Shown here: positions 1 to 64,000 of the stretch, one piece after another
Layout of the letters: every line of letters begins with the position of its first letter
Position numbering within the stretch: position 1 is the stretch's first letter
The notes under the pieces: generated by a model
Seen by the model: the letters and a program-made list of their open reading frames with translations, nothing else
What the model was told of the DNA's origin: nothing
Database searches by the model: none
Program-made: the position numbers and the translations under genes
NCBI GenBank assembly: GCA_902790015.1
Contig: CADAQF010000006.1
Coordinates: forward strand, 1-64,000
Reading direction: 5' to 3'
DNA from: an uncultured Eubacteriales bacterium
GTDB lineage: Bacteria; Bacillota; Clostridia; Christensenellales; Aristaeellaceae
Length of the DNA: 64,000 nt

Positions 1-35
1 TATGTTGTGCAATAGTGAAATGATATTTCTTGACA

Positions 36-66
36 AAAAAATATCGGCCATTTGAGCCGATTTTAT
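36..66 (+). terminator. Probable terminator of an upstream gene
   Basis: A short stem ATCGGC / GCCGAT (43-48 with 56-61, loop of 7) is preceded by an A-run and followed by TTTATC. This looks like a weak Rho-independent terminator for a gene to the left of the window. The stem is only six bases, so confidence is limited. Confidence 0.4.
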
Positions 67-160
67 CTGTTTCCTCTTTCTTTACCTGTCAAACTCCCGA
101 ACGGCGGCCAGTACATCTGACCGGCGATTATGTCAAAATTATGAAATCCCCCAAAAGGAT

Positions 161-189
161 TTGAAACCGGGGCCAAAAGATAGTATAAT
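161..189 (+). promoter_or_regulatory. Sigma-A promoter of the PRPP synthetase operon
   Basis: TTGAAA at 161-166 and TATAAT at 184-189 are separated by exactly 17 bases, a near-consensus housekeeping promoter. Transcription would start near 196, giving a leader of about 40 nt before the first gene. Confidence 0.8.
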
Positions 190-235
190 ATGATCGTCTC
201 TTTTCCCCAGCGTCCCGTCAGGAAGGATGGATAGC

Positions 236-1447
236 ATGACGCACAAGCCCGCAGATTGGAGCACAGACATCAACAGCATCCCCTTTGGCCCCCTGGGGGT
301 CATCGCTATGCCAGGCTGTGAGGAGATCGGCCAGCGTGTCAACAGCTGGCTGCAGAAATGGCATGAACTCCAGGAAATCCAGGATGAAGACTTCTACACC
401 ACGACCGGCCGCGACCGTTCTTCCTTTCTGGTCAAGGCCTACTGCCCCCGGTTCGGCACCGGGGAAGCCAAGGGCGTCATCAAGGAAAGCGTCCGCGGCT
501 ACGACATCTACATCATCGTTGACGTATGTGCTTATAACGTAACCTACAAAATGTACGGGCAAATCGTCCCCATGTCCCCCGACGACCACTTCCAGGACCT
601 GAAGCGGATCATCGCCGCCATCGCCGGCAAAGCCAAACGGATCAACGTGATCATGCCCTTCCTTTACGAAAGCCGCCAGCACCGCCGTTCCTCCCGCGAA
701 AGCCTGGACTGCGCGCTGGCTTTGCACGAGCTGGTCAATATGGGCGTTTCCAACATACTGACCTTCGACGCGCACGATCCCCGGGTGGCCAACGCCATCC
801 CTCTGAGCGGGTTTGAAAACATCATGCCCACCTATCAGATGCTGAAGGCCCTCTGCAAAAACGTCAAGGACCTGCGCTTTGACAAGACCAACACCATGTT
901 CGTCAGCCCCGACGAGGGCGCCATGCAGCGCAACATCTACTACGCCTCGGTCCTGTCGCTGGATCTGGGCATGTCCTATAAGCGGCGAGACTACACCACC
1001 GTCGTCAACGGCCGCAACCCCATCGTGGCCCACGAATACCTGGGCGCATCCGTGGAGGGCAAGGATATCCTGGTGGTGGATGATATGATCTCCTCCGGCG
1101 AGTCCATGATCGAGCTGGCCAAGGAGCTTAAATCCCGGGGCGCCAACCGCATCTTCGCCCTTTCCACCTTCGGCATGTTCACCAACGGCATCGAGGCCTT
1201 CAACCAGGCCTACCGGGACGGCATCATCTACCGCGTGGTCACCACCAACGCCACCTACCGCCGCCCCGAGCTCATGGACGCCGAATGGTACATCGAGGCC
1301 GATATCAGCAAATATATCTCTTACCTGATCGCGACGCTGAACCACGACCGTTCCCTGAGCGACCTGCTGCAGCCCCTGAAGCGCATACAGCGGCTGGTCA
1401 CCAACTATAAAGAAGAACAGACGAAGAACGGCATCCGTTTCGTCTGA
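236..1447 (+). CDS. Ribose-phosphate pyrophosphokinase (PRPP synthetase), divergent long form
   Basis: Likely makes phosphoribosyl pyrophosphate from ribose 5-phosphate and ATP, the precursor of nucleotides, His and Trp. The C-terminal half has a type I phosphoribosyltransferase fold with the PRPP loop as DILVVDDMISSGES (canonical enzymes have VDDxxDTAGT), and LTFDAHDPRV matches the conserved catalytic His region (canonical LTxDLHA). At 403 residues it is about 90 longer than the usual 315-residue Prs, with extra sequence after the first 40 residues and at the C-terminus. I chose the ATG at 236 because GGAAGG (221-226) lies 9 bases upstream; the in-frame ATG at 227 touches that site. The substituted PRPP loop suggests a paralogue rather than the main Prs, so activity is inferred. 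It heads a run of co-directional genes. Confidence 0.8.
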   Translation: MTHKPADWSTDINSIPFGPLGVIAMPGCEEIGQRVNSWLQKWHELQEIQDEDFYTTTGRDRSSFLVKAYCPRFGTGEAKGVIKESVRGYDIYIIVDVCAYNVTYKMYGQIVPMSPDDHFQDLKRIIAAIAGKAKRINVIMPFLYESRQHRRSSRESLDCALALHELVNMGVSNILTFDAHDPRVANAIPLSGFENIMPTYQMLKALCKNVKDLRFDKTNTMFVSPDEGAMQRNIYYASVLSLDLGMSYKRRDYTTVVNGRNPIVAHEYLGASVEGKDILVVDDMISSGESMIELAKELKSRGANRIFALSTFGMFTNGIEAFNQAYRDGIIYRVVTTNATYRRPELMDAEWYIEADISKYISYLIATLNHDRSLSDLLQPLKRIQRLVTNYKEEQTKNGIRFV

Positions 1448-1459
1448 GGGAGACATCAC

Positions 1460-1987
1460 ATGGCCGACACGGAAAAAGAAAACCTGCCTGCCGCCCCGGA
1501 AGAAAAGGTCGGCCTGGTGCAGGCGACGAAGGACTTTTTCGGCAACGCGCTTTCCACCGTCAAGGGGAAGGACCTGACCAGCCTGGTGGAGGAATTTTCC
1601 TCCGAAATGACGCTGGTCGCCGAGGGCCTGAGCGAAGACCAGGCGCGCCTGCATGACCTGTACGAAAGCCTGTCCGCCCAGCAGACTGTGGACAAGAGCG
1701 AGACCCAGGAGGACGTTTCCCGCGTATCCGACGCGCTGAAGGAAACCTCAGACCGCGTAAAGAAGACGGAAACCGTGCTGGAAGGCCTTCAGAAGGACCT
1801 GGACAAGCTGCGCACGGACCTTAAGACCCAGCAGGATACCTTTGCCCAGTACACCAAAAAGGCCGAGGAGAAAAAAGCCAAAAAACTCGACACGCTGCAG
1901 GGTCTCATCAAGCAGCTGACCTGGCTGGTCGGCATCGGCGGCGGCGCGTGGATCATCGTGACCATACTCAACCTGTTCCGGCACTGA
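1460..1987 (+). CDS. Tail-anchored coiled-coil protein, unknown function
   Basis: Not recognised. The 175-residue protein is charged, with a long predicted coiled coil (about residues 75-135, rich in Lys, Glu, Asp and Leu in heptad-like spacing) and one C-terminal hydrophobic segment (about 152-170, LVGIGGGAWIIVTILNLF) followed by RH. It has no signal peptide, so it should be cytoplasmic with a C-terminal membrane anchor. It starts 12 bases after the PRPP synthetase and is followed 26 bases later by another unknown gene; the pair is probably co-transcribed. Composition resembles tail-anchored stress or scaffold proteins, but no function can be assigned. Confidence 0.7.
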   Translation: MADTEKENLPAAPEEKVGLVQATKDFFGNALSTVKGKDLTSLVEEFSSEMTLVAEGLSEDQARLHDLYESLSAQQTVDKSETQEDVSRVSDALKETSDRVKKTETVLEGLQKDLDKLRTDLKTQQDTFAQYTKKAEEKKAKKLDTLQGLIKQLTWLVGIGGGAWIIVTILNLFRH

Positions 1988-2013
1988 GCGCCCGATAAAA
2001 GGAGGCGGAAGGA

Positions 2014-2517
2014 ATGGCTGATTTTCAGGAACTCGTCACTACCTATAAAAAACGCAGCAAGGACCGCCTGGTGGACACGGTGGCTCTCGGCCTTTCCTGC
2101 GCCGAAAGCGTCACGGAGGACGCTGGGCTGCTTGCAGACACCGGCGTGCTCAAGGACGTGCTGAGCACCGCCGGCGGCGTGCTGCCCTTTGCCGTCATCG
2201 CCGTGACCGAGGAAATGAAGGTGATCCTCGGCCGGAAGGACCAGAAGACCATGTTCAAGGACACCGCCTACCGCATGGCCAAGTCCGGCGCCGCCCTCAC
2301 CGTGGGCGCCGCCGCTGCTGCGGTGGCCGGGCCTTTGGGCGGCATGGGCGCCGCGCTGGGCACCCGCGCCTTTCTGGACGGCTACAAAAGCCGGGGCCTG
2401 ACCGCCGTGCGCCTTAAGAACCGCACGGAGCGCCTGCGCTCCCTGCGCAGGCTGAACGAAAAGCGTCTGGAGCTGAGAGACAGGCTGGTTCCGGCGGAGG
2501 AAGCCCTGTATGAGTGA
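2014..2517 (+). CDS. Unknown protein with Gly/Ala-rich membrane-like segment
   Basis: Not recognised. The 167-residue protein has an N-terminal helical part, a hydrophobic stretch around residues 53-66 and an Ala/Gly-rich segment (about 91-115, including AAAAAVAGPLGGMGAALG) that resembles a glycine-zipper hairpin. The C-terminus is strongly basic and helical, rich in Arg, Leu and Lys. A good Shine-Dalgarno (AAAGGAGG) precedes the ATG. The last 8 bases overlap the thioesterase-like gene, which argues for one transcript with the PRPP synthetase and the tail-anchored protein. It may be a membrane-associated partner of the preceding gene product; this is inference from adjacency only. Confidence 0.65.
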   Translation: MADFQELVTTYKKRSKDRLVDTVALGLSCAESVTEDAGLLADTGVLKDVLSTAGGVLPFAVIAVTEEMKVILGRKDQKTMFKDTAYRMAKSGAALTVGAAAAAVAGPLGGMGAALGTRAFLDGYKSRGLTAVRLKNRTERLRSLRRLNEKRLELRDRLVPAEEALYE

Positions 2518-3247
2518 AGCCGGTCTGCCGATGGGTTTTTATGAAAAGCAGCTGTATATCCCCTTCCGCGACTGTGACGCTTCCGGCCGGGTGAGCCTCA
2601 GGTCGTGGCTTTCCTATCTGGCCGAGCTGGCCGGCGACCAGTACGAACAGAGAGATCTGGGGCGGGATCAGCTGCTGAGCCAGAACCAGGTTTTCCTGGT
2701 CTCCTCATTTTCCCTGCATTTTCTGAGGCATCCGCGCGCCTATGAAACGCTGACGGCCTCCACCTGGGAGAAGGGGCTGGACGCCGTTTTTTTCCGCCGC
2801 AATTACGACTTTTACGACCAAAGCGGCCTGTGCGCCGCCGAGGCCTCGAGCCTGTGGCTGCTGTGCGACCCGGTGCGGCACCGCATCCTGCGTCCCTCCG
2901 CCCTGGGGCACGAAGTGCCCGACATAGACCGGCCCATCGACTGTCCCTTCCCCGAAAAGATACAGCCCTTTTCCGGCGGGGAGGAGCTTGGCCGGCATAC
3001 CGTCCGGTATTCCGATCTGGACGTCAATCTGCATATCTACTGCGCCAACTACGGTTCCATCATCATGGACTATCTGCCCGGGGACGTCAGGGAAAAGCCT
3101 TTTGAGCGCTTCACCCTGAATTACGTAAAGGAAGCCACCCTGGGCGAAACGATCAGCCTGAAGGGCCTAAAGGACAATTCTTCCTACACCGTCACCGGCA
3201 CGCACGAAAACGGCGGGCTCTGCTTCGCCGCGCGCATGTCGTTCTGA
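2510..3247 (+). CDS. Acyl-ACP thioesterase-like protein (double hotdog)
   Basis: Probably hydrolyses acyl-ACP to release fatty acids. Two hotdog halves are visible. The first (about 10-130) has the YIPFRDCDASGRVSLRSWLSY start, with an Asp-centred pattern typical of acyl-ACP thioesterases. The second (about 160-245) begins RYSDLDVNLHIYCANYG, matching the family's RYSDxDxNxHxNNxxY catalytic region; the Asn and His of NxH are kept, while the usual second Asn-Asn has become Tyr-Cys. Length (245) fits bacterial FatA/TesA-type thioesterases of Clostridia. It overlaps the preceding gene by 8 bases, so translation is probably coupled. Substrate chain length cannot be read from sequence. Confidence 0.75.
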   Translation: MSEAGLPMGFYEKQLYIPFRDCDASGRVSLRSWLSYLAELAGDQYEQRDLGRDQLLSQNQVFLVSSFSLHFLRHPRAYETLTASTWEKGLDAVFFRRNYDFYDQSGLCAAEASSLWLLCDPVRHRILRPSALGHEVPDIDRPIDCPFPEKIQPFSGGEELGRHTVRYSDLDVNLHIYCANYGSIIMDYLPGDVREKPFERFTLNYVKEATLGETISLKGLKDNSSYTVTGTHENGGLCFAARMSF

Positions 3248-3308
3248 TATGGCTGCCCGGCGGATGCTCCCGCCGGGTGTAAATGTTTTTAAAAAGGAGT
3301 CTTTTCAT

Positions 3309-4403
3309 ATGATCAGGATCAATGTCATCTCCGGCTTTCTGGGAGCCGGCAAAACCACGCTCATCCGCAAGCTGCTCACCGGCAGCCTGAAGAACGAAAA
3401 GGTCGTGCTGCTGGAAAACGAATACGGCGATATCGGCGTGGACGGCGCTTTTATGAAGGACGCCGGCATCACCGTTACCGAGCTCAACGCCGGCTGCATC
3501 TGCTGCACCCTGGCGGGTGACTTCCAGGCCGCCATCGACCAGCTGATCGACACCTATCAGCCCACCCGCATCTTGGTGGAGCCTACCGGCGTAGGCAAGC
3601 TCAGCGAGATCCTTTCCGCCATCGAAAAGGCCAAACAGCGCCACCCCGATATCGACGTGGGCGGCAGCGCCACCGTGGTGGACGCCGGCAAGTGCCGCAT
3701 GTACGCCAAAAACTTCGGCGAATTCTTCATCGACCAGGTGAAGAGCGCCTCCACCGTGATCTTCAGCCGCACCCAGCTGCTGAGCGCTGAGCGCGTGGAA
3801 AAGAGCATGGCCCTGATCAGGGAGCTCCATCCCGACGCCCGCGTCATCACCACGCCGTGGGACGATATGGAGCCCGATTTCATGCTGGACGTGATCGAAA
3901 ACGGCAAGCCCATCGCCTTCGCCCCGCTGGAAGACGAGGACGAAGATGAGGACGGGCACGAGCATCATCACCATCATCATGAACATGATCATGATCATGA
4001 TGAGGACGAGGATGAGCATGATCACGACCATGACCATCATCACGATCATGATCATGACCACGATGAACACGGGCACGGCCATGAGCATCATCATCACCAT
4101 CATCACCACGACGGCGAGCATGACGCCGACGAGGTGTTCCAGAACATCGGCGTGGAGACGGCCCAGCGCTTTGAGCGCGAGGATATCCGCAATAAGCTCG
4201 AAGCCCTCTCCGACGAAGAGGAGTACGGCCGCGTCCTGCGCGCCAAGGGCATCCTGCAGGATGCCGAAGGCAAATGGTTCCAGTTTGACTTCGTTCCCGG
4301 CGAGATCGACTTCCGCGACAGCGCGCCCGATTATACCGGCCGCTTCTGCGTGATCGGCGCCCACCTGGATGAAAAAGCCCTGAAGGAGCTGTTCAACGTA
4401 TGA
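3309..4403 (+). CDS. CobW/P47K-family GTPase with His/Asp-rich metal-binding loop
   Basis: A COG0523-type GTPase, a family of metal chaperones or insertases (zinc, cobalt, nitrile hydratase iron). Walker A is GFLGAGKTT near residue 9, and the conserved CxCC motif is present as NAGCICCTL at about 59-67. Between roughly residues 210 and 275 is a block of His, Asp and Glu with more than 30 His, a metal-buffering loop as in HypB, UreE and ZigA-like proteins. The C-terminal CobW_C domain follows, with Arg-rich 'GRVLRAKGILQ'. I place the start at 3309, not 3249: AGGAG at 3295-3299 sits 9 bases upstream. The stop overlaps the next CobW gene (ATGA). Which metal is handled is not shown; no Zur or Fur site was recognised. 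Confidence 0.9.
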   Translation: MIRINVISGFLGAGKTTLIRKLLTGSLKNEKVVLLENEYGDIGVDGAFMKDAGITVTELNAGCICCTLAGDFQAAIDQLIDTYQPTRILVEPTGVGKLSEILSAIEKAKQRHPDIDVGGSATVVDAGKCRMYAKNFGEFFIDQVKSASTVIFSRTQLLSAERVEKSMALIRELHPDARVITTPWDDMEPDFMLDVIENGKPIAFAPLEDEDEDEDGHEHHHHHHEHDHDHDEDEDEHDHDHDHHHDHDHDHDEHGHGHEHHHHHHHHDGEHDADEVFQNIGVETAQRFEREDIRNKLEALSDEEEYGRVLRAKGILQDAEGKWFQFDFVPGEIDFRDSAPDYTGRFCVIGAHLDEKALKELFNV

Positions 4404-5353
4404 GCCAGCAGGAATTCGTACCCGTCTATATGCTGACCGGCTTTCTGGAAAGCGGAAAAACCACGATGATACAGTCCATGCTGTCCGACGAGGGCTTTTC
4501 CTCCGGGCAGAGGACGCTGATCATCTGCTGCGAGGAAGGCGAAACCGAATTTGAGGAGGACTTCCTCAAAAAGTACAACGCCGTCCTGGCCGTGATCGAC
4601 GAACAGCAAAAGCTGACCAGCCTCAGGCTCAAGGAGCTCAACGCCAAATACCTGCCCGAGCGGGTCATCATCGAGTACAACAATTTCTGGGGCATCGAGT
4701 ATATCAGCCGCCTGCGCATGCCGCCGCTGTGGGAGTGGGTGCAGGTGATCACCCTGGCCGACGGCTCCACCTTCAACAACTACATGACCAACATGCGCCA
4801 GCCCATGACCGACCCCATGCGGGAGGCCGACCTCATCCTGATCAACCGCTGCGCGCCGGACTTCAACAAGAGCAACTGGCGCCGCCAGCTCAGGGCCATC
4901 AACAACACGGCCACCATCCTGTTTGAAAACCCGGACGGCAGCACGGAGGACGGCGTATCCGACGAGGACCTGCCCTATGACGTGAACGCCCCCGTGGTGC
5001 AGATTTCCGACGAAAACTTCGGCATCTTCTATCTGGATTCCATGGAGCACCCGGAGCGCTACGACAAAAAGACCGTCCATATGATCGGCCAGCCTTTCCC
5101 GCACTCAAAGCTGCCCAAGGGCTTCTATTTCTTCGGCCGCTACGCCATGACCTGCTGCGCCAACGACATCCAGAAGACCGGGTGGGTCTGCAAGGGCCCC
5201 TGCAAGCCCAGCGATACAGGCTATGTGAGCCTTACCGCCCGCTGCGAACACGCGACGGACCCGGAAGGCCGCTCCGTACTGATGCTGCACGAGATCAGCG
5301 CCGACAAGACCGCCGCCCCGCGCGAAAAATACGTGACCTTCGGCACCATCTGA
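4400..5353 (+). CDS. Second CobW/P47K-family GTPase
   Basis: The partner of the preceding CobW gene, translationally coupled through an ATGA overlap. Walker A is GFLESGKTTM near residue 13. The usual CxCC motif after the P-loop is absent; at the corresponding place the sequence is IICCEEGETEFE, an acidic Cys-Cys variant. The C-terminal part carries four more Cys in TCCANDIQKTGWVCKGPC, which could form a second metal site. There is no His-rich loop. At 317 residues it is a normal family length. Paired COG0523 paralogues suggest a chaperone complex or two metal-delivery steps, which is inference. A strong terminator follows directly. Confidence 0.85.
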   Translation: MSQQEFVPVYMLTGFLESGKTTMIQSMLSDEGFSSGQRTLIICCEEGETEFEEDFLKKYNAVLAVIDEQQKLTSLRLKELNAKYLPERVIIEYNNFWGIEYISRLRMPPLWEWVQVITLADGSTFNNYMTNMRQPMTDPMREADLILINRCAPDFNKSNWRRQLRAINNTATILFENPDGSTEDGVSDEDLPYDVNAPVVQISDENFGIFYLDSMEHPERYDKKTVHMIGQPFPHSKLPKGFYFFGRYAMTCCANDIQKTGWVCKGPCKPSDTGYVSLTARCEHATDPEGRSVLMLHEISADKTAAPREKYVTFGTI

Positions 5354-5356
5354 ACG

Positions 5357-5388
5357 AAACGCTCCCCGATGCTTTTCGGGGAGCGTTT
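5357..5388 (+). terminator. Rho-independent terminator after the CobW pair
   Basis: A perfect 13-bp stem AAACGCTCCCCGA (5357-5369) / TCGGGGAGCGTTT (5376-5388) with a 6-nt loop lies just 3 bases past the stop codon. Its right arm ends in TTT; a longer T-run (CTTTTT) comes only at about 5400. Confidence 0.8.
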
Positions 5389-5420
5389 GCTCATCTTCGC
5401 TTTTTGAAAGGAAAACCATC

Positions 5421-6215
5421 ATGCAGGAAATACCGCTGTGGGAAAAGGACATCCCCTTTTATGACGCGGCCGTCGGTCAGCCGGCGCCGTCCCTGATGCT
5501 CTTCCCCGTTTCCCGGCCCAGGGGCATGATCCTCGTGCTGCCCGGCGGGGGCTATACCCACCTGGCCCCGCATGAGGGCGCGCCCATCGCCGAAAGAATG
5601 AACGGCTTTGGCTGGAGCGCCGCCGTGCTGCGCTACAGGCTGGCCCCTTATCAGGCACCCGTGCCTCAGCTGGACGCCCGGCGCGCGATGCGCTTGCTGC
5701 GTTTCCAATCCGCTGCATGGGGCTATGCTCCCGACCGCATCCTGATCATGGGCTTTTCCGCCGGCGCTCACCTGGCCGCCTGCGCCGCCCTGCAGGCCGA
5801 CCGCTGGGCGGGGGATCCTTCCTCCGCCGACCCTGTCGAGCGGCAAAACGCCCGGCCGGACGGGCTTATTTCCTGCTACGGCGTATTGACCATGGGCCCC
5901 TTCGCCCACGCGGGCAGCCGGGACAGTCTTTTGGGAGAAAAAGCCAAAGATCCCGCCCTGCTTGCGGAATACTCGCTGGAGACCCGCGTCACGGAAGATG
6001 CCCCGCCGGCCTTCTTATGGCACACGGCGGAGGACGCCTCCGTCCCGGTAGAAAACTCCCTTGGGCTCGCAGCCTCCCTAAGCGCCCGCCGGGTACCCTT
6101 TGCCCTGCACGTATTTCCCCGGGGCCGGCACGGCCTGGGGCTGGCCGAAAGCACCCCCTGCGCCTGCCGCTGGCCTGAGCTGCTTCATGAGTGGCTTTCG
6201 GATACGTTTGGCTGA
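5421..6215 (+). CDS. Alpha/beta hydrolase (BD-FAE/acetyl esterase-like)
   Basis: A 264-residue serine hydrolase of the alpha/beta fold, likely cytoplasmic since no signal peptide is present. The oxyanion-hole motif is LVLPGGGYTHLA (about 39-48). The nucleophile elbow is GFSAG with Ser113, the acid is probably Asp205 in HTAEDASVPV, and the catalytic His237 sits in GRHGLG. This layout is that of small-molecule carbohydrate esterases (acetyl-xylan esterase or BD-FAE group) found in plant-fibre degraders. It follows the CobW terminator with its own Shine-Dalgarno (GAAAGG), so it is probably a separate unit. The precise ester cannot be told from the sequence. Confidence 0.85.
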   Translation: MQEIPLWEKDIPFYDAAVGQPAPSLMLFPVSRPRGMILVLPGGGYTHLAPHEGAPIAERMNGFGWSAAVLRYRLAPYQAPVPQLDARRAMRLLRFQSAAWGYAPDRILIMGFSAGAHLAACAALQADRWAGDPSSADPVERQNARPDGLISCYGVLTMGPFAHAGSRDSLLGEKAKDPALLAEYSLETRVTEDAPPAFLWHTAEDASVPVENSLGLAASLSARRVPFALHVFPRGRHGLGLAESTPCACRWPELLHEWLSDTFG

Positions 6216-6312
6216 ACCGTCCGGACCAAAGAGCGGCGCGGAGATCATTTCAGATCTTCATATGTCGGCGCTTATGCCGGGAAAACCGTTGTGAGGTTCA
6301 GCGGGCCCGCCT

Positions 6313-8787
6313 TCAGGCAGATCGCTTCCTGCGCTTTAATACCCGGTAGATCACCGGGGTCAGGAACATCACCGCGAAGCCCGCGCCCAGCACGGCGCAC
6401 AGGCCCAGCCAGCCGGTCAGGGGCATCTGGTGAACGGTCAGGAAAAACACATTTTCAAACCGCAATACGCACAAAGCGAAGCCCGCGGTCATCGCTGCCA
6501 GCACGCCTGCGCGCATCCAGGTGAAGGGCCAGCAGATCATGCCCAGCTCGGTAAGACCTATGATGCCCGCGGCCAGCACGGCTACGGTGGAGCAGTTGTT
6601 TTGGCTCAGATCGAAAATTACCAGGGCGGACGCCAGTATGGCGCTGACCGCCACGGCGACGCCTCCGGGCGCCGCTTTTTTGAGCACTGTGCGCAGGAAA
6701 TCCCCCTTCACTCGCTCATGGTTTGCCTCCAGCGCCAGGAAAAACCCGGGTATGCCGATGGTAAGGGAGCTGAGGACGGTCAGCTGAATGGGCTGGAAGG
6801 GATACTGCAGCGGCAGGATCAGAGTCAGCACGCTGAGCAGCGCGGAATAGATGGTCTTTACCAGGAAAAGCGTGGCCGTCCTTCGGACGTTGCCGATGAC
6901 CCGCCGGCCCTCGGCCACGACCTGAGGCAGGGCGCTGAAATCGCCGCTCAAAAGGGACAGCTGCGCCACCTGGCGCACGGCGTCGGTGCCGGTGCCCATG
7001 GCGATGGAACAGTCCGCCGCCTTGAGGGCGGGAATATCGTTCACGCCGTCCCCTGTCATGGCCACGGTGTGGCCCTCGTCCTGCAGGGCATCCACCAGCT
7101 TCCTCTTCTGCTCCGGCGTGACCCGGCCGAACACGCGCGCCTCCCGCACGGCATGGCGCAGGGCGTCGTCATCGGTCAATTGGGAAGCGTCCACATATTT
7201 ATCCGCCCCGGGCATGCCGGCCATGCGGGCGATGTGGGATACCGTTTCCGGGTCGTCCCCGCTGATGACGCGCAGCTGGACGTCCTGCCCGGTAAAATAG
7301 GCCAGGGTGTCCTGCACGTTCGGCCTGAGCTCGTCGGACAGGGAGATCAGCCCCAGCACCCGTTCAACGGGCGGGCATTCCCCGGCGGAGATCGGCCCCC
7401 GCGCCTGGCACAGCACCAGCACCCGGTAGCCCAGGCGTGTCCTGGGCGTTATTTCTCCCTGCCAGGCGGATGCGTCCTCCAGCACGAAGCCCGGCGCGCC
7501 CAGGATCAGCGTGATCCCGTCCGCAAAGGAAGCGGCGGATTTTTTCCGCTTGGAGGAAAAGGGCAGCACCGCGGCGTCCTCCCGGACCTGCGGCTGAACA
7601 AAGGCGCGCAGGGCGTTAAGCGTGGGGCTTTCTTCGTCAAATGCGGAGAGGAAACGGGCAATGTCCCCGCGCAGGGCTTTCTCGTCGGCCTCCAGGGGAA
7701 CGATCTCCTCCACCTTCATCCGTCCGGTGGTCAGCGTGCCCGTCTTGTCCAGGCAGAGCACATCCGCCCGGGCCAGGGACTCTATCCCGAAAAGCTCGGA
7801 TACCAGCGTATCTTTTTTGCCCAGGCGGATGACGCCCACCATCAGCGCCACACTGGTCAGAAGCACCAGCCCCTCCGGGATCATGCCGATCAGCGCGGCG
7901 ACCACGCCGGGCACCGCTTCCTGCGCAGGAATCTTCAGGATAAAGTACTGCTTGGCCATCAGCAGCAGGCCTATCGGCAGGATCATCGCGCTGATGACGC
8001 GGACCAGGCGGTTCAGGTCGCTCATCAGCACGGACTTGGGGGCCTTGATCTTCCGCGCGGTGCTGGTGAGGCGGGCGGCATAGGATTCGTCGCCCACGTA
8101 AACCAGCTGGGCCGTAAAGCGGCCCTCCGTCACGTAGCTGCCGGAAAGGAGCCAGTCCCCTTCTTTTTTCTGTATCGGGTCGCCCTCGCCGGTCAGCAGG
8201 GACTCGTCCGCCGCCCCGGCGCCTTCGCGTATAACCGCGTCCGCCGGCACCTGCTCACCCGGCCTCAGGATGATCAGGTCGTCCCTGACCAGCTGGGCGG
8301 GCGTCACAGTCAGCTCCTTTCCTTCCCTGATGACATGCGCCTGGGGCATATGGAGCAGTTGCAGCTTCTGCACGGTCTTGCGCGCGCGAAGCTCCTGCAC
8401 GGTGCCGATCAGGGTGTTGGAAAACACCACGCCCAAAAAGAGCATGTTGCGGTAGGACCCCACCAGCATCAGGCACACCGCCAGGCCAAAGTTCAGCAGG
8501 TTGAACAGCGTGAACAGGTTTCTGGCAGCGATCTGCAGAGGGCTTCTGCCCGGGTCCTTTTTCATCTCGTTGCTCTTGCCCTGGTGGCGGCGCTTTTCGG
8601 CCTCCTGCGCGGTCAGGCCGCCTTCGGGGGTGGGAGTGAAACGGCGCGGCAGGTCTGTGGGGATGGTCAGCTCTCCCTGCCTGTCCGTCCGCCGTCCATG
8701 CCTTTTTGCGGAAGGCTCCCTGTCCTTTTTTTCGTCCAGCAGACGGTGATATAATCTGCTGAACCAACCTTTGCCGGGCTGTTCCAT
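6313..8787 (-). CDS. Cation-transporting P-type ATPase, CtpE-like
   Basis: An 824-residue P-type ATPase of the inner membrane. Visible are the actuator motif LLTGEGDP (about 198-204; usual TGES has Ser), the membrane motif MIPEGLVLLTS (292 onward), the phosphorylated Asp357 in DKTGTLT, and the hinge TGDGVNDIPALK (588 onward). The PEGL transmembrane-4 motif and overall length match the CtpE group (calcium export or uptake described in actinobacteria) rather than heavy-metal CPx ATPases, which would show Cys-Pro-Cys. The first 70 residues are basic and soluble. The start at 8787 is chosen because AAAGGAG lies 7 bases upstream. It is transcribed divergently from a secreted SH3b protein across a 61-base gap. 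Ion specificity is inferred. Confidence 0.85.
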   Translation of the reverse strand: MEQPGKGWFSRLYHRLLDEKKDREPSAKRHGRRTDRQGELTIPTDLPRRFTPTPEGGLTAQEAEKRRHQGKSNEMKKDPGRSPLQIAARNLFTLFNLLNFGLAVCLMLVGSYRNMLFLGVVFSNTLIGTVQELRARKTVQKLQLLHMPQAHVIREGKELTVTPAQLVRDDLIILRPGEQVPADAVIREGAGAADESLLTGEGDPIQKKEGDWLLSGSYVTEGRFTAQLVYVGDESYAARLTSTARKIKAPKSVLMSDLNRLVRVISAMILPIGLLLMAKQYFILKIPAQEAVPGVVAALIGMIPEGLVLLTSVALMVGVIRLGKKDTLVSELFGIESLARADVLCLDKTGTLTTGRMKVEEIVPLEADEKALRGDIARFLSAFDEESPTLNALRAFVQPQVREDAAVLPFSSKRKKSAASFADGITLILGAPGFVLEDASAWQGEITPRTRLGYRVLVLCQARGPISAGECPPVERVLGLISLSDELRPNVQDTLAYFTGQDVQLRVISGDDPETVSHIARMAGMPGADKYVDASQLTDDDALRHAVREARVFGRVTPEQKRKLVDALQDEGHTVAMTGDGVNDIPALKAADCSIAMGTGTDAVRQVAQLSLLSGDFSALPQVVAEGRRVIGNVRRTATLFLVKTIYSALLSVLTLILPLQYPFQPIQLTVLSSLTIGIPGFFLALEANHERVKGDFLRTVLKKAAPGGVAVAVSAILASALVIFDLSQNNCSTVAVLAAGIIGLTELGMICWPFTWMRAGVLAAMTAGFALCVLRFENVFFLTVHQMPLTGWLGLCAVLGAGFAVMFLTPVIYRVLKRRKRSA

Positions 8788-8797
8788 AAAACGCTCC

Positions 8798-8827
8798 TTT
8801 ACAGTCCCCTTTGGGGTATGATAAAAT
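8798..8827 (+). promoter_or_regulatory. Putative promoter of the SH3b protein in the shared divergent gap
   Basis: TTTACA (8798-8803) and TAAAAT (8822-8827) are 18 bases apart. The spacer contains the small palindrome CCCCTTTGGGG (8807-8817), which also lies over the start region of the divergent ATPase gene and could be an operator. Confidence 0.45.
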
Positions 8828-8848
8828 ACCGGCAGGAGGACAAGATGT

Positions 8849-9853
8849 ATGAAAAAACGGTGGCTGATACTGCTGATATGCCTGGCGGCCTGTCTGCCCG
8901 CGCTGGGGGAAAGCACCCCGACCTCCGATCAGTATAAGGGCAGGGACTACACCCTGACCGCCTTTGCCGAAAGCAGCGGCATGCGCGTGCGCGTCACGGT
9001 GGATTTCCGCAACAGCGGCGACAAGGAAGCGTCCGTTACCGTGCGTAACATCGCGCTGGACGGCGAATGCACCGGCGCCTCGTTCACCCTGAAGGCCGCG
9101 CCCGGCGCGTCCGACAGCCGCACCTCCCTGTGGCAGAAGGGAACGCTCGGTTCCCTGACCGTGGTGGAGGTATGGGCGGAGGTGAATATTTCCGGCCGCA
9201 GCACGGAAGCCGCCCTGCTCACCATCCTTCCCCTGGGCGAAAAAAAGGTATCCCGCCGCTTTTTGAGCGGGGATGAAAAGACCTACGCCGCTTTTGACGA
9301 CCTGAACGCCGGCGTCCGCCTGTGCCGCCTGACAGCGGACAGCCCTGAAAACGGGATCAGCTTCGAATGGTACCTGATCAATAAGGCGGACGAACTCATC
9401 CGCTTCGTCATCACCGCCCGGGGAGATGCGGGAAACAGCCTGGACACGCCCGCCGTGTACGACCTGATCCCCCATACGGTCTGCTACGCGCCCGCCCTGG
9501 TCCCCGGGGACACGGCCGTGACTTTCCGCATCGCGGGCTATCTGCCCGGAAACGACATGCCCCTGTTTCAGACCGATTATCCGCTGGACGTTTCTTCGCC
9601 CCGGGCAGTGCCTACTTTGAAGCCCACCGCCGCCCCCGGCCCATACCGGATAGGCACCGTTACCGTGCGCAAAAGCGGGGACGTGAACGTCCGCGAGGAG
9701 GGCAGCACCGGCGCGCGCAAGGTAGGCTCCGCCAAGGCGGGAAAAAGCTATCCCTGCTTCGGCGTGGCAGAAACCGGGTGGTATCTGATTGAACTGGAGG
9801 ACGGCACCCGGGGCTACATCACCGACAAATACACGACCCTCAAGCGCGAATGA
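8849..9853 (+). CDS. Secreted protein with C-terminal SH3b domain
   Basis: A 334-residue exported protein. The N-terminal signal peptide (MKKRWLILLICLAACLPALG, cleavage near residue 20) contains a Cys but not a clear lipobox. Residues about 30-240 are beta-rich and not recognised. A Pro/Thr-rich linker (PTLKPTAAPGP, about 253-263) leads to a bacterial SH3 domain (about 266-332) with the typical NVREEGSTGARKVG and GWYLIELEDGTRGYI strands, which often binds cell wall or mediates protein contacts. GGAGGA precedes the ATG. It is divergent from the P-type ATPase; a link between the two is possible but not shown. Confidence 0.75.
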   Translation: MKKRWLILLICLAACLPALGESTPTSDQYKGRDYTLTAFAESSGMRVRVTVDFRNSGDKEASVTVRNIALDGECTGASFTLKAAPGASDSRTSLWQKGTLGSLTVVEVWAEVNISGRSTEAALLTILPLGEKKVSRRFLSGDEKTYAAFDDLNAGVRLCRLTADSPENGISFEWYLINKADELIRFVITARGDAGNSLDTPAVYDLIPHTVCYAPALVPGDTAVTFRIAGYLPGNDMPLFQTDYPLDVSSPRAVPTLKPTAAPGPYRIGTVTVRKSGDVNVREEGSTGARKVGSAKAGKSYPCFGVAETGWYLIELEDGTRGYITDKYTTLKRE

Positions 9854-9883
9854 CCCTTTGCCCCTCAGACGGAGCCGCTCTTT

Positions 9884-10483
9884 TCACAGAAAGCTTTTTA
9901 TCAGTATTTCCAGGCCGATGACGATCAGCACGCAGCCGCCCAGCACGGTCGTCCTGCCGGAAAAAGCCTCCCCGGCCCTGCGCCCCAGGCGCACGCCGAA
10001 CAGGCACAGCCCCAAAGTGACCAAGGCTATGATGACGGAGCTCACAATTGCCGCCGCCGGGCCGTATTCCCCCGTCGCCAGGCCCGCGGACAGCGCGTCC
10101 ATGGAGGTCGCCAGGCCCTGGGTCAGCAGGACGACCCGGCTCAGCGGCCGCTGCTCTTCCCTGCTGCCCCGGGACGGGTTTTTCCGTTCGGCTATCCCCT
10201 CCCGGATCATCCTGACGCCCAGAAAGCCCAGAAGTGCTAACGCCGCCCAGGGGATCACCCCGGTCAGGAAGTCAAACACCTCCATCAGCGTATGCACCAT
10301 GAGCCAGCCCGCCAGCGGCATCAGAAACTGGAAAAAGGAGAACGTTCCCGCGATCAGCCATTCTTCCCGCCCGGTCATGGAGGAGCGGGCCAGGCCGTTG
10401 GCCATCGAGACCGAAAACGCGTCCATCGCCAGCGCCGCGCCCAGCAGCGCGCTGTTCAGGAAAAACAGGGCATTCCACTCCAT
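9884..10483 (-). CDS. mntP: Manganese efflux pump MntP
   Basis: A 199-residue, six-helix membrane protein that exports Mn2+. The two-fold repeat typical of the family is clear: DAFSVSMANGLA in helix 1 and TSMDALSAGLA in helix 4, each carrying the conserved membrane Asp. Charged loop residues 98-112 separate the halves. The ATG at 10483 has AAGGAG 9 bases upstream. The gene is monocistronic and preceded by a yybP-ykoY manganese riboswitch with a terminator, so expression should rise when Mn2+ is high. The agreement between riboswitch class and transporter family strongly supports the assignment. Confidence 0.95.
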   Translation of the reverse strand: MEWNALFFLNSALLGAALAMDAFSVSMANGLARSSMTGREEWLIAGTFSFFQFLMPLAGWLMVHTLMEVFDFLTGVIPWAALALLGFLGVRMIREGIAERKNPSRGSREEQRPLSRVVLLTQGLATSMDALSAGLATGEYGPAAAIVSSVIIALVTLGLCLFGVRLGRRAGEAFSGRTTVLGGCVLIVIGLEILIKSFL

Positions 10484-10530
10484 GTCCGTACGCTCCTTCT
10501 ATTATATCATGACGGTGCTTTTGTCCGCAA

Positions 10531-10557
10531 CAAAAAAAGCCACGGCCCGCCGTGACT
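10531..10557 (-). terminator. Riboswitch-controlled terminator before mntP
   Basis: Read on the minus strand, AGTCACGG-CGGG-CCGTGGCT forms an 8-bp stem (one G-U pair) with a 4-nt loop, followed by seven T. It lies between the manganese aptamer and the mntP Shine-Dalgarno sequence and is the expected expression platform. Confidence 0.85.
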
Positions 10558-10627
10558 GATGGTCTGTTCCCTCAGGAGAGAGCGGCCCAGTACGGCAGGC
10601 GGAACGGGATTGCGCCCGTAATGCCGA

Positions 10628-10727
10628 TCCGTACATGAGTCTCGCCTGTAACAGCAAGCCAGGCGACCCGCGCCGGTATGTTGACTTGCCACGCCTGAAA
10701 CAAGCAGGCGCAGGCTACTCCCCCATG
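10628..10727 (-). ncRNA. yybP-ykoY manganese riboswitch aptamer
   Basis: On the minus strand the leader starts GGGGGAGTAGCC (complement of 10713-10724), continues with AAGTCAACATACCGGC (complement of 10671-10686), then GGTCGCCTGG...CAGGCGAGACTC (complement of 10637-10669). These are the conserved L1 and L3 elements and helices of the yybP-ykoY class, which binds Mn2+ and turns genes on. The aptamer begins within a few bases of the predicted transcription start and is followed by an intrinsic terminator and mntP. Confidence 0.93.
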
Positions 10728-10735
10728 ACCGTATC

Positions 10736-10765
10736 ATCATAAAAGAAGTCCGCTCTGTTAGTCAA
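10736..10765 (-). promoter_or_regulatory. Promoter of the mntP riboswitch transcript
   Basis: Minus-strand TTGACT (10765-10760) and TATGAT (10741-10736) are 18 bases apart. The start point would fall near 10729, right at the 5' edge of the aptamer. Confidence 0.75.
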
Positions 10766-10840
10766 CATTAATCATATCCGTCTCCGTTTCCCGCACGCTT
10801 ATGTATGTATGGCCAGTCATCTTTTTCAGGAGGAAGCCCT

Positions 10841-12841
10841 ATGATCAAGCGTCTGACTGCCCTGCTCATCCTTCTTTCCCTGCTTATTTCCGTATGGCCC
10901 GCGAGCGCGGCGGATACTCCTTCCAGCGTGGCGGAACTGACCGATCTTTTTTCCCGGGCCGCGCAGGAACGCAGGAGCTCCATGACCTTCTACGTTTCCC
11001 CGTCGCTGCTCACGCAGCTTCAAGAGGACAACCAGCTGATGTGGTACGCCGCCGCCCGCGGCGGGTATGAAGACCTGAAGTGGTCCTACTACCGCTCCGG
11101 CAAAATAGAGGCCCGCGAAATGGTCCTGTGGAGCTGCCCGGTGCTGATGGCCGAAACGGAGGAGGGCTTTATCGCCGCCGTCGCCAACGCTAAAAAGGAC
11201 CGGATTGCAGTCTTTGCCCTGCTGCTCAGTGACGCGCTGTACGAGCAGGCGAAGGCGGACGTCATCTCCCGCCGGGAGTGGCAGCTCAACGGCGGCCTGG
11301 AACAGTTTGACATGATGTACTCTTATCCCTCCCTGCGGGCCCTGCGTTACGAGGGCTGCCGCTACTGGGACGGTGTGGCGGTGAAAGCATCTTCCCTGCA
11401 GGGCGCGCTGGACGCGCTTTACGCGCTCAGGACGCAGGAAAAGGAGAGCTTTGCCCTTTTTCTGGATCAGGATACCTATACCGCTCTGCGAAGCGACAAA
11501 AATACGATGGAAGCGATGACGGACGCCGTAGGGCTGTGGGGTGCTTATTCCCATTCCGACGAGACCAGGACCTATTTTTTCGGGGCCGACGGAAAATCGC
11601 CCTATTATCCCGGGGTGCGCATACTGACGGCCGTCCAGAACGGAACGGAAAGCCTGCTGCCTGACCGGCTGCAGATGGCCCTGAGCCGCGCCAGACAGCT
11701 CGCCCGGGACGTATCCGGCACGCAGCGGGAAAAGGCCCTCCAGCTTCACGACCGGCTGTGCGAAGCCGTCCGGTACAGGATAGACGACACTACCGATGAG
11801 GACGACTGCTGCGTAGGTGCCCTTTTGAACGGCGAGGCGAACTGCGACGGCTACTCGGACGCTTATCTGCTGCTGTGCGGTCTTTGCGGCATCAATGCCC
11901 GCCTGATCAGCGGGGATGCCCTTATAAAGACCGATCCGAACGAAGCCGGGCACATGTGGAACCTTATCGAGCTGGACCAGGTGTGGCAGGCCGTGGACGT
12001 GACCTGGGACGACCAGGAGGACCGCATCACCTGGACCTATTTCTGCTTCGGCCGGGACCGCATGGACGAGAACTACATCTATTCTCCCCGGTTTCTGCCG
12101 CAACGCCTTCTGGGCCAGACCGATCTGACCGCCCGGCCCCTGCCCGAATACCGCATCTCCTCCTGGGACGAGCTGCGTTCGGCCATCGCCGGCCTTAAAA
12201 CCGCCGGGGGGACCCAGGCGGAATTCCACCTGACGGACGCGCTGTACGCAGCCTGGCAGCGTGACGAAGCCGACTGTCAGCGTGCGCTGCACCTGGCCGG
12301 CACCGAAGAAGCGGCGCTGTTTTACCAGGATGAAAACCGGGTGCTGACCTTCAGGGATATCCGCTGGTATACGGCCACCGCCCGTGTTTACGCGCCGGAC
12401 AGCGAAGAAGCGCTCCTTACCTCTCTTCGCCAGGCCGGTCAGGACCGGGCGCAGAAGGTGGAGCTGTTCTTATCCCCGTCCCTGTTCAGCCGGTTTATGG
12501 AGGCGGACAATCCTGTTTTCATGTGGATGGATCTGGGCGGAATGCTCAACGGGGACGTCACCTACAGCCAAAGCGCCCGTTCTGTCACCATCGACCGGAT
12601 CGTATGGAACCAGGGCAGCCGGATCGTGTCCCGGGAAAGCACCAGGGAAGGGGTCCTTCAGGCACTGCGCTCCGCCAGAAAAGGTGCTACGGAAGTTCAT
12701 CTCTATCTGACCGACGCACTGTACGCCCAGATGAGCGATGAGGTATGGGACTGGATCGACCAGGCCGGCATACGCAGCGCCTCCGTCTATCACCGTGATA
12801 CCTCCCGCATGATGCTGGTCGATACCATACAGTGGAAATGA
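10841..12841 (+). CDS. Secreted transglutaminase-like protein with six flanking repeats
   Basis: A 666-residue exported protein. The signal peptide is MIKRLTALLILLSLLISVWP with cleavage near ASAAD. A transglutaminase-like core lies at about 285-420: Cys335 in GEANCDGYSDA, His371 in AGHMWN and Asp386 in AVDVTWDD form the Cys-His-Asp triad of the TGc protease/cross-linker fold. Around it I count six degenerate repeats of about 70-80 residues, three before and three after. Each has a pattern like LxxAxxxxxxxxxLYLTDALYxxL ending in an aromatic IxW or VLW strand. The start at 10841 has AGGAGG 6 bases upstream. A GH26 protein follows 40 bases downstream. Whether it cross-links or cuts protein or peptidoglycan is unknown. 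Confidence 0.8.
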   Translation: MIKRLTALLILLSLLISVWPASAADTPSSVAELTDLFSRAAQERRSSMTFYVSPSLLTQLQEDNQLMWYAAARGGYEDLKWSYYRSGKIEAREMVLWSCPVLMAETEEGFIAAVANAKKDRIAVFALLLSDALYEQAKADVISRREWQLNGGLEQFDMMYSYPSLRALRYEGCRYWDGVAVKASSLQGALDALYALRTQEKESFALFLDQDTYTALRSDKNTMEAMTDAVGLWGAYSHSDETRTYFFGADGKSPYYPGVRILTAVQNGTESLLPDRLQMALSRARQLARDVSGTQREKALQLHDRLCEAVRYRIDDTTDEDDCCVGALLNGEANCDGYSDAYLLLCGLCGINARLISGDALIKTDPNEAGHMWNLIELDQVWQAVDVTWDDQEDRITWTYFCFGRDRMDENYIYSPRFLPQRLLGQTDLTARPLPEYRISSWDELRSAIAGLKTAGGTQAEFHLTDALYAAWQRDEADCQRALHLAGTEEAALFYQDENRVLTFRDIRWYTATARVYAPDSEEALLTSLRQAGQDRAQKVELFLSPSLFSRFMEADNPVFMWMDLGGMLNGDVTYSQSARSVTIDRIVWNQGSRIVSRESTREGVLQALRSARKGATEVHLYLTDALYAQMSDEVWDWIDQAGIRSASVYHRDTSRMMLVDTIQWK

Positions 12842-12881
12842 TCCGCGTCACGTACCTTAATCTCACGCAAGGAGAAAAAAT

Positions 12882-13844
12882 ATGCTGCTGGTATTCATCC
12901 TTCTGCTGACCGCGCTGATTCTGCCGGTCGTCCGGCCCGCGCGGGGAGAAGCCTCCCCGGACTTATCCCTTTCCAACCCCGACGCCAATGAACGGACGAA
13001 GAGGCTGTACGAAACGATATTACGTCTGTACGGCAAAAAAATGCTCTCCAGTCAGATGGAATCCAACTGGAGAGGCGTCAGCGGTTCGGAAATGGAATAC
13101 GTGAAGGCCGCGACCGGCAAACTGCCCGCCATGCGCGGGCTGGACTTTATCGACAACGACTTTGACGGCGTGGTGCGCCGCGCCACAGACTGGGACAAAC
13201 GAGGCGGCGTCGTGACCATCTGCTGGCACACGGGCGTCGGCATCAGCGGCTATAAGGAATCCCAGGAGGAAAGCCCGGATTTCGACCGGCTCTTCCTCGA
13301 AGGGACCCCGGAAAACGTCACGCTCACGCAGAGCTGGGCGCGGGCCGCCCGTGCCCTCAAAGAGCTTCAGGACCGGAACATTCCCGTGCTGTGGCGTCCC
13401 TTCCACGAGTTTGACGGGCAGTGGTTCTGGTGGGGAAGAGGCGGGCCGGACTGCTTTATCCGCCTGTGGCGGCTGATGTACCGCACCTTTACGGAAACCT
13501 TCGGGCTCAATAACCTGATCTGGGTGCTGGGCTATTCGGGCGAGGTAAAGGACGGATGGTATCCCGGGGACGAATATGTGGACATCGCCGGCTCCGACAC
13601 CTATGACGGCTCCACCCACCTCAGGGGCTGGGAGCGCCTGCAAAAAATCACCCGCAAGCCCCTCGCCTTCCATGAGTGCGGAAAGCTGCCCGACGACATC
13701 CGGGCCTTTGAAAGGGACGGAGCCATGTGGGCCTGGTTCATGCCCTGGCATACCAGATACCTGCGCGAAAACGAACCCGAACGGCTGAAGGCCGCTTACG
13801 ACAGCGGCCTGGTGGTCACGCTGGAGGATATGCCGAAGTTCTGA
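12882..13844 (+). CDS. Secreted glycoside hydrolase family 26 (beta-mannanase-like)
   Basis: A 320-residue exported hydrolase, probably cutting beta-mannan or a related beta-glycan in the (beta/alpha)8 fold of clan GH-A. The signal peptide covers about residues 1-22. The family signature WRPFHEFDGQWFWWG places the acid/base at Glu176, and the nucleophile is Glu265 in LAFHECGK; the substrate-site His116-containing strand TICWHTG is also typical. Length matches a bare GH26 catalytic domain with no binding module. AAGGAG precedes the ATG, and the gene probably shares a transcript with the transglutaminase. A strong hairpin ends the unit. Confidence 0.88.
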   Translation: MLLVFILLLTALILPVVRPARGEASPDLSLSNPDANERTKRLYETILRLYGKKMLSSQMESNWRGVSGSEMEYVKAATGKLPAMRGLDFIDNDFDGVVRRATDWDKRGGVVTICWHTGVGISGYKESQEESPDFDRLFLEGTPENVTLTQSWARAARALKELQDRNIPVLWRPFHEFDGQWFWWGRGGPDCFIRLWRLMYRTFTETFGLNNLIWVLGYSGEVKDGWYPGDEYVDIAGSDTYDGSTHLRGWERLQKITRKPLAFHECGKLPDDIRAFERDGAMWAWFMPWHTRYLRENEPERLKAAYDSGLVVTLEDMPKF

Positions 13845-13851
13845 TATGCAA

Positions 13852-13882
13852 AATGAAACGGATGCGCGGCATCCGTTTCATT
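13852..13882. terminator. Bidirectional terminator between GH26 and hydrogenase genes
   Basis: A perfect 14-bp stem AATGAAACGGATGC / GCATCCGTTTCATT (13852-13865 with 13869-13882) has only a 3-nt loop. It sits between convergent genes. On the minus strand it is followed by TTTGC, on the plus strand by CGATACTG, so it is better placed for the hydrogenase transcript. Confidence 0.75.
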
Positions 13883-13902
13883 CGATACTGTATCAGCGGC
13901 CC

Positions 13903-15378
13903 TTATTCCCTGTGGCCGTCCCTGAACATGGAGAAGCTGTCCATCGGGTAGTTTTTCAGGTTGTCCAGTATGCTGCGTCCGTCGGCTTTGCTCAGCAGCT
14001 CGGTCCTCGCTCGGGTGATCTCAAGCTCCGCCTTGTGTCGGGAAGGCCCGCCCACGCAGCCGCCGGGGCACATCATGCCCTCGATGAAATCCTCCTTGAG
14101 GGTGCCGGCCTTGAGCATTGCCAGAGCCTTGCGGCACTCGGCGCCGCCGGCGCAGGAAAACAGGCTGATATCTTCCGTATCCTCCCCCATTTCCCGCATG
14201 ACTTCCAGCACCGCCGCGGCGACGCCGCCGGAGGCCGCGAATTTTTTGCCGTGCAGGGAGGCCTCCTGATATTCCCCCTGTACAGGTTCCAGAACGATAT
14301 TCCGGCTCTCCAGCAGGCTCGTCATCTCGCCGAAGGTGATGGCGTAATCGGCGTTGTCGGCAATGAACTCATTCAGCGTTTCGCCCTTTTTGGCGATGCA
14401 GGGGCCGATAAATACCGTCACACAGCCCGGGCGCGTCGCCTTAAGATACCGGTTCACGGCCACCATGGGGCTGACGGTGGAGGATTTATTCTCCTCGTAC
14501 TGCTTGGGAAACTGATGGCGCAAAAGGCTGATGAAGGCCGGGCAGCAGGAGGTGGTCATCTTCCGGCCCTCCTTTTTGGCCTCGATCCATTCCCGCGCCT
14601 CATACGCGGCGGTCATATCCGCTCCCAGGCCCACCTCCACCATATCGGCAAAGCCGGTCTTTTTGAGCGCCTCCCGGAGGGAGGCCATGCCGATGTCCTT
14701 GCCGAACTGGCCCTCGGAGGCCGGCGCGCACATGGCGATGACCTCCTTGCCGGCCAGTATGTCCTCGATGATGGGCACCAGGAAAATCCTGCTGCCGATG
14801 GCGCCGAAGGGGCAGGCGTGGATGCAGTGTCCGCAGTGCACGCACTTGCTTTCGTCGATGTGGCAAAAGCCGTACTCGTCCCAGCTGATCGCGTCCACTG
14901 GGCAGATTTTCTTGCACGGCCTTTCCAGGTGGATGATGGCGCCGTAGGGGCAGGCCTTGGCGCACATGCCGCACTCCCGGCATTTTTCCGGGTCGATCTG
15001 CATGCGCCTTTCGCCCTTGCTGATAGCGCCGAACTTGCAGGTGTTGATGCACGCCCTGCCCAGGCAGAAGCGGCAGTTGTCCGTCACCGAATAGGTGGAC
15101 GTGGGGCAGTCGTCGCACGCCGGGCGGATCACCTGAACGACATTTTTGGTGTCGTTGGTCACATCCGCGTTCATGCCGCAGGCCAGGCGGATGCGCTCCC
15201 GCACGATGGCCCTTTCCTTGTAGACACAGCAGCGGTATTCAGGCTTGGGGCCCGGGCTTATCTGGTAAACGATTTTTTCCCGTTCCTCGTCGTTCAGCCT
15301 GCCCGCCCAGGCCAGCTTGCAGACTTCGGTGGCGATGTCGTGCTTGAGATCCCTTATGCCTCTGTCGTTGGTGATCAT
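13903..15378 (-). CDS. Monomeric [FeFe] hydrogenase, group B-like
   Basis: A 491-residue iron-iron hydrogenase that likely couples ferredoxin to H2. The N-terminal 95 residues carry several Cys; three or four ferredoxin-type [4Fe-4S] motifs follow (CxxCxxxCxxxC patterns near 101-115, 133-150 and 179-195, for example CRECGMCAKACPYGA and CVHCGHCIHACPFGA). The H-cluster motifs are L1 TTSCCPAF, L2 FIGPCIAKKGE and L3 MMCPGGCVGG. The Phe after SCCPA and the Gly-Pro-Cys form of L2 fit group B, not the well-studied group A (TSCCPxW, MPCxxKxxE). No maturase genes (HydEFG) lie in the window. Physiological direction is not shown. It is divergent from a two-component system. Confidence 0.92.
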   Translation of the reverse strand: MITNDRGIRDLKHDIATEVCKLAWAGRLNDEEREKIVYQISPGPKPEYRCCVYKERAIVRERIRLACGMNADVTNDTKNVVQVIRPACDDCPTSTYSVTDNCRFCLGRACINTCKFGAISKGERRMQIDPEKCRECGMCAKACPYGAIIHLERPCKKICPVDAISWDEYGFCHIDESKCVHCGHCIHACPFGAIGSRIFLVPIIEDILAGKEVIAMCAPASEGQFGKDIGMASLREALKKTGFADMVEVGLGADMTAAYEAREWIEAKKEGRKMTTSCCPAFISLLRHQFPKQYEENKSSTVSPMVAVNRYLKATRPGCVTVFIGPCIAKKGETLNEFIADNADYAITFGEMTSLLESRNIVLEPVQGEYQEASLHGKKFAASGGVAAAVLEVMREMGEDTEDISLFSCAGGAECRKALAMLKAGTLKEDFIEGMMCPGGCVGGPSRHKAELEITRARTELLSKADGRSILDNLKNYPMDSFSMFRDGHRE

Positions 15379-15412
15379 GACTTTCCCTCCGGTTCATATT
15401 GCTGCTGAGAAC

Positions 15413-15421
15413 AGTATATCA
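15413..15421 (-). promoter_or_regulatory. Extended -10 promoter of the hydrogenase gene
   Basis: Minus-strand TGATATACT (15421-15413) is an extended -10 element (TGn plus TATACT). A weak -35 candidate TGTCAA lies 17 bases upstream of the hexamer. It is 35 bases from the start codon, with GGAGGG as Shine-Dalgarno. Confidence 0.55.
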
Positions 15422-15506
15422 TATCCGGGCACGTTTTGACACCTCCCTTCCGGGAAAGATTTTGCGTTGGAATCCATGTTCCTGGATCGGGCAGCGGCCC
15501 ACGATT

Positions 15507-15539
15507 TTTAAAGTTTTCTTAAAGAAGCCTTTGTACAAT
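15507..15539 (+). promoter_or_regulatory. Promoter with tandem response-regulator box (autoregulation)
   Basis: TTTAAAG (15507-15513) and CTTAAAG (15518-15524) are direct repeats 11 bases apart, the spacing of PhoB/OmpR-family half-sites. They cover the place of a -35 element upstream of TACAAT (15534-15539), which lacks a good -35. This is the layout of a class II activator and suggests that the downstream regulator controls its own operon. Confidence 0.5.
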
Positions 15540-15573
15540 GGATCAAGGCTTGAGATCAAAGGAGGGCGGTTTA

Positions 15574-16248
15574 ATGAGGATTCTGCTGGCGGAGGACGAG
15601 GCGTCCCTGTCCCGCGCGCTGGTGACCATTCTGCGCAAGAACAATATGGAAGCCGACGCCGTGGACAACGGCACGGACGCGCTGTATTATCTGGAAAGCG
15701 GCAACTATGACGCCGCCGTGCTGGACGTGATGATGCCCGGAATGGACGGGATCACCGTGCTCAGAAAAGCGCGGGAGCGGGGGCTGTCCCTGCCCATCCT
15801 GATGCTGACGGCCAAGGCCGAAATATCCGACCGGGTATCCGGGCTGGATTCCGGCGCGAACGACTATCTGACCAAGCCCTTCGCCGTGCAGGAGCTGCTG
15901 GCCCGCATCCGCGCCATGACCCGTCCCGCGGCGGCGGCCCAGTCCGCCGAGCTGCAAGCGGGCAACATCACCCTGAACCGCGCCACCTACCAGCTGACCG
16001 GCCCGGGCGGAAGCTACCGGCTGACGGGCAAGGAATTCCAGCTGATGGAGCTGTTGATGCTCAACCCCAAGCGGCTTTTGAGCGCCGAAACCATTTTCAG
16101 CCGCATCTGGGGCATGGACAGCGATGTGGAAATGAGCGTCGTGTGGGTCTATATCTCCTATCTGCGCAAAAAGCTGACCGCGCTGCAGGCCAACGTGCAG
16201 CTGCGCGCGGTGCGCGGTGCGGGCTATTCCCTGGAGGTGGCGGAATGA
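15574..16248 (+). CDS. OmpR/PhoB-family response regulator
   Basis: A 224-residue DNA-binding response regulator. The receiver domain (1-115) has the acidic pair in LLAEDEAS, the phospho-acceptor Asp51 in AAVLDVMMPG, and Lys in TKPFAV. The winged-helix output domain (about 128-222) ends RAVRGAGYSLE, the typical OmpR wing. The start at 15574 is chosen because AAAGGAGG lies 8 bases upstream; an in-frame ATG at 15538 overlaps the predicted -10 and is rejected. The stop overlaps the kinase start (ATGA). A tandem repeat in the promoter suggests autoregulation. Confidence 0.92.
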   Translation: MRILLAEDEASLSRALVTILRKNNMEADAVDNGTDALYYLESGNYDAAVLDVMMPGMDGITVLRKARERGLSLPILMLTAKAEISDRVSGLDSGANDYLTKPFAVQELLARIRAMTRPAAAAQSAELQAGNITLNRATYQLTGPGGSYRLTGKEFQLMELLMLNPKRLLSAETIFSRIWGMDSDVEMSVVWVYISYLRKKLTALQANVQLRAVRGAGYSLEVAE

Positions 16249-17471
16249 TACGCCGGCTGAAACGGCGGCTGATCTTCACAGCCATGCTGAGCGTGCTGCT
16301 GGTGGTGGCGGTGCTGATCTCCATTTTGAACATAGGCCTGGCCCTTCGCAACCGGCAGGCCGAGGACGAGATGCTGGCGCTGATCAGGGAAAACGGCGGC
16401 ATCTTCCCCCACCAGCCCTGGCAGGGCGGACGCCGCGACAGAAGGAACATCGACCTGTCCGCGGAATCCCCCTTTGACACAAGGTACTGCTCGGTGACGC
16501 TCAACGAAGAGGGAGAGCTGATCTCCTCCCACATGGACAGGATCGCCTCCCTTGACCTGGAAACAGCGCTCACTTACGCCCGTCAGCTGGCCCTTTCCTC
16601 CAGCGAAAGCGGCTATATCGGGGAATTCCGCTATCTGTCCTATACGGATACAGACGGGCAGACCGTGCTTTTCCTGTTCTGCGGCAAACAGATGGAGCAG
16701 CAGCGCAGTGCCCTGCTGATCAGCCTGGCGGCCGGGGGCATCATCCTGCTGGCGGTTTTTCTGATGCTGCTGCTGCTTTCCGGCCGGATGGTGCAGCCGC
16801 TGGCCGAGTCCTATCAAAAACAGCGCCGGTTCATCACCGACGCCGGTCACGAGCTTCGCACGCCGCTGACCATCATCAACGCCGATACGGAGCTATTGAT
16901 GATGGACCAGGAGGACAACGAATGGCTGCAGGATATACGCCGGCAGACCGAACGCCTGAGCGGCCTGACCAACGACCTGATCTATCTGTCGCGCATGGAG
17001 GAGGAGCGGAAGCGGGAAGCCCTCGCGTTCCCGCTGTCCGAGGTCTGCGCGGAGGTCGTTTCCTCCTTCCAGGCCCCTGCCCTGGCCCGGGGGCTGACGC
17101 TTTCCTCCCAGATCGCCCCCATGGTTTCCCTGACAGGGGATGAAAGCGAGATACGCAGGCTCCTTTCCGTGCTGCTGGACAACGCTGTCAAATACGCTTC
17201 GGACGGCGGCGCCATACATTTTTCGCTGGAGCGCGTCGGCAAAAATGCCGAGATCCGCTGCCAGAACCCCTGCGAACCGATGAGCAGGGAAGCCCTGCAG
17301 GGCATGTTCGACCGGTTTTACCGGGCTGATTCCGCCCGCAATTCCAAAAAGAGCGGTTTTGGCATCGGCCTTTCGGTAGCCTCCGCCATCGTGCAGAACC
17401 ACAAGGGCAAAATATCCGCTTCCCAGCAGGACGGCGTCCTGACGATCACCGCCGTGCTGCCCGGGTCCTGA
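16245..17471 (+). CDS. Sensor histidine kinase partner of the OmpR-type regulator
   Basis: A 408-residue membrane kinase. Transmembrane helix 1 is at about 9-32 and helix 2 at about 156-179, framing an extracytoplasmic sensor of about 120 residues with no recognised fold. The dimerisation domain carries His202 in FITDAGHELRTPLT. The ATP-binding domain follows with the N-box LLDNAVKYAS, F/G boxes FDRFYRADSARN and GFGIGLSVASAIV. No HAMP domain is evident. Translation is coupled to the regulator by ATGA overlap. The signal is unknown; the adjacent divergent hydrogenase is a possible target by position only. Confidence 0.92.
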   Translation: MIRRLKRRLIFTAMLSVLLVVAVLISILNIGLALRNRQAEDEMLALIRENGGIFPHQPWQGGRRDRRNIDLSAESPFDTRYCSVTLNEEGELISSHMDRIASLDLETALTYARQLALSSSESGYIGEFRYLSYTDTDGQTVLFLFCGKQMEQQRSALLISLAAGGIILLAVFLMLLLLSGRMVQPLAESYQKQRRFITDAGHELRTPLTIINADTELLMMDQEDNEWLQDIRRQTERLSGLTNDLIYLSRMEEERKREALAFPLSEVCAEVVSSFQAPALARGLTLSSQIAPMVSLTGDESEIRRLLSVLLDNAVKYASDGGAIHFSLERVGKNAEIRCQNPCEPMSREALQGMFDRFYRADSARNSKKSGFGIGLSVASAIVQNHKGKISASQQDGVLTITAVLPGS

Positions 17472-17486
17472 ACAGGGCCGCTTCGC

Positions 17487-17924
17487 TTACGCCCCGCGCT
17501 GATCCCGTTGAGCCAGGTCGTTGGTATCGATGGTGTGGCGGTAGACCACAAAGCGCTGATAGAGAAACTCCGTCACGAAGTTGACCAGCATGGTCATGAT
17601 CTCCACGGCGTATTCGTTCCAGCCCCCTTTGACCAGCGCGTTGCCCGCCCAGGTGGAAACGGGAAGGAATACCACGTAGAACAGCGCCACCAGCGCCATC
17701 GCGCGCGGGATATTGGCGGCGCTTCTGAAGGTATAGCGCCTGTTCAGGGTGAAATTCCAAAGGACGCTCAAAAGCAGGGATAGCCCGTAGCTCAGCCAGT
17801 AGGGCCAGTGGCACAGGTCGTTGAAAACGGCGAAGGAGCCCAGCTGGATAAGCCCCGCCGAGGCCGAAAAAAGCGTGAATTTGATGACCTGCCAAAGATT
17901 CTTTTTGCCGGATGTTTCGCTCAT
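17487..17924 (-). CDS. GtrA-like membrane protein
   Basis: A 145-residue protein with four hydrophobic helices, matching the GtrA/DPMS family that flips or positions lipid-linked sugars for cell-surface polysaccharides. Characteristic features are the N-terminal QVIKFTLFSASAGLIQLG helix, the central WNFTLNRRYTF motif and the C-terminal NFVTEFLYQRFVVYR. I prefer the ATG at 17924 (GAAGGCAGG upstream) to the in-frame ATG at 17939, which lacks a good site. It ends 16 bases from the convergent kinase gene. No glycosyltransferase partner is adjacent. Confidence 0.85.
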   Translation of the reverse strand: MSETSGKKNLWQVIKFTLFSASAGLIQLGSFAVFNDLCHWPYWLSYGLSLLLSVLWNFTLNRRYTFRSAANIPRAMALVALFYVVFLPVSTWAGNALVKGGWNEYAVEIMTMLVNFVTEFLYQRFVVYRHTIDTNDLAQRDQRGA

Positions 17925-17995
17925 TTTGCCTGCCTTCATTTCCGTTGAGGATCGGTTGATGCAAATCCCGTTTTCAGGATCGGTTTAATCATCCG

Positions 17996-19750
17996 TCACG
18001 CGCTTTGCGCCTGCTGATACTGGCTTTGATAAAGCTGCGCGTAGAAGCCCTTTCGGGCCAGCAGTTCCTCATGGGTTCCCTGCTCGACCACCTGGCCGTC
18101 GCGCATGACCAGAATACAGTCTGCCCCGCGGATGGTGGACAGGCGGTGGGCCACGATAAACGTGGTCCTTCCTTCCATCAGCCGGGCGAAGGCGGACTGT
18201 ATTTTCATTTCCGTCCGCGTATCGATGCTGCTGGTCGCTTCGTCCAGTATCAGCATCGGCGGCAGGCACAGCATGACGCGGGCGATGCACAGCAGCTGCT
18301 TCTGCCCCTGGGACAGCGCGCCGCCGTCTTCGCCGATCACCGTGTCATATCCCTGCGGAAGCCTACGGATAAAGGAGTCGGCATGGGCGGCCCTGGCCGC
18401 CCGGATCATTTCCTCCTCCGTCGCGTCCGCGCGCCCGAACAGCAGGTTCTCGCGGATCGTGCCGGCCCTGAGCCAGGTATCCTGCAGCACCATGCCGTAG
18501 CTTCTCCGGAGGCTATGTCGGGTCACATCGCGGATATCCGTCCCGTCCACGGTGATGGAGCCCGCGTTCACGTCGTAAAAGCGCATCAGCAGGTTGATCA
18601 GCGTGGTCTTGCCGCAGCCGGTGGGGCCGACGATGGCCACGCGCTGTCCGGGCTGCGCCGATACGGTCAGGCCGTTCATCAGCGGCTTTTCGGGCACATA
18701 GGAAAAGCTCACGGAGTTTACCCCTACAGCCCCCGCGGCCTGCGGAAGCACCGCGGGCTTTTCACAGGGCTCCGGCTCCTCGCCGATCAGCCTGAATACC
18801 CTTTCTGCGCAGACCAGGGCGTTTTCAAGCTCCGTCACCACGCCGGAAATCTCGTTGAAGGGCTTGGTGTACTGGCTGGCGTAGGCCAAAAAGGCATGCA
18901 GGCCGCCCACGGTCAGCTCGCCTTTCAGCACCCGCAGGGCGCCGAAAACGCCCACGCCCGCGTATACCAGGGCGTTTACAAAACGGGTCGCCGGGTTGGT
19001 CAGGGAAGAATAGAAGATCGCCTTGCGGGAAGCGTCCCGCAGGGCTTCGTTGCTGTCGTCAAACCGGCGCAGGAAGGTATCCTCGTCGCCGAAGGCGCCG
19101 ATCACCTTCTGCCCGGTCAGCATCTCGTCCACCAGGGCGGTCTGCACGGCGCGCGCTTTGGACTGCGCTTCGAACAGATGATGGGTGCGGCTGGCGATAA
19201 AGGCCGCCACGAACAGGGAAAGCGGCGTGATCAGCACGACGATCAGGGCGATGGACGCGTTTGCTCTGAACATGAAAAACAGCGTCCCCAAAATGGTCAC
19301 CACGCCGGTGAACAGCTGGGAAAAGCCCAGCAGCAGGCCGTCCGCCAGGGTGTCCACGTCGGTCATCACCCGGCTGACCGTTTCTCCTGACGGATGACTG
19401 TCCAGATAGGACAGGGGCAGGTCGGCAAAGCGGCGGAAGGCGGCGGTGCGCAGGTCGCGCACCACGCGGTTGACCGTCCGGGCGTTGCACACGCCCATCA
19501 GGTACTGAAAAAGCGCCGCCCCGGCGGAAACCAGGCAGAGTATCACCAGCAGGCGGGCCACGCCCTCAAAATCCACGCTGCCCTGCCTTACGATCAGGTC
19601 CACCGCGCGGCCCGTGAAACGGGGCACGGTCAGCTGAAGCCCCGCCTGTCCCACGGCCATCAAAAGCGACAGCCCCACCAGCCCGCTGTGGGGCCGGACC
19701 AGGGAAAGCACCTGCCGGACGGTTTTCATATCCGTCTTTCTTCTTTTCAT
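17996..19750 (-). CDS. ABC exporter half-transporter, catalytic-site subunit
   Basis: A 584-residue fusion of a six-helix membrane domain (about 20-310) and an ATPase (about 340-575). Walker A is GPTGCGKTT, Walker B is MLILDEATSSID with the catalytic Glu, and the switch is IVAHRLS. The signature motif is LSQGQ instead of LSGGQ. Together with the partner's Asp in place of Glu this gives one normal and one degenerate ATP site, as in BmrCD and TM287/288-type heterodimeric multidrug exporters. The start overlaps the end of the partner by 4 bases, so the two are surely made together. The substrate is unknown. Confidence 0.92.
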   Translation of the reverse strand: MKRRKTDMKTVRQVLSLVRPHSGLVGLSLLMAVGQAGLQLTVPRFTGRAVDLIVRQGSVDFEGVARLLVILCLVSAGAALFQYLMGVCNARTVNRVVRDLRTAAFRRFADLPLSYLDSHPSGETVSRVMTDVDTLADGLLLGFSQLFTGVVTILGTLFFMFRANASIALIVVLITPLSLFVAAFIASRTHHLFEAQSKARAVQTALVDEMLTGQKVIGAFGDEDTFLRRFDDSNEALRDASRKAIFYSSLTNPATRFVNALVYAGVGVFGALRVLKGELTVGGLHAFLAYASQYTKPFNEISGVVTELENALVCAERVFRLIGEEPEPCEKPAVLPQAAGAVGVNSVSFSYVPEKPLMNGLTVSAQPGQRVAIVGPTGCGKTTLINLLMRFYDVNAGSITVDGTDIRDVTRHSLRRSYGMVLQDTWLRAGTIRENLLFGRADATEEEMIRAARAAHADSFIRRLPQGYDTVIGEDGGALSQGQKQLLCIARVMLCLPPMLILDEATSSIDTRTEMKIQSAFARLMEGRTTFIVAHRLSTIRGADCILVMRDGQVVEQGTHEELLARKGFYAQLYQSQYQQAQSA

Positions 19751-21474
19751 GCTGTCGCCTCCTGCGGCGGGAACTGCGCCTCATAGGTCTCCCGGTACAC
19801 CGGGCAGGAAGAAAGCAGCTCCTCGTGCCGGCCGTAGCCCGCCAAAGCGCCGTCCTCCAGCACCAGTATATGATCAAGCCCCATCACCGACGATGCGCGC
19901 TGGGAAATGACCACCAGGGCCGCGTCCCGGGCGTCCTTTTTAAGCGCGTCGGACAAAAGACGGTCCGTCTGCGCGTCCAGGGCGGAGGCGCTGTCGTCCA
20001 GGATCAGGATATCAGGCTTCCTTACCAGCGCCCGGGCGATGGTCAGCCGCTGGCGCTGCCCGCCGGAAAAGTTGCTTCCTCCCTGCTGCACCGGGCTGTC
20101 CAGCCCCTGCGGAAGCTTTTCCACGAACTCCGCCGCCTGGGCTGTCCTCAGGGCCTGCCAGACGCTTTCGTCCGACGCCCCGCGGTCGCCCATCAGCAGG
20201 TTGTCCCGCAGGGTGCCGCTGAACAGCTTCGCCTTCTGCGGCACATAGCCCACGCAGGCCCGAAGCGCCCGCAGATCAAGCTCCCGCACGTCGCGCCCTC
20301 CTACCAGCGCCTCGCCCGCGGTCACGTCATACAGCCTGGGGATAATGGCCGCCAGGGTGCTTTTGCCCGCGCCCGTGCCGCCTATGATGCCCAGGCTTTC
20401 CCCTTTGCTGAGCGTCAGGCTGATGCCCCTGACCGCTTCCTTGCCGTGCCCGGCATAGGACAGGGAAACGTTCCTGAGCTCCACCGCCGGCCCCTGGGAA
20501 AAATCGGGCTTTTCCGTGCCGGATACCATGTCCGGCGCGGTTTCCATCACCTCGGCCACGCGGTCGGCGCAGGCCAGGGCCTTGGAGATGGTCACCAGCA
20601 GGTTCGCCAGCTTCAGAAGCTCCACCAGTATCTGGGACATATAGCTGACCAGCGCCATGACCTCGCCCTGGGTCAGTCCCCCCGCCTCGACCCGGACGGC
20701 TCCCACGTAAATGAGGGCCGCCGTCGTCAGGTTGACCAGCAGCAGCGTCAAGGGGTTCAAAAGCGAGGAATACGTCTGTATCTTCACCTGCAGGGCTGTA
20801 AGGATTTGGTGATCGCGCTTAAACCGCTCCCGCTCGGCCTCCTCCCGGCCGAAGGCGCGTATCACGCGCACGCCTGACAGGTTTTCCCGGGTATCTCCCA
20901 GCACCCTGTCCTGCGCGCGCTGAATGTCGCGGTAGCCGGGCAGGGTCCTGCGCATGACTAAATAGACGCACAGCCCCAGCAGCGGGATCAGCGCCGCAAA
21001 CAAAAGCGCCGCCCGCGCGTCCACCACAAAGGCCATGATCATGGCGCCGAACACCACGAAGGGAGACCGCAGCAGCAGCCGCAGCGTCAGGTTGACGCCG
21101 GTCTGCAGCTGGTTTACGTCGCTGGTCATGCGGGTGATCAGGGTAGGCACGCTGATCTCATCCGTCTGGCGGAATGACAGCGCCTCTATCCTGCGGATCA
21201 GGGCGGCTTTAACGTCGCACGCAAAGCCCGTGGCTGCCCGAGCGGCAAAATACTGCGCGCTCAGGGCCGCCGCGAAGCCCATCAAAGCCAGCGCGCACAA
21301 AAGCAGTCCCGTCTGAGTGACCACTCCGGGCTGCTCCCCGCGGATCCCTGCGTCGATCATACGGGCCACCAGGATGGGCACCAGCAGCTCCAGCACTGCC
21401 TCAAACAGCTTGAAAAGCGGGGCCGTCACACAGTCCCGCCGGTATTTTTTCAGATATTTCAGCAGTTTTTTCAC
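19747..21474 (-). CDS. ABC exporter half-transporter, degenerate-site subunit
   Basis: A 575-residue membrane-ATPase fusion. The membrane domain spans about 15-305; Walker A is GGTGAGKST, the signature is FSGGQRQRL, and Walker B reads ILILDDSASALD, so the catalytic Glu is Asp. This is the hallmark of the non-hydrolysing site in heterodimeric exporters. Translation starts at GTG (21474), 3 bases after the RNA methyltransferase stop, with AAGAAGG upstream. The preceding and following genes are coupled, giving a three-gene unit. In such pairs the degenerate subunit usually comes first, as here. Confidence 0.92.
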   Translation of the reverse strand: MKKLLKYLKKYRRDCVTAPLFKLFEAVLELLVPILVARMIDAGIRGEQPGVVTQTGLLLCALALMGFAAALSAQYFAARAATGFACDVKAALIRRIEALSFRQTDEISVPTLITRMTSDVNQLQTGVNLTLRLLLRSPFVVFGAMIMAFVVDARAALLFAALIPLLGLCVYLVMRRTLPGYRDIQRAQDRVLGDTRENLSGVRVIRAFGREEAERERFKRDHQILTALQVKIQTYSSLLNPLTLLLVNLTTAALIYVGAVRVEAGGLTQGEVMALVSYMSQILVELLKLANLLVTISKALACADRVAEVMETAPDMVSGTEKPDFSQGPAVELRNVSLSYAGHGKEAVRGISLTLSKGESLGIIGGTGAGKSTLAAIIPRLYDVTAGEALVGGRDVRELDLRALRACVGYVPQKAKLFSGTLRDNLLMGDRGASDESVWQALRTAQAAEFVEKLPQGLDSPVQQGGSNFSGGQRQRLTIARALVRKPDILILDDSASALDAQTDRLLSDALKKDARDAALVVISQRASSVMGLDHILVLEDGALAGYGRHEELLSSCPVYRETYEAQFPPQEATA

Positions 21475-21477
21475 GCG

Positions 21478-22368
21478 TCAGCCCTTCTTCTTGAAGCGGG
21501 CCATAAAAAAGCCCTCGTAGTTTTCGTCCGGACAGACCGTCACCGTCCCCTGCATGGAGCCCTTTAGAAGCTTTACGTCCGCAAACGGCGTCATGTCGAT
21601 CGGTTCCGGCACAAGCCCCAGCTTTTCCGCCTCGCGGGCGCTTTGGGCGTTCTCCTCTTCCAGCAGCGAGCAGGTGGAATAAAGCAGCGTCCCGCCCGGT
21701 TTGAGGAGCCGGACGGCTTTTTTGACGAGCTCCCGCTGAAGCTTGGCGGAATTAAGCACAAGCTTCCTGGAAAACGCCGCGCAGGAGGATTCGTCGTTCA
21801 GGTCAAACGTCCCGCTGCCCGAACACGGCGCGTCCAGCAGTATCCGGTCGAAGCGGAGAAAATCGTCCAGCTTCCGGGCGTCCTGCTGCATGACCGTCAC
21901 CCGCCGGCAGCCCAGCAGCTCCAGGTTCGCCCTCAGTCGCTGGGCGCGGATGGGGTTGATCTCACAGGCGGTGATGAAGGCCCCGCCCCCGGTCAGCTGG
22001 CACAGCTCGCTGGTCTTTCCCCCGGGCGCGGCTGCCATATCCAGTATATCCTCCCCCGCTTGGGCGCCCAGAAAAAGCGGCGGAAGCATCGAGGACAGGC
22101 TTTGCAGGTATATCCTGCCCGTCTGATAGCAGGAAAGCTTTCTCAGCTCCGGCTCCGAGCCGTGGGCTAATTTAAGCGCGAAGGTAAAGCCACCGGCGCG
22201 TTCAAAAGGGATCCCTGCCCGGCTAAGCTCCTCCTCCGTTTCCTCCATGCCCGCCTTCAGGGTGTTCACCCTCAGGGTGGTTTTCCTTAACGCGCGCAGG
22301 CCCTCAAGCGCCTGTACGGCCCCGGCCCCGTACACCCCGAGGCCATCAGTGAGATAGGAAAGCTCCAT
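21478..22368 (-). CDS. RNA cytosine-C5 methyltransferase (NOL1/NOP2/Sun family)
   Basis: A 296-residue SAM-dependent RNA m5C methyltransferase. Motif I is DMAAAPGGKTSEL, motif IV is LLDAPCSGSGTFD with the releasing Cys, and motif VI is YSTCSLLEEEN with the catalytic Cys. It lacks both the N-terminal NusB-like domain of RsmB and the C-terminal PUA-like domain of RsmF, so it is a short form close to YebU/Trm4-core proteins. The target could be 16S rRNA or tRNA. It sits directly upstream of the ABC exporter genes and probably shares their transcript, with no evident functional link. Confidence 0.88.
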   Translation of the reverse strand: MELSYLTDGLGVYGAGAVQALEGLRALRKTTLRVNTLKAGMEETEEELSRAGIPFERAGGFTFALKLAHGSEPELRKLSCYQTGRIYLQSLSSMLPPLFLGAQAGEDILDMAAAPGGKTSELCQLTGGGAFITACEINPIRAQRLRANLELLGCRRVTVMQQDARKLDDFLRFDRILLDAPCSGSGTFDLNDESSCAAFSRKLVLNSAKLQRELVKKAVRLLKPGGTLLYSTCSLLEEENAQSAREAEKLGLVPEPIDMTPFADVKLLKGSMQGTVTVCPDENYEGFFMARFKKKG

Positions 22369-22426
22369 ATACTACCCCGGCCCTGTTCGGGCCTGATCGG
22401 TCAAAAATTAAAACGGCGTCTTCCAA

Positions 22427-23182
22427 TTACCGGATCTCGTGCTGTCCCAGGATGCTGCGGATGAAGGCCCGGGAGCGCTCCGTCTTCGGAGCCTCGAAAA
22501 AGGCCTCGGAGGGACCGCTTTCGACCACCACGCCCTGCTCCATGAAAACGACCTGGCTGGACACATGGCGGGCAAATTCCATCTCGTGGGTCACCACCAG
22601 CATGGTCATGCCATCCTGCGCCAGCTCGCGCATGACTGAAAGCACCTCGCCTATCAGCTCCGGATCCAGGGCGCTGGTGGGCTCGTCAAAGTATATGAGC
22701 TCCGGCTCCGCGGCGATGGCCCTGGCGATGGACACCCGCTGCTGCTGCCCGCCCGAAAGCGAGCCCGGATAGGCCGCGGCCTTTTCCGCCATGCCGACGC
22801 GGCGGAGGGCCTGCATGGCCCGCGTCTCGGCCTCCTCGCGGGGCACCTTCCGCCCGCTGGTAAGTCCCAGCGTCACGTTGTTCAGCACCGTCTGGTTCAG
22901 GAACAGGTTGTAGTTCTGGAATACGAAGGCGGTCTTTTTGCGGATGCGGCGGATCTGGTCCTTGGGCACGCGGTGCATGTCATAGGTCTGCCCGTCAAAA
23001 ATCATCGTGCCCGAATCCGCCCGTTCCAGGAAATTGATGCACCTGAGCAGCGTTGTCTTGCCGGAGCCGGAGGGGCCCAGAATGGCCGTCACGTCTCCCT
23101 TGTTCACGTGGAGACTGACGCCCCGCAGTACCTCCTGCCCCTTGCCCTCAAAGGATTTATAAACGTCCTTCACCTGAAGCAT
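22427..23182 (-). CDS. Polar amino-acid ABC transporter ATP-binding protein
   Basis: A 251-residue ATPase of the PAAT family (GlnQ/TcyC type). Walker A is GPSGSGKTT, Q-loop FVFQNYNLF, signature LSGGQQQR, Walker B LIYFDEPTSALDPE and switch VTHEM. It energises uptake of a polar amino acid, possibly cystine or glutamine. Its start shares one base with the stop of the permease gene. No substrate-binding protein gene is adjacent on either side, which is unusual because these operons normally include one; it may be encoded elsewhere. Confidence 0.9.
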   Translation of the reverse strand: MLQVKDVYKSFEGKGQEVLRGVSLHVNKGDVTAILGPSGSGKTTLLRCINFLERADSGTMIFDGQTYDMHRVPKDQIRRIRKKTAFVFQNYNLFLNQTVLNNVTLGLTSGRKVPREEAETRAMQALRRVGMAEKAAAYPGSLSGGQQQRVSIARAIAAEPELIYFDEPTSALDPELIGEVLSVMRELAQDGMTMLVVTHEMEFARHVSSQVVFMEQGVVVESGPSEAFFEAPKTERSRAFIRSILGQHEIR

Positions 23183-23853
23183 CAGCGGACTCCTCCATAT
23201 ACGTTGAGCTTCTTTTCGCCCCAGCGCTGCAGCAGCGTCAGAAGCGAGCAGAACACCAGATAAATAAGCGCCACTTCGGTGTAAAGCGCCAGGGATTCAT
23301 ACACCCTGCCGTTGATCACCACGGCCTGGCGGAACATCTCCGTGACCGTGATCACCGAGGCCAGGGAAGTGCCCTTCACCATGGAGATCAGCGAATTGGA
23401 AAGCCCCGGGAAGGCCGTGCGGAAGGCCTGGGGCAAAACGACATGGCCCATGATGGACCAGTAGCTCAGGCCCGCGCAGTAGCCGGCCTCCATCTGCCCG
23501 GCCGGCACGGCCTCCAGCGCCCCGCGCATCGTCTCCGCCATGTACGCGCCTTCGTTGACGCCGAACACCAGCACCGCCGTGGGAAACGCGTCCAGCACGA
23601 TCCCCAGGCTGGGCAGCCCGTAAAAGACCAGATACAGCTGCACCAGCAGCGGCGTGCACCTGATGATCCAGATATACCCGCGGCACAGAAGCCTCAGCCC
23701 CTTCACGTCCGCGTACTGGATCATGGCCACCGCCACCGATATGACCAGCGCCAGCAAAAACGACAGTACCGTCAGCGGAATGGTCATGGTGACGAACTTT
23801 TCAAGCAGCTGGGGCAATGCGTCCGACAGGATCCTGATTAATCGCTCACTCAC
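23182..23853 (-). CDS. Polar amino-acid ABC transporter permease
   Basis: A 223-residue permease of the HisM/GlnP family with five hydrophobic helices. The N-terminal TLPLTV-like TMTIPLTVLSF entry, the RCTPLLVQLYLVFYGLP segment and the EAA loop (EAGYCAGLSYWSIMGHVVLPQA) are the family hallmarks. Translation likely starts at GTG (23853) with GAGGA upstream. It forms a homodimer or works with the adjacent ATPase. The binding protein is not encoded in this window, so substrate specificity cannot be inferred beyond polar amino acids. Confidence 0.9.
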   Translation of the reverse strand: MSERLIRILSDALPQLLEKFVTMTIPLTVLSFLLALVISVAVAMIQYADVKGLRLLCRGYIWIIRCTPLLVQLYLVFYGLPSLGIVLDAFPTAVLVFGVNEGAYMAETMRGALEAVPAGQMEAGYCAGLSYWSIMGHVVLPQAFRTAFPGLSNSLISMVKGTSLASVITVTEMFRQAVVINGRVYESLALYTEVALIYLVFCSLLTLLQRWGEKKLNVYGGVR

Positions 23854-24004
23854 GTATGGTATTCCTCATTTTCAACGTGACGGGAAAGGCTTTCATTCCG
23901 CCCGTCAGGCATTTTTCCGTCCTTCCCGCTGCGCTTAAAAGCAAGCGGGAAAGCTGTTTCATATTAGCAAGAAAGGCGGGCTTCGTCAATCCTTTTATAC
24001 GCGC

Positions 24005-24901
24005 TCAGAAAGGGCTTTTTAGAAACTCCTGAAGCGCCGGAAGCCGCTCTTCCGCTTCGCGCCTGCCCTGGACATACATGCGTTCCAGCGCCTGCGGATC
24101 CCTTGAAAGGCGGTCTATTTCCAAAGGCGCCGCGGGGCGCAGCACAAAAAGCTCTCCCCGCGCTTGACGGGCGTCGATATCCTCCATTTGGGCGTTGTAG
24201 CGGGCCGCACGAAGGCCCATGGCCCGGGCCGCTCCCGGCGTTTTTCTGAGCAGCAGCCGCGTAAGCGGCAGGAAAGGCCCATCTTTTTTTCGGTATCCTT
24301 TGGGGCGGGTCAGTATGACGGTCTGACGTTCAAAGCCCAGCTGGCGCAAAAAGGCGCAGGGCACGGGCTCCACGACGCCGCCGTCCAGCAGCCTTCTCCC
24401 ATCCATCGGGACCGGGCGGGACACGCCCGGCATGGAAGCGGAGGCCCTGAGCCAGTCCATGTCCTTTTTTTCTCCGTCCCGGCACAGATGGTAGACGATC
24501 TCCCCCGTGTCCGCGTCCGCGGCGCCGGCATAAAAAAGCATCGGGTTTTCCCTGAAGGCTTTTCTGTCAAACACGTCCAGCTCGTCGGGGATTTCGCGGT
24601 AGCAAAAATCCGCCTCGTACAGGTCTCCCGTGCGGATCAGGGATAACAGGGTGCCGTACCGCTTATCCCGGCAGAAGCGCTTGTTGTAGCGGACAGCGCG
24701 GCCCGCCTGGCCGGACTTCAGGTTGCACCCGAACACCGCCCCGGCGGAGATCCCCGCCGCGATATCAAAGCCCACGCCGTTTTCCATCAGCACGTCCAGT
24801 ACGCCGCAGGTGAACATGCCGCGCATCGCCCCGCCCTCCATGGCCAGGGCGCGCTTTCCGGGCGCCTGCGCCGGATCCCAGACTCTTTTTATTTCCTCCA
24901 T
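24005..24901 (-). CDS. Patatin-like phospholipase (RssA/YjjU type)
   Basis: A 298-residue cytoplasmic esterase/lipase with a Ser-Asp dyad. The oxyanion loop is MEGGAMRGMFTCG, the nucleophile is the Ser of GISAG (GxSxG), and the Asp is in LLDGGVVEP. Length and the C-terminal Arg-rich region are as in bacterial one-domain patatins. It is transcribed divergently from the PAP2-glf operon and lies 151 bases before the amino-acid transporter genes. The natural lipid substrate is not known. The promoter is an extended -10. Confidence 0.87.
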   Translation of the reverse strand: MEEIKRVWDPAQAPGKRALAMEGGAMRGMFTCGVLDVLMENGVGFDIAAGISAGAVFGCNLKSGQAGRAVRYNKRFCRDKRYGTLLSLIRTGDLYEADFCYREIPDELDVFDRKAFRENPMLFYAGAADADTGEIVYHLCRDGEKKDMDWLRASASMPGVSRPVPMDGRRLLDGGVVEPVPCAFLRQLGFERQTVILTRPKGYRKKDGPFLPLTRLLLRKTPGAARAMGLRAARYNAQMEDIDARQARGELFVLRPAAPLEIDRLSRDPQALERMYVQGRREAEERLPALQEFLKSPF

Positions 24902-24970
24902 ACAGCTTTTCTCCCTTGAAATCCCAGTGTGCCGCGGCCGCGGCGCGTCATTTTTGCCGCATCCCGGTAG

Positions 24971-24979
24971 AGTATATCA
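24971..24979 (-). promoter_or_regulatory. Extended -10 promoter of the patatin-like gene
   Basis: Minus-strand TGATATACT (24979-24971) matches the extended -10 element also used by the hydrogenase gene. No good -35 is visible. It lies about 70 bases from the start codon. Confidence 0.5.
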
Positions 24980-25101
24980 CAATCCAGCCGACCGCATAGC
25001 TTTTTTGACCCGTTTCCCGCAATTTGTCCGGCCGCCGGGCGGGAAATTGCGGTCATGACGCTCCGATCCTTTTCTTTCCCCGTCACGGGCCGATTCGCTC
25101 A

Positions 25102-25148
25102 TGGACATCCGCCTTATTATATGATAGAATACCTGTATCAAATACAGG
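25102..25148 (+). promoter_or_regulatory. Promoter and operator-like palindrome of the PAP2-glf-CARF operon
   Basis: TGGACA (25102-25107) and TAGAAT (25125-25130) are 17 bases apart. A perfect inverted repeat, CCTGTAT-CAA-ATACAGG (25132-25148), covers the predicted start point near 25137 and runs into the AGGAG Shine-Dalgarno (25146-25150). It could be a repressor operator, or if fully transcribed a hairpin hiding the ribosome site. Confidence 0.6.
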
Positions 25149-25160
25149 AGATGATCGTGT

Positions 25161-26075
25161 ATGCAGCTGCTGCGTTTTCTGGAAGGCATCCGGTTTCCGC
25201 TTGGAGACAGGATACTCGGCCTGATCACCTACTGCGGGGACGAGACGGTGTTCATCGTCGTGGGCCTGCTGGTTTTCTGGTGTATCAGCAAGCGGATGGG
25301 GTATTACCTTTTGTCCGTGGGTCTTTCCGGCACGGCGATCAACCAGGGGATGAAGCTGTTGTTCCGTATCCCCCGGCCCTGGGTGACCGACCCGTCTTTT
25401 ACCATCGTGGAAAGCGCCCGCGAAGGAGCGAGCGGCTATTCCTTCCCCTCCGGCCACACGCAGAACGCCGTGGGGATCTATGTGGGCGCGGCGCTGTGGG
25501 CCGGGAAAAAATGGGTGAAAGCCGTGCTGATCGCGTTGGCGGCGCTGGTGGCCTTTTCCCGGATGTATCTGGGCGTGCACACGCCGCTGGACGTGGGCGT
25601 GGCCGCGCTGATGGCGCTGGCGCTGGCCTTCGGGCTGTACCCGGTGTTCAAAAAGGGCGATGAAAAGACCGTCGGCATCGCGCTGTTCGCCACAGCCTGT
25701 GTGGCGGTCATCTGCGCGCTGTTCGTTTCGCTGTATCCCTTCCCGGCGGATATTGACCAGGCCAACCTGCTAAGCGGCATCCAGGCCGCCTGGACCTGCG
25801 TGGGCGCCACGGTGGGGCTGACTATATCCTATTATGTGGAACGCAGGTACATCCGGTTTGAAACCCGGGCCTGCTGGTGGGCGCAGGCGCTCAAGCTGGT
25901 GCTGGGCTTCGCGCTGCTGATGGGCCTGAGGGCCGGGCTCAAACCCGTCCTTAACGCGCTGACCGGCGGCGCGGTGTGGGCCAACGGCATAAGGTATTTG
26001 CTCATGGTGCTTTTTTCCGGGATCGTATGGCCGCTGACCTTCCCCTTTTTTCAGAAGCTCGGCCGAAAGGACTGA
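25161..26075 (+). CDS. PAP2-family membrane phosphatase
   Basis: A 304-residue integral membrane phosphatase acting on lipid phosphates such as undecaprenyl pyrophosphate or phosphatidic acid. The three motifs are KLLFRIPRPW (motif 1), YSFPSGHTQN (motif 2, catalytic His) and SRMYLGVHTPLDVG (motif 3, nucleophile His and Asp). It has about 100 extra C-terminal residues with further hydrophobic helices beyond the PAP2 core. It is the first gene of a tight operon, with AGGAG 10 bases upstream. Recycling of a lipid carrier would fit with the downstream glf for a galactofuranose-containing glycan; that link is inference. Confidence 0.88.
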   Translation: MQLLRFLEGIRFPLGDRILGLITYCGDETVFIVVGLLVFWCISKRMGYYLLSVGLSGTAINQGMKLLFRIPRPWVTDPSFTIVESAREGASGYSFPSGHTQNAVGIYVGAALWAGKKWVKAVLIALAALVAFSRMYLGVHTPLDVGVAALMALALAFGLYPVFKKGDEKTVGIALFATACVAVICALFVSLYPFPADIDQANLLSGIQAAWTCVGATVGLTISYYVERRYIRFETRACWWAQALKLVLGFALLMGLRAGLKPVLNALTGGAVWANGIRYLLMVLFSGIVWPLTFPFFQKLGRKD

Positions 26076-26078
26076 CCC

Positions 26079-27176
26079 ATGAGACCTGATTATCTGATCG
26101 TCGGGGCCGGGCTGTACGGCGCCGTCTGCGCCAGGCTCCTTAAGGACGCCGGAAAGTCGGTGCAGGTGATCGACCGGCGGCCCCACATAGCCGGCAATAT
26201 CTATACGGAGAACCGCGCCGGCATCGACGTGCATGTGTACGGAGCGCACATCTTCCACACGTCCGACCGGGAGGTGTGGGATTTTGCCGGGCGGTTCGCT
26301 TCGTTCAACCACTTCATCAACAGCCCCATCGCCGTGTACGGGGACGAGACCTACAACCTGCCCTTCAACATGAACACCTTTTCCCGCCTGTGGAACATCC
26401 GCACCCCTGAGGAGGCGCGGGCGATCATCCGGCGCCAGGTGGAGGCGGAAAATATCGGCGTCCCCCGGAATCTGGAGGAGCAGGCCCTCTCCCTGGTCGG
26501 ACGGGACGTTTACGAAAAGCTGGTCAAGGGCTACACGGAAAAGCAGTGGGGACGGGACTGCCGGGACCTGCCGGCTTTCATCATCCGCCGCCTGCCCTGC
26601 CGCTTCACCTACGACAACAACTATTTTACCGACCCCTTCCAGGGCATTCCCGAAGGCGGCTACACGCGTCTGGTCGAAAATATGCTTGAAAATGTGCCGG
26701 TGACGCTTTCGTGCGATTACCGTACCTGGCGCGCATCCCATCCGGAAGGAGCCGGCCGCGTCATCTACACCGGCTGCATCGACGAATACTTCGGCTATTG
26801 CTTTGGCCCTTTGGCTTACCGCTCGCTGCGCTTTGAGACCCAGGAGCTCGATACAGAAAACTATCAGGGGGTCGCCGTGGTCAACTACACGGAACGCTCC
26901 GTGCCCTGGACACGGATCATCGAGCACAAGCATTTCGCCTTCGGGAGGCAGCCTTCCACCGTCGTCACCAGGGAATACCCGGATGAATGGCAGCCGGGAA
27001 AGGAGCCCTATTACCCCGTGAACGACGAAAAAAACAACGCTCTTTACGCCCGCTACCGTGCGCTGGCCGACAAGGAGCCCTCCGTCACCTTCGGCGGAAG
27101 GCTGGGCCTGTATCGCTATTTTGATATGGACAAGGTCATCCGTGCCGCGCTTGACCAGGTGAAGGAATGGCTATGA
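26079..27176 (+). CDS. glf: UDP-galactopyranose mutase
   Basis: A 365-residue flavoenzyme that interconverts UDP-galactopyranose and UDP-galactofuranose, supplying Galf for surface glycans. The FAD-binding start YLIVGAGLYGAVCARLL and the following HIAGNIYTE are diagnostic, as are HVYGAHIFHTSD, the EKLVKGYTEKQWGR substrate-binding segment, and the C-terminal GRLGLYRYFDMD. Length is normal for bacterial Glf. It starts 3 bases after the PAP2 gene and overlaps the nuclease gene by ATGA. No galactofuranosyltransferase is adjacent. The neighbouring importer at 31-36 kb resembles a galactofuranose transporter, which makes a Galf theme plausible. Confidence 0.95.
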   Translation: MRPDYLIVGAGLYGAVCARLLKDAGKSVQVIDRRPHIAGNIYTENRAGIDVHVYGAHIFHTSDREVWDFAGRFASFNHFINSPIAVYGDETYNLPFNMNTFSRLWNIRTPEEARAIIRRQVEAENIGVPRNLEEQALSLVGRDVYEKLVKGYTEKQWGRDCRDLPAFIIRRLPCRFTYDNNYFTDPFQGIPEGGYTRLVENMLENVPVTLSCDYRTWRASHPEGAGRVIYTGCIDEYFGYCFGPLAYRSLRFETQELDTENYQGVAVVNYTERSVPWTRIIEHKHFAFGRQPSTVVTREYPDEWQPGKEPYYPVNDEKNNALYARYRALADKEPSVTFGGRLGLYRYFDMDKVIRAALDQVKEWL

Positions 27177-28360
27177 AAACACTGATAGAGCTGTATGACG
27201 AACGCCCGCTGGACAACGTGCTGAGCACGGAAATGTTCCGCCCCGAAACCACGGTGTTCCTCTGCCCGCCCGAGGTGGAGGAGGACAGGACGCTCCGGGA
27301 TTCCCTGAAGGAGTATTTTAAAAACCGCGGCTGCCGGACGGATATCCGTTTTCACGCCGTGAGCCTTTTGGACGCCGAAAAGGTGGCCCAGTCCCTGCGC
27401 CGGATCCTCTCTGAGTACGAGGACTGCGCGCTGGACATCGCCGGCGGCACGGAGGCCGCGCTGTTCGCCGCCGGGCTGGTCAGCGCCGAAACAGCCCTGC
27501 CGGTGTTCACCTACAGCCGCAAAAAGAACACCTTCTTTGACATCCGCAGCGCCCCCTTCGCGCGGGACCTGCCCTGCCCCATCCGGCTCAACGCGGCGGA
27601 CTGCTTCAGCATGGCCGGCGGGGCCATGCTGCCCGGCCGCATGAATAACGACCTGCTCGGGGATTACCTGCCGGCGATCGACGGCTTTTTCAGCGCCTAC
27701 CTTCGCTGGCGCAGCCAATGGACCGACATCATCACCTACATCCAGCACATCTCCCGCGCGGAAAAGGGGGCGGATGGGCTGTACAGGGCCTACGGCCCCT
27801 GCCGGGTGAAGGATAAAAATCGCACCCTCCAGGCACCTGAAGGCGCGCTTCACGCCTTTGAGGAGCTGGGGCTCATCCGGGATCTGAGCTTCGACGAAGA
27901 AGCCGGCGTCTCCTTTATCTTCCGGGACGAAGCCGCCTGTTTCTTTCTCAGGGACATCGGAAGCGTTTTGGAGCTTTTCACCTATAAGGCCGCGCTGGAC
28001 ACCGGGCTTTTTCAGGACGTCCGCCTGTCCGCCGTGGTCAACTGGGAGGGCGGCCGCGTGAACGCCAAATCCGTTACCAACGAGCTGGACGTGGTGGCCG
28101 TGCGCTCAGTGATGCCGGTTTTCATCAGCTGCAAGACCAGCGAGATCAGGACCGAAGCCCTCAACGAGCTGGCCATCCTGCGGGACCGCTTTGGCAGTTC
28201 CGTTTCCCGCGCCGTCATCGTATCCAGCGCAGGCACCGTCCGTTCCGTCACCCGGCACCGCGCCTTTGAGCTGGGCATCGATGTCATCGACCTGAACGAC
28301 CTGAAGACCCCGGCCTCCTTCCGGGAAAGGCTGGCCGGGATCGCCGGCTGGCCCATCTGA
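27173..28360 (+). CDS. CARF-domain nuclease, Card1/Can2 (DUF1887) family
   Basis: A 395-residue protein with an N-terminal CARF-like Rossmann domain (about 1-135) and a C-terminal PD-(D/E)XK nuclease domain (about 255-395). The CARF ligand motif is ALDIAGGTEAAL (residues 86-97), like the NLTGGTK motif of the family. Nuclease residues are Glu267 in GSVLELF, Glu304 and Asp306 in TNELDVVAV, and Lys321 in VFISCKT; the usual acidic residue two before Lys is Ser319. Characterised members are activated by cyclic oligoadenylates from type III CRISPR complexes and nick DNA or cut RNA. No CRISPR array, cas10 or ring nuclease lies in the window. It is coupled to glf (ATGA) with AAGGA upstream of 27173. 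Confidence 0.85.
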   Translation: MKTLIELYDERPLDNVLSTEMFRPETTVFLCPPEVEEDRTLRDSLKEYFKNRGCRTDIRFHAVSLLDAEKVAQSLRRILSEYEDCALDIAGGTEAALFAAGLVSAETALPVFTYSRKKNTFFDIRSAPFARDLPCPIRLNAADCFSMAGGAMLPGRMNNDLLGDYLPAIDGFFSAYLRWRSQWTDIITYIQHISRAEKGADGLYRAYGPCRVKDKNRTLQAPEGALHAFEELGLIRDLSFDEEAGVSFIFRDEAACFFLRDIGSVLELFTYKAALDTGLFQDVRLSAVVNWEGGRVNAKSVTNELDVVAVRSVMPVFISCKTSEIRTEALNELAILRDRFGSSVSRAVIVSSAGTVRSVTRHRAFELGIDVIDLNDLKTPASFRERLAGIAGWPI

Positions 28361-28397
28361 CCGCTGTTCATTTGTTATTTCAGTTGCCGGAAGGCTG

Positions 28398-30446
28398 GTG
28401 ATCCTCATCGAAGTTTTGGCTTTGGCGGTAGCCGTCATTATTCTGGTCAGCCTGTCCCTGACAAAGGTATCGAGCAGGATCGGGCTCCCGACCCTGGCCG
28501 TGTTCATCGGGCTGGGCATGGTGTTCGGCCAGGACGGCCTGTTTCGTTACTCTTTTGACGATTATTCTCTGACCGAGCAGGTATGCACCCTGGCGCTGGC
28601 GCTGATCATGTTCTACGGCGGCTTTGGCACCAACTGGGAAAAGGCGAAGCCCACGGCGAAGGTGTCCGTGCTGCTGTCTTCTGCCGGCGTGGTGCTGACG
28701 GCCCTTCTGACCGGCGTGTTCTGCCATTTCGTACTGGGCGTGGGCTGGATGCACGGGCTGCTGGTGGGCGCGGTGATCTCCTCCACGGACGCGGCCTCCG
28801 TTTTCAACGTCCTGCGTTCCCGCAAGCTCAACCTGAAACATCATACCGCCTCCCTTCTGGAGGTGGAAAGCGGCAGCAACGACCCGTTCGCCTACATGAT
28901 GACCATCATCCTTTTGAGCATACTGAACGGGGACGCGAACTTCTGGCAGATGCTGCTGATGCTGCTCAAGCAGCTGATCTTCGGGGCCGGCATCGGCGCG
29001 GCGGTGGCCTTCGGGGCCGGCTATCTGTTCCGCCATGTAAGTTTTGACGACGACAGCTACGATTCCATCCTCATGTTCGGCGTGGCCGCGCTGAGCTACG
29101 GTCTGTCCGCCTATCTGGGCGGGAACGGCTATCTGAGCGTCTACCTGACCGGCATCATCCTGGGCAACATGCCCCTCATCGGCAAAAAGAGCCTGATGCA
29201 GTTTTTTAACGGAGCGACCGGCCTGGTGCAGATCATGATCTTTTTCCTGCTGGGGCTGCTCTCCACCCCGTCGGAGCTGCCGCAGGTGACCCTGCCGGGC
29301 CTGGCCATCGCCCTGTTCCTGACGTTCATAGGCCGGCCCGCGGCCGTGTTCGCCCTGACCCTGCCCTTCAAAAGCCCCCGCGCGCAGCAGCTGCTGGTGT
29401 CCTGGTGCGGGCTGAGGGGCGCCAGCTCCATCGTTTTCGCCATCATGGCCACGGTGATGTCCCCGCAGACGCCGCCGCAGCTGTTCAACACCATATTCTT
29501 TATCGTGCTGTTCTCCATCATCATTCAGGGAACGCTGATCCCGCTGATCGCAAAAAGGCTGGATATGATCGACGACAGCGCCGACGTCATGAAGACCTTC
29601 TCGGACTATACCGAGCAGGTGCCCATCCAGTATCTGAAGCTCACGGTGGATGAAAACCACGCCTGGACGCACAAGGCGCTCAAATCCCTGCAGATGCTGC
29701 CGCAGACGCGGGTAGCCATGGTGATACGGGACAAGGTTCAGCTGATCCCCCGGGGAGATACGGAGATACTGCCGGGAGACACGCTGATCGTGGCCGGCCC
29801 CGCCTTTGACGGAAGCAGGACCGGCTCGCTGACAGAGATGCATATCGCCGCCGGCCACGAATGGTGCGGCCGGGCGCTGCGCGACATCAATATGGACAGC
29901 GGCCGCCTCATCATCATGGTGCTGCGCGGGAAGGAGACCATCATCCCGGACGGGCAGACGGTCCTTCAGGAAGGCGACGTGCTGGTGATGAACGAATCCC
30001 GCGGCGCCGTGAGCGGCATCGAGGGCGCCCGCGCATCCGCCCAAAAACAGCGCCGCTTCCCCTTCAACTTCAATTGGACTCCGGCGGGCAAAAAGAACGC
30101 CGCCCCAAAGCCTTCCACTGAGGAGTCTGAAAGCGGGCAAGAGGACGAAGCCGGCATGACCGCCGCCCCGGAACAGACAGACGCCCCGGATACGGCCGGC
30201 AAACCCGCGCAGGAAGCGCCGCAGCCCGCTTTGGGCGACGCTTCGGACGATGCTTCAGACGACACCGGCACCCCGCCGCACCTTACGGAAAACGGCGAAA
30301 GAGCAGCGCCTGACGCTACCGGCGAACCCGGCGCCGAAAACGACCCCGGAGCGTCCTGTGAATCCGCCCCTGAAGCCGCGCCTGCGTGCGGCGTATCCGA
30401 AGCCGTCCCTGAAACCGCGCCGGAAGGACCCGGCGCCCTGCCATAA
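28398..30446 (+). CDS. K+/H+ antiporter, NhaP2/CvrA type with TrkA-C domains
   Basis: A 682-residue antiporter. About 12 hydrophobic helices occupy residues 1-390, with the CPA signature VISSTDAASVFNVLRS and SGSNDPFAYM around the ion-binding Asp. Two TrkA-C (RCK_C) domains follow at about 405-470 and 475-545, which usually bind nucleotides or ions and gate the pore. The last 125 residues are low-complexity Ala/Glu/Pro/Asp-rich and not part of the family. Translation starts at GTG with GGAAGG only 3 bases upstream, so a later start is not excluded. It follows the CARF nuclease by 37 bases. Potassium is the likely ion; sodium is possible. Confidence 0.87.
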   Translation: MILIEVLALAVAVIILVSLSLTKVSSRIGLPTLAVFIGLGMVFGQDGLFRYSFDDYSLTEQVCTLALALIMFYGGFGTNWEKAKPTAKVSVLLSSAGVVLTALLTGVFCHFVLGVGWMHGLLVGAVISSTDAASVFNVLRSRKLNLKHHTASLLEVESGSNDPFAYMMTIILLSILNGDANFWQMLLMLLKQLIFGAGIGAAVAFGAGYLFRHVSFDDDSYDSILMFGVAALSYGLSAYLGGNGYLSVYLTGIILGNMPLIGKKSLMQFFNGATGLVQIMIFFLLGLLSTPSELPQVTLPGLAIALFLTFIGRPAAVFALTLPFKSPRAQQLLVSWCGLRGASSIVFAIMATVMSPQTPPQLFNTIFFIVLFSIIIQGTLIPLIAKRLDMIDDSADVMKTFSDYTEQVPIQYLKLTVDENHAWTHKALKSLQMLPQTRVAMVIRDKVQLIPRGDTEILPGDTLIVAGPAFDGSRTGSLTEMHIAAGHEWCGRALRDINMDSGRLIIMVLRGKETIIPDGQTVLQEGDVLVMNESRGAVSGIEGARASAQKQRRFPFNFNWTPAGKKNAAPKPSTEESESGQEDEAGMTAAPEQTDAPDTAGKPAQEAPQPALGDASDDASDDTGTPPHLTENGERAAPDATGEPGAENDPGASCESAPEAAPACGVSEAVPETAPEGPGALP

Positions 30447-30461
30447 AAAGGAGTTTTTTCC

Positions 30462-31124
30462 ATGAAGCTGAACGGCGCGCGCATCAATTTCCTCGGTGAC
30501 AGCATTACGGAAGGCTTTTCCCTTGTTCATCCCGAAACGGAGCGGTTTCCTGACCTGATCGCTACCTGCGAGGTGCTGACCGCCCGCAACTACGGCCTGT
30601 GCGGCACGCGCATCGCCCGCCAGCAGCGCCCGACCCCCGGCTGCCCTTCCTTCGACCTGGACTTTTGCCAGAGGGCCCGGGAAATGGACCGGGACGCCGA
30701 CGCCGTGGTGGTGTTCGGCGGCACAAACGATTACGGCCACGGAGACGCCCCGCTGGGCTGCTTTTCGGACCGCACGCCGGACACGTTTTACGGCGCGTGC
30801 CACACGCTGATGATCTATCTGCAGTCGGCCTACCCCGTGCAGCCCATCCTGTTCATTACCCCGCTGCACCGGCTGAACGAGGACGATATAAGCGGCGATT
30901 CGGGCAAGCCTCACGGCCAGGGGCCGCTCCGGGTATACCGGGACATCCTTCTGGAAACGGCCCTCTCCCACGGCCTGCCGGTGCTGGACCTCTACTCAGA
31001 AAGCGGCATCGACCCTGAAAACCCCGTCCAGCGGGAGCAGCTGATGCCCGACGGCCTGCACCCCAACGCCCTCGGCCACCGGATCCTCGCCCGGAAGATC
31101 ACGGCGAGGCTCAAAGCCCTGTAA
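30462..31124 (+). CDS. SGNH/GDSL-family hydrolase
   Basis: A 220-residue esterase of the SGNH fold. Block I is INFLGDSITEG with Ser14, the Gly block is near YGLCGTRIA, block III is VVFGGTNDYGHG with the oxyanion Asn, and block V is PDGLHPNALGH with Asp197 and His200. No signal peptide is present. Its role may be deacetylation of a glycan or thioesterase activity. It is the last gene of the PAP2-glf operon, 15 bases after the antiporter, and is followed by a strong terminator. Confidence 0.87.
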   Translation: MKLNGARINFLGDSITEGFSLVHPETERFPDLIATCEVLTARNYGLCGTRIARQQRPTPGCPSFDLDFCQRAREMDRDADAVVVFGGTNDYGHGDAPLGCFSDRTPDTFYGACHTLMIYLQSAYPVQPILFITPLHRLNEDDISGDSGKPHGQGPLRVYRDILLETALSHGLPVLDLYSESGIDPENPVQREQLMPDGLHPNALGHRILARKITARLKAL

Positions 31125-31138
31125 ACCCCCGCAAAAAA

Positions 31139-31171
31139 CGGCCGGCAGAGCCTGTTTGACCCTGCCGGCCG
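31139..31171. terminator. Bidirectional terminator between the PAP2-glf operon and the sugar importer
   Basis: CGGCCGGCAG (31139-31148) pairs with CTGCCGGCCG (31162-31171) in a 10-bp stem with a 13-nt loop. It is followed by CGTTTGTTTTT on the plus strand and by TTTTTTGC on the minus strand, so it can serve both converging units. Confidence 0.82.
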
Positions 31172-31185
31172 CGTTTGTTTTTCCC

Positions 31186-32277
31186 TCAGCTTTGCCGGGG
31201 TTTTTCTTTTTTCAGCCAGGGCAGCTTCGGGCCGCCCTTGCCGCGGACAAAGAGCACCACGCTCTGCAGCAGGATGAAAAAGCCCAGCATGGCGCCGTTG
31301 GCCATGTCCTGCCACCAGGAATCGTTCAGGCCGCTCAGGCCGATGATTTTCTGGATGGTCGCCAGGATCATGACGCCGAAGAACGTGCCGATGACGTTGC
31401 CCACGCCGCCGGTGAGCAGGGTGCCTCCGATGATGGAGGCGGCGATGGCGTCCATTTCGCTGCGCATGGCCACGCTGGCGTTGCCCGCCGGCTTGTGCAT
31501 CAGGAACACGAAGCCCGCAAGCCCGCTCAAAAGGCCGCTTAAGACATAGCTCAGCATCTTCGTGCGGCGCACGTTGATGCCCAGCATCAGGGCGCTCTGG
31601 CTGTTGCCGCCCAAGGCGTAGATATGCCTGCCGGCCCTGGCGTAGCGAAGCATCAGGTACACCAGCGCTACGACGCACAGCGCGATCACCGCGCCTGTTT
31701 CAAGCCGCGCGGGGATCAGGTTGCCGTTTTTCGCCACATACCCCAGCCAGGGGATCTCGATCTTGGTTTTGATGATGGCCTGGAAGCCGCTGTTGGACAC
31801 CTTGACCGGGTTCACCGACAGCATGGTCGTAAGCCCTCTGGCCAGGAACATGCCCGCCAGGGTGACGATGAAGGGCTGAATGTCCAGATAGCTGATAAGA
31901 AACCCCTGCAGCAGGCCGAAAGCCAGCCCTATGCCCAGCGCCAGCAGCAGCGTCGCGATAAAGGTGAGCGCCGGGCTTTGGATGCCGCAGCCGTTCAGAA
32001 ACAGGGCGCAGGCCATCACCGTCAGGCTGATCACGCCGCCGACGCTGATGTTGATGCCGCCGCCGATCATGACGATCGTCAGCCCGCACGCGATAATGAT
32101 CAGATAGGCGTTGTCGTTCAGGATGTCGAAAAGCTGCTGCGTCTTTAGAAAACCGCCGCCCAGCAGCAGCATGGCCAGGGCGTACATGACCACGAAAATG
32201 CAGATGCTGATGGTCATCAAAAGCTGCGCGTCCGTCAGCGGCTCGCGGCGTCTGACCGGATTAACGGGTCTGGTCAT
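31186..32277 (-). CDS. Sugar ABC permease, YjfF-like (galactofuranose type)
   Basis: A 363-residue permease of the RbsC/BPD_transp_2 family with about 8-10 helices. Key segments are ACGLTIVMIGGGINISVGGVI and the family loop ALGGNSQSALMLGINVRRTK, which is the EAA-like coupling region. In gene order it is the last of four genes (binding protein, ATPase, two permeases), which matches ytfQ-ytfR-ytfT-yjfF of E. coli, a galactofuranose importer. Its start lies 1 base after the stop of the preceding permease gene, with GGGGGTG upstream. The C-terminus is basic. Substrate is by analogy. Confidence 0.85.
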   Translation of the reverse strand: MTRPVNPVRRREPLTDAQLLMTISICIFVVMYALAMLLLGGGFLKTQQLFDILNDNAYLIIIACGLTIVMIGGGINISVGGVISLTVMACALFLNGCGIQSPALTFIATLLLALGIGLAFGLLQGFLISYLDIQPFIVTLAGMFLARGLTTMLSVNPVKVSNSGFQAIIKTKIEIPWLGYVAKNGNLIPARLETGAVIALCVVALVYLMLRYARAGRHIYALGGNSQSALMLGINVRRTKMLSYVLSGLLSGLAGFVFLMHKPAGNASVAMRSEMDAIAASIIGGTLLTGGVGNVIGTFFGVMILATIQKIIGLSGLNDSWWQDMANGAMLGFFILLQSVVLFVRGKGGPKLPWLKKEKPRQS

Positions 32278-32278
32278 C

Positions 32279-33355
32279 TCAGTTCACCCCCTTATGCGCG
32301 GAGGAAGGCAATCCGGCGTAGCACAGCCTGTTGAGCAGCGCCGTCAGCTTGGCCTTGACCACCGGGGAGCCCGCCACGACGATGATGATGATGACGATCG
32401 CCTTGTACGTTTTGACGTTCACGGGCGCCACGCTCATGGCGTACAGGGTCGTGGTGAGCATCTGGATGATATAGGCGCCCAGAATGCTGCCGCTCAGCCT
32501 GAAACGGCCTCCGCCCAGGTTGTTGCCGCCGATCGCGACCGCCAGGATCGCGTCCATTTCAATATCCACCAGCAGCGTCTTGTGGTTGAGCTGCCCCAGC
32601 CGGCTCACGCCGATCACGGCGGCTACCGCCACGCACACGCCCAGCAGGGCAAAGCTCAAAAGCTTCATCGCCACCGGATTGATGCCGTTGAGCCGCGCCG
32701 CGCCCTGGTTGATGCCGACGGACTGAATGTAGAGCCTCGTGGTGGTCAGACGGAAGATCAGCGCCATCAGCGCGCCCACGATGATCACCGCGAATATGGG
32801 CGTGGGGATCGGGATGCCCGGAATGGTCATGCCCATAGCGCTCAGGATCGGGCTGTTCAGCTGGGGGGTTGCGTCGCCGTTGATCCAGTAGGCGATAGAC
32901 CGGCCGCAGGAATAAAGGATCAGGGTGGCGATCATCGGCTGTATGCGGAACACCGCCACCAGCGTGCCGTTAAAGAGCTTGAACAGGATGGTCGCAAGGA
33001 CGCTCAGTATGAACCCAAGCACCACCGTGGCGCCGGTGATGCTTCCAAACCCCAGCAGCACCTTGGCGAATACCGCCCCGGAAATGGCGCCGACGGCGCC
33101 GACCGAAATATCCTGCCCGCCGCAGGCCGCCGTCACCAGCGTCATGCCCATCGATATGACGGCCAGCTCGCTGGCGCTGTCGATGATGCTGATCAGGTTG
33201 CCGGTCAAAACTGCGTTGCCGCTGTTGTTGGTAGCGATGCCGATGGAGAAAAAGCCCGGGTCGCGGAAAAGGTTAAAAATCAGCAGCAGGCCCATCGCCA
33301 CCAGCGGGATCAGCAGCTGCCCCAGTCCCCTGGAACGTTTTTTCCTCTGGCTCAT
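32279..33355 (-). CDS. Sugar ABC permease, YtfT-like
   Basis: A 358-residue RbsC-family permease. The conserved SMGMTLVTAACGGQDISVGAVGAIS segment, the coupling loop SVGINQGAARLNGINPVAMKL and the C-terminal AVAIGGNNLGGGRFRLSGSILGA are typical. I start it at 33355 (MSQRKKRS), since GGAGG within the end of the ATPase gene is 11 bases upstream; a GTG at 33367 is also open. It follows the ATPase stop by 1 base. It should pair with the next permease to form the membrane channel. Confidence 0.85.
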   Translation of the reverse strand: MSQRKKRSRGLGQLLIPLVAMGLLLIFNLFRDPGFFSIGIATNNSGNAVLTGNLISIIDSASELAVISMGMTLVTAACGGQDISVGAVGAISGAVFAKVLLGFGSITGATVVLGFILSVLATILFKLFNGTLVAVFRIQPMIATLILYSCGRSIAYWINGDATPQLNSPILSAMGMTIPGIPIPTPIFAVIIVGALMALIFRLTTTRLYIQSVGINQGAARLNGINPVAMKLLSFALLGVCVAVAAVIGVSRLGQLNHKTLLVDIEMDAILAVAIGGNNLGGGRFRLSGSILGAYIIQMLTTTLYAMSVAPVNVKTYKAIVIIIIVVAGSPVVKAKLTALLNRLCYAGLPSSAHKGVN

Positions 33356-33356
33356 C

Positions 33357-34859
33357 TCACTGTCCACCTCCCGCGATGGTCTTCATCACCTGCGCCTGGC
33401 TCAGGCCGTCCCCGCTCAGCTCGCCCACGATCTTCCGGTCGCGCATGACGATCAGCCGGGAGCAGACGCGCAGCATCTCCTCGATCTCGGAGGAAATAAA
33501 GGTGACGCTCATGTTTTCTGCGGCCAGCTTCAGCACCAGCCGCTGGATCTCCAGCTTCGTACCCACGTCGATGCCGCGGGTGGGCTCGTCCAGGATCAGG
33601 TAATCCGGATGGGTCAGCAGCCACCTGGCCAGTATCACCTTCTGCTGGTTGCCGCCCGAAAGCGCCCGGATGGGGGTATCCTGTGAAGCCGTTTTTATAT
33701 TCAGCGCCTGTATGTATTCGTCGGCAAACTGCTCCATCTGGGCCTTGCTCATGGGATGGAAAAAGCCCTTCATGACCTGAAGCGCCAGGATGATATTCTC
33801 CCTGACCGAAAGATCTGCGATGATGCCGTCGCGCTTTCGGTCCTCCGGCAGATAGCCGATGCCGTTTTTCATGGCGTGATGCGGCCTGTTGATCCTGACG
33901 GGCTTCCCCTTTACCGTGACCTTGCCGCCCGTCACCCGGTCCGCTCCGAAAATGGCCCGCACGCTTTCGCTGCGGCCGCTGCCCAAAAGCCCCGTAAAGC
34001 CGTTGACCTCACCCCGGGCGATGGAAAAATCAAAGGGACGCGCTTCCGAGCTGGAAAGCCCGCTGGCCTCGTATACCATCTCGTCATGAACGGCGGCCCT
34101 GTTTTCCGTCTTCGCCTCCAGGCCGCTCAGCTCCTTCAGATCCTTTCCCATCATGCGGGCCACCAGCTCCACCTGGGGCAGATCGCGCGTTTCATACTCG
34201 CCCACCAGCTCTCCGTTCCTGAGCACGGTGATGCGGTCGCTGACCTCGTACACCTGCTCAAGGAAGTGGGTGACAAAGATGATGCCCACGCCCCTGCTTT
34301 TCAGGTCCCGCATGAGGCCGAAAAGCATTTCCACTTCCTTCTCGTCCAGGGAAGAGGTGGGCTCGTCCAGGATCAGCACCTTGCACTGCATGTCCACGGC
34401 GCGCGCGATGGCCACCATCTGCTGCACGGCCAGCGAGCAGCGGGAAAGCTCCTGTTTGGCCCTTGCCGGGATCCCAAGGCTTTTCAGGATCTCGTCCGTA
34501 CGCTTTTCGTAGTCCTTCCAGCGGACCAGCGCGCCGCCCGTGCGGCCGATGAATATGTTTTCCGCCACCGTCAGGTTGGGGCACAGGGTGATCTCCTGGT
34601 ACACCGTGCTGATGCCGGCCTTTTGGGCGTCCTGCGGTGAATGGATATGGGCTTCCTGCCCCTCCACCCGGATGTGCCCGCCGTCCTTTTCATACACGCC
34701 CGTCAGCACCTTGATCAGGGTGGATTTGCCCGCGCCGTTTTCGCCCATCAGGGCGTGGATCTCTCCCCTGCGCAGCGTAAAATCCACATTGTTCAGCGCC
34801 CGCGTACCGGGAAACTGTTTGCAGATCCCCCGCATGGTCAATAACGCGTCGTTAAGCAT
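33357..34859 (-). CDS. Sugar ABC ATPase with two ATPase domains, YtfR/RbsA-like
   Basis: A 500-residue double ATPase. Domain 1 (about 5-240) has Walker [10 protein letters not shown], signature [12 protein letters not shown] in a degenerate form, and Walker [16 protein letters not shown]. Domain 2 (about 260-498) has a modified Walker A region [10 protein letters not shown], signature LSGGNQQKV and Walker [14 protein letters not shown]. The altered second Walker A is normal for RbsA-type proteins. AGGAG sits 9 bases upstream of the ATG. A perfect 14-bp hairpin separates it from the upstream binding-protein gene, probably lowering its expression relative to that protein. Confidence 0.9.
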
Positions 34860-34887
34860 TCGGAAAGACTCCTTTTTTTCTTAAAAA

Positions 34888-34926
34888 GCGCGGTATGAAC
34901 GCGCCTTGTGGTCGTTCATACCGCGC
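34888..34926 (-). terminator. Intra-operon hairpin (partial terminator or mRNA stabiliser)
   Basis: A perfect 14-bp stem GCGCGGTATGAACG / CGTTCATACCGCGC (34888-34901 with 34913-34926, 11-nt loop) lies between the binding-protein stop and the ATPase start. On the minus strand it is followed by TTTTTAAG, so it can act as a leaky terminator that makes binding protein exceed the membrane parts. Confidence 0.75.
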
Positions 34927-34943
34927 CGGGACGCACAAGCTTA

Positions 34944-35915
34944 TTACAGGCCGTAGGCGTCGATGTCTTCCTGGGTGATGGTGCGGGCGTCAAAGCCCTT
35001 TTCTTCGGAGATGATCTGGTTCAGTTCGTTCAGGCCTTCGATCTCGCCGCCGGCTTCCAGGATCTTGATCAGCTCGTCGATCTTGACGGCCTGGAAGGGA
35101 GAGCACTGACCGTCATAGTTCCATTCGCCGGCCAGCAGCTTTTCCAGCGCCCACTTGTTGCAGTCAAAGCCCATGACGATCACGTCGCCGTTCACGCCGT
35201 GGGTGATGCCGGCAGCGTCCAGCGCCGCCACGACGCCGTCAGCCATGCCGTCGTTCTCGGCGTAGACGATGTTGAAGTCTTCCTTGGCGTTGATGGCCGC
35301 TTCGGCGATCTTGCGGGCTTCGTTGGCGTCCCAGTTGTCGCCGCCGGTGCCTTCGCGCACCATGGTCCATTTTTCATCCGCGGCGCACTTTTCGGTCAGC
35401 GGGTCGCTGCGGCCGATCTGGGCGGCGGAGCCCAGCTGGCCCTGAATGTGCAGGATCTTGTATTCGTCCAGGCCCAGGCTCTCAAGCCACGCCACGGCGG
35501 TCTCGCCTTCCTTGCGCATGTCGGAAACCACGGCGGCGGTATAGAGGCTGGGATCGCACTCGATCATACGGTCGAACAGGAACACCTTGATGCCGGCGTC
35601 CTTGGCTTCCTGCAGCACTTCGTCCCAGCCGGTGGTCTCAGCGGCGGAAACCAGGATGTAGTCCACTTCGTTGTTGACGAAGGTGCGGAAGGCTTCCAGC
35701 TGCTTGTCAGCGGTGGGAGCGGTGATGAAGGTGGCGTCATAGCCGTTTTCCGCGGTGAAGGTCTCCTGCAGGTTCTTTACATTGGCCTGCCGGTAGCCGG
35801 ACTCGGAGGGGTCCAGATTGATGATGCCTACCTTGATCGGATCATCCGCGTGAACCAGGGCGGTGCAGGAAAGCACCATCGTGAGCATCAGCAGCAGCGC
35901 AACCAGTTTTTTCAT
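34944..35915 (-). CDS. Sugar ABC substrate-binding protein, YtfQ-like
   Basis: A 323-residue periplasmic-type binding protein (type 1 fold) for the importer. The signal peptide MKKLVALLLMLTMVLSC-TALVHA ends near ADD; VLSC could be a poor lipobox, so secretion with lipid anchoring is not excluded. The mature start DPIKVGIINLDPSESGYRQ, the hinge VDYILVSAAETTGWDEVLQEA and IQGQLGSAAQIGRSD align in pattern with YtfQ (GFSQVG..., TGWEPVLKEA, LQGTVGASVAIDR). AGGAGG precedes the ATG at 35915. It is first in the operon behind an activator-type promoter and is followed by the attenuating hairpin. Confidence 0.88.
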   Translation of the reverse strand: MKKLVALLLMLTMVLSCTALVHADDPIKVGIINLDPSESGYRQANVKNLQETFTAENGYDATFITAPTADKQLEAFRTFVNNEVDYILVSAAETTGWDEVLQEAKDAGIKVFLFDRMIECDPSLYTAAVVSDMRKEGETAVAWLESLGLDEYKILHIQGQLGSAAQIGRSDPLTEKCAADEKWTMVREGTGGDNWDANEARKIAEAAINAKEDFNIVYAENDGMADGVVAALDAAGITHGVNGDVIVMGFDCNKWALEKLLAGEWNYDGQCSPFQAVKIDELIKILEAGGEIEGLNELNQIISEEKGFDARTITQEDIDAYGL

Positions 35916-35966
35916 AGCTACAACCTCCTGTTTTTTTGTCGCTCTTCTTCGAGCTTTCTTGCGTCC

Positions 35967-36030
35967 AGTATACACCGTTTGCTCCCCGCGGGCATTCACT
36001 TTTTTTCGATGGCCGCTTCAACTTTTTTCG
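35967..36030 (-). promoter_or_regulatory. Activator-dependent promoter of the sugar importer with tandem sites
   Basis: Minus-strand TATACT (35972-35967) is the likely -10, but the position 17 bases upstream has no -35 element. In its place two near-identical 14-mers occur in direct orientation: plus-strand TTCACTTTTTTTCG (35995-36008) and TTCAACTTTTTTCG (36017-36030), offset by 22 bases, about two helical turns. This fits a dimeric AraC-family activator such as the YesN-like regulator encoded at 38.6-40.2 kb. Confidence 0.55.
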
Positions 36031-36127
36031 TTCTTCCGCCCGGAAAGGCTTCCGATGATGTTTTTTTTTGAAAACTGACACTTTCTTTTGAAATAGCGCG
36101 CCCGCCCTGTCACGGCGGGCCAAAGTA

Positions 36128-36136
36128 TGCTATACT
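36128..36136 (+). promoter_or_regulatory. Extended -10 promoter of the sensor kinase operon
   Basis: TGCTATACT (36128-36136) is an extended -10. A GC-rich inverted repeat GCCCGCC-CTGTCAC-GGCGGGC (36100-36120) lies over the -35 region and could be an operator. GGAGG is 8 bases before the kinase ATG. Confidence 0.55.
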
Positions 36137-36167
36137 TCTCTTATCCGATCTATTCCGGAGGAACAGC

Positions 36168-37628
36168 ATGGCCAGGCTTCATCCTTCTTCCAGAAGAACC
36201 ATCCGCCAGTATATCCACAGGCTGCTTTTGCCCATGTTCGCCGCCATGGCGGTGGTCATCGTGGTGCTGACGGTCGTTTTGCTGTCTGTGAACCGGCGCT
36301 ATGCCAGCGTGCTGGCCTGCGCCAATACCGCGGCGGATTTCAACAAGGAATTCAAAAGCACCATTGACCTTGAAATGTATAACCATGTAATCCAGCCCCG
36401 CACCGAGCACTCTGAGGAAAACCTGCCCACCAGGGAACTGGACAACGCTGAACTGGTGCTCAGAAGGCTGGCGGACGAAACCACCCTCAGCGACAACCGC
36501 TGGCGGGTGCAGAGCATGCTGGATATGTGCCGCAACCTGCGGATGTATATGCTTGAAATTGCCCGGACGGAAAGCTACGACCTGAGGATGGAGCTGCTGG
36601 ACCGGAACATCCGGGGTGAAACGGGACTTACGAGGCTGATCGAAAACTACATGCACGATTTTCTGGGGGACGAGGTGCGCGAGCTGGCCCGGCTCAGGGG
36701 CGAGATCAGCCGCCAGACCACCGCGATCATTGCTATTTCCGCGCTGGCGCTGATCCTGCTGTGCGCGATCCTGTTCGGGTATTCCGTGCGGGTCAGCCGC
36801 AGCATCACCCGCCCCATCCGCGACCTTTCCCTGAAGGCCGAACGTTTCGGGGCCGATCACTTCACCGGCCTGCCCGTGGATACGAAGATCACCGAGTTCC
36901 GCACCCTGGACGCCACGTTTGATAAAATGGCCGGGCGCATCGATTCCCTGATGGAAAAGCAGCGTCAGGATCAGCAGTCCCTCCACCGCGCGGAGCTGGA
37001 GCTTCTGCAGGCGCAGATCAACCCCCATTTCCTTTATAATACCCTGGATTCCATCGCGATCCTGGCCGAATCCGGGCGCAGCGACGACGTGGTGAATATG
37101 GTGACCAGCCTGTCCTCCTTTTTCCGCAGCTCCCTGAACAACGGAGAGGACATCATATCCCTGCGCTCGGAGCTCGTACAGGCCAAGTCCTACCTGGAGA
37201 TCCAGCAGATCCGCTACAGCGACATACTGACCTACCGCCTGTCCGTTCCGGAAGATATCCAGGACTGCAGGGTGCCCAAGCTGATCCTGCAGCCCCTCAT
37301 TGAAAACGCCCTGTATCACGGCATCAAAAACCGCCGCGGCCGCGGCCTGATCGAAATCACCGGGGAAAAACGGGACGGCGGCATCGTGCTGACCGTCCGG
37401 GACAACGGCGCAGGCATGACGGCCGAAAAGCTTTCGCAGCTGCAGGCCGGCATATATGAAGAGCACCACAGCGGCCTGGGGCTCAAAAACGTCCACCAGC
37501 GCATACGCCTGTATTGCGGCGAGCCCTACGGCCTGTCGTTTGAAAGCGAAGCGGGGAAAGGCACCGCCGTCACACTGTTCATGCCGCTGGACGGGGTCCC
37601 GTCCGGCCCGAAGGAGGAAACCAAATGA
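36168..37628 (+). CDS. YesM/LytS-type sensor histidine kinase
   Basis: A 486-residue membrane kinase of the His_kinase family. Transmembrane helix 1 (about 20-43), an extracytoplasmic region of about 145 residues, helix 2 (about 186-207) and a HAMP domain (about 205-260, VSRSITRPIRDLS) precede the phospho-acceptor motif LQAQINPHFLYNTLDSI and the HATPase domain (NALYHGIKNRRGRG, DNGAGM, GLGLKNV). Its stop overlaps the following lipoprotein gene by 4 bases. A sensor kinase next to a sugar-binding lipoprotein recalls XylFII-LytS/YesN systems of Clostridia, where the binding protein presents sugar to the kinase. The ligand is inferred to be the sugar of the neighbouring importer. Confidence 0.9.
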   Translation: MARLHPSSRRTIRQYIHRLLLPMFAAMAVVIVVLTVVLLSVNRRYASVLACANTAADFNKEFKSTIDLEMYNHVIQPRTEHSEENLPTRELDNAELVLRRLADETTLSDNRWRVQSMLDMCRNLRMYMLEIARTESYDLRMELLDRNIRGETGLTRLIENYMHDFLGDEVRELARLRGEISRQTTAIIAISALALILLCAILFGYSVRVSRSITRPIRDLSLKAERFGADHFTGLPVDTKITEFRTLDATFDKMAGRIDSLMEKQRQDQQSLHRAELELLQAQINPHFLYNTLDSIAILAESGRSDDVVNMVTSLSSFFRSSLNNGEDIISLRSELVQAKSYLEIQQIRYSDILTYRLSVPEDIQDCRVPKLILQPLIENALYHGIKNRRGRGLIEITGEKRDGGIVLTVRDNGAGMTAEKLSQLQAGIYEEHHSGLGLKNVHQRIRLYCGEPYGLSFESEAGKGTAVTLFMPLDGVPSGPKEETK

Positions 37629-38599
37629 AAAGAGCCATGCTCCTGATCCTGCTTATGCTGTGCGTGTGCCTGTGCGGCTGCCGCGGCCCCGACGCGCCCT
37701 CTTCCCCGGCAGATGAAAAAAAGCGGATCGTCGTGGGCTTTTCGCAGGTGGGAGCGGAGAGCGACTGGCGCGCCGCCAATACGCTTAGCATGCAGCGCGC
37801 CCTCTGCGCTGAAAACGGCTACCGCCTGATACTGGACGATGCCCAGCAAAAGCAGGAAAAGCAGATCACCGCCCTGCGGAATTTCGTCAACCAGGGCGTC
37901 GATTACATCGTGCTGGCCCCCACCACCGAGCAGGGCTGGGAAACGGTGCTGCAGGAGGTCAAAGCCGCCGGGATCCCCGTGATCATCGTGGACAGGATGA
38001 TCGAGGTTTCCGACACCAGCCTGTTCACCTGCTGGATCGGCAGCGATTTTCGCCGGGAAGGGGATACCGCCGCCGCGTGGCTGGACCGGCAGTTCGGTTC
38101 CCGGCCGCTCAGCATCGTGCATCTGCAGGGCAATATCGGCTCTTCCGCCCAGATCGGCCGCACCGAAGGGCTGAACGCGGCGCTTGAAAGCCATCCCGCC
38201 TGGCAGGTGGTATTCAGGGAGGCGGGGGATTTCATACAGGCCAAAGGCCAGGAGCTGGTGGAGGAAGTGCTGAAAAAAGGCATCGCCTTCGACGTCATCT
38301 ATGCTGAAAACGACAATATGGCCTACGGCGCGGCAGAGGCGCTAAAAAAAGCGGGGCTGGCGCCCGGAAAGGATGTGACCATCGTTTCCTTTGACGCCAG
38401 CAGCACCGCTTTGCATATGATCCTGGAGGGTGAGATCAGCTACGACGTGGAGTGCAACCCGCTTCACGGCCCCCGGGTCAGGGCGATCATTGAACAGCTG
38501 GAAAAGGGCGAAACGCCGCCCAAATATACTTTTGTGGAGGAAACCGCCTTTGAACGCTCCGGCCTCAAGGAGGAAACCATCCGCGTCAGGGGCTACTGA
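37625..38599 (+). CDS. Sugar-binding lipoprotein, YtfQ-like, probable sensor subunit
   Basis: A 324-residue lipoprotein; the lipobox is CLCGC with Cys at about residue 19. The mature protein closely follows the YtfQ pattern: IVVGFSQVGAESDWRAANT, DAQQKQEKQITALRNFV, GVDYIVLAPTTEQGWETVLQE, VDRMIEVSD, LQGNIGSSAQIGRTEGL. It is more YtfQ-like at its start than the binding protein of the transport operon. Translation is coupled to the sensor kinase, and no permease follows, so it likely serves as the ligand-binding part of the sensor. The stop codon directly abuts that of the convergent regulator gene with no terminator between. Confidence 0.87.
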   Translation: MKRAMLLILLMLCVCLCGCRGPDAPSSPADEKKRIVVGFSQVGAESDWRAANTLSMQRALCAENGYRLILDDAQQKQEKQITALRNFVNQGVDYIVLAPTTEQGWETVLQEVKAAGIPVIIVDRMIEVSDTSLFTCWIGSDFRREGDTAAAWLDRQFGSRPLSIVHLQGNIGSSAQIGRTEGLNAALESHPAWQVVFREAGDFIQAKGQELVEEVLKKGIAFDVIYAENDNMAYGAAEALKKAGLAPGKDVTIVSFDASSTALHMILEGEISYDVECNPLHGPRVRAIIEQLEKGETPPKYTFVEETAFERSGLKEETIRVRGY

Positions 38600-40183
38600 T
38601 CAGGGTTTCTGATGCGCGGCGCGGTATTCCTTGGGAGTGATCCCCTCCTGCTTGCGAAAAACATGGCTGAAGTAATTGGGTTCGTTGTAGCCCACATCCA
38701 TCGCGATGTCTGAAAGCCTCTTGTCCGTATGGGCTAGGAGGTCTTTTGCTTTTTCGATGCGCAGCTGCGTCAGATGGGCGATAAAGGGATGGCCCATCGT
38801 CTGTGAAAACACGGTGCTGAAATGAGCGGGGCTCAGCCCCACGTAGCGGGCGGCCCCGATCAGGGAAATATTGGGGTCGCAGCAGTTTTCACGCAAATAC
38901 TGTTCCGCCCTGCGGATCAGGGGAGCGGCCGCGCTGTCCTGCCGGCGGCCTTCCTGCGCGCTGAGCGCCCGGCTCAGGACCTGTATCATCCCGTTCCGGA
39001 AGGCTTCCACGTCAGCGCTCGCCTCAAACAGGTCCACCGGGGCGGCGCCGTCCGCTTTACGCTCTTCCCATAAGTCCTGCGCCCCGCGGCCGGACACGCT
39101 CACGGCCCACTTCATGGCCTCCACCAGCGCGTAATGTCGCGTAAGGGCGCTGTGGTATTTTTCTCCCTCCGGGGACGAAAGCAGGCCGTCCACCAGTCCT
39201 GGCACCTCTTCCTCCCCCGCGCAGGCCAGCTTCTGCAGAAAATCGTCTCCCAGGGGCCCGGTGAACTGCACAAGCTCCGCGGCGACGCGGGCGGCGTCCG
39301 CCATATTGATCACCTGGCCTGCCGAAATGCCGCTGACCTGCTGGAGCAGGCGGGCCGCTTCCCTGTAGGCCGCGCTGACCTCGCCCAGCCGCTGCACGGG
39401 CCTGCCCACCACTGTGGTGATCACCGGGCAGACCTCCCTGAACTCATGGCGCAGGATCTGTATCAGCTGATACGTCCGGTCGCTGACAGCTTCGTCATCC
39501 TGGCCGGATACCAGCAGGGAAAACTGGTTTTCCGAATGAAAGCAGTAGAGCGTCCTGGGCGTCCCTTCCGTCACCCGGCGCATCACGTTCTGCACCAGGG
39601 CATGGTCGAGATCCTGCGTATCCAGATAATGCACGGACACCAAAAAGCGGGGCTTAACGATATCAAGCCCCAGCTGCCTGGCGTTTTCCAGCAGGCTTTC
39701 CGTGTTTTCTCCCCCGTAGAGCAGCTGCTGGGTGAACTGGCGGCGCAGCGCGTCCTGCCACTGGACTTCCTGATGGCCCGACAGGCGGACCTCCTCCTTG
39801 CTCTTTTCCAGCTGCGCCGCCATTTTTTCGATGGCCGCCGTCAGCTCCGCCGGGCGCACCGGCTTAAGCAGGTATTCGTCCACCCCCAGTGAGATGGCCT
39901 TCTGCGCCAGATCAAAATCCCCGTAGCCGCTGATGATGACGATCTTGAGCCAGGGCATCCTTTCCCGGACGTTCCTGATCAGCCCGAAGCCGTCCAGAAA
40001 CGGCATGCGGATATCCGTCAGCAGTATGTCCGGCATCAGGTCCTGCATCATGGAAAGGGCGATCTCGCCGTCCGCCGCCTCCCCGCACAGGGCATACGGC
40101 CCCTTCATGGTTTCAATGGTACGGCGGATGCTCTGGCGGATCAGCAGCTCATCCTCCGCCACAAAAATCTGGTACATGGGCAT
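38600..40183 (-). CDS. YesN-like response regulator with AraC output domain
   Basis: A 527-residue regulator. The receiver domain (1-125) has EDE in FVAEDELLIRQS, the phospho-acceptor Asp in DILLTDIRMPFLDG and Lys in LLKPVRPAEL. A central region of about 290 residues is not recognised. The C-terminal AraC helix-turn-helix pair (about 425-525) includes AARYVGLSPAHFSTVFSQ and the signature DVGYNEPNYFSHVFRKQEGITPKEYR. It is the natural partner of the YesM-like kinase, encoded convergently, and is the best candidate to bind the tandem repeats before the importer. Start may be 40183 or 40177; AAGGA fits 40177 better. Only 19 bases separate it from the upstream secreted-protein gene. Confidence 0.9.
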   Translation of the reverse strand: MPMYQIFVAEDELLIRQSIRRTIETMKGPYALCGEAADGEIALSMMQDLMPDILLTDIRMPFLDGFGLIRNVRERMPWLKIVIISGYGDFDLAQKAISLGVDEYLLKPVRPAELTAAIEKMAAQLEKSKEEVRLSGHQEVQWQDALRRQFTQQLLYGGENTESLLENARQLGLDIVKPRFLVSVHYLDTQDLDHALVQNVMRRVTEGTPRTLYCFHSENQFSLLVSGQDDEAVSDRTYQLIQILRHEFREVCPVITTVVGRPVQRLGEVSAAYREAARLLQQVSGISAGQVINMADAARVAAELVQFTGPLGDDFLQKLACAGEEEVPGLVDGLLSSPEGEKYHSALTRHYALVEAMKWAVSVSGRGAQDLWEERKADGAAPVDLFEASADVEAFRNGMIQVLSRALSAQEGRRQDSAAAPLIRRAEQYLRENCCDPNISLIGAARYVGLSPAHFSTVFSQTMGHPFIAHLTQLRIEKAKDLLAHTDKRLSDIAMDVGYNEPNYFSHVFRKQEGITPKEYRAAHQKP

Positions 40184-40202
40184 TCCGTCCTTTTTTCACG
40201 CC

Positions 40203-41744
40203 TCAGTCGATCGGCTCGAACAGCAGAAGCTCCAGCCGCGGCGACTCGGTGGTGGCGCCGCCTTCCTGGATCTCGATGTATTTGTTTTCGCTCAGGGTGC
40301 CGTACAGGCGGACATGGGTACCTTCGGTCAGCTGCGGGTCGCTCCGGCAGATGACGAACACGAAATCCCTGTATTCCTTTCCGGAACGGTTGATGGCCAG
40401 CTTGACCACCCATTCGGTGTTGGACTGATTGACGGACATCACCCAGCCGCTCATTTTAAGGGTCTTTCCGGCGTAGCGCGCGATACTGTTTTTAAGGGTG
40501 CTGAATTTGACGCCCTCCGCCGAGTTCTTGATCCTTTCCATCCGTTCGGCCTCGGTGAAGGTGCGGGTGGCGGTGAAAGAGAGCGAGCGGGGCGTCATGC
40601 CCGGCTTGGAAACCGTCAGCAGGATCTGATAGACGCCCTCCTGCTTGGTGCTGACTTCAAAGTTGAAGGATTTGCCGGTCTTGGTCTTTTTGACGGTCAC
40701 CGGGCCGGTCACGTCCAGCTGGGTGGTGGCGCCCGCGGAGGTGGTGCCCTTGATCACCAGGGTGTTGCCGGTAAGCGTGGTGGGGATGGCGGTATTAAGG
40801 TTGATGGGGATATAATCCCGCTGGTACATGATGGAGGCGGTCTTCTGCGCCGTGCGGCCGTCTTCCGTCAGCGCCACGACCGTCAGCGTGAAGGTGCCCT
40901 GCTGGGGGAACTGGAGCTTCAGCGTGTACTTGCCCGATTTGTTGGCCGTGGCGGTAAAGGAGGCGGTCTTGCTGTCCGTCATGCTGATCAGGGTGGCGGT
41001 GATGGCCGCGTTGGCCTCCGTTTTGCCGGTCACGGTCAGGGTATCGCTGGTCACCTCCCGGGGCGGGTCCTCCGTGAAGGTCAGCCGGCAGGCGCCCTCC
41101 GGCGCGTTCAGTATTTCGGTGAAAATAAAGCGGTTCAGCACCTTGTCCAGGAATTTGGCGTCCCCGTCCTTAGCCGTGCGGCCGGTGACCTGCAGGTCAA
41201 AGGTGATGGTAAAGCCGTTTCTCACCGAGCGGCGCTGGTAGCCCCGCATGATCGTGCTGCCCTCCTGGGTCAGGGTGTACTTGAGCTGCAGGAAGCGGCC
41301 CAGATTGCCCCCGTAGTTTTTCCAGGTGGCGCTCTCGTAATGATAGCCCGCGATGCCGTAAAAAACGTCGCCCGAATGGTTCAGCCGGTAGGAACGGCGG
41401 GTCTCCTCATCCACGATGTTGACGTCGTAGATCTCCTCGGCGTTCACGTCCTGCAGGGCGGAAACCACCAGCACGCGGCTGTTTTCCGGGTCATACGCCT
41501 TGAGCAGCACGCCGTCTTCCTCAAACAGGGCTTTGGTCTCCTCCACGGTCGTACCCTGCTGGGTCAGAAATTCCTCGTTCGTCTCCAGCGTCTCAGGCGT
41601 AAGCACCCGGGCAAACCAGTCGTTGTCCAGCGTGAGCCTTCCGTGGACCAGGGCCATGTCGTACGGCGTTTCCGCGGCCAGGGCCGAAGGGATGAGCAGA
41701 AGCAACAGACCGGCGCACACGCACAGGCAAAGCACTCGTTTCAT
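40203..41744 (-). CDS. Secreted protein with Ig-like domains and OB-fold-like C-terminus
   Basis: A 513-residue exported protein; signal peptide MKRVLCLCVCAGLLLLLIPS ends near ALAAE. Residues about 25-215 are unrecognised. Two or three bacterial Ig-like beta domains follow (about 218-390), with repeated phrases such as TSDTLTVTGKTEANAAITA and TGNTLVIKGTTSAGATTQL. Residues about 425-500 (GKTLKMSGWVMSVNQS..., EGTHVRLYGTLSENKYIEI) look like an OB-fold of the tRNA_anti-like type found in extracellular proteins. It starts 16 bases after rodA and so may be expressed with the cell-shape genes; a role at the wall is possible but unproven. Confidence 0.72.
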   Translation of the reverse strand: MKRVLCLCVCAGLLLLLIPSALAAETPYDMALVHGRLTLDNDWFARVLTPETLETNEEFLTQQGTTVEETKALFEEDGVLLKAYDPENSRVLVVSALQDVNAEEIYDVNIVDEETRRSYRLNHSGDVFYGIAGYHYESATWKNYGGNLGRFLQLKYTLTQEGSTIMRGYQRRSVRNGFTITFDLQVTGRTAKDGDAKFLDKVLNRFIFTEILNAPEGACRLTFTEDPPREVTSDTLTVTGKTEANAAITATLISMTDSKTASFTATANKSGKYTLKLQFPQQGTFTLTVVALTEDGRTAQKTASIMYQRDYIPINLNTAIPTTLTGNTLVIKGTTSAGATTQLDVTGPVTVKKTKTGKSFNFEVSTKQEGVYQILLTVSKPGMTPRSLSFTATRTFTEAERMERIKNSAEGVKFSTLKNSIARYAGKTLKMSGWVMSVNQSNTEWVVKLAINRSGKEYRDFVFVICRSDPQLTEGTHVRLYGTLSENKYIEIQEGGATTESPRLELLLFEPID

Positions 41745-41760
41745 TGAAAAGACCTCCGAT

Positions 41761-43002
41761 TCAGGATTGTTTGGCGCCGATGGACAAAAGACGCCTGCGC
41801 TTCTTCCGCTTGCCTCTCTGCTGCCCCTGGAAGACGATCTGCGTCATGCTGCTGCGGGACTTGACCACGTTCATCACCAGGGCGATGCCTACGATATTGG
41901 TCATGAAGTTGGAGCCGCCGTAGCTGACGAACGGCAGCGGGATGCCTGTGATCGGCATGAGGCCTATGTTCATGGCGATGTTTTCGAATATATGCAAAAA
42001 CAGCATGGCCATCACGCCCACGATCAGCAGCTGGCCGAAGCGGTCCTCGGTAAAGCGGGCCAGATACAGAAGCCTGATGATCAGTATCAGGTACAGGCCC
42101 AGCAGCACGCAGCAGCCCACGAAGCCGAAGGCCTCGCCGATGGCGGAAAAGATAAAGTCCGTATGGTCCTCCGGCACGTAGTCCAATTGGCTTATGGAGC
42201 CCACGCGGAACATGCCGATGCCGTTCATCTGGCCCGAGCCTATGGACATCTGGGAGTTGAGGATCTGGTAGCCGGCGGAATTATAGTATTTCTGCGGGTC
42301 CAGGAAGGAGAGAATGCGGGTGATGCGGTAGTCCGTGGAGCCGGAAAAGATCGCGTAGCCGAAAAATGCCGCGACCGCCAGCGCCACCGCCGCCATCATG
42401 CCCCACCAGAGCCGGACGTCCGCCCCGGAAAACAGGATCATCACGATGAACATGAAGCCCATCACGATGACCGTGCCCGTTTCGCCCTGGGCCAGCGTCA
42501 CCACCGCCGGCACGCCGAACTGCACGCAGATCACCGCGAAGTCCTTAACGGAGGCCATCGGCTTTTCCTTGAGTGACAGCGTGCGCGCCAGCATGATCAG
42601 GATGGACAGCTTGGCAAACTCGCAGGGCTGGATGGTGCGGCCCCAGCCCACGCGCAGCCAGGCGTTGACGCCGGATATGGCTGTGGACGCAAGCAGGGTG
42701 AACAGCAGCAGCATAAGCACGGCCCAGTAGATCAGCTTGGCGCGGCTTTTGAAAAGCTCCAGCGGGATATTGGCGACCACGAACAGCACCACCACCGAAG
42801 CCAGCACGAAAATGGACTGCCAGGAAGCGGAGTTGGAATTGATGATGTAGTTGAGCAGGGACAGTTCCGTGCCCTTGTCCGGGTTGAAGGTCGCGATGGC
42901 GATGCAGACCACCCCGAAGACGGCCAGTATGTAGCAGATGGCCGGGAGCATCCATTCGATGTGCGCCCTGGTCCTGCGATGACTGATCGGCGATGTAACC
43001 AA
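41761..43002 (-). CDS. rodA: Rod shape-determining glycosyltransferase RodA
   Basis: A 413-residue SEDS-family polytopic protein with about 10-12 helices that polymerises lipid II into peptidoglycan together with a class B PBP. Motifs include WLRVGWGRTIQPCEFAKL, the GETGTVIVMGF segment, GYQILNSQMSIGSGQMNGIG and PEDHTDFIFSAIGEAFGF, all hallmarks of RodA/FtsW. RodA is favoured over FtsW because of the mreBCD-PBP2 context. I place the start at TTG (43002), as GGAGG lies 8 bases upstream and no ATG is well placed. It is separated from minD by 85 bases. Confidence 0.92.
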   Translation of the reverse strand: MVTSPISHRRTRAHIEWMLPAICYILAVFGVVCIAIATFNPDKGTELSLLNYIINSNSASWQSIFVLASVVVLFVVANIPLELFKSRAKLIYWAVLMLLLFTLLASTAISGVNAWLRVGWGRTIQPCEFAKLSILIMLARTLSLKEKPMASVKDFAVICVQFGVPAVVTLAQGETGTVIVMGFMFIVMILFSGADVRLWWGMMAAVALAVAAFFGYAIFSGSTDYRITRILSFLDPQKYYNSAGYQILNSQMSIGSGQMNGIGMFRVGSISQLDYVPEDHTDFIFSAIGEAFGFVGCCVLLGLYLILIIRLLYLARFTEDRFGQLLIVGVMAMLFLHIFENIAMNIGLMPITGIPLPFVSYGGSNFMTNIVGIALVMNVVKSRSSMTQIVFQGQQRGKRKKRRRLLSIGAKQS

Positions 43003-43087
43003 TGCTTTTTCCTCCGGTAACCAAGGGAGTATCTGGGGGAGACTTACGCTCCCCCGGCATGAACTGTTCGGCAAAAGCCTCGACAGC

Positions 43088-43837
43088 TTATCTGCAATAT
43101 CTGGGCAGCCGGCGGGGAGTGCCCGAAAGCCGGTCGGCCGTGCGCTGAAGCGCCCGGCGGACGCGCGGGCTGTCCGATTCCAGGGCGGTCTTGTGCATGA
43201 GCAGCGCGCGGTAGACGTCCGGGCTGTCCGGTATGACGCCGAGCAGCTCCATATCCGTCTGCTGGGCGATCACGGAAGGCCTTCGCTCCTCGTGCACGGC
43301 GATCAGGGTGCGGTCCGCCCGGTTGAGCAGGAGCCTGGGATGGATGCTCCTTTTTTCAAAAAGCAGCTGGGACAGCCTTTCCGCCGCGCGGATGGCGGCA
43401 TCGTCGGGCGTGGTGACCATGACGGCCTCCTGCGCGGCGCCCCACACGTTTTTAAGCCCCCTGCCCAGGCCCGCCGGGCAGTCGATCAGCACAAAATCGT
43501 TGTTTTCCCTGAGCTCCGCGATCATATCCTCCAAAGAGCGCTTTCGCACCTGGGAAGGGAACAGGGTCTGCGGGGCGGACAATACACCCAGTGAGCGGCA
43601 CCCAGGATGCCGCGCCAGCGCCTGATTCAGCGTGCAGCGGTTTTCCGCTACGTCCGACAGGTCGTACAGGATCTCGTTTTCCATGCCCAGCAGCAGGTCC
43701 GCACACCTGAGCCCCACGTCGGCGTCCACCAGTACCGTGCGGTTGCCCGCCTTGGCCAGGGCCAGCGCCAGGGACGTGGCCAGGGTGGTCTTGCCCGTGC
43801 CGCCCTTGCCGGATAAAAACAGATAAGCTTCTCCCAT
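43088..43837 (-). CDS. minD: MinD-like septum-site ATPase
   Basis: A 249-residue deviant Walker A ATPase. The P-loop is FLSGKGGTGKTTLATSLA with the signature Lys, followed by LVDADVGLRCADLLLG and the Walker B VLIDCPAGLG. These match MinD, which binds the membrane and positions the division site. The C-terminus (VRRALQRTADRLSG) is basic and may be an amphipathic membrane helix but is not a textbook MinD tail. Neither minC nor minE lies in this window although they usually adjoin minD in Bacillota. It sits 14 bases after the PBP gene and before rodA. Confidence 0.85.
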   Translation of the reverse strand: MGEAYLFLSGKGGTGKTTLATSLALALAKAGNRTVLVDADVGLRCADLLLGMENEILYDLSDVAENRCTLNQALARHPGCRSLGVLSAPQTLFPSQVRKRSLEDMIAELRENNDFVLIDCPAGLGRGLKNVWGAAQEAVMVTTPDDAAIRAAERLSQLLFEKRSIHPRLLLNRADRTLIAVHEERRPSVIAQQTDMELLGVIPDSPDVYRALLMHKTALESDSPRVRRALQRTADRLSGTPRRLPRYCR

Positions 43838-43851
43838 CGCTTCTCCCGCCT

Positions 43852-46377
43852 TTACGGCGTCAGTTCGTTGCCGGTCGTCAGGGAAATATCTGAGATGACC
43901 TTGTTCTTTTCGTCCATGTACCAGCCGATCCAGTCCTTGACGGCGCGGGCGGAATAACCGCCTGAATAGCCGTTGGGGATATAGGACACCAGCGCCAGTT
44001 CCGTATCGGTCGTATAGGGAGTGAGGCAGACGAACCAGGCGTTGTTTTCGATATCGATCTTGATCTTGCCCACGGTGATCTGGGAGGTGCCGGTCTTGGC
44101 CCAGATCTCATCGGTGTATTTCCAGCCGGTGAACTGTTTACCGGCCGTACCGGTTTCGTCGACCACCTTGTGCATCCCTTCCTTGACCGCCTGCAGGTAT
44201 TCGTCCTTGACGTTCAGGTCGCCGAAAAGCTGCGGGCTCTTCTGGGACAGGATCTCGCCTTCCGGCGAGGTGACCGAGTCGATCAGGGACAGGTTCCACA
44301 CCTTGCCGTCCGCCAGCGCCCCGGCGTAGCGCAGCTCCGCCACCGGCGTGACCAGGGTGATGGACTGGCCGATGGCCATCTGGATCTCAAGGCTTCCGCC
44401 CCATTTGATCGTGTTCAGATAATTCCACAGGTCGCTCATCAGGGCCGACATGTAAACCATGTTGCGGGTCATGTTGAGCTCCTGCATGAAGATTTCCTGC
44501 GCCTCCAGCACCCAGCTGTCGGAACCGGTGTTGATGGCCATGTCCATCAGCTGCTTGATGCAGCTGTCCAGGCGGGTATCGTCGTAGGTGATGCCGTAGG
44601 AGGCGGCGAAGTTGCGGATATGGGTCTTGATGGCGTTGGCTACGATGATCGGGGTATCGGTGACCTGGTTTCGAAGCGACTCCGTGGGGTCGTACAGGTT
44701 ATCCTGGTTGCCTACGATGCTCCTGAGTTCTCCGTTAAGCTCCAGCCCCGTTTTGCTGGTTAATCCCATGGAGGCCGCGTATTTGTACAGCCGGTCCGAA
44801 GCGTTGTCCCCGTACAGCATGGAGCCCAGGGTGTAAAAGAAGTAATTGCAGGAGTTTTCCAGCCCCTCCACGATGGTCTGGTTCTGGTGCTTTTCGGGGT
44901 GAGAGGTCCAGCAGGTGGGCGCTTCAGCGGTGTTTCTGGTGTACATCATGAACTTGCCGCCGTCGCTGATGAGCGTCTGGGTGGTGATGACGCCGTTGGT
45001 CAGCGCCGCGAGGCTGGTGACCATTTTAAAGGTGGAGCCGGGCTCGGCGCGGGTCTGTATGGCGTAGTTCATCAAAAGGCCCCGCTTGTCCGCCACGATC
45101 TCCTGGGCGGGCTTGCCGCCGGCCACCATGGCGTTCAGGTCATAGGTGGGATACTGGGCCATGGCCAGCATTTTGCCGGTATTCACGTCCATGATGGCCA
45201 GCACGCCCTTTTCCGCCAGACGGGCCGGATCCTCTTCCCAGTTGCGGGTGTTGATCTTTTCCTTGTTGGTCTCCAGCCAGTCGCCGTCCGCCATCTTTTT
45301 TTCCTGTTCGTCGCGGATCCATTCCACGTTTTCCTGAATGGCTCTTTCGGCCCGCTGCTGATAGGAGGCGATCAGGGTGAGCTTTACGTTGTTGCCGTCC
45401 GTGGGTTCGGTGTAGCTGATCTGGCGGGTCAGCTTGCCGTTGCTGTCGCGCTCCATGACGCGGCTGCCCTGCCGGTCCGTGATGCAGGCGGTCAGCCAGT
45501 TTTCCTGGCTCTTTTCGATGCCGTCCAGGCCGATCTCGTCGTTGAGGGCGTAACCCGCGGGCTGATATTCGCGGTAATAGGTCTCGTAATTCTGGATCTT
45601 GCCGGTGTAACCGATGATCTGGGACGCCAGCGTCGCCCGCGGATAGATGCGCTTTTCGCCCACCTCGATGGCGATGCCGGGCAGAAGCACGCTCCGCCCC
45701 TCGATCTCGCCCACGGCGGCGAAAGCCACGTCCTTGGCGATCACGACGGGGAGGGAGTTGAAGATGTTCATCTGCATCTCAGAATAGACGGCCATCACCT
45801 TGAGCATCAGCTCTTCATCGATGTTTTCGTCCATCTGATAGCGGGTCTTCAGCCGGTTCAGGCAGGCCTCCGCCGTGGGGTAGGCGGACGCCGACAAATA
45901 ATGGTTGGAGCGCCACTGGCTCATACGCGTGGCCTTGGCGGAGTCCGATATGCCGGAGCCGAAATTGAACACCCAGTCCCCCACCTCCGGATCCCGCTCG
46001 ATGGGGAAGGTCACGGACAGGACGCCGTCATATTTTTCGATGATGCCGATAGCGTCTATGATGGCGTTGGTGAAGGCCAGGTATTCGGCCTTGGAGGACT
46101 GGGACGAGTCCCGTCTGAAGGTCACGTTGTATATCTTTTCGCTTTTGGCCAGGATGACGCCCTCTGAGTCGGTGATCATGCCGCGGGTGCCCTTCAGAAC
46201 GATGGTCTTGTTGGACTGGGTGCCGGCAGCCTCCGAATAGGTGTCGCCTTTTTGGATCTGCAGCCCGTACAGCCCGTACACCAGCAGCGCAAAGCACATA
46301 AGCACCCCTAAAGTGAAGGTCAGATAGCGGGCGTTCATGTTGGCCTTGTATTCTTTTTTCTTTTCAGGGTTGCTCAA
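43852..46377 (-). CDS. Class B penicillin-binding protein (PBP2/MrdA type)
   Basis: An 841-residue transpeptidase that cross-links peptidoglycan with RodA. It has an N-terminal membrane helix (about 18-40), a PBP dimer/pedestal domain (about 55-320) and a transpeptidase domain (about 385-820). Active-site motifs are STFK with Ser448, SCNYFF (SxN) and KTGTSQ. At 841 residues it is longer than E. coli PBP2 (about 630); extra residues lie in the pedestal and between SxN and KTG. Translation starts at TTG, overlapping the mreD stop as TTGA. Its position between mreD and minD supports a role in side-wall growth. Confidence 0.9.
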   Translation of the reverse strand: MSNPEKKKEYKANMNARYLTFTLGVLMCFALLVYGLYGLQIQKGDTYSEAAGTQSNKTIVLKGTRGMITDSEGVILAKSEKIYNVTFRRDSSQSSKAEYLAFTNAIIDAIGIIEKYDGVLSVTFPIERDPEVGDWVFNFGSGISDSAKATRMSQWRSNHYLSASAYPTAEACLNRLKTRYQMDENIDEELMLKVMAVYSEMQMNIFNSLPVVIAKDVAFAAVGEIEGRSVLLPGIAIEVGEKRIYPRATLASQIIGYTGKIQNYETYYREYQPAGYALNDEIGLDGIEKSQENWLTACITDRQGSRVMERDSNGKLTRQISYTEPTDGNNVKLTLIASYQQRAERAIQENVEWIRDEQEKKMADGDWLETNKEKINTRNWEEDPARLAEKGVLAIMDVNTGKMLAMAQYPTYDLNAMVAGGKPAQEIVADKRGLLMNYAIQTRAEPGSTFKMVTSLAALTNGVITTQTLISDGGKFMMYTRNTAEAPTCWTSHPEKHQNQTIVEGLENSCNYFFYTLGSMLYGDNASDRLYKYAASMGLTSKTGLELNGELRSIVGNQDNLYDPTESLRNQVTDTPIIVANAIKTHIRNFAASYGITYDDTRLDSCIKQLMDMAINTGSDSWVLEAQEIFMQELNMTRNMVYMSALMSDLWNYLNTIKWGGSLEIQMAIGQSITLVTPVAELRYAGALADGKVWNLSLIDSVTSPEGEILSQKSPQLFGDLNVKDEYLQAVKEGMHKVVDETGTAGKQFTGWKYTDEIWAKTGTSQITVGKIKIDIENNAWFVCLTPYTTDTELALVSYIPNGYSGGYSARAVKDWIGWYMDEKNKVISDISLTTGNELTP

Positions 46378-47042
46378 GCCGTCTGTCCCTCCTCCCGGGA
46401 GCGCCTGTGCTTACGCCCGATCAGCCCCAAAAACCAGCGGTAGGGCAGCGTCATCACCAGGGAAATGGCCACCGTGTACAGTACGGCCAGCATCGCCCGG
46501 GCGATGTGCAGCCAGCTCAGGCCGAAATCGGATACGTAACCGTAGACCAGAAAGATCACGTTCATGATCAGGGATGAAACGAACGCGCACATCGGAATGC
46601 GCAGGTAAGGGTTCAGGTTTTCCTCGCGCCTGAAAAGGGCGCGCATTATTTCCACTACGCCCATCAGGCGCTTGACCAGCAGCGTTCCCAGGCGGCTGTT
46701 CATCACCGGCTGCTCCTGCGCGGCGCGGGCGAGCTTGCGCCGCTCGCGCTGGCGGTCGGTCAGGTCGGCGAACCACTGGGCGCACAGCATGGAAATGATC
46801 GGGTAGGATACCAGATAGATGACGGGCACGCTCGAAAGCATGGCCTCCATCAGTATGCCGATCATCGCCCCGGCGCAGAAGGCGGCCTTGCGCCCGTAGC
46901 CTACGGTGATGACGGCGATGGCGGCGAAGCTGGCGCTGCCCACGACCCCGTTCACCGAAAGCCTTGGCATCAGGCATACGTCGATCAGATAGCTCAAAAG
47001 GGTGAGAAAGACCACCCTGAGCGGGCGTTCCAGGGTCTTCAA
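46374..47042 (-). CDS. mreD: Rod shape-determining protein MreD
   Basis: A 222-residue membrane protein with five or six hydrophobic helices, recognised by its place between mreC and a class B PBP gene and by the MreD-like pattern (an early helix pair, then IGILMEAMLSSVPVIYLVSYPIISM). A basic loop of about 60 residues (RQRERRKLARAA...) splits the helices, an insertion not common in short MreD proteins. Translation starts at TTG, overlapping the mreC stop by 4 bases, and its stop overlaps the PBP start in the same way. It links MreBC to the elongasome. Confidence 0.82.
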   Translation of the reverse strand: MKTLERPLRVVFLTLLSYLIDVCLMPRLSVNGVVGSASFAAIAVITVGYGRKAAFCAGAMIGILMEAMLSSVPVIYLVSYPIISMLCAQWFADLTDRQRERRKLARAAQEQPVMNSRLGTLLVKRLMGVVEIMRALFRREENLNPYLRIPMCAFVSSLIMNVIFLVYGYVSDFGLSWLHIARAMLAVLYTVAISLVMTLPYRWFLGLIGRKHRRSREEGQTA

Positions 47043-48316
47043 TCCTCTTCTTCCTCCAAAGAACCCATCAGTTCATCCGGATCAAGCTGCGGCAGGGGCG
47101 TCGGGGTGGGCGCGGGGCTGGGCGTGGGCGTCGGCCCGCTGGGCGTGGCGGTCACGCGCAGGTACTCCAGGTTCGGCGGCGGCGTGGGAGACTGGAAGGT
47201 ATAGACGCTCGCATGCGTCTGCGTAGGCGCGGGGCTGGGCGTGGGCGTCGGCGTCGCCTGCGGCACCGGCTCCGGAGTTTCCTCTTCCTGCGCCCTGAAG
47301 GCCGAATTTTCACCAGTACCGCCATTCTGACCGCTGGCAAAGGTCGGGATGGGCCTGGCAGTAGCCAGAGGCACCAGCGTCGCCTGCGCCACGGTTTCGC
47401 TGTTCTGCGCGGTTTCCGCGTAGGAGGGGATGTAGCGGTAAATGACCACATACTCCAGGTGCTGGAAATCCACGATGGGCTCTATGACCACAAACTGCTT
47501 GTTGTCCTCCATGCCGCGGGTGCTTTCCCGCACCGTGCCTATGGGGATGCCCTTGGGGAAAGGCATGCCTACGCCGGAGGTGACCACGGTGTCGCCCGTG
47601 CGGGGCAGGTGGTTTTCGGGCAGGTAGTACATCCTGCAGGAGGCTTCCCCGTTGACGCCGTAGGTGCCCTTGACCGAGCCCTGGTCGCGGGTGGATTCCA
47701 TGAGCGCGGGGATGGTGGTATCGCTGTCGATGACGGTGGCCACCTTGCAGGTGGAAACGGTGACGTTGTAGGTATAGCCCACCAGGCCGCCCTCGGAAAC
47801 GACGGCCATATAGTCCTGCACGCCGTCGCGGGCGCCGCGGTTCAGGTCCAGGGTGGTAAAGTAGTTGCCGGTATCGTGGCCGATCACGGTGGCTGTCAGC
47901 GGGTTCATGTTGCTGTGGGCACCCGCTTCCACCTTCAGGTCCTCAAACGCGGCGAGGCGGTTTTCGTATTCCTGCGCCATGATCGCCTGGTCCTGCAGCT
48001 CCTCCACCTTGATCAGCAGCTGCTCGTACTCATATTCCAGGTTGCTGCGGTATTTGAGGGTGCGGAAATAATTGCCCACCATATTGACCGCGCCGGTGAA
48101 AAAGCTCTGTATCGGGGTCATGATCCGGGAAATGGCGATGCCCGGCTGCCTGAGCATGGGCACGTCAAAAAAGTTGCTCAAAAGCATCACGCCCATGATA
48201 ATGACCAGCAGCGTCGCGCCGCCGGCCAGCAAGAGGTTTCGCCAGAACGAATGCCGCGGCCGGTCCGCCTTTTTCTTTTTTTTGCTCGTTTCCTTTTTCT
48301 GATCCTTATCCGCCAA
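47039..48316 (-). CDS. mreC: Rod shape-determining protein MreC with long Pro/Thr tail
   Basis: A 425-residue protein with a cytoplasmic basic start, one membrane helix (about 28-48), a coiled coil (about 85-120, EYEYEQLLIKVEELQDQ) and the MreC beta domain (about 130-290), with VVTSGVGMPFPKGIPIGTV as the diagnostic strand pair. The last 125 residues are low complexity, rich in Pro, Thr, Ala and Glu, ending in acidic DPDELMGSLEEEED; ordinary MreC stops near 280-300. The tail would lie outside the membrane. Start is TTG (48316) with GGAGG 8 bases upstream, 3 bases after mreB. Confidence 0.92.
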   Translation of the reverse strand: MADKDQKKETSKKKKKADRPRHSFWRNLLLAGGATLLVIIMGVMLLSNFFDVPMLRQPGIAISRIMTPIQSFFTGAVNMVGNYFRTLKYRSNLEYEYEQLLIKVEELQDQAIMAQEYENRLAAFEDLKVEAGAHSNMNPLTATVIGHDTGNYFTTLDLNRGARDGVQDYMAVVSEGGLVGYTYNVTVSTCKVATVIDSDTTIPALMESTRDQGSVKGTYGVNGEASCRMYYLPENHLPRTGDTVVTSGVGMPFPKGIPIGTVRESTRGMEDNKQFVVIEPIVDFQHLEYVVIYRYIPSYAETAQNSETVAQATLVPLATARPIPTFASGQNGGTGENSAFRAQEEETPEPVPQATPTPTPSPAPTQTHASVYTFQSPTPPPNLEYLRVTATPSGPTPTPSPAPTPTPLPQLDPDELMGSLEEEED

Positions 48317-48319
48317 GGG

Positions 48320-49363
48320 TTATTCCTCCGTTTCGTCGTGAAGGAAGGCGCTCTTCACGATCCGGTGCACCCACTCGTAATTGTCTGTCAGTTGGCCGAT
48401 GCCCAGCGCCGCGCAGGACAGCGGGTCCTTGGCCAGGTAAACGGTGATCCCCAGCTCCGTGGCGATATACTGATCCAGCCCGAACAGAAGCGAGCCGCCT
48501 CCGGTCAGGTGGATGCCGCTTTTGACGATATCGCTGCACAGCTCGGGCGGCGTCTTTTCCAGCACGAACTGAATGGCGGACAGGACCGCTTCGCAGGTGG
48601 GCTTCAGCGCCTCGTAAACCTTCGAAGCGGATATTTCCGCCGTCTGAGGCAGGTTGGTGATCAGATCGCGGCCGCGGATGAGGGCCTTGCGGTCCTCCTT
48701 GAGGGGCAGGGCGGCTCCCATGTCGATCTTGATCTCCTCCGCCGTCCTGTCGCCAATCAGCATGTTGAAATCGCGCTTGATGTAGGCGGCCACGGCCTCG
48801 TCCATCTTGGCGCCGCCGATGCGGACCGACCGGGACACCACGATGCCGCCCAGGGAAATGACCGCCACCTCGGTCGTGCCTCCGCCGATATCCACCACCA
48901 TGCTGCCCACCGGGTCAAACACCGGCAGGCCGCTGCCCAGCGCCGCGGCGAAGGGCTTTTCTATCAGGGTCAGGCCGTTTTTGCGCACGCCCGAATAAAG
49001 CGCCGCCTGCCTGACCGCCCGCCGCTCGATGGGCGACATCCGGCAGGGAATGGTGACCACCGCCCGGGGCTTGACCAGGCGGGATACGCCGATGGCCTTG
49101 CGGATAAAATACTGCAGCATGTATTCCGTCATTTCAAAGTCGCGGATCATGCCGTCCGACATGGGCTGCACGGCGGTCAGCTCGCCGCCCGTCCTGCCCA
49201 GCAATGTCCGGGCGTCCTCGCCGATGGCCTGAACGGCGTGCTTGGCCGTCTTGTCCACCACGAGCACCGTGGGCTCGTTGATGACGATGCCTTTGCGGCG
49301 CACGTGCACCAGGGTGTTGGAGGTGCCCAGGTCTATTCCGATATCAGGTGCGATAATCGCCAT
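48320..49363 (-). CDS. mreB: Rod shape-determining actin homologue MreB
   Basis: A 347-residue bacterial actin. Phosphate 1 is IGIDLGTSNTLVHV, phosphate 2 is VVDIGGGTTEVAVISLGGIV, the connecting helix carries VTIPCRMSPIERRAV, and the adenosine motif is LTGGGSLLFGLD. Length and motifs are standard. It organises cell-wall synthesis along the cell body through MreC, MreD, RodA and the PBP encoded downstream. It lies 25 bases after maf, so both are probably driven by the extended -10 promoter near 50.0 kb. Confidence 0.96.
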   Translation of the reverse strand: MAIIAPDIGIDLGTSNTLVHVRRKGIVINEPTVLVVDKTAKHAVQAIGEDARTLLGRTGGELTAVQPMSDGMIRDFEMTEYMLQYFIRKAIGVSRLVKPRAVVTIPCRMSPIERRAVRQAALYSGVRKNGLTLIEKPFAAALGSGLPVFDPVGSMVVDIGGGTTEVAVISLGGIVVSRSVRIGGAKMDEAVAAYIKRDFNMLIGDRTAEEIKIDMGAALPLKEDRKALIRGRDLITNLPQTAEISASKVYEALKPTCEAVLSAIQFVLEKTPPELCSDIVKSGIHLTGGGSLLFGLDQYIATELGITVYLAKDPLSCAALGIGQLTDNYEWVHRIVKSAFLHDETEE

Positions 49364-49388
49364 ACTGTTTTTTCATCCCATCTGTATG

Positions 49389-49949
49389 TCAAAGGTTAAA
49401 TTCAGCCTGAATCAAAAGTCGGCGGACCAGGGCCTGCGGAAGACCTATGACGTTGGAACTGCTGCCCTCGATCCGGTCGATCAGCATGCCAGCCCGGCCC
49501 TGTATGGCATAGGCGCCCGCCTTGCCAAAGGGCTCGCCGGTGGCGATGTAGGCGTCAATGTCCCCGGCGGTGAGCGGTACAAAATGCACGCGCGTGCGGT
49601 CAGATTCAAGGCGTCTGAAGCCCTTTTTGAGCAGCGCCACCCCGGTATAGACCTCGTGCCAGCGGCCGGAAAGGGTCTGAAGCATCCGTTCGGCGTCTTT
49701 TTGATCGGCGGGCTTTCCGAATATCCGCCCGTCTATGACGACCACCGTATCGGCACCCAGCACCAGCCGGTCCGGAAAGCGGGAAAGCACCTTTTCGGCC
49801 TTGCCCAGCGCGTTGTGGAGGACGACCTCCTCAGGAGCTCCCTCCTCAGTTTCCTCAATATCCGCCCCGACGGCCTCAAACGGCACGCCCATGGCCTCAA
49901 GCAGCTCTCTGCGCCTGGGAGATTCGGACGCCAGCATCAACGGTTCCAT
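49389..49949 (-). CDS. maf: Maf-family nucleotide pyrophosphatase
   Basis: A 186-residue house-cleaning enzyme that hydrolyses dTTP, UTP or modified nucleotides. The N-terminal LASESPRRRELLEAMG is the Maf signature (SxSPRR), LGADTVVVIDGRIFGKP supplies the metal-binding Asp, and the C-terminal KAGAYAIQGRAG with SSNVIGLP are also diagnostic. I take the ATG at 49949; GGGAGG is 13 bases upstream, and longer reading frames upstream have no such match. The maf-mreBCD order is classic for Bacillota. Confidence 0.92.
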   Translation of the reverse strand: MEPLMLASESPRRRELLEAMGVPFEAVGADIEETEEGAPEEVVLHNALGKAEKVLSRFPDRLVLGADTVVVIDGRIFGKPADQKDAERMLQTLSGRWHEVYTGVALLKKGFRRLESDRTRVHFVPLTAGDIDAYIATGEPFGKAGAYAIQGRAGMLIDRIEGSSSNVIGLPQALVRRLLIQAEFNL

Positions 49950-50013
49950 GTGTTTCAAACGGCCTCCCGCCCTGTGGGTCCGCCCCGCTGTGCCGGGACG
50001 TTCCGCACCAGTC

Positions 50014-50022
50014 ATTATAGCA
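50014..50022 (-). promoter_or_regulatory. Extended -10 promoter of the maf-mre operon
   Basis: Minus-strand TGCTATAAT (50022-50014) is a strong extended -10 in the 124-base gap between mnmA and maf. A short inverted repeat CCCTGT / ACAGGG (50025-50030 with 50041-50046) lies just upstream, over the -35 position. Confidence 0.65.
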
Positions 50023-50073
50023 TACCCTGTCGGTTCACGTACAGGGAAACGAAGAGATTTAACAAGTATTAAG

Positions 50074-51138
50074 CTACCGGATCAGCCCGTCTATGATCCC
50101 GCCGCCCAGACACCTGTCCCCGTCGTAAAGGACGGCGCTCTGCCCCGGGGTGACGGCGCGCTGCTTTTCGTCAAACACAAGCGTCAGCCTGTCCCCGCTC
50201 CGGGTCACCAGACAGGGCTGATCCGGCTGGCGGTAGCGGACCTTGGCGTGCAGGCGCACGGGCGTATTGTCCTTTAGCTCCTCGCGCACGAAGGTCACGT
50301 CCGTACAGACGCAGCCGCGGGAATAAAGCCTTTCGTCGTCCTCGCCCTGCACGACGATCAGACGGTTTTTTTCAAGGTCCTTGTCCACCACGAAAAAGCG
50401 CCTGCCGTCCCCCCGGCCGCCGATGCCCAGGCCCCGGCGCTGGCCCAAGGTATAATACATGAGGCCGTCGTGCCGGCCCACCACCTCGCCTTTGGGCGTC
50501 ACCATATCCCCCGGCCGGGCCGGAAGATACTGGGCCAGGAACTGCCTGAACCGGCGCTCGCCGATAAAGCAGATGCCGGTAGAATCCTTTTTTTCAGATA
50601 CTGGAAGCCCCGCTTCCCGGGCAAGTTCGCGGACCTGCCCCTTGGTCATTTCCCCCACGGGGAACAGGGACATCTGCAGCTGCCGCGCATGGAGCATGTA
50701 CAGGAAATAGCTCTGGTCCTTGTTGGGGTCCAGGCCCTTGAGCAGGTCTCCCTTTTCATTGGTGCGGACGAAATGCCCGGTGGCCATTTTGCCTGCGTCC
50801 AGCTGCATGGCGTATTCAAGAAAAGCCTTGAACTTGATTTCCCGGTTGCACAAAACATCCGGGTTCGGCGTGCGGCCCGCCTGGTATTCCTTTAAAAACA
50901 GCGTAAACACGCGGTCCATGTATTCCTGGGTGAAGTTGACCGCGTAATAGGGGATCCCTATCCGGTCGCAGACGTCCCTGACGTCCCGCCAGTCTGTCTC
51001 GGCGGTACAGACGTCCGTCCCGTCCTTCTCCTCCCAGTTTTTCATGAACACGCCCACGACGTCATAGCCCTGCTTTTTGAGCAGCAGCGCCGCCACCGAC
51101 GAATCCACTCCGCCGGACATGCCGACCACAACGCGCAT
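50074..51138 (-). CDS. mnmA: tRNA 2-thiouridylase MnmA
   Basis: A 354-residue enzyme that thiolates U34 of tRNA Lys, Glu and Gln. The PP-loop is [15 protein letters not shown]. The first catalytic Cys is in [18 protein letters not shown] and the second in [17 protein letters not shown], both positions being conserved. The C-terminal beta-barrel ends with [20 protein letters not shown]. Length is normal. It overlaps the upstream HAD-thymidylate kinase gene by one base (TGATG), so translation is coupled. No iscS-like sulfur donor is adjacent. Confidence 0.96.
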
Positions 51139-52415
51139 CAGATCAGTCCCTTCTTTTGCAGGAATGCGGGCAGCTTTTCTGAAAGCAGCGCCTCTACCTC
51201 CTCAGGAGCGCCCCTCCCGTCCAGCGTCAGATATCTGTCGGGCCAGCGGCCTTTAAGCGTCCTGAACGCTTCCTCCGTACGGGCGAAGAAGGCATCCTCC
51301 GCCAGCTCCATGCGGTCCGGCGCAGAAGCCGCGTAGCGCCGCTTTAAGGAGGTGGCGCGGTCGATCTCAAAGCAGATCGTCACATCGGGCACAAGTCCCT
51401 GCATGCCGGCCTGATTGTACTGCAGGATCGTGTCGATGCCCAGTTCCCTTCCTCCGCCCTGGTAGGCCAGGGAGGAATCCACATACCGGTCGCAGATGAC
51501 CGCCTTGCCCGATTTAAGCGCCGGCGCAATCACCTCATGGGTATGCTGAGCGCGGGAGGCGGCGTATAAAAGCGCCTCCGTGGTCGGCGTCATCTCGCTG
51601 TTCGCGGCGGACAAAAGCAGTTCCCGTATCTTTTCCGAGATCGGGCAGCCGCCCGGCTCCCGCGTGACCACCGTCTCGTAGCCCAGGTCCTCCATGAGCC
51701 TGCGGACCGTCTCCCGCTGGGTGGTTTTGCCGCAGCCGTCCAGCCCCTCCAGCGTCAGGAAAATGCCCCGCTCCCGGGGCGTTTCGCCCAGCAGGCATTC
51801 GCCCAGGGCCGAAACCGTTTGCACAAAGTGCGTCGCCTTCTTTTGGGCCTCCTCCGGCCATTCGCCGAACCCGTAGCCTACCGCGATGCTGTCCACCCCG
51901 GCGTCCAGGCCGGCCTGCACGTCTCCCAGGGTATCCCCCACGATCACGCTTTCAGGCCCCGCAGGGCACAGCGAGCGGATCATTTGGGCCTTGTCCGCCG
52001 TAAGATCCTCCGGCTTTGGGGCGGCCACCCCGTCCAGGTAGGGCAAAAGCCCGAAATAGGCCAGCACCCGCAGCGCCGATTCCTCGGATTTGCCGGTCGC
52101 CACATACAGCCGGCAGCCCCTGCCTTTAAGCGCCCTCAAAAGCGGGCGGATACCGGGATACACCCTGTTTTCCCGCCAGCCCGTGGGGATATACCGCTCC
52201 CTGAAGAGCCTCAGCCCCTCCTCCGCCCGGGCCTGGCTCATCCCGCACCATTTTATGAAGCTGCCGGTCAGCGGCGGGCCTATGAACCGTCTGAGCACCT
52301 TTTCCTCAGGCACCGCAACGCCCATCTTGTCCAGCGCGTAGCGGACGCTGTTGAGGATGCCCCTGCCGGAATCCGTCAGCGTTCCGTCCAGGTCAAATAT
52401 GATGTGCTGATACAA
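51138..52415 (-). CDS. HAD phosphatase - thymidylate kinase fusion
   Basis: A 425-residue protein joining two enzymes. Residues about 1-210 are a HAD hydrolase: motif [12 protein letters not shown], cap domain, motif II VATGKS, motif III Lys near KPEDLTADK, and motif [15 protein letters not shown], as in phosphoglycolate phosphatase or 5'-nucleotidase relatives. Residues about 217-425 are thymidylate kinase (Tmk): P-loop [42 protein letters not shown] and the LID region [12 protein letters not shown]. Tmk phosphorylates dTMP; no separate tmk is in the window, so this may be the essential copy. Start is TTG with GGAGG 7 bases upstream. No internal start with a good ribosome site is evident at the junction. 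Confidence 0.92.
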
Positions 52416-52469
52416 TGCGTATCCTCCGTTCTTTTTGGATGCCGTCAGCTTTTGCCGAACGCTTTGGGG

Positions 52470-53378
52470 TCAGCCCTCCTGCCGGTCTTCATAGCGGTTG
52501 ATCAGATAGGCCCTGATTTCCCTTTCGATCCAGTATTCCGTTTCCATACCCTTGAGCGGCCTGAGTATGTCCCTGAGCGCCAGGTACAGCGGCGCTCCGT
52601 CCTCCTGTCCCATCCAGATATCGGCAAAGCAGTAGTCAAAATCCCCGTCCCTGAGGGAGGCGCAGTAATCCAGCGCGTCCGCCTGAACGATATTGAGCTT
52701 GTCCTTTTGGGGAAAGGCCGGCAGGATGTGACTTGTGAACAGGCCGATCACATCTTTTTCCCGCTCCACCACCGTCACGCTTTGGACATCCTCCCGGGCG
52801 GCTACCGTCAGCGGATAATAGCCCAGCCCCAGCCCCAGCGTCAGCACTCTTCCGTGCGCGTGGCGCATTTCCTTTTCCATGGAGGATATTTCGGAGGGGC
52901 ATACGGTCATCCAGGGCAGCCCGTTTTCATAAAGCGCCCAGGTCCTGACGGGGCCGGAAAAACAGCCTATGCTGAGCTTCGGCCACGCAGCCCCGTAATC
53001 GGGCATGCGGTACTGCAAAAGCTCCCCGCGCTGATATTCCACCTCCGTCAGCAGGAACCGCCCGGCCCGGCAGGCACCCGCGGGCTTCACGGCCGAAAGA
53101 TAGGGGTCGCGCATGAATTCCTGCGCGTCCAGCACGCGGAAACGGGAAAGCAGGTCCTCCCGGTACGGCCCGTCCATCCGCTGCCAGAGCCCCCGTACTT
53201 CAAGGGCGCGCGCGAACGCCTGCCCGGCCTCCTTTTCCCCGGCGTCCGCCGGCAGGGCCAGCACAGGCGATTCCGTGTTGATCCACAGGCCCAGATCTTC
53301 GGCCAGCTCTGTTCCCCGCCGCGCGTCCATGAAGCCGTCGCCGCCTCCCCCATCAAGAGAAAACTCTGTGCAAAGCAT
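52470..53378 (-). CDS. SAM-dependent methyltransferase-like protein
   Basis: A 302-residue protein whose C-terminal half (about 165-290) has a Rossmann methyltransferase pattern: motif I VLTLGLGLGYYPLTVA, acidic end of strand 2 VTVVEREKDVI, then IVQADALDYCASL and FDYCFADIWMG. The layout resembles spermidine synthase-like or rRNA-type MTases with an uncharacterised N-terminal half. The substrate is unknown. The start could be 53378 (GGGAG close upstream) or 53330 (Met17, GGAGG 13 bases upstream). It lies in the line of minus-strand genes between fakA and the HAD-Tmk fusion. Confidence 0.7.
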   Translation of the reverse strand: MLCTEFSLDGGGGDGFMDARRGTELAEDLGLWINTESPVLALPADAGEKEAGQAFARALEVRGLWQRMDGPYREDLLSRFRVLDAQEFMRDPYLSAVKPAGACRAGRFLLTEVEYQRGELLQYRMPDYGAAWPKLSIGCFSGPVRTWALYENGLPWMTVCPSEISSMEKEMRHAHGRVLTLGLGLGYYPLTVAAREDVQSVTVVEREKDVIGLFTSHILPAFPQKDKLNIVQADALDYCASLRDGDFDYCFADIWMGQEDGAPLYLALRDILRPLKGMETEYWIEREIRAYLINRYEDRQEG

Positions 53379-53419
53379 ATGCTCCCACAGAGTTTTATTG
53401 TAGCTCCCCGTCCGTCAGG

Positions 53420-55072
53420 TCATTCGACCGCGATCAGGTAGTAATACAGCGGCTGCCCGCCGTTCTGCAGCTCTATGTCGCAGTCGGGGAACAGGCCGGC
53501 AAATTCGTCCGCCAGGCTCCTGGCGTCCTCTTCTTTGGTGTCCGCGCCGTAATACAGGGTGATCAGGCTGTCGTCCTCGGTGACGATCTGCCGCGCCAGG
53601 GAAACGGCGACGTCGTGGATATCCGTGCCGTCCTCGGTGACCTTGCCGTTCATCAGGCCGATGACGTCCCCCTGCTTGATGTGCAGGTCCTCGTATTCGC
53701 TGTCGCGGATGGCGTAGGTGATGGCGCCGGTGCGGACCATCTCCGCCGCCTCGGTCATGCGGGCTTCGTTGTCTTCCGGCGTGCTGTCGGGCTGGAAGGC
53801 CACCGCCGCGGCGATGCCCATGGCCACGTTCTTGGTGGGGATGACGATGACCCGGCTTTCGCAAAGCTCGGCCGCCTGCTGAGCGGCCAGGATCACGTTG
53901 CCGTTGTTGGGGAACACGAAAACCGTGTCCGCGTGTACGCTTTCGATGGCCTGCCGCAGGTCCTCTATGCAGGGGTTCATGGTCTGCCCGCCTTCCACGA
54001 TGACGTCCACCGTCAGATCGCGGAAGATCTTGGAGAAGCCTTCTCCCAGCGAAACGGCCACCATGCCGTAGGGCTTGTTCGGGGCCGGCGCTTCCTCCGC
54101 GGCCGCCTCCTGGGGCTTTTCTTTCTGTTTGCGGGCCTCCGCCAGGTTGACCAGTTCAAAATCGGTCAGGTCGCCCAGGATCTGGCCGCACTGCAGCGCC
54201 TTGCCCGGGTCGTTGGTGTGGACGGACACCGTGATGTTGGGCAGCTCGCCCCTGATCTTGAGAAAATCGCCGATGCGGTTGAGCTGGCGCTTCAAAAGCT
54301 CCACGTCCGAATGGACCGCCTTTTTGCTGACGTTGACCAGGGAATAGCGCACGGAGTAGGTGTATTTGAGGTCTTCCTCCTCCGCCTCCTCGGCTTCTTC
54401 CTGCCGCTCGGCGGTATTTTCCGTTTCTTCAGGCGCGGTGTCCACGCTTTCGCCCCTCAGGGCGGCGGCGTAGCCGCGGTAGATATGCATCAGTCCCCGG
54501 CCGCCGGCGTCCACCACGCCCGCCTGCTTGAGCACGGGCAGCATGTCCGGCGTCTGGGCCAGGATGTCCTCGCCCGTTTCCAGGATGGTGGTGAACAGGG
54601 CGTCAAAATCCTCCGGCGCGCTGTCCGCCTGCTTGACCGCTTCCTCCGCTATGACGCGGGCCACGGTCAGGATCGTGCCCTCCTTGGGCCGCATGACGGC
54701 CTTGTAGGCGGTGTCCGCTCCGCGCTTGAGCGCGGCGGCGAACTGCTGCGGCGTGGCGGCGTCCACCCCCTCAAGCGCCCGGGAAAAGCCGCGGTACAGC
54801 TGGCTGGTGATGACGCCGCTGTTCCCGCGGGCGCCCCTGAGCGCGCCCTTGGCCAGCGCTGCGGCCGCCTTGGAAACGGACGTATACTCCTGCGCATTGA
54901 TCTCCTTGATAGCTGAAGCCATCGTCAGGGACATATTGGTGCCCGTGTCCCCGTCCGGCACCGGGAAGACGTTCAGCGCGTCCACCTTTTCCCGGTTTTT
55001 TTCCAGCAGGGCCGTGCCGGCCAGCACCATTTCCCTGAGCATCAGGCCGTCTATCGCCTTGATTTCTATCAA
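53420..55072 (-). CDS. fakA: Fatty acid kinase subunit A (FakA/YloV, DAK2 domain)
   Basis: A 550-residue kinase that phosphorylates fatty acids held by a DegV/FakB protein. The N-terminal DAK2 ATP-binding domain (1-205) has NVFPVPDGDTGTNMSLT with the metal-binding Asp cluster, GARGNSGVI and VDAGGRGLMHIY. A middle domain follows after a Glu-rich linker (about 225-240), then the C-terminal DegV-like domain with QTMNPCIEDL and FPNNGNVILAA. I prefer the TTG start at 55072, since GGAGG is 8 bases upstream; the in-frame ATG at 55087 has no good site. The adjacent Asp23-family gene gives the yloU-yloV order of Bacillus. No fakB is in the window. Confidence 0.9.
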   Translation of the reverse strand: MIEIKAIDGLMLREMVLAGTALLEKNREKVDALNVFPVPDGDTGTNMSLTMASAIKEINAQEYTSVSKAAAALAKGALRGARGNSGVITSQLYRGFSRALEGVDAATPQQFAAALKRGADTAYKAVMRPKEGTILTVARVIAEEAVKQADSAPEDFDALFTTILETGEDILAQTPDMLPVLKQAGVVDAGGRGLMHIYRGYAAALRGESVDTAPEETENTAERQEEAEEAEEEDLKYTYSVRYSLVNVSKKAVHSDVELLKRQLNRIGDFLKIRGELPNITVSVHTNDPGKALQCGQILGDLTDFELVNLAEARKQKEKPQEAAAEEAPAPNKPYGMVAVSLGEGFSKIFRDLTVDVIVEGGQTMNPCIEDLRQAIESVHADTVFVFPNNGNVILAAQQAAELCESRVIVIPTKNVAMGIAAAVAFQPDSTPEDNEARMTEAAEMVRTGAITYAIRDSEYEDLHIKQGDVIGLMNGKVTEDGTDIHDVAVSLARQIVTEDDSLITLYYGADTKEEDARSLADEFAGLFPDCDIELQNGGQPLYYYLIAVE

Positions 55073-55094
55073 CTTGGTTTCCTCCATTCAGGCA

Positions 55095-55167
55095 GGCTGC
55101 GAAATCCCTTCGCAGCCGCTGTGCTTTGGAAAGCTTCAGCGCGGGAAAAAGGCCGGAAAAGCACAGC
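55095..55167 (-). promoter_or_regulatory. Structured intergenic leader before fakA
   Basis: Two adjoining perfect stems occupy the asp23-fakA gap: 55095-55103 with 55109-55117 (9 bp, 5-nt loop), and 55118-55127 with 55158-55167 (10 bp, 30-nt loop). They abut exactly and could stack. Neither is followed by a T-run, so they may affect mRNA processing or fakA translation rather than termination. Confidence 0.5.
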
Positions 55168-55229
55168 CCGGTTCCCCGCGGCCGCGCGATTCAGGTTTGC
55201 CCGCGGTCATCCTTCGTGAATAAAAGGTG

Positions 55230-55580
55230 TCAGACGCGGATGCCTTCCACCGAGATGTTCACGCCGCGCACCTGCACGCCCGTCATGCTTTCCAGCTTGT
55301 ACTTGACAACCTCGACGATCGTCTTGCATACCTCGGCCACGGACACGCCGTATTCCACCACGATATACAGGTTCACGTCCAGCTGGTTGTCTACCATTTT
55401 GATCTCGACGCCCTTGGAGAGGTTCTCCCTTCCCAGCCATTCGACGATCCCGTCCTTGGCCCTTTTGGAGGACATCGCCACGATCCCGTAGCATTCAAGC
55501 GCGGCATAGCCCACGACCTTGAGCAGCACGTCGTCAGAAATAAAAATGGTGCCGATATCGTTTTTGATCTTGCATTCCAT
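55230..55580 (-). CDS. Asp23/Gls24-family protein (YloU-like)
   Basis: A 116-residue small soluble protein of the alkaline-shock Asp23 family, which in Bacillota associates with the membrane or fatty-acid metabolism. The pattern GTIFISDDVLLKVVGYAALECYGIVAM and EIKMVDNQLDVNLYIVVEYGVSV is characteristic. I start it at 55580, with AAGGGG 12 bases upstream; the longer frame to 55655 runs over the promoter. It forms the usual pair with fakA, separated by 157 bases holding two hairpins. Confidence 0.88.
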   Translation of the reverse strand: MECKIKNDIGTIFISDDVLLKVVGYAALECYGIVAMSSKRAKDGIVEWLGRENLSKGVEIKMVDNQLDVNLYIVVEYGVSVAEVCKTIVEVVKYKLESMTGVQVRGVNISVEGIRV

Positions 55581-55626
55581 ACTGTCATTGACCCCTTTCC
55601 TTAAAAGATAAATAAGGTCAGAGTTC

Positions 55627-55655
55627 ATTATACATGATTTTTTCCGGTTTAGCAA
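55627..55655 (-). promoter_or_regulatory. Sigma-A promoter of the asp23-fakA transcript
   Basis: Minus-strand TTGCTA (55655-55650) and TATAAT (55632-55627) are 17 bases apart. It faces away from the mgtC promoter about 90 bases to the right. Confidence 0.72.
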
Positions 55656-55721
55656 CCGTTAAAAATGGCAAACGGATACGACATAAACGCCATAAAACGG
55701 CAAACGGAAAAAGCTCCGCGC

Positions 55722-55750
55722 TTGCATAAGGGACGGATTGCTGGTATAAT
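55722..55750 (+). promoter_or_regulatory. Sigma-A promoter of mgtC
   Basis: TTGCAT (55722-55727) and TATAAT (55745-55750) are 17 bases apart, with an extended -10 TGG (55742-55744). The start near 55757 gives an unusually long leader of about 170 nt before mgtC. Confidence 0.75.
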
Positions 55751-55756
55751 CAGGTC

Positions 55757-55928
55757 GGTCAAGCAAAGGATATGCCTTTTTCGCCTGCCGGGCCGGCGGC
55801 CCTTTTGCCGCCGTGCACTGCCCTGGGGCCCGTCTGTTATATCTGCGTTCCCCCACTCCCGTTTTACAGGCGGGTTCTCCCGCGCTAAGCTTACCGCAGG
55901 CGGCGTTTTTATGAAAGGCGGTTATGAC
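55757..55928 (+). promoter_or_regulatory. Long mgtC leader with possible attenuators and Pro-rich small ORF
   Basis: Within the leader lie a short stem GGGCC-GGC-GGCCC followed by TTTT (about 55791-55808) and GGCGGC followed by TTTTT (about 55901-55911), which can pair with an upstream GCCGCC. An open frame from ATG 55772 to TAA 55886-55888 would encode 38 residues with 10 Pro. Its AAAGGA lies only 1 base before the ATG, so translation is doubtful. No known Mg2+ riboswitch consensus was recognised. Confidence 0.4.
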
Positions 55929-56603
55929 ATGAAGTGGACAGATGTACTGATCCGCATGGGCCTGGCGCTGGTCATCGGCATGGGCATCGGCGTGGAGAGG
56001 GAAACCAAACACCGCCCCGCAGGCCTTCGCACGCACATTCTGGTGTGCCTGGGCGCCTGCGTGATCGCCCTGATAGAGAGCACCTTCATCGCCGGCGTCA
56101 CGTCGGACATGCCGGACGGCGTCAACATCAGCTTCGGCCGCATGACCGCGCAGGTCATCAGCGGCATCGGCTTTTTAGGCGCCGGCACCATCCTGATGAG
56201 CAACCGGCGCGTGACCGGCCTCACCACCGCCGCGTCTGTCTGGAACACGGCGTGCCTCGGCCTGGCGGAGGGCTACGGCTACCACGCCATCGCCCTGTCG
56301 GGCGCCGTGATCGTGCTGCTGGTGCTGATCGTCCTGCAGCGCCTGGTCCACATCTCGCTGGACAAAAAGGTGGTCATTTCCTTTGTCAACCGGGCCGAGA
56401 CCATCGAGATGCTGAACGCTTATTTCAAGGAAAACAAGGTCTTTGTCCTGGAGGTCGACTATCACGTGAGCAACGAGGACGGGCAGACGCTGTGCACCGG
56501 CACCTACGCTTTGCGCCTGCCGCATCAGCTGACCTACAACGACATGGTCAACCACCTGGCCGAATACAGGGACATCATGAGCATCCGCACCACGACCGTC
56601 TGA
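55929..56603 (+). CDS. MgtC/SapB-family membrane protein
   Basis: A 224-residue protein. The N-terminal membrane domain (about 1-140, four or five helices) carries the family motifs LALVIGMGIGVERE, RPAGLRTHILVCLGA and VISGIGFLGAGTIL. The C-terminal cytoplasmic domain (about 145-222) is ACT-like in length. MgtC proteins are linked to growth at low Mg2+ and to inhibition of ATP synthase. Start chosen at 55929 (AAAGGCGG upstream); an in-frame ATG at 55911 is an alternative. The long leader suggests post-initiation control. A small unknown gene follows after 32 bases. Confidence 0.88.
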   Translation: MKWTDVLIRMGLALVIGMGIGVERETKHRPAGLRTHILVCLGACVIALIESTFIAGVTSDMPDGVNISFGRMTAQVISGIGFLGAGTILMSNRRVTGLTTAASVWNTACLGLAEGYGYHAIALSGAVIVLLVLIVLQRLVHISLDKKVVISFVNRAETIEMLNAYFKENKVFVLEVDYHVSNEDGQTLCTGTYALRLPHQLTYNDMVNHLAEYRDIMSIRTTTV

Positions 56604-56635
56604 CGAAATAAACCAAGCGCAAGGAGCGAACCTGA

Positions 56636-57100
56636 ATGGCACACAAGATCACCCTTTACGTCCGTCCCGGCAGCGAGGAGGACATCCGCGAGGCCTTGGA
56701 GGACATCCTGTCCTCCGGGCTGATCACCGCCATCACGGACGAAAGGGGCGAAACGGCCGAGCTTTTGGTGGACGCCGCGCAGGAAAAGCGCCCCGCGGCC
56801 GTCACGGAAAAAGCGCCCTCCCCGCCCGAAAAAGTGACGGTGAAGGAACTGGCGCAGAAAAGGACCGCTGAAAACGGCATCGAAAAGCGCACGATCCTTT
56901 TGCAGGCCCAGCGCGGGGAGGAGACCTGTATGGGCCAGCGGATCATCCTGACCGACCAGGGCGGCGGAAGCGAGGAATTGGCCCGCCAGCGCCTGAACGT
57001 CCTGTTCGACCTGCCCCAGCCCCGGGTGTTCCTGATGGAGCTTAAGCACGGGGCGGTCATCGACGGCAGCGCAGCCGACTGGTTTCCCCTGGGACAGTAA
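56636..57100 (+). CDS. Small soluble protein of unknown function
   Basis: Not recognised. The 154-residue protein has an N-terminal segment ITLYVRPGSEEDIREALEDIL, a charged Pro/Ala/Glu linker (about 47-68), and a C-terminal alpha/beta part with QRIILTDQGGGSEELARQRL and PRVFLMELKHGAVIDGSAADWF. No signal peptide or membrane helix is present. AAGGAG is 9 bases before the ATG. It probably shares the mgtC transcript and ends at a strong terminator. Confidence 0.65.
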   Translation: MAHKITLYVRPGSEEDIREALEDILSSGLITAITDERGETAELLVDAAQEKRPAAVTEKAPSPPEKVTVKELAQKRTAENGIEKRTILLQAQRGEETCMGQRIILTDQGGGSEELARQRLNVLFDLPQPRVFLMELKHGAVIDGSAADWFPLGQ

Positions 57101-57106
57101 ATCAAA

Positions 57107-57146
57107 GCCCCGCCCCATAACGGTTCTTTCCGTTCCGGGGCGGGGC
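57107..57146. terminator. Bidirectional terminator between the mgtC unit and radA
   Basis: GCCCCGCCCC (57107-57116) pairs with GGGGCGGGGC (57137-57146), and inside it AACGG (57119-57123) pairs with CCGTT (57130-57134). Convergent genes end on both sides. TTTAT follows on the plus side and TTTGAT on the minus side. Confidence 0.82.
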
Positions 57147-57151
57147 CTGCT

Positions 57152-58546
57152 TTATTTGCGGAGGATATCCAGCACCGCCATGGCCTGGGCCACGGTGTCC
57201 ACCGGGTGCAGGCGGATGTCCGGCGTTCCGGTGAGCTTTTTGACGCTGTCCTTCGGGCAGACGATGTCGGTAAAGCCCAATCGGCCGCATTCGGCGATGC
57301 GGCGGTCCAGATGGGGGATGCCGCGCACCTCCCCGGCCAGGCCCACCTCGCCCATGATGGCGTAGTCCGCCGGCAGCACGATATCCCGAAGCGACGATAC
57401 CGCCGCCATGCACACCGCCAGATCCGCCGCCGGCTCGTTCAGCGAAATGCCGCCGGCCACGTTGATGTAGACGTCCTGGTTGAAAAGCCTCAGCCCCGCC
57501 CTTTTTTCCAGCACCGCCAGCAAAAGCATGATGCGGGACGAATCCATGCCGTTGACCGTGCGCCGCGGCGCCGCGTAATACGACTGCGTCACCAGCGCCT
57601 GGATGTCCACCAGCATCGGGCGGGATCCCTCCATCGCGCACAGCACGCAGGAGCCGCTCGCGTTTTTGGCCCGCTGGGACAGCAGCGTCTCGGACGGGTT
57701 TTCGACCGGCGTCATGCCCTTTGCCGTCATTTCGAACACGCCCAGCTCGTTGACGGAGCCGAAGCGGTTTTTGTTGGCCCGAAGCAGCCGGTATTCGTGC
57801 TGATGGTCCCCCTCAAAGGAAAGCACCACGTCCACCATGTGTTCAAGCACCCGGGGGCCCGCGATCGCGCCCTCCTTGGTGACGTGCCCCACCAGCATCA
57901 GCGTGCAGCCGTTCGTCTTGGCGTAGCGCATAAGCAGCGACGCACTTTCCCTGATCTGGCTGACGGAGCCGGGGGCGCTGGCCATTTCCGGACGGTACAT
58001 GGTCTGGATCGAGTCGATCACGGCGTAGTCGGGCTGGATGTCGTTGAGCTTTTCCTCGATGGCGTCCATGGCGTTTTCGGCCAGCACCAGCATCGCGCTT
58101 TTGTCCGCCCCAAGCCTCGCCGCGCGCAGCTTGACCTGGCGGGCGCTTTCCTCGCCCGTGATATAAAGCACCCTTTTGCCCGCCCGGCTCAGCGCGTCGC
58201 ACACCTGGAGCAGCAGGGTGGACTTGCCTATGCCCGGCTCCCCGCCGAACAAAAGCAGGCTTCCGTCCACCAGCCCGCCGCCCAGCACGCGGTCCAGCTC
58301 GCTCAATCCGGTGGGGAAATAGCTCTGCTCCCCGGCTTGTATATCCTGAAAGGTCACGGCCGCCGAGCCCGTGCCGCCCCGCTGCCGGAGCGGCTTTTTG
58401 TCCGGCCCGGCCTGCGCGGCCGTCTCCTTCTGCGCCGCGCCCTCCTCCATGGTGTTCCAGCTGCCGCACTCCGGGCATTTGCCGAACCATTTGGACGTCT
58501 CCGCCCCGCACACGGAGCAGATGTAAACATATCTCGGTCTGGCCAT
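57152..58546 (-). CDS. radA: DNA repair protein RadA
   Basis: A 464-residue branch-migration helicase of recombination. The N-terminal zinc finger has Cys10, Cys13, Cys24 and Cys27 (ICSVCGAE and KCPECGSW). The RecA-like domain has Walker A GGEPGIGKSTLL, and the RadA-specific motif KNRFGSVNELGVFEM is intact. The C-terminal Lon-protease-like domain has DLAVCMAAVSSLRD and PADYAIMGEVGLAGEVRGIPHLDRRI. Length is normal. It is monocistronic, with a consensus promoter 42 bases upstream and a shared terminator. Confidence 0.97.
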   Translation of the reverse strand: MARPRYVYICSVCGAETSKWFGKCPECGSWNTMEEGAAQKETAAQAGPDKKPLRQRGGTGSAAVTFQDIQAGEQSYFPTGLSELDRVLGGGLVDGSLLLFGGEPGIGKSTLLLQVCDALSRAGKRVLYITGEESARQVKLRAARLGADKSAMLVLAENAMDAIEEKLNDIQPDYAVIDSIQTMYRPEMASAPGSVSQIRESASLLMRYAKTNGCTLMLVGHVTKEGAIAGPRVLEHMVDVVLSFEGDHQHEYRLLRANKNRFGSVNELGVFEMTAKGMTPVENPSETLLSQRAKNASGSCVLCAMEGSRPMLVDIQALVTQSYYAAPRRTVNGMDSSRIMLLLAVLEKRAGLRLFNQDVYINVAGGISLNEPAADLAVCMAAVSSLRDIVLPADYAIMGEVGLAGEVRGIPHLDRRIAECGRLGFTDIVCPKDSVKKLTGTPDIRLHPVDTVAQAMAVLDILRK

Positions 58547-58587
58547 GAAAACAGCATCCTTTCGCGCGGCCTTTCGCCGCCTGCACC

Positions 58588-58616
58588 AATATACCCCGTT
58601 TCCGGGACATTTTCAA
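58588..58616 (-). promoter_or_regulatory. Sigma-A promoter of radA
   Basis: Minus-strand TTGAAA (58616-58611) and TATATT (58593-58588) are 17 bases apart. The start near 58581 gives a leader of about 35 nt. Confidence 0.78.
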
Positions 58617-58737
58617 GAGCGGATGCGGAAAGACTGTGGTTTCTGCGCGGATGCTTCCGCAGCCCGCCGTTTCAGGCTTCCTGATTCAGCAATCATTCAC
58701 GTACCGCAGCGGCTCCTGCAACGCCGTGAGCCAGACC

Positions 58738-58778
58738 AAAGGCCTCCCGGGAAGTGTCGATTCCCGGGAGGCCTTTTT
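58738..58778. terminator. Strong terminator hairpin, plus-strand T-run
   Basis: GGCCTCCCGGGAA (58741-58753) pairs perfectly with TTCCCGGGAGGCC (58761-58773), 13 bp with a 7-nt loop, extended by AAA/TTT. TTTTT follows on the plus strand; the minus side has only TTT. It can end the giant minus-strand gene, but the better T-run faces the plus strand, where no gene precedes it. Confidence 0.8.
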
Positions 58779-58898
58779 ACAGTGTTTTTGATTTGTGTGG
58801 TTTCCGAAATGCGTGCGACAGTCCTTCACGACAACTCCGCTGCAAGGCATCGTTATACCATCAATGAAACCTTGCGCATGATGCCGCTGCCTATTTGT

Positions 58899-58991
58899 TC
58901 ACCTGTAAGCAAACCGTTCATCTAAACGGATGCTCACGCAATCCGCCGTATCGTACTGCCAGTCTTCATCCCCTTTGAATCCAATGATCAT
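58899..58991 (-). other. Short reading frame overlapping the stop of the giant protein
   Basis: A 30-codon frame begins at an ATG that overlaps the giant gene's stop (ATGA) and encodes MIIGFKGDEDWQYDTADC followed by a charged end. No clear Shine-Dalgarno is present. It could be a tiny coupled peptide, or a C-terminal tail lost to a frameshift. I do not assert that it is a gene. Confidence 0.25.
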
Positions 58992-61900
58992 AGTATCGTT
59001 ATCCCGTCGCAGCCCTCGAACGCTCCTTCGCCTATGCTTGTCACTGTGGAAGGAATAAGTACCGGGCCTGTGAAGCCCGAGCAGCCCCGGAAAGCATATT
59101 CTCCAATGCTTGCCACACCGGCTGATATGGTCAGGCTGCCCGTAAAACCGCTGCAAAACGCGAAAGCATAATCGCCGATGCTCTTTACGCTGGACGGAAT
59201 GATCAGGCTGCCCGTAAACCCGCTGCAGCCATAAAAAGCAGATTCTCCGATGCCTGTTACGCCATCCGCTATGGTCAGCCTGTCCGTAAATCCGGTGTAT
59301 GCAAAAGCACCGGTACCGATGTTCTTTACGCTGGATGGGATCGTTAAGCTGCCCTTAAGCCCGCTGCAGAACGCAAAGGCGAGTTCACCGATACTCGTTA
59401 CGCTGCCCGGAATGGTCAGGCTGCCTGTAAATCCGCCGCAAGAAGCAAAAGCATGTTCGCTGATACGCTTCACACTGGCTGGGAGAATCAGCCGCCCTGT
59501 AAGCCCGGAACAGCCGACAAATGCATATGCCCCGATATCTGTGACCCCATAAGGAATCGTCAATCCGCCCGTAAAACCGCTGCAGTCTGAAAAAGCATAA
59601 GCTTCGATGTTTTTCACGCCGGACGGAATAACCAGGCTGCCCGTAAATCCGCTGCAGTAATTAAATGCATATGCTTCGATGCTCGTCACGCTTTCCGGTA
59701 TACATAATTCTCCCGTAAAGCCGCTGCAGCCGTCAAATGCATGTTCTCCGATGCTCGTCACGCTGTCAGGGATCACCAGTATGCCGGTCAGTCCGCTGCA
59801 ATTTCTGAAAGCAGAAGCTCCTATACGTGTCACCCGTTTGCCGTTGATCGTCCCCGGTATCACGATATTGGCCGCGTCGGCCGGCCCGATATACTTGTCT
59901 ATACTCACGGTACCGTTTGCCGTTGCAGACCATTCGAAGACCGAAGCCGGCATCAGCGCTGACACTTCGCAGCAGCCCTCGAAGGCGCTTTCCCCGATGC
60001 TCGTCACGCTTTCATCCATGATTATGATACCCGTAAAGCCGCTGCAGTTATAGAAGGCACTATCTCCGATGCTCCTCACGCTTTCCGGAATGGTCAAAAT
60101 ACCCGTGAAACCGCTGCAGTATGCGAAAGCACCTTCCGCTATACTCGTCACGCTGTTCGGGATGTTCAGGCTCCCTGTGAAGCCGCTGCACCAAAGGAAA
60201 GCACCAAGCCCTATGCTCGTCACACCCTCCGAAATGGAAAGATTACCCGTAAAGCCTGTGCAGAATGCGAAAGCATACTCCCCTATGCTCTTCACGCTGG
60301 ATGGTATGATCAGGCTGCCCGTAAAGCCACCCCCAGCGGCGCACTGATACTCAATGCTCGTCCCGCCGTAAGAAAAGTCGGTCATAAAGAGCGCTATACC
60401 GCCGCAGCCAAAGAAAGCATCATCCCCGATACTCGTCAAACCGTTCGGAAGGATCAGGCCGCCCGTAAGACCGCTGCAATCCATGAACGAATAATTGCCA
60501 ATGCTTCGCACGCCGGACGGTATTATCAGGTTACCCGTAAAGCCATGGCAGCCAAAGAAAGCAAAGTCCGCTATGACCGTCACGCCGGACGGGATATTCA
60601 GCCCGCCTGTAAGCCCGCCGCACCGGGCAAATGCGTATTGTCCGATGCTCGTCACGCTTTCAGGTATCACCAAAACACCGGTCAGTCCGCTGCAGTCCTT
60701 GAAAGCTGAAGCCCCGATGGCCGTTACCCGTTTGCCGTTTATCGTGTCCGGGATGATGATATTGTTCGCGTCCTCGGGCCCGATATATTTGTCTATACAG
60801 ATCGTTCCGTTCGCTATTACGGACCACTCGAAATTCGAAACCGGCGTAGTATCCGAATAGTCCACTTTGATAAACGTCAATCCGTTGCAACCTTCAAAGG
60901 CAGCCGCCCCAATGTTAGTCAGACTGGCGGGAAGATAGCAATTTCCCACTAAGCCGGAACATTTCGCGAAAGCGTAATCGCCAATACTCGTAAGGTTGGA
61001 AGAAAGAATTAAGTTGCCTGAAAACCTGCTGCACCAATAGAATGCATAGTTCCCAATGCTCGTCACGCTGTTCGGGATGATCAGGTTGCCAGTAAAACTG
61101 TGGCAGTTTTCAAAAGCTCCTTCTCCAATGCTCGTCACGCTGTCCGGGATAATCAGGTTGCCAGTAAAACCGTAGCAGTAAAAGAAAGCATCACTCCCAA
61201 TGCTCGTCACGCCGTTCGGGATGATCAGGCTGCCAGTAAAACTGTGACAGTTTTCAAAAGCTCCTTCCCCAATGCTCGTCACGCTGTTCGGGATGATCAG
61301 GCTCCCCGTGAACCCGCTGCAACCACCGAAAGCCCAATCTCCTATGCTCGTAACGCTGTCCGGGATGCTCAGGCTCCCTGTGAAACCGCTGCAGTCAGAG
61401 AAAGCATAATTCCCTATGCTCGTAACGCTGTCCGGGATGCTCAGGCTCCCGGTGAAACCGCTGCAGCCAGAGAAAACAGAACTCTCTATGCTCGTCACGC
61501 TGTCCGGGATGATCAGGCTCCCGGTGAAACCGCTGCAGTTACCGAAAGCATGATTCCTTATGCTCGTCACGCTGTTCGGGATGTTCAGGCTCCCGGTAAA
61601 GCCGCTGCATTCAGCGAAAGCACTGTTCCCAATGCTCGTCACGCTGTTCGGGATGATCAGGCTTCCTGTAAATCCACTGCAGTATTCAAAAGCCCCTTCT
61701 CCAATGCTCTTCACGCTATTTGGGATGATCAGGCTACCCGTCAACCCGATGCAGGATTCGAAAGCATATTCTCCAATGCTCGTCACGCTGTCCGGGATGT
61801 TCAGGCTCCCCGTGAACCCGCTGCAGCCAGTGAAAGCCCAAGTTCCTATGCTCGTCACACTATTCGGAATGATCAGGCAACCCGTGAACCCGATGCAGCC

Positions 61901-64000
61901 TTCGAAAGCCGCTTCTCCTATGCTCGTCACGCCGTCCGGGATGATCAGGCTCCCAGTAATTTCGCTGCGCCATGCTAAAGCATATTCTCCAATTTCTGTA
62001 ACCCGTCTTCCGTTAATCATCCTTGGAATGACGACATTAACCGCATCTTTTGGCCCAATGTATGCATCAATACGCACTGTCCCGTCATTCTTTACAGACC
62101 ATTCGAAATACGTATTCGGCATGGCCTGAACGTATTCCACCCATACCGTGTTGCTGTACCACGTTCCGTTGTCGTCGGTCACGCGAAGGCGGTAATGGTT
62201 TTTCAGCAGCGCTTCCGTCGCCGTCAGCTTCATGTTCGGCGTCGTTGCTCCGCTTTGTGTCGCGTTCTTCCATCCGGTCTGCCCGTCGGCGCTCATCTGC
62301 CACTGATACTGCGGCGTTCCCGCCGTACCGCTGATTTCAGCGCTGAAATGCACTTCCTGATTCAGCTGGGCGGCATCAACGTCAGCTGACGCCACGATTA
62401 ACGGCTGATCCATCCAGGTGACCTTCACGGCATTGGAATACCACTTGCCGTTGTCGTCCGTCACCTGCAGGCAGTAATACAGATCGATGGCTTCTCTGGA
62501 ACCAACTATGGTCATCTCTGTGGTATCACTGCCGCTTTGGGCGGAGGGCTGCCAATAGTTTTCCCCGTCGTAGCTTTCCAGCCACTGATATACCACAGTA
62601 CCAACAGCCCCGGTAACCATGGCAGCGTATTTTACCACCGTGCCCTTGCTCGCCGTCTGCTGGCTGGTCGTTACAGTGATTGTCGGGGGTACCACAAACC
62701 TGACCTTGACGGCATTCGAATACCAGGTGCCGTTATCATCGGTCACCTTCAAACGGTAATAGTATTTAAGAAGCTCCTCTGATGCAATCAACTCCAGGCT
62801 GGACGTTGCGGCACTACTGTCAGCTAAATCCTTCCATCCGGTTTTTCCGTCAACGCTCCGCTGCCACTGATATTGCGGTAAGCCCGTTGTCCCGGTAACC
62901 TCTGCGCTGAAACGTACCGCCTGATCCGGCACAGCCATTTCAGTGTCTGCCGAAGCCGTAACCGTTGGAGCGTCCTTCCAGGTGACCTTCACGGCATTGG
63001 AATACCAAACACCGTTATCATCGGTCACGCGCAGGCGATAATACCAGCCGAGCAGCTCCTCCGTTGCAACCAGCTTCATATTCAGCGTAGCAGCCCCGCT
63101 CTGTGAAGAACCTTTCCAGCCCGTCTTTCCATCTGCGCTCTTTTGCCACTGGTACTGCGGCTCACCCGCTGTACCGCTAATTTCCGCGGTAAAATGCACT
63201 TCCTGTTTTTCCGTGGCAAATTCGACATCCGCTTTTGCCGTGATCGTCGGCGGGTCCATCCAGGCGATCTTTATAGGCTCCGAATACCATGCACCGTTCT
63301 CATCCGTCACCTGCAGCCGGTAATACAGGTCGATCAGTTCCCTGGTAGCCTTGATGGTCATCACCAGGGTCTTGTTGCCGCTCTGGGCGGAATTTTCCCA
63401 CTCGGTCTCCCCGTCGGCGCTCTTCTGCCACTGGTAGGTCACGTTGCCTTCGGTACCGGTCACCGCAGCGATGTACTGCACCTTCGTGCCCTCGCTGGCC
63501 GTCTGCTGGCTGGTCTCCACGGTGATCGTCGGAGGTATCACAAACTTGACCTTAACAGCATTGGAATACCAGGTGCCGTTATCGTCCGTCACCTTCAGGC
63601 GGTAATAGTATTGAAGCGCCGCTTCCGTCGCGGTAAACGTCATAACAGGCGTATCGGCACCGGTCAGCGTCGCGTTTTTCCACCCAGTCTCCCCATCGGC
63701 GCTCCGCTGCCACTGATACCGCGGCTCACCGGCGGTACCTTTCACCTCGGCTTCAAAGCGCACCTCCTGATCCGGTATGGCCATTTCGGCGTCCGCCGCC
63801 GCCGTGATCGTCGGCGGGTCCATCCACATGACCTTCACCGGTTCCGAATACCATACGCCGTTGTCATCCGTAACCTTCAGGCGGTAATACAGGTCGATCA
63901 GGGCCTGGGTGGCCTTGATGGTCATCATCGTGGTCTTGTTGCCGCTTTGGGCGGAGTTCGACCAGTCGTTCTCCCCGTCCGCGCTCTTCTGCCACTGATA
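58988..64000 (-). CDS. Giant surface protein: Ig-like super-repeats plus BspA-type LRRs (5' truncated)
   Basis: The reading frame is open from the right edge (64000) to the TGA at 58988, at least 1670 residues; the start lies outside the window. From 64000 to 62126 there is one partial and six full Ig-like domains of exactly 94 residues, with the core YQWQKSADGxTxW and YYRLKVTDDNGxWYSNAVKV. From about 62125 to the end there are roughly 40 leucine-rich repeats of 23 residues (GSLIIPNSVTSIGxxAFxxC, LRR_5/BspA type). These form three blocks, each opened by a cap with FEWS and IDxYIGPxDAxNxxIP. Such proteins are secreted adhesins or ligand-binding proteins of gut and mucosal bacteria. The C-terminus ends in repeats with no sortase motif or other anchor, so any attachment signal must be N-terminal. 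Confidence is high for architecture, low for ligand. Confidence 0.92.
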   Translation of the reverse strand, partial: YQWQKSADGENDWSNSAQSGNKTTMMTIKATQALIDLYYRLKVTDDNGVWYSEPVKVMWMDPPTITAAADAEMAIPDQEVRFEAEVKGTAGEPRYQWQRSADGETGWKNATLTGADTPVMTFTATEAALQYYYRLKVTDDNGTWYSNAVKVKFVIPPTITVETSQQTASEGTKVQYIAAVTGTEGNVTYQWQKSADGETEWENSAQSGNKTLVMTIKATRELIDLYYRLQVTDENGAWYSEPIKIAWMDPPTITAKADVEFATEKQEVHFTAEISGTAGEPQYQWQKSADGKTGWKGSSQSGAATLNMKLVATEELLGWYYRLRVTDDNGVWYSNAVKVTWKDAPTVTASADTEMAVPDQAVRFSAEVTGTTGLPQYQWQRSVDGKTGWKDLADSSAATSSLELIASEELLKYYYRLKVTDDNGTWYSNAVKVRFVVPPTITVTTSQQTASKGTVVKYAAMVTGAVGTVVYQWLESYDGENYWQPSAQSGSDTTEMTIVGSREAIDLYYCLQVTDDNGKWYSNAVKVTWMDQPLIVASADVDAAQLNQEVHFSAEISGTAGTPQYQWQMSADGQTGWKNATQSGATTPNMKLTATEALLKNHYRLRVTDDNGTWYSNTVWVEYVQAMPNTYFEWSVKNDGTVRIDAYIGPKDAVNVVIPRMINGRRVTEIGEYALAWRSEITGSLIIPDGVTSIGEAAFEGCIGFTGCLIIPNSVTSIGTWAFTGCSGFTGSLNIPDSVTSIGEYAFESCIGLTGSLIIPNSVKSIGEGAFEYCSGFTGSLIIPNSVTSIGNSAFAECSGFTGSLNIPNSVTSIRNHAFGNCSGFTGSLIIPDSVTSIESSVFSGCSGFTGSLSIPDSVTSIGNYAFSDCSGFTGSLSIPDSVTSIGDWAFGGCSGFTGSLIIPNSVTSIGEGAFENCHSFTGSLIIPNGVTSIGSDAFFYCYGFTGNLIIPDSVTSIGEGAFENCHSFTGNLIIPNSVTSIGNYAFYWCSRFSGNLILSSNLTSIGDYAFAKCSGLVGNCYLPASLTNIGAAAFEGCNGLTFIKVDYSDTTPVSNFEWSVIANGTICIDKYIGPEDANNIIIPDTINGKRVTAIGASAFKDCSGLTGVLVIPESVTSIGQYAFARCGGLTGGLNIPSGVTVIADFAFFGCHGFTGNLIIPSGVRSIGNYSFMDCSGLTGGLILPNGLTSIGDDAFFGCGGIALFMTDFSYGGTSIEYQCAAGGGFTGSLIIPSSVKSIGEYAFAFCTGFTGNLSISEGVTSIGLGAFLWCSGFTGSLNIPNSVTSIAEGAFAYCSGFTGILTIPESVRSIGDSAFYNCSGFTGIIIMDESVTSIGESAFEGCCEVSALMPASVFEWSATANGTVSIDKYIGPADAANIVIPGTINGKRVTRIGASAFRNCSGLTGILVIPDSVTSIGEHAFDGCSGFTGELCIPESVTSIEAYAFNYCSGFTGSLVIPSGVKNIEAYAFSDCSGFTGGLTIPYGVTDIGAYAFVGCSGLTGRLILPASVKRISEHAFASCGGFTGSLTIPGSVTSIGELAFAFCSGLKGSLTIPSSVKNIGTGAFAYTGFTDRLTIADGVTGIGESAFYGCSGFTGSLIIPSSVKSIGDYAFAFCSGFTGSLTISAGVASIGEYAFRGCSGFTGPVLIPSTVTSIGEGAFEGCDGITIL
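60980..61960 (-). repeat. Tandem 69-bp leucine-rich repeat array, highly conserved part
   Basis: The plus-strand phrase ATGCTCGTCACGCTGT recurs about every 69 bases (for example near 61132, 61201 and 61270), one copy per 23-residue repeat. Neighbouring copies are nearly identical in DNA, unlike the more diverged copies nearer the 3' end of the gene, suggesting recent duplication or gene conversion. Confidence 0.8.
62126..63817 (-). repeat. Two tandem 846-bp super-repeats of three Ig-like domains
   Basis: Six 282-bp units read A-B-C-A-B-C (63817-62972 and 62971-62126). A units share DAEMA(I/V)PDQ-like starts, B units share TSQQTAS(E/K)GT, and C units share the ADV...QEVHF(T/S)AEISGTAG stretch. 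The partial unit at the right edge resembles a B unit. Confidence 0.85.

Follow-up and report, generated by a model that had tools for sequence, protein, structure and literature searches.

The window analyzed here comprises 64,000 bases and corresponds to the first part of a 66,971-base contig (C6). Its right-hand end is occupied by the open reading frame of a giant protein on the minus strand (58988..64000 within the window), which is open at the right edge and continues to the contig end, yielding 2,660 residues with the start codon not reached. From the N to the C terminus, the layout comprises about 100 proline- and glutamate-rich residues, four older Ig-like units, twelve further Ig-like units (U1 to U12), and a BspA-type LRR region that ends at the stop codon. 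This last region, preceded by a short linker, spans 58988..62122 on the minus strand and consists of 24-residue repeats encoded by 72-bp tandem arrays. Pfam LRR_5 matches it with E=7.1e-195, and the model scores 637.3 bits across eight stretches of the giant protein (cut-off 27.7). Elsewhere in the window, positions 3249-4403 of the plus strand encode a CobW-family protein, probably a metal chaperone, with a very long loop rich in His, Asp, and Glu that short tandem DNA repeats encode. Among marker-gene matches in the genome, YloV scores above its cut-off, and FakA and SpoVD score below theirs, which points tentatively to a Gram-positive, Firmicutes-like bacterium.

The Ig-like array is read on the minus strand and its units fall into two classes, X and Y, assigned from identities and trees. 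U12 (62123..62404, class Y) is the final unit ahead of the LRR region, followed at increasing coordinates by U11 (62405..62686, X), U10 (62687..62968, Y), U9 (62969..63250, Y), U8 (63251..63532, X), and U7 (63533..63814, Y). U6 (63815..64000, X) is truncated by the window edge, with the full unit ending at contig position 64096. U5 to U1, the four older units, and the proline/glutamate-rich stretch occupy the remainder up to contig end 66971. Sixteen Ig-like units therefore stand in one row, as in the stalk of repeats of a fibrillar adhesin. The original prediction described the segment 62126-64000 as units of exactly 94 residues arranged A-B-C-A-B-C, with a B-like unit at the edge and an array continuing to the right. 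Six units (U12 to U7, 62123-63814) are indeed complete, each exactly 94 residues long, and the edge truncates a seventh. The edge unit belongs to the B class (X, U6), and reading beyond position 64000 extends the array to twelve units. The unit length is not invariant: it is 94 residues in 11 of the 12 units and 86 in U4, which lies outside the window. The suggestion that exact length reflects selection for periodic geometry along a fiber is likewise dispensable, since one unit deviates and the spacing between QW motifs, mostly 93-94 residues in the paralogs on contigs C32, C40, and C34, ranges from 91 to 114 between single neighbors in C2. In the first of the four older units, whose QW stands at residue 136 when the 2,660-residue frame is numbered from its start, nine residues (AAEAYDDL plus H or Q) are duplicated in tandem. 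This unit is correspondingly longer, with 106 residues to the next QW, and the matching units of C9 and C3 lack the duplication.

The units are predicted to adopt an Ig fold. The window part of the protein matches Ig_3 with 54.9 bits (cut-off 30), and a PKD model, K319L-like_PKD, also matches this part (46.4 against 27). AlphaFold2 models an X-Y pair as a tandem Ig sandwich with a mean pLDDT of 96.2 and a pTM of 0.77. The four-domain X-Y-Y-X segment is modeled as tandem Ig sandwiches as well, with a mean pLDDT of 93.9 and a pTM of 0.61, a value that leaves the inter-domain angles uncertain. In a structure search with the X-Y model, 898 of 1000 aligned chains reached a Z score of at least 8, and Ig proteins ranked at the top. 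CD22 superposes on this model with Z 12.3 over 172 residues (rmsd 7.8), and domains Ig1-4 of Robo1 superpose on the X-Y-Y-X model with Z 14.5 over 335 residues (rmsd 9.9). The canonical intradomain disulfide, common in the Ig fold and not required for it, is missing from the array: across the 12 units (1,120 residues) there are 4 cysteines.

Export of the giant protein is suggested by its paralogs. Those on C40, C9, C3, and C32 begin with a hydrophobic, signal-like segment followed by the motif FTVGPDGRVY, which has five exact DNA matches in the genome. Three LPXTG-like patterns found no match in the giant-protein frame, which starts at the contig end without its true N terminus. A looser pattern gave one match, LIPST at residue 2638, located inside the LRR region. 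The final 54 bases of C6 (66918-66971) are identical to a stretch of contig C32, at the locus L012:6662-7213. In C32, the frame with the signal-like N terminus and FTVGPDGRVY reaches the end of this shared stretch and then departs from the usual protein sequence, and the Ig/LRR gene of that contig lies in a different frame. This arrangement could represent either a chimeric assembly at a repeat or a real frameshift in the C32 gene.

The complete order of the 12 units, from N to C terminus, is XYXYYXYXYYXY, with X comprising U1, U3, U6, U8, and U11, and Y comprising U2, U4, U5, U7, U9, U10, and U12. Units of class X share on average 66% of their core DNA and units of class Y 68%, compared with 54% for pairs that cross the classes. 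The proposed grouping into A, B, and C is partly retained. B (U8, U11, and the edge unit U6) corresponds to X and is sharply distinct, whereas A (U9, U12) and C (U7, U10) both belong to Y and are inseparable by DNA (A-A 67.4%, C-C 68.9%, A-C 62.2-67.8%). A protein tree of 33 units separates them weakly, placing U9 with U12 (support 89/63) and U2, U4, U5, U7, and U10 as another group (93/90).

Two protein trees, each based on 93-94 columns, place the classes in a broader context. In a tree of 68 units, for which the bootstrap had not settled, the X clade (14 units) received 98/90 and the Y clade (18 units, including two from another genome, G007) received 98/94. This set retained units of at least 60 bits with at least three quarters of profile coverage, which left out the four older units and, in other genomes, many weakly scoring ones. 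The 33-unit tree was restricted to the genome's own X and Y units plus three units from C2, dropping 35 of the 68, including the two G007 members of the Y clade. It separates X from Y with 95/96 and rejects a single clade of all 12 units (AU p=0.0005). The three C2 units belong to neither class, and two of them fall on the X side. The seven Y units of this gene group together (77/79), and a clade formed by its five X units is not rejected (p=0.106); some expansion within the gene is thus possible inside each class.

Both clades span contigs C6, C32, C40, C9, C2, and C59. As both classes recur in the paralogs of this genome, the split between X and Y is older than the gene itself. Of 14 X units, 11 have a Y directly after them. 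Genes whose stalk is tipped by an LRR region carry zero, one, three, or five X-Y pairs: C3 has four older units and no X or Y ahead of the LRR, C9 has four older units and a single XY, in C32 a single older unit precedes XYXYXY, and C6 is the gene described here. A rule by which the neighbor of a unit sets its final residues fits this gene and was rejected when all 14 listed X units were compared, as 13 of them carry the ending W[MV][DEA]P whatever follows, which makes it a mark of X itself. The exception, U11, ends in WMDQ. Ig stalks in the genome also carry other cargo. On C2 (L016:1029-11381) they accompany peptidase M23, BACON, fn3, and amidase domains, and on C19 (L019:6117-9140) a caspase-like domain, where other paralogs have an LRR.

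At a threshold of E up to 1e-20, a profile of the X-Y pair finds matches in 14 of 308 family genomes, the genome of origin included. With ten candidates scored per genome, its own ten matches range from 311.8 to 341.7 bits, and the next best genome reaches 161.5. Single units have matches in 57 of 200 family genomes (own included). At the DNA level, the region matches three of eight genomes of the genus, own included, and the other two contain short pieces only. A scan of named genomes returned only distant Ig arrays at seven loci, with best-segment identities of 23-34%. Among the matches listed by a literature search, no publication addressed the gene or an X/Y array of this kind.

The internal copies are old. 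Every same-class pair has a dS of at least 0.55, and many values lie near saturation and therefore set no order for the duplications. The closest pair of all, U6 and U8, is separated by two units (lag 2) and shares 81% of its DNA (dS 0.55). For comparison, the four-unit block ahead of U1 differs from the paralogs C9, C3, and C33b by dS 0.62-0.76, the C33b stretch having been trimmed to a different first residue than the others. Most internal copies are therefore roughly coeval with the paralogs or predate them. In contrast, three units of contig C34 in the same genome are 89-92% identical in DNA, with dS 0.37-0.46 and dN 0.02-0.04. These neighboring Ig units (L017, residues 532, 626, and 720 of frame 3467-6469) constitute a single-unit array under strong constraint. 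These values make C34 more promising as a candidate variable-length stalk than the array of the window.

How the array grew was assessed through identities at fixed distances between units. The strict period of three expected from A-B-C is broken at the edge, where B stands in place of A, and again by the units beyond. Given the full order of classes, the three-unit rhythm of the window is a local feature. Lag-3 DNA identity falls to 51% for U1-U4, 60% for U5-U8, and 57% for U6-U9, against 66-74% for the other six lag-3 pairs. Compared with all orders, lag 3 yields p=0.067 for the six complete units of the window and p=0.127 once the whole of U6 is added. With random orders of the 12 units as a control, lag 3 (p=0.04) and lag 5 stand out; with classes held fixed, lag 3 retains p=0.06. 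The array contains two Y|Y seams, U4|U5 and U9|U10 (the latter reading WKDA|P), which imply duplication of blocks that start and end with Y (Y-X-Y). Single-Y duplication is disfavored as their source, as identity at the seams is below random.

Class-fixed permutation covered seven sets of pairs in four data cuts; the p values given here are uncorrected across these 28 tests. Two Y-X-Y duplications fit protein identities best (0.654 against 0.616, p=0.009) and are weaker on DNA (p about 0.07). The predicted three-domain duplication may accordingly be kept in this altered form. Six of the 12 units find their best protein match three units away (p=0.03), but the DNA counts are one of 12 for whole units (p 1.0) and three of 12 for cores (p 0.39). 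A two-domain register, on the other hand, performs best on DNA (p 0.012-0.016) and less well on protein (0.11-0.16). A three-domain block probably contributed to the array in the past, while its standing as the last or a recent event lacks support. Across 11 X-Y pairs, a Mantel test gave r about 0.25 with p 0.07-0.10 (0.57-0.79 within the gene). This lack of a clear shared history between X and Y partners argues against clean co-duplication of X-Y pairs and makes later exchange between same-class units likely. Domain repeats often expand by several domains per event, frequently in the middle of the array, according to a survey (PMC1553488). For Ig domains, the survey regards growth by single domains as the most probable route, whereas single-domain duplication is disfavored at the seams of this array.

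Other histories were considered. Duplication of a five-domain block, X-Y-X-Y-Y (1410 bp), would generate the order as XYXYY XYXYY XY. Over lags 1 to 10, mean DNA identity peaks at lag 5 (68.4%, with all seven pairs at 65% or above), which also departs from random order on cores (p=0.003). The Y|Y seams resemble each other, reading WKAA and WKDA, and the second-best place in the genome for the DNA of the predicted segment lies five units away (69%). Yet the lag-5 signal disappears once the order of classes is fixed (p=0.35; 0.24-0.63 for the five-pair set), and we consider this history unlikely.

An explanation based on selection proposes that neighbors must differ so that tandem Ig domains avoid misfolding into each other. 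In titin, neighbor divergence has been proposed to suppress long-lived misfolds (PMC4660218). No X-X adjacency occurs in the three arrays with more than one X, against 3.19 expected (joint p=0.008). Adjacent units of the 12-unit array average 46.4% identity, below the 51.4% of random orders (p=0.045), and the six X/Y units of C32 show the same tendency (p=0.067). However, the pattern is absent from other arrays (p=0.14 for all seven C32 units, 0.26 for C40, 0.62 for C2, 0.58 for C19, and 0.90 for C34), and C34 neighbors are up to 92-96% identical. Since plain two-domain duplication also produces alternation without selection, and the alternation tests were chosen after the order had been seen, selection on order is treated as a rival of low probability and not as a conclusion. 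A stronger version appears still more doubtful. Here, X and Y would form a matched pair in which X never tolerates an X neighbor, and selection would keep the heterotypic order while each class is swapped and homogenized independently, in line with the absence of a clear shared history of X and Y partners. If true, alternation between two domain types would be how this bacterium makes its long stalks, the reverse of the Periscope stalks with their identical repeats.

The originally predicted recent unequal crossing-over, in which one three-domain block (846 bp, U7-U9 into U10-U12) was duplicated last, is the least credible history: self-alignment at offset 846 does score 755 bits over 2,278 columns, and U10 and U12 find their best protein matches three units away in U7 and U9, but the three pairs have dS of 1.83, 0.97, and 1.91, the best self-alignment is that at offset 1410 (773 bits), identity among the three longest-scoring ones is highest at offset 564 (73%), the closest pair overall lies at lag 2, and the block alone is not significant (p 0.05-0.31).

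The array is best explained, and with reasonable probability, as the stalk, built from two old domain types by block duplications, of an adhesin-like protein that is secreted and probably exposed at the cell surface. A rod of tandem I-set-like Ig domains would form the stalk and keep the large BspA-type LRR domain at the C terminus at a distance from the cell. Its 12-unit part consists of the domain types X and Y and probably grew internally through tandem duplication of two- and three-domain blocks, with Y-X-Y blocks producing the two Y|Y seams. Same-class units were probably homogenized afterwards, in patches, by recombination. The analysis shows the unit boundaries, the two classes and their presence in paralogs, the divergence of the copies, and the predicted Ig fold, and from these the block history, recombination, export, rod geometry, and adhesive role are inferred. 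The stalk role is assigned by virtue of the architecture and its likeness to known fibrillar adhesins (PMC9210967). The protein is of an ordinary surface kind with a diverged array, and the useful part is the X/Y series among its paralogs. Together with the homogenized array of C34, the series of X-Y pairs in C3, C9, C32, and C6 offers a natural set for asking whether neighbor divergence guards tandem Ig domains against misfolding.

Known systems share individual features with this protein. The long BspA-type LRR region is shared with BspA-type LRR proteins and HupY/LrrG adhesins (Pfam LRR_5, NCBIfam NF047961), although here a long Ig stalk stands N-terminal to it. On the portion of the protein encoded in the window, NF047961 scores 258.4 against a cut-off of 1250, and the giant protein is therefore not assigned to HupY/LrrG. 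Grappling hook protein A (GhpA) of Aureispira (9fls, 9flx, and others) is likewise a bacterial protein with tandem Ig-like domains, and chain 9fls_A superposes on the four-domain model with Z 13.9 over 321 residues (rmsd 4.6). It belongs to a different organism and shares 16% identity over the aligned part, and such similarity in fold does not demonstrate a shared function. Bacterial stalk proteins are best known for near-identical repeats that vary in number. The Periscope Proteins (PMC8201768) are bacterial surface proteins that, as proposed here, display a functional region at the end of a long stalk made of folded domains in tandem. Their repeats are near-identical and variable in number, with adjacent SHIRT domains, for example, 82-100% identical in protein. 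Highly identical DNA repeats of the Periscope type were not found among the 12 units, where every pair other than U6-U8 shares at most 75%. In protein, unlike in those stalks, neighbors in this array are 34-62% identical, with eight of 11 pairs below 50%.
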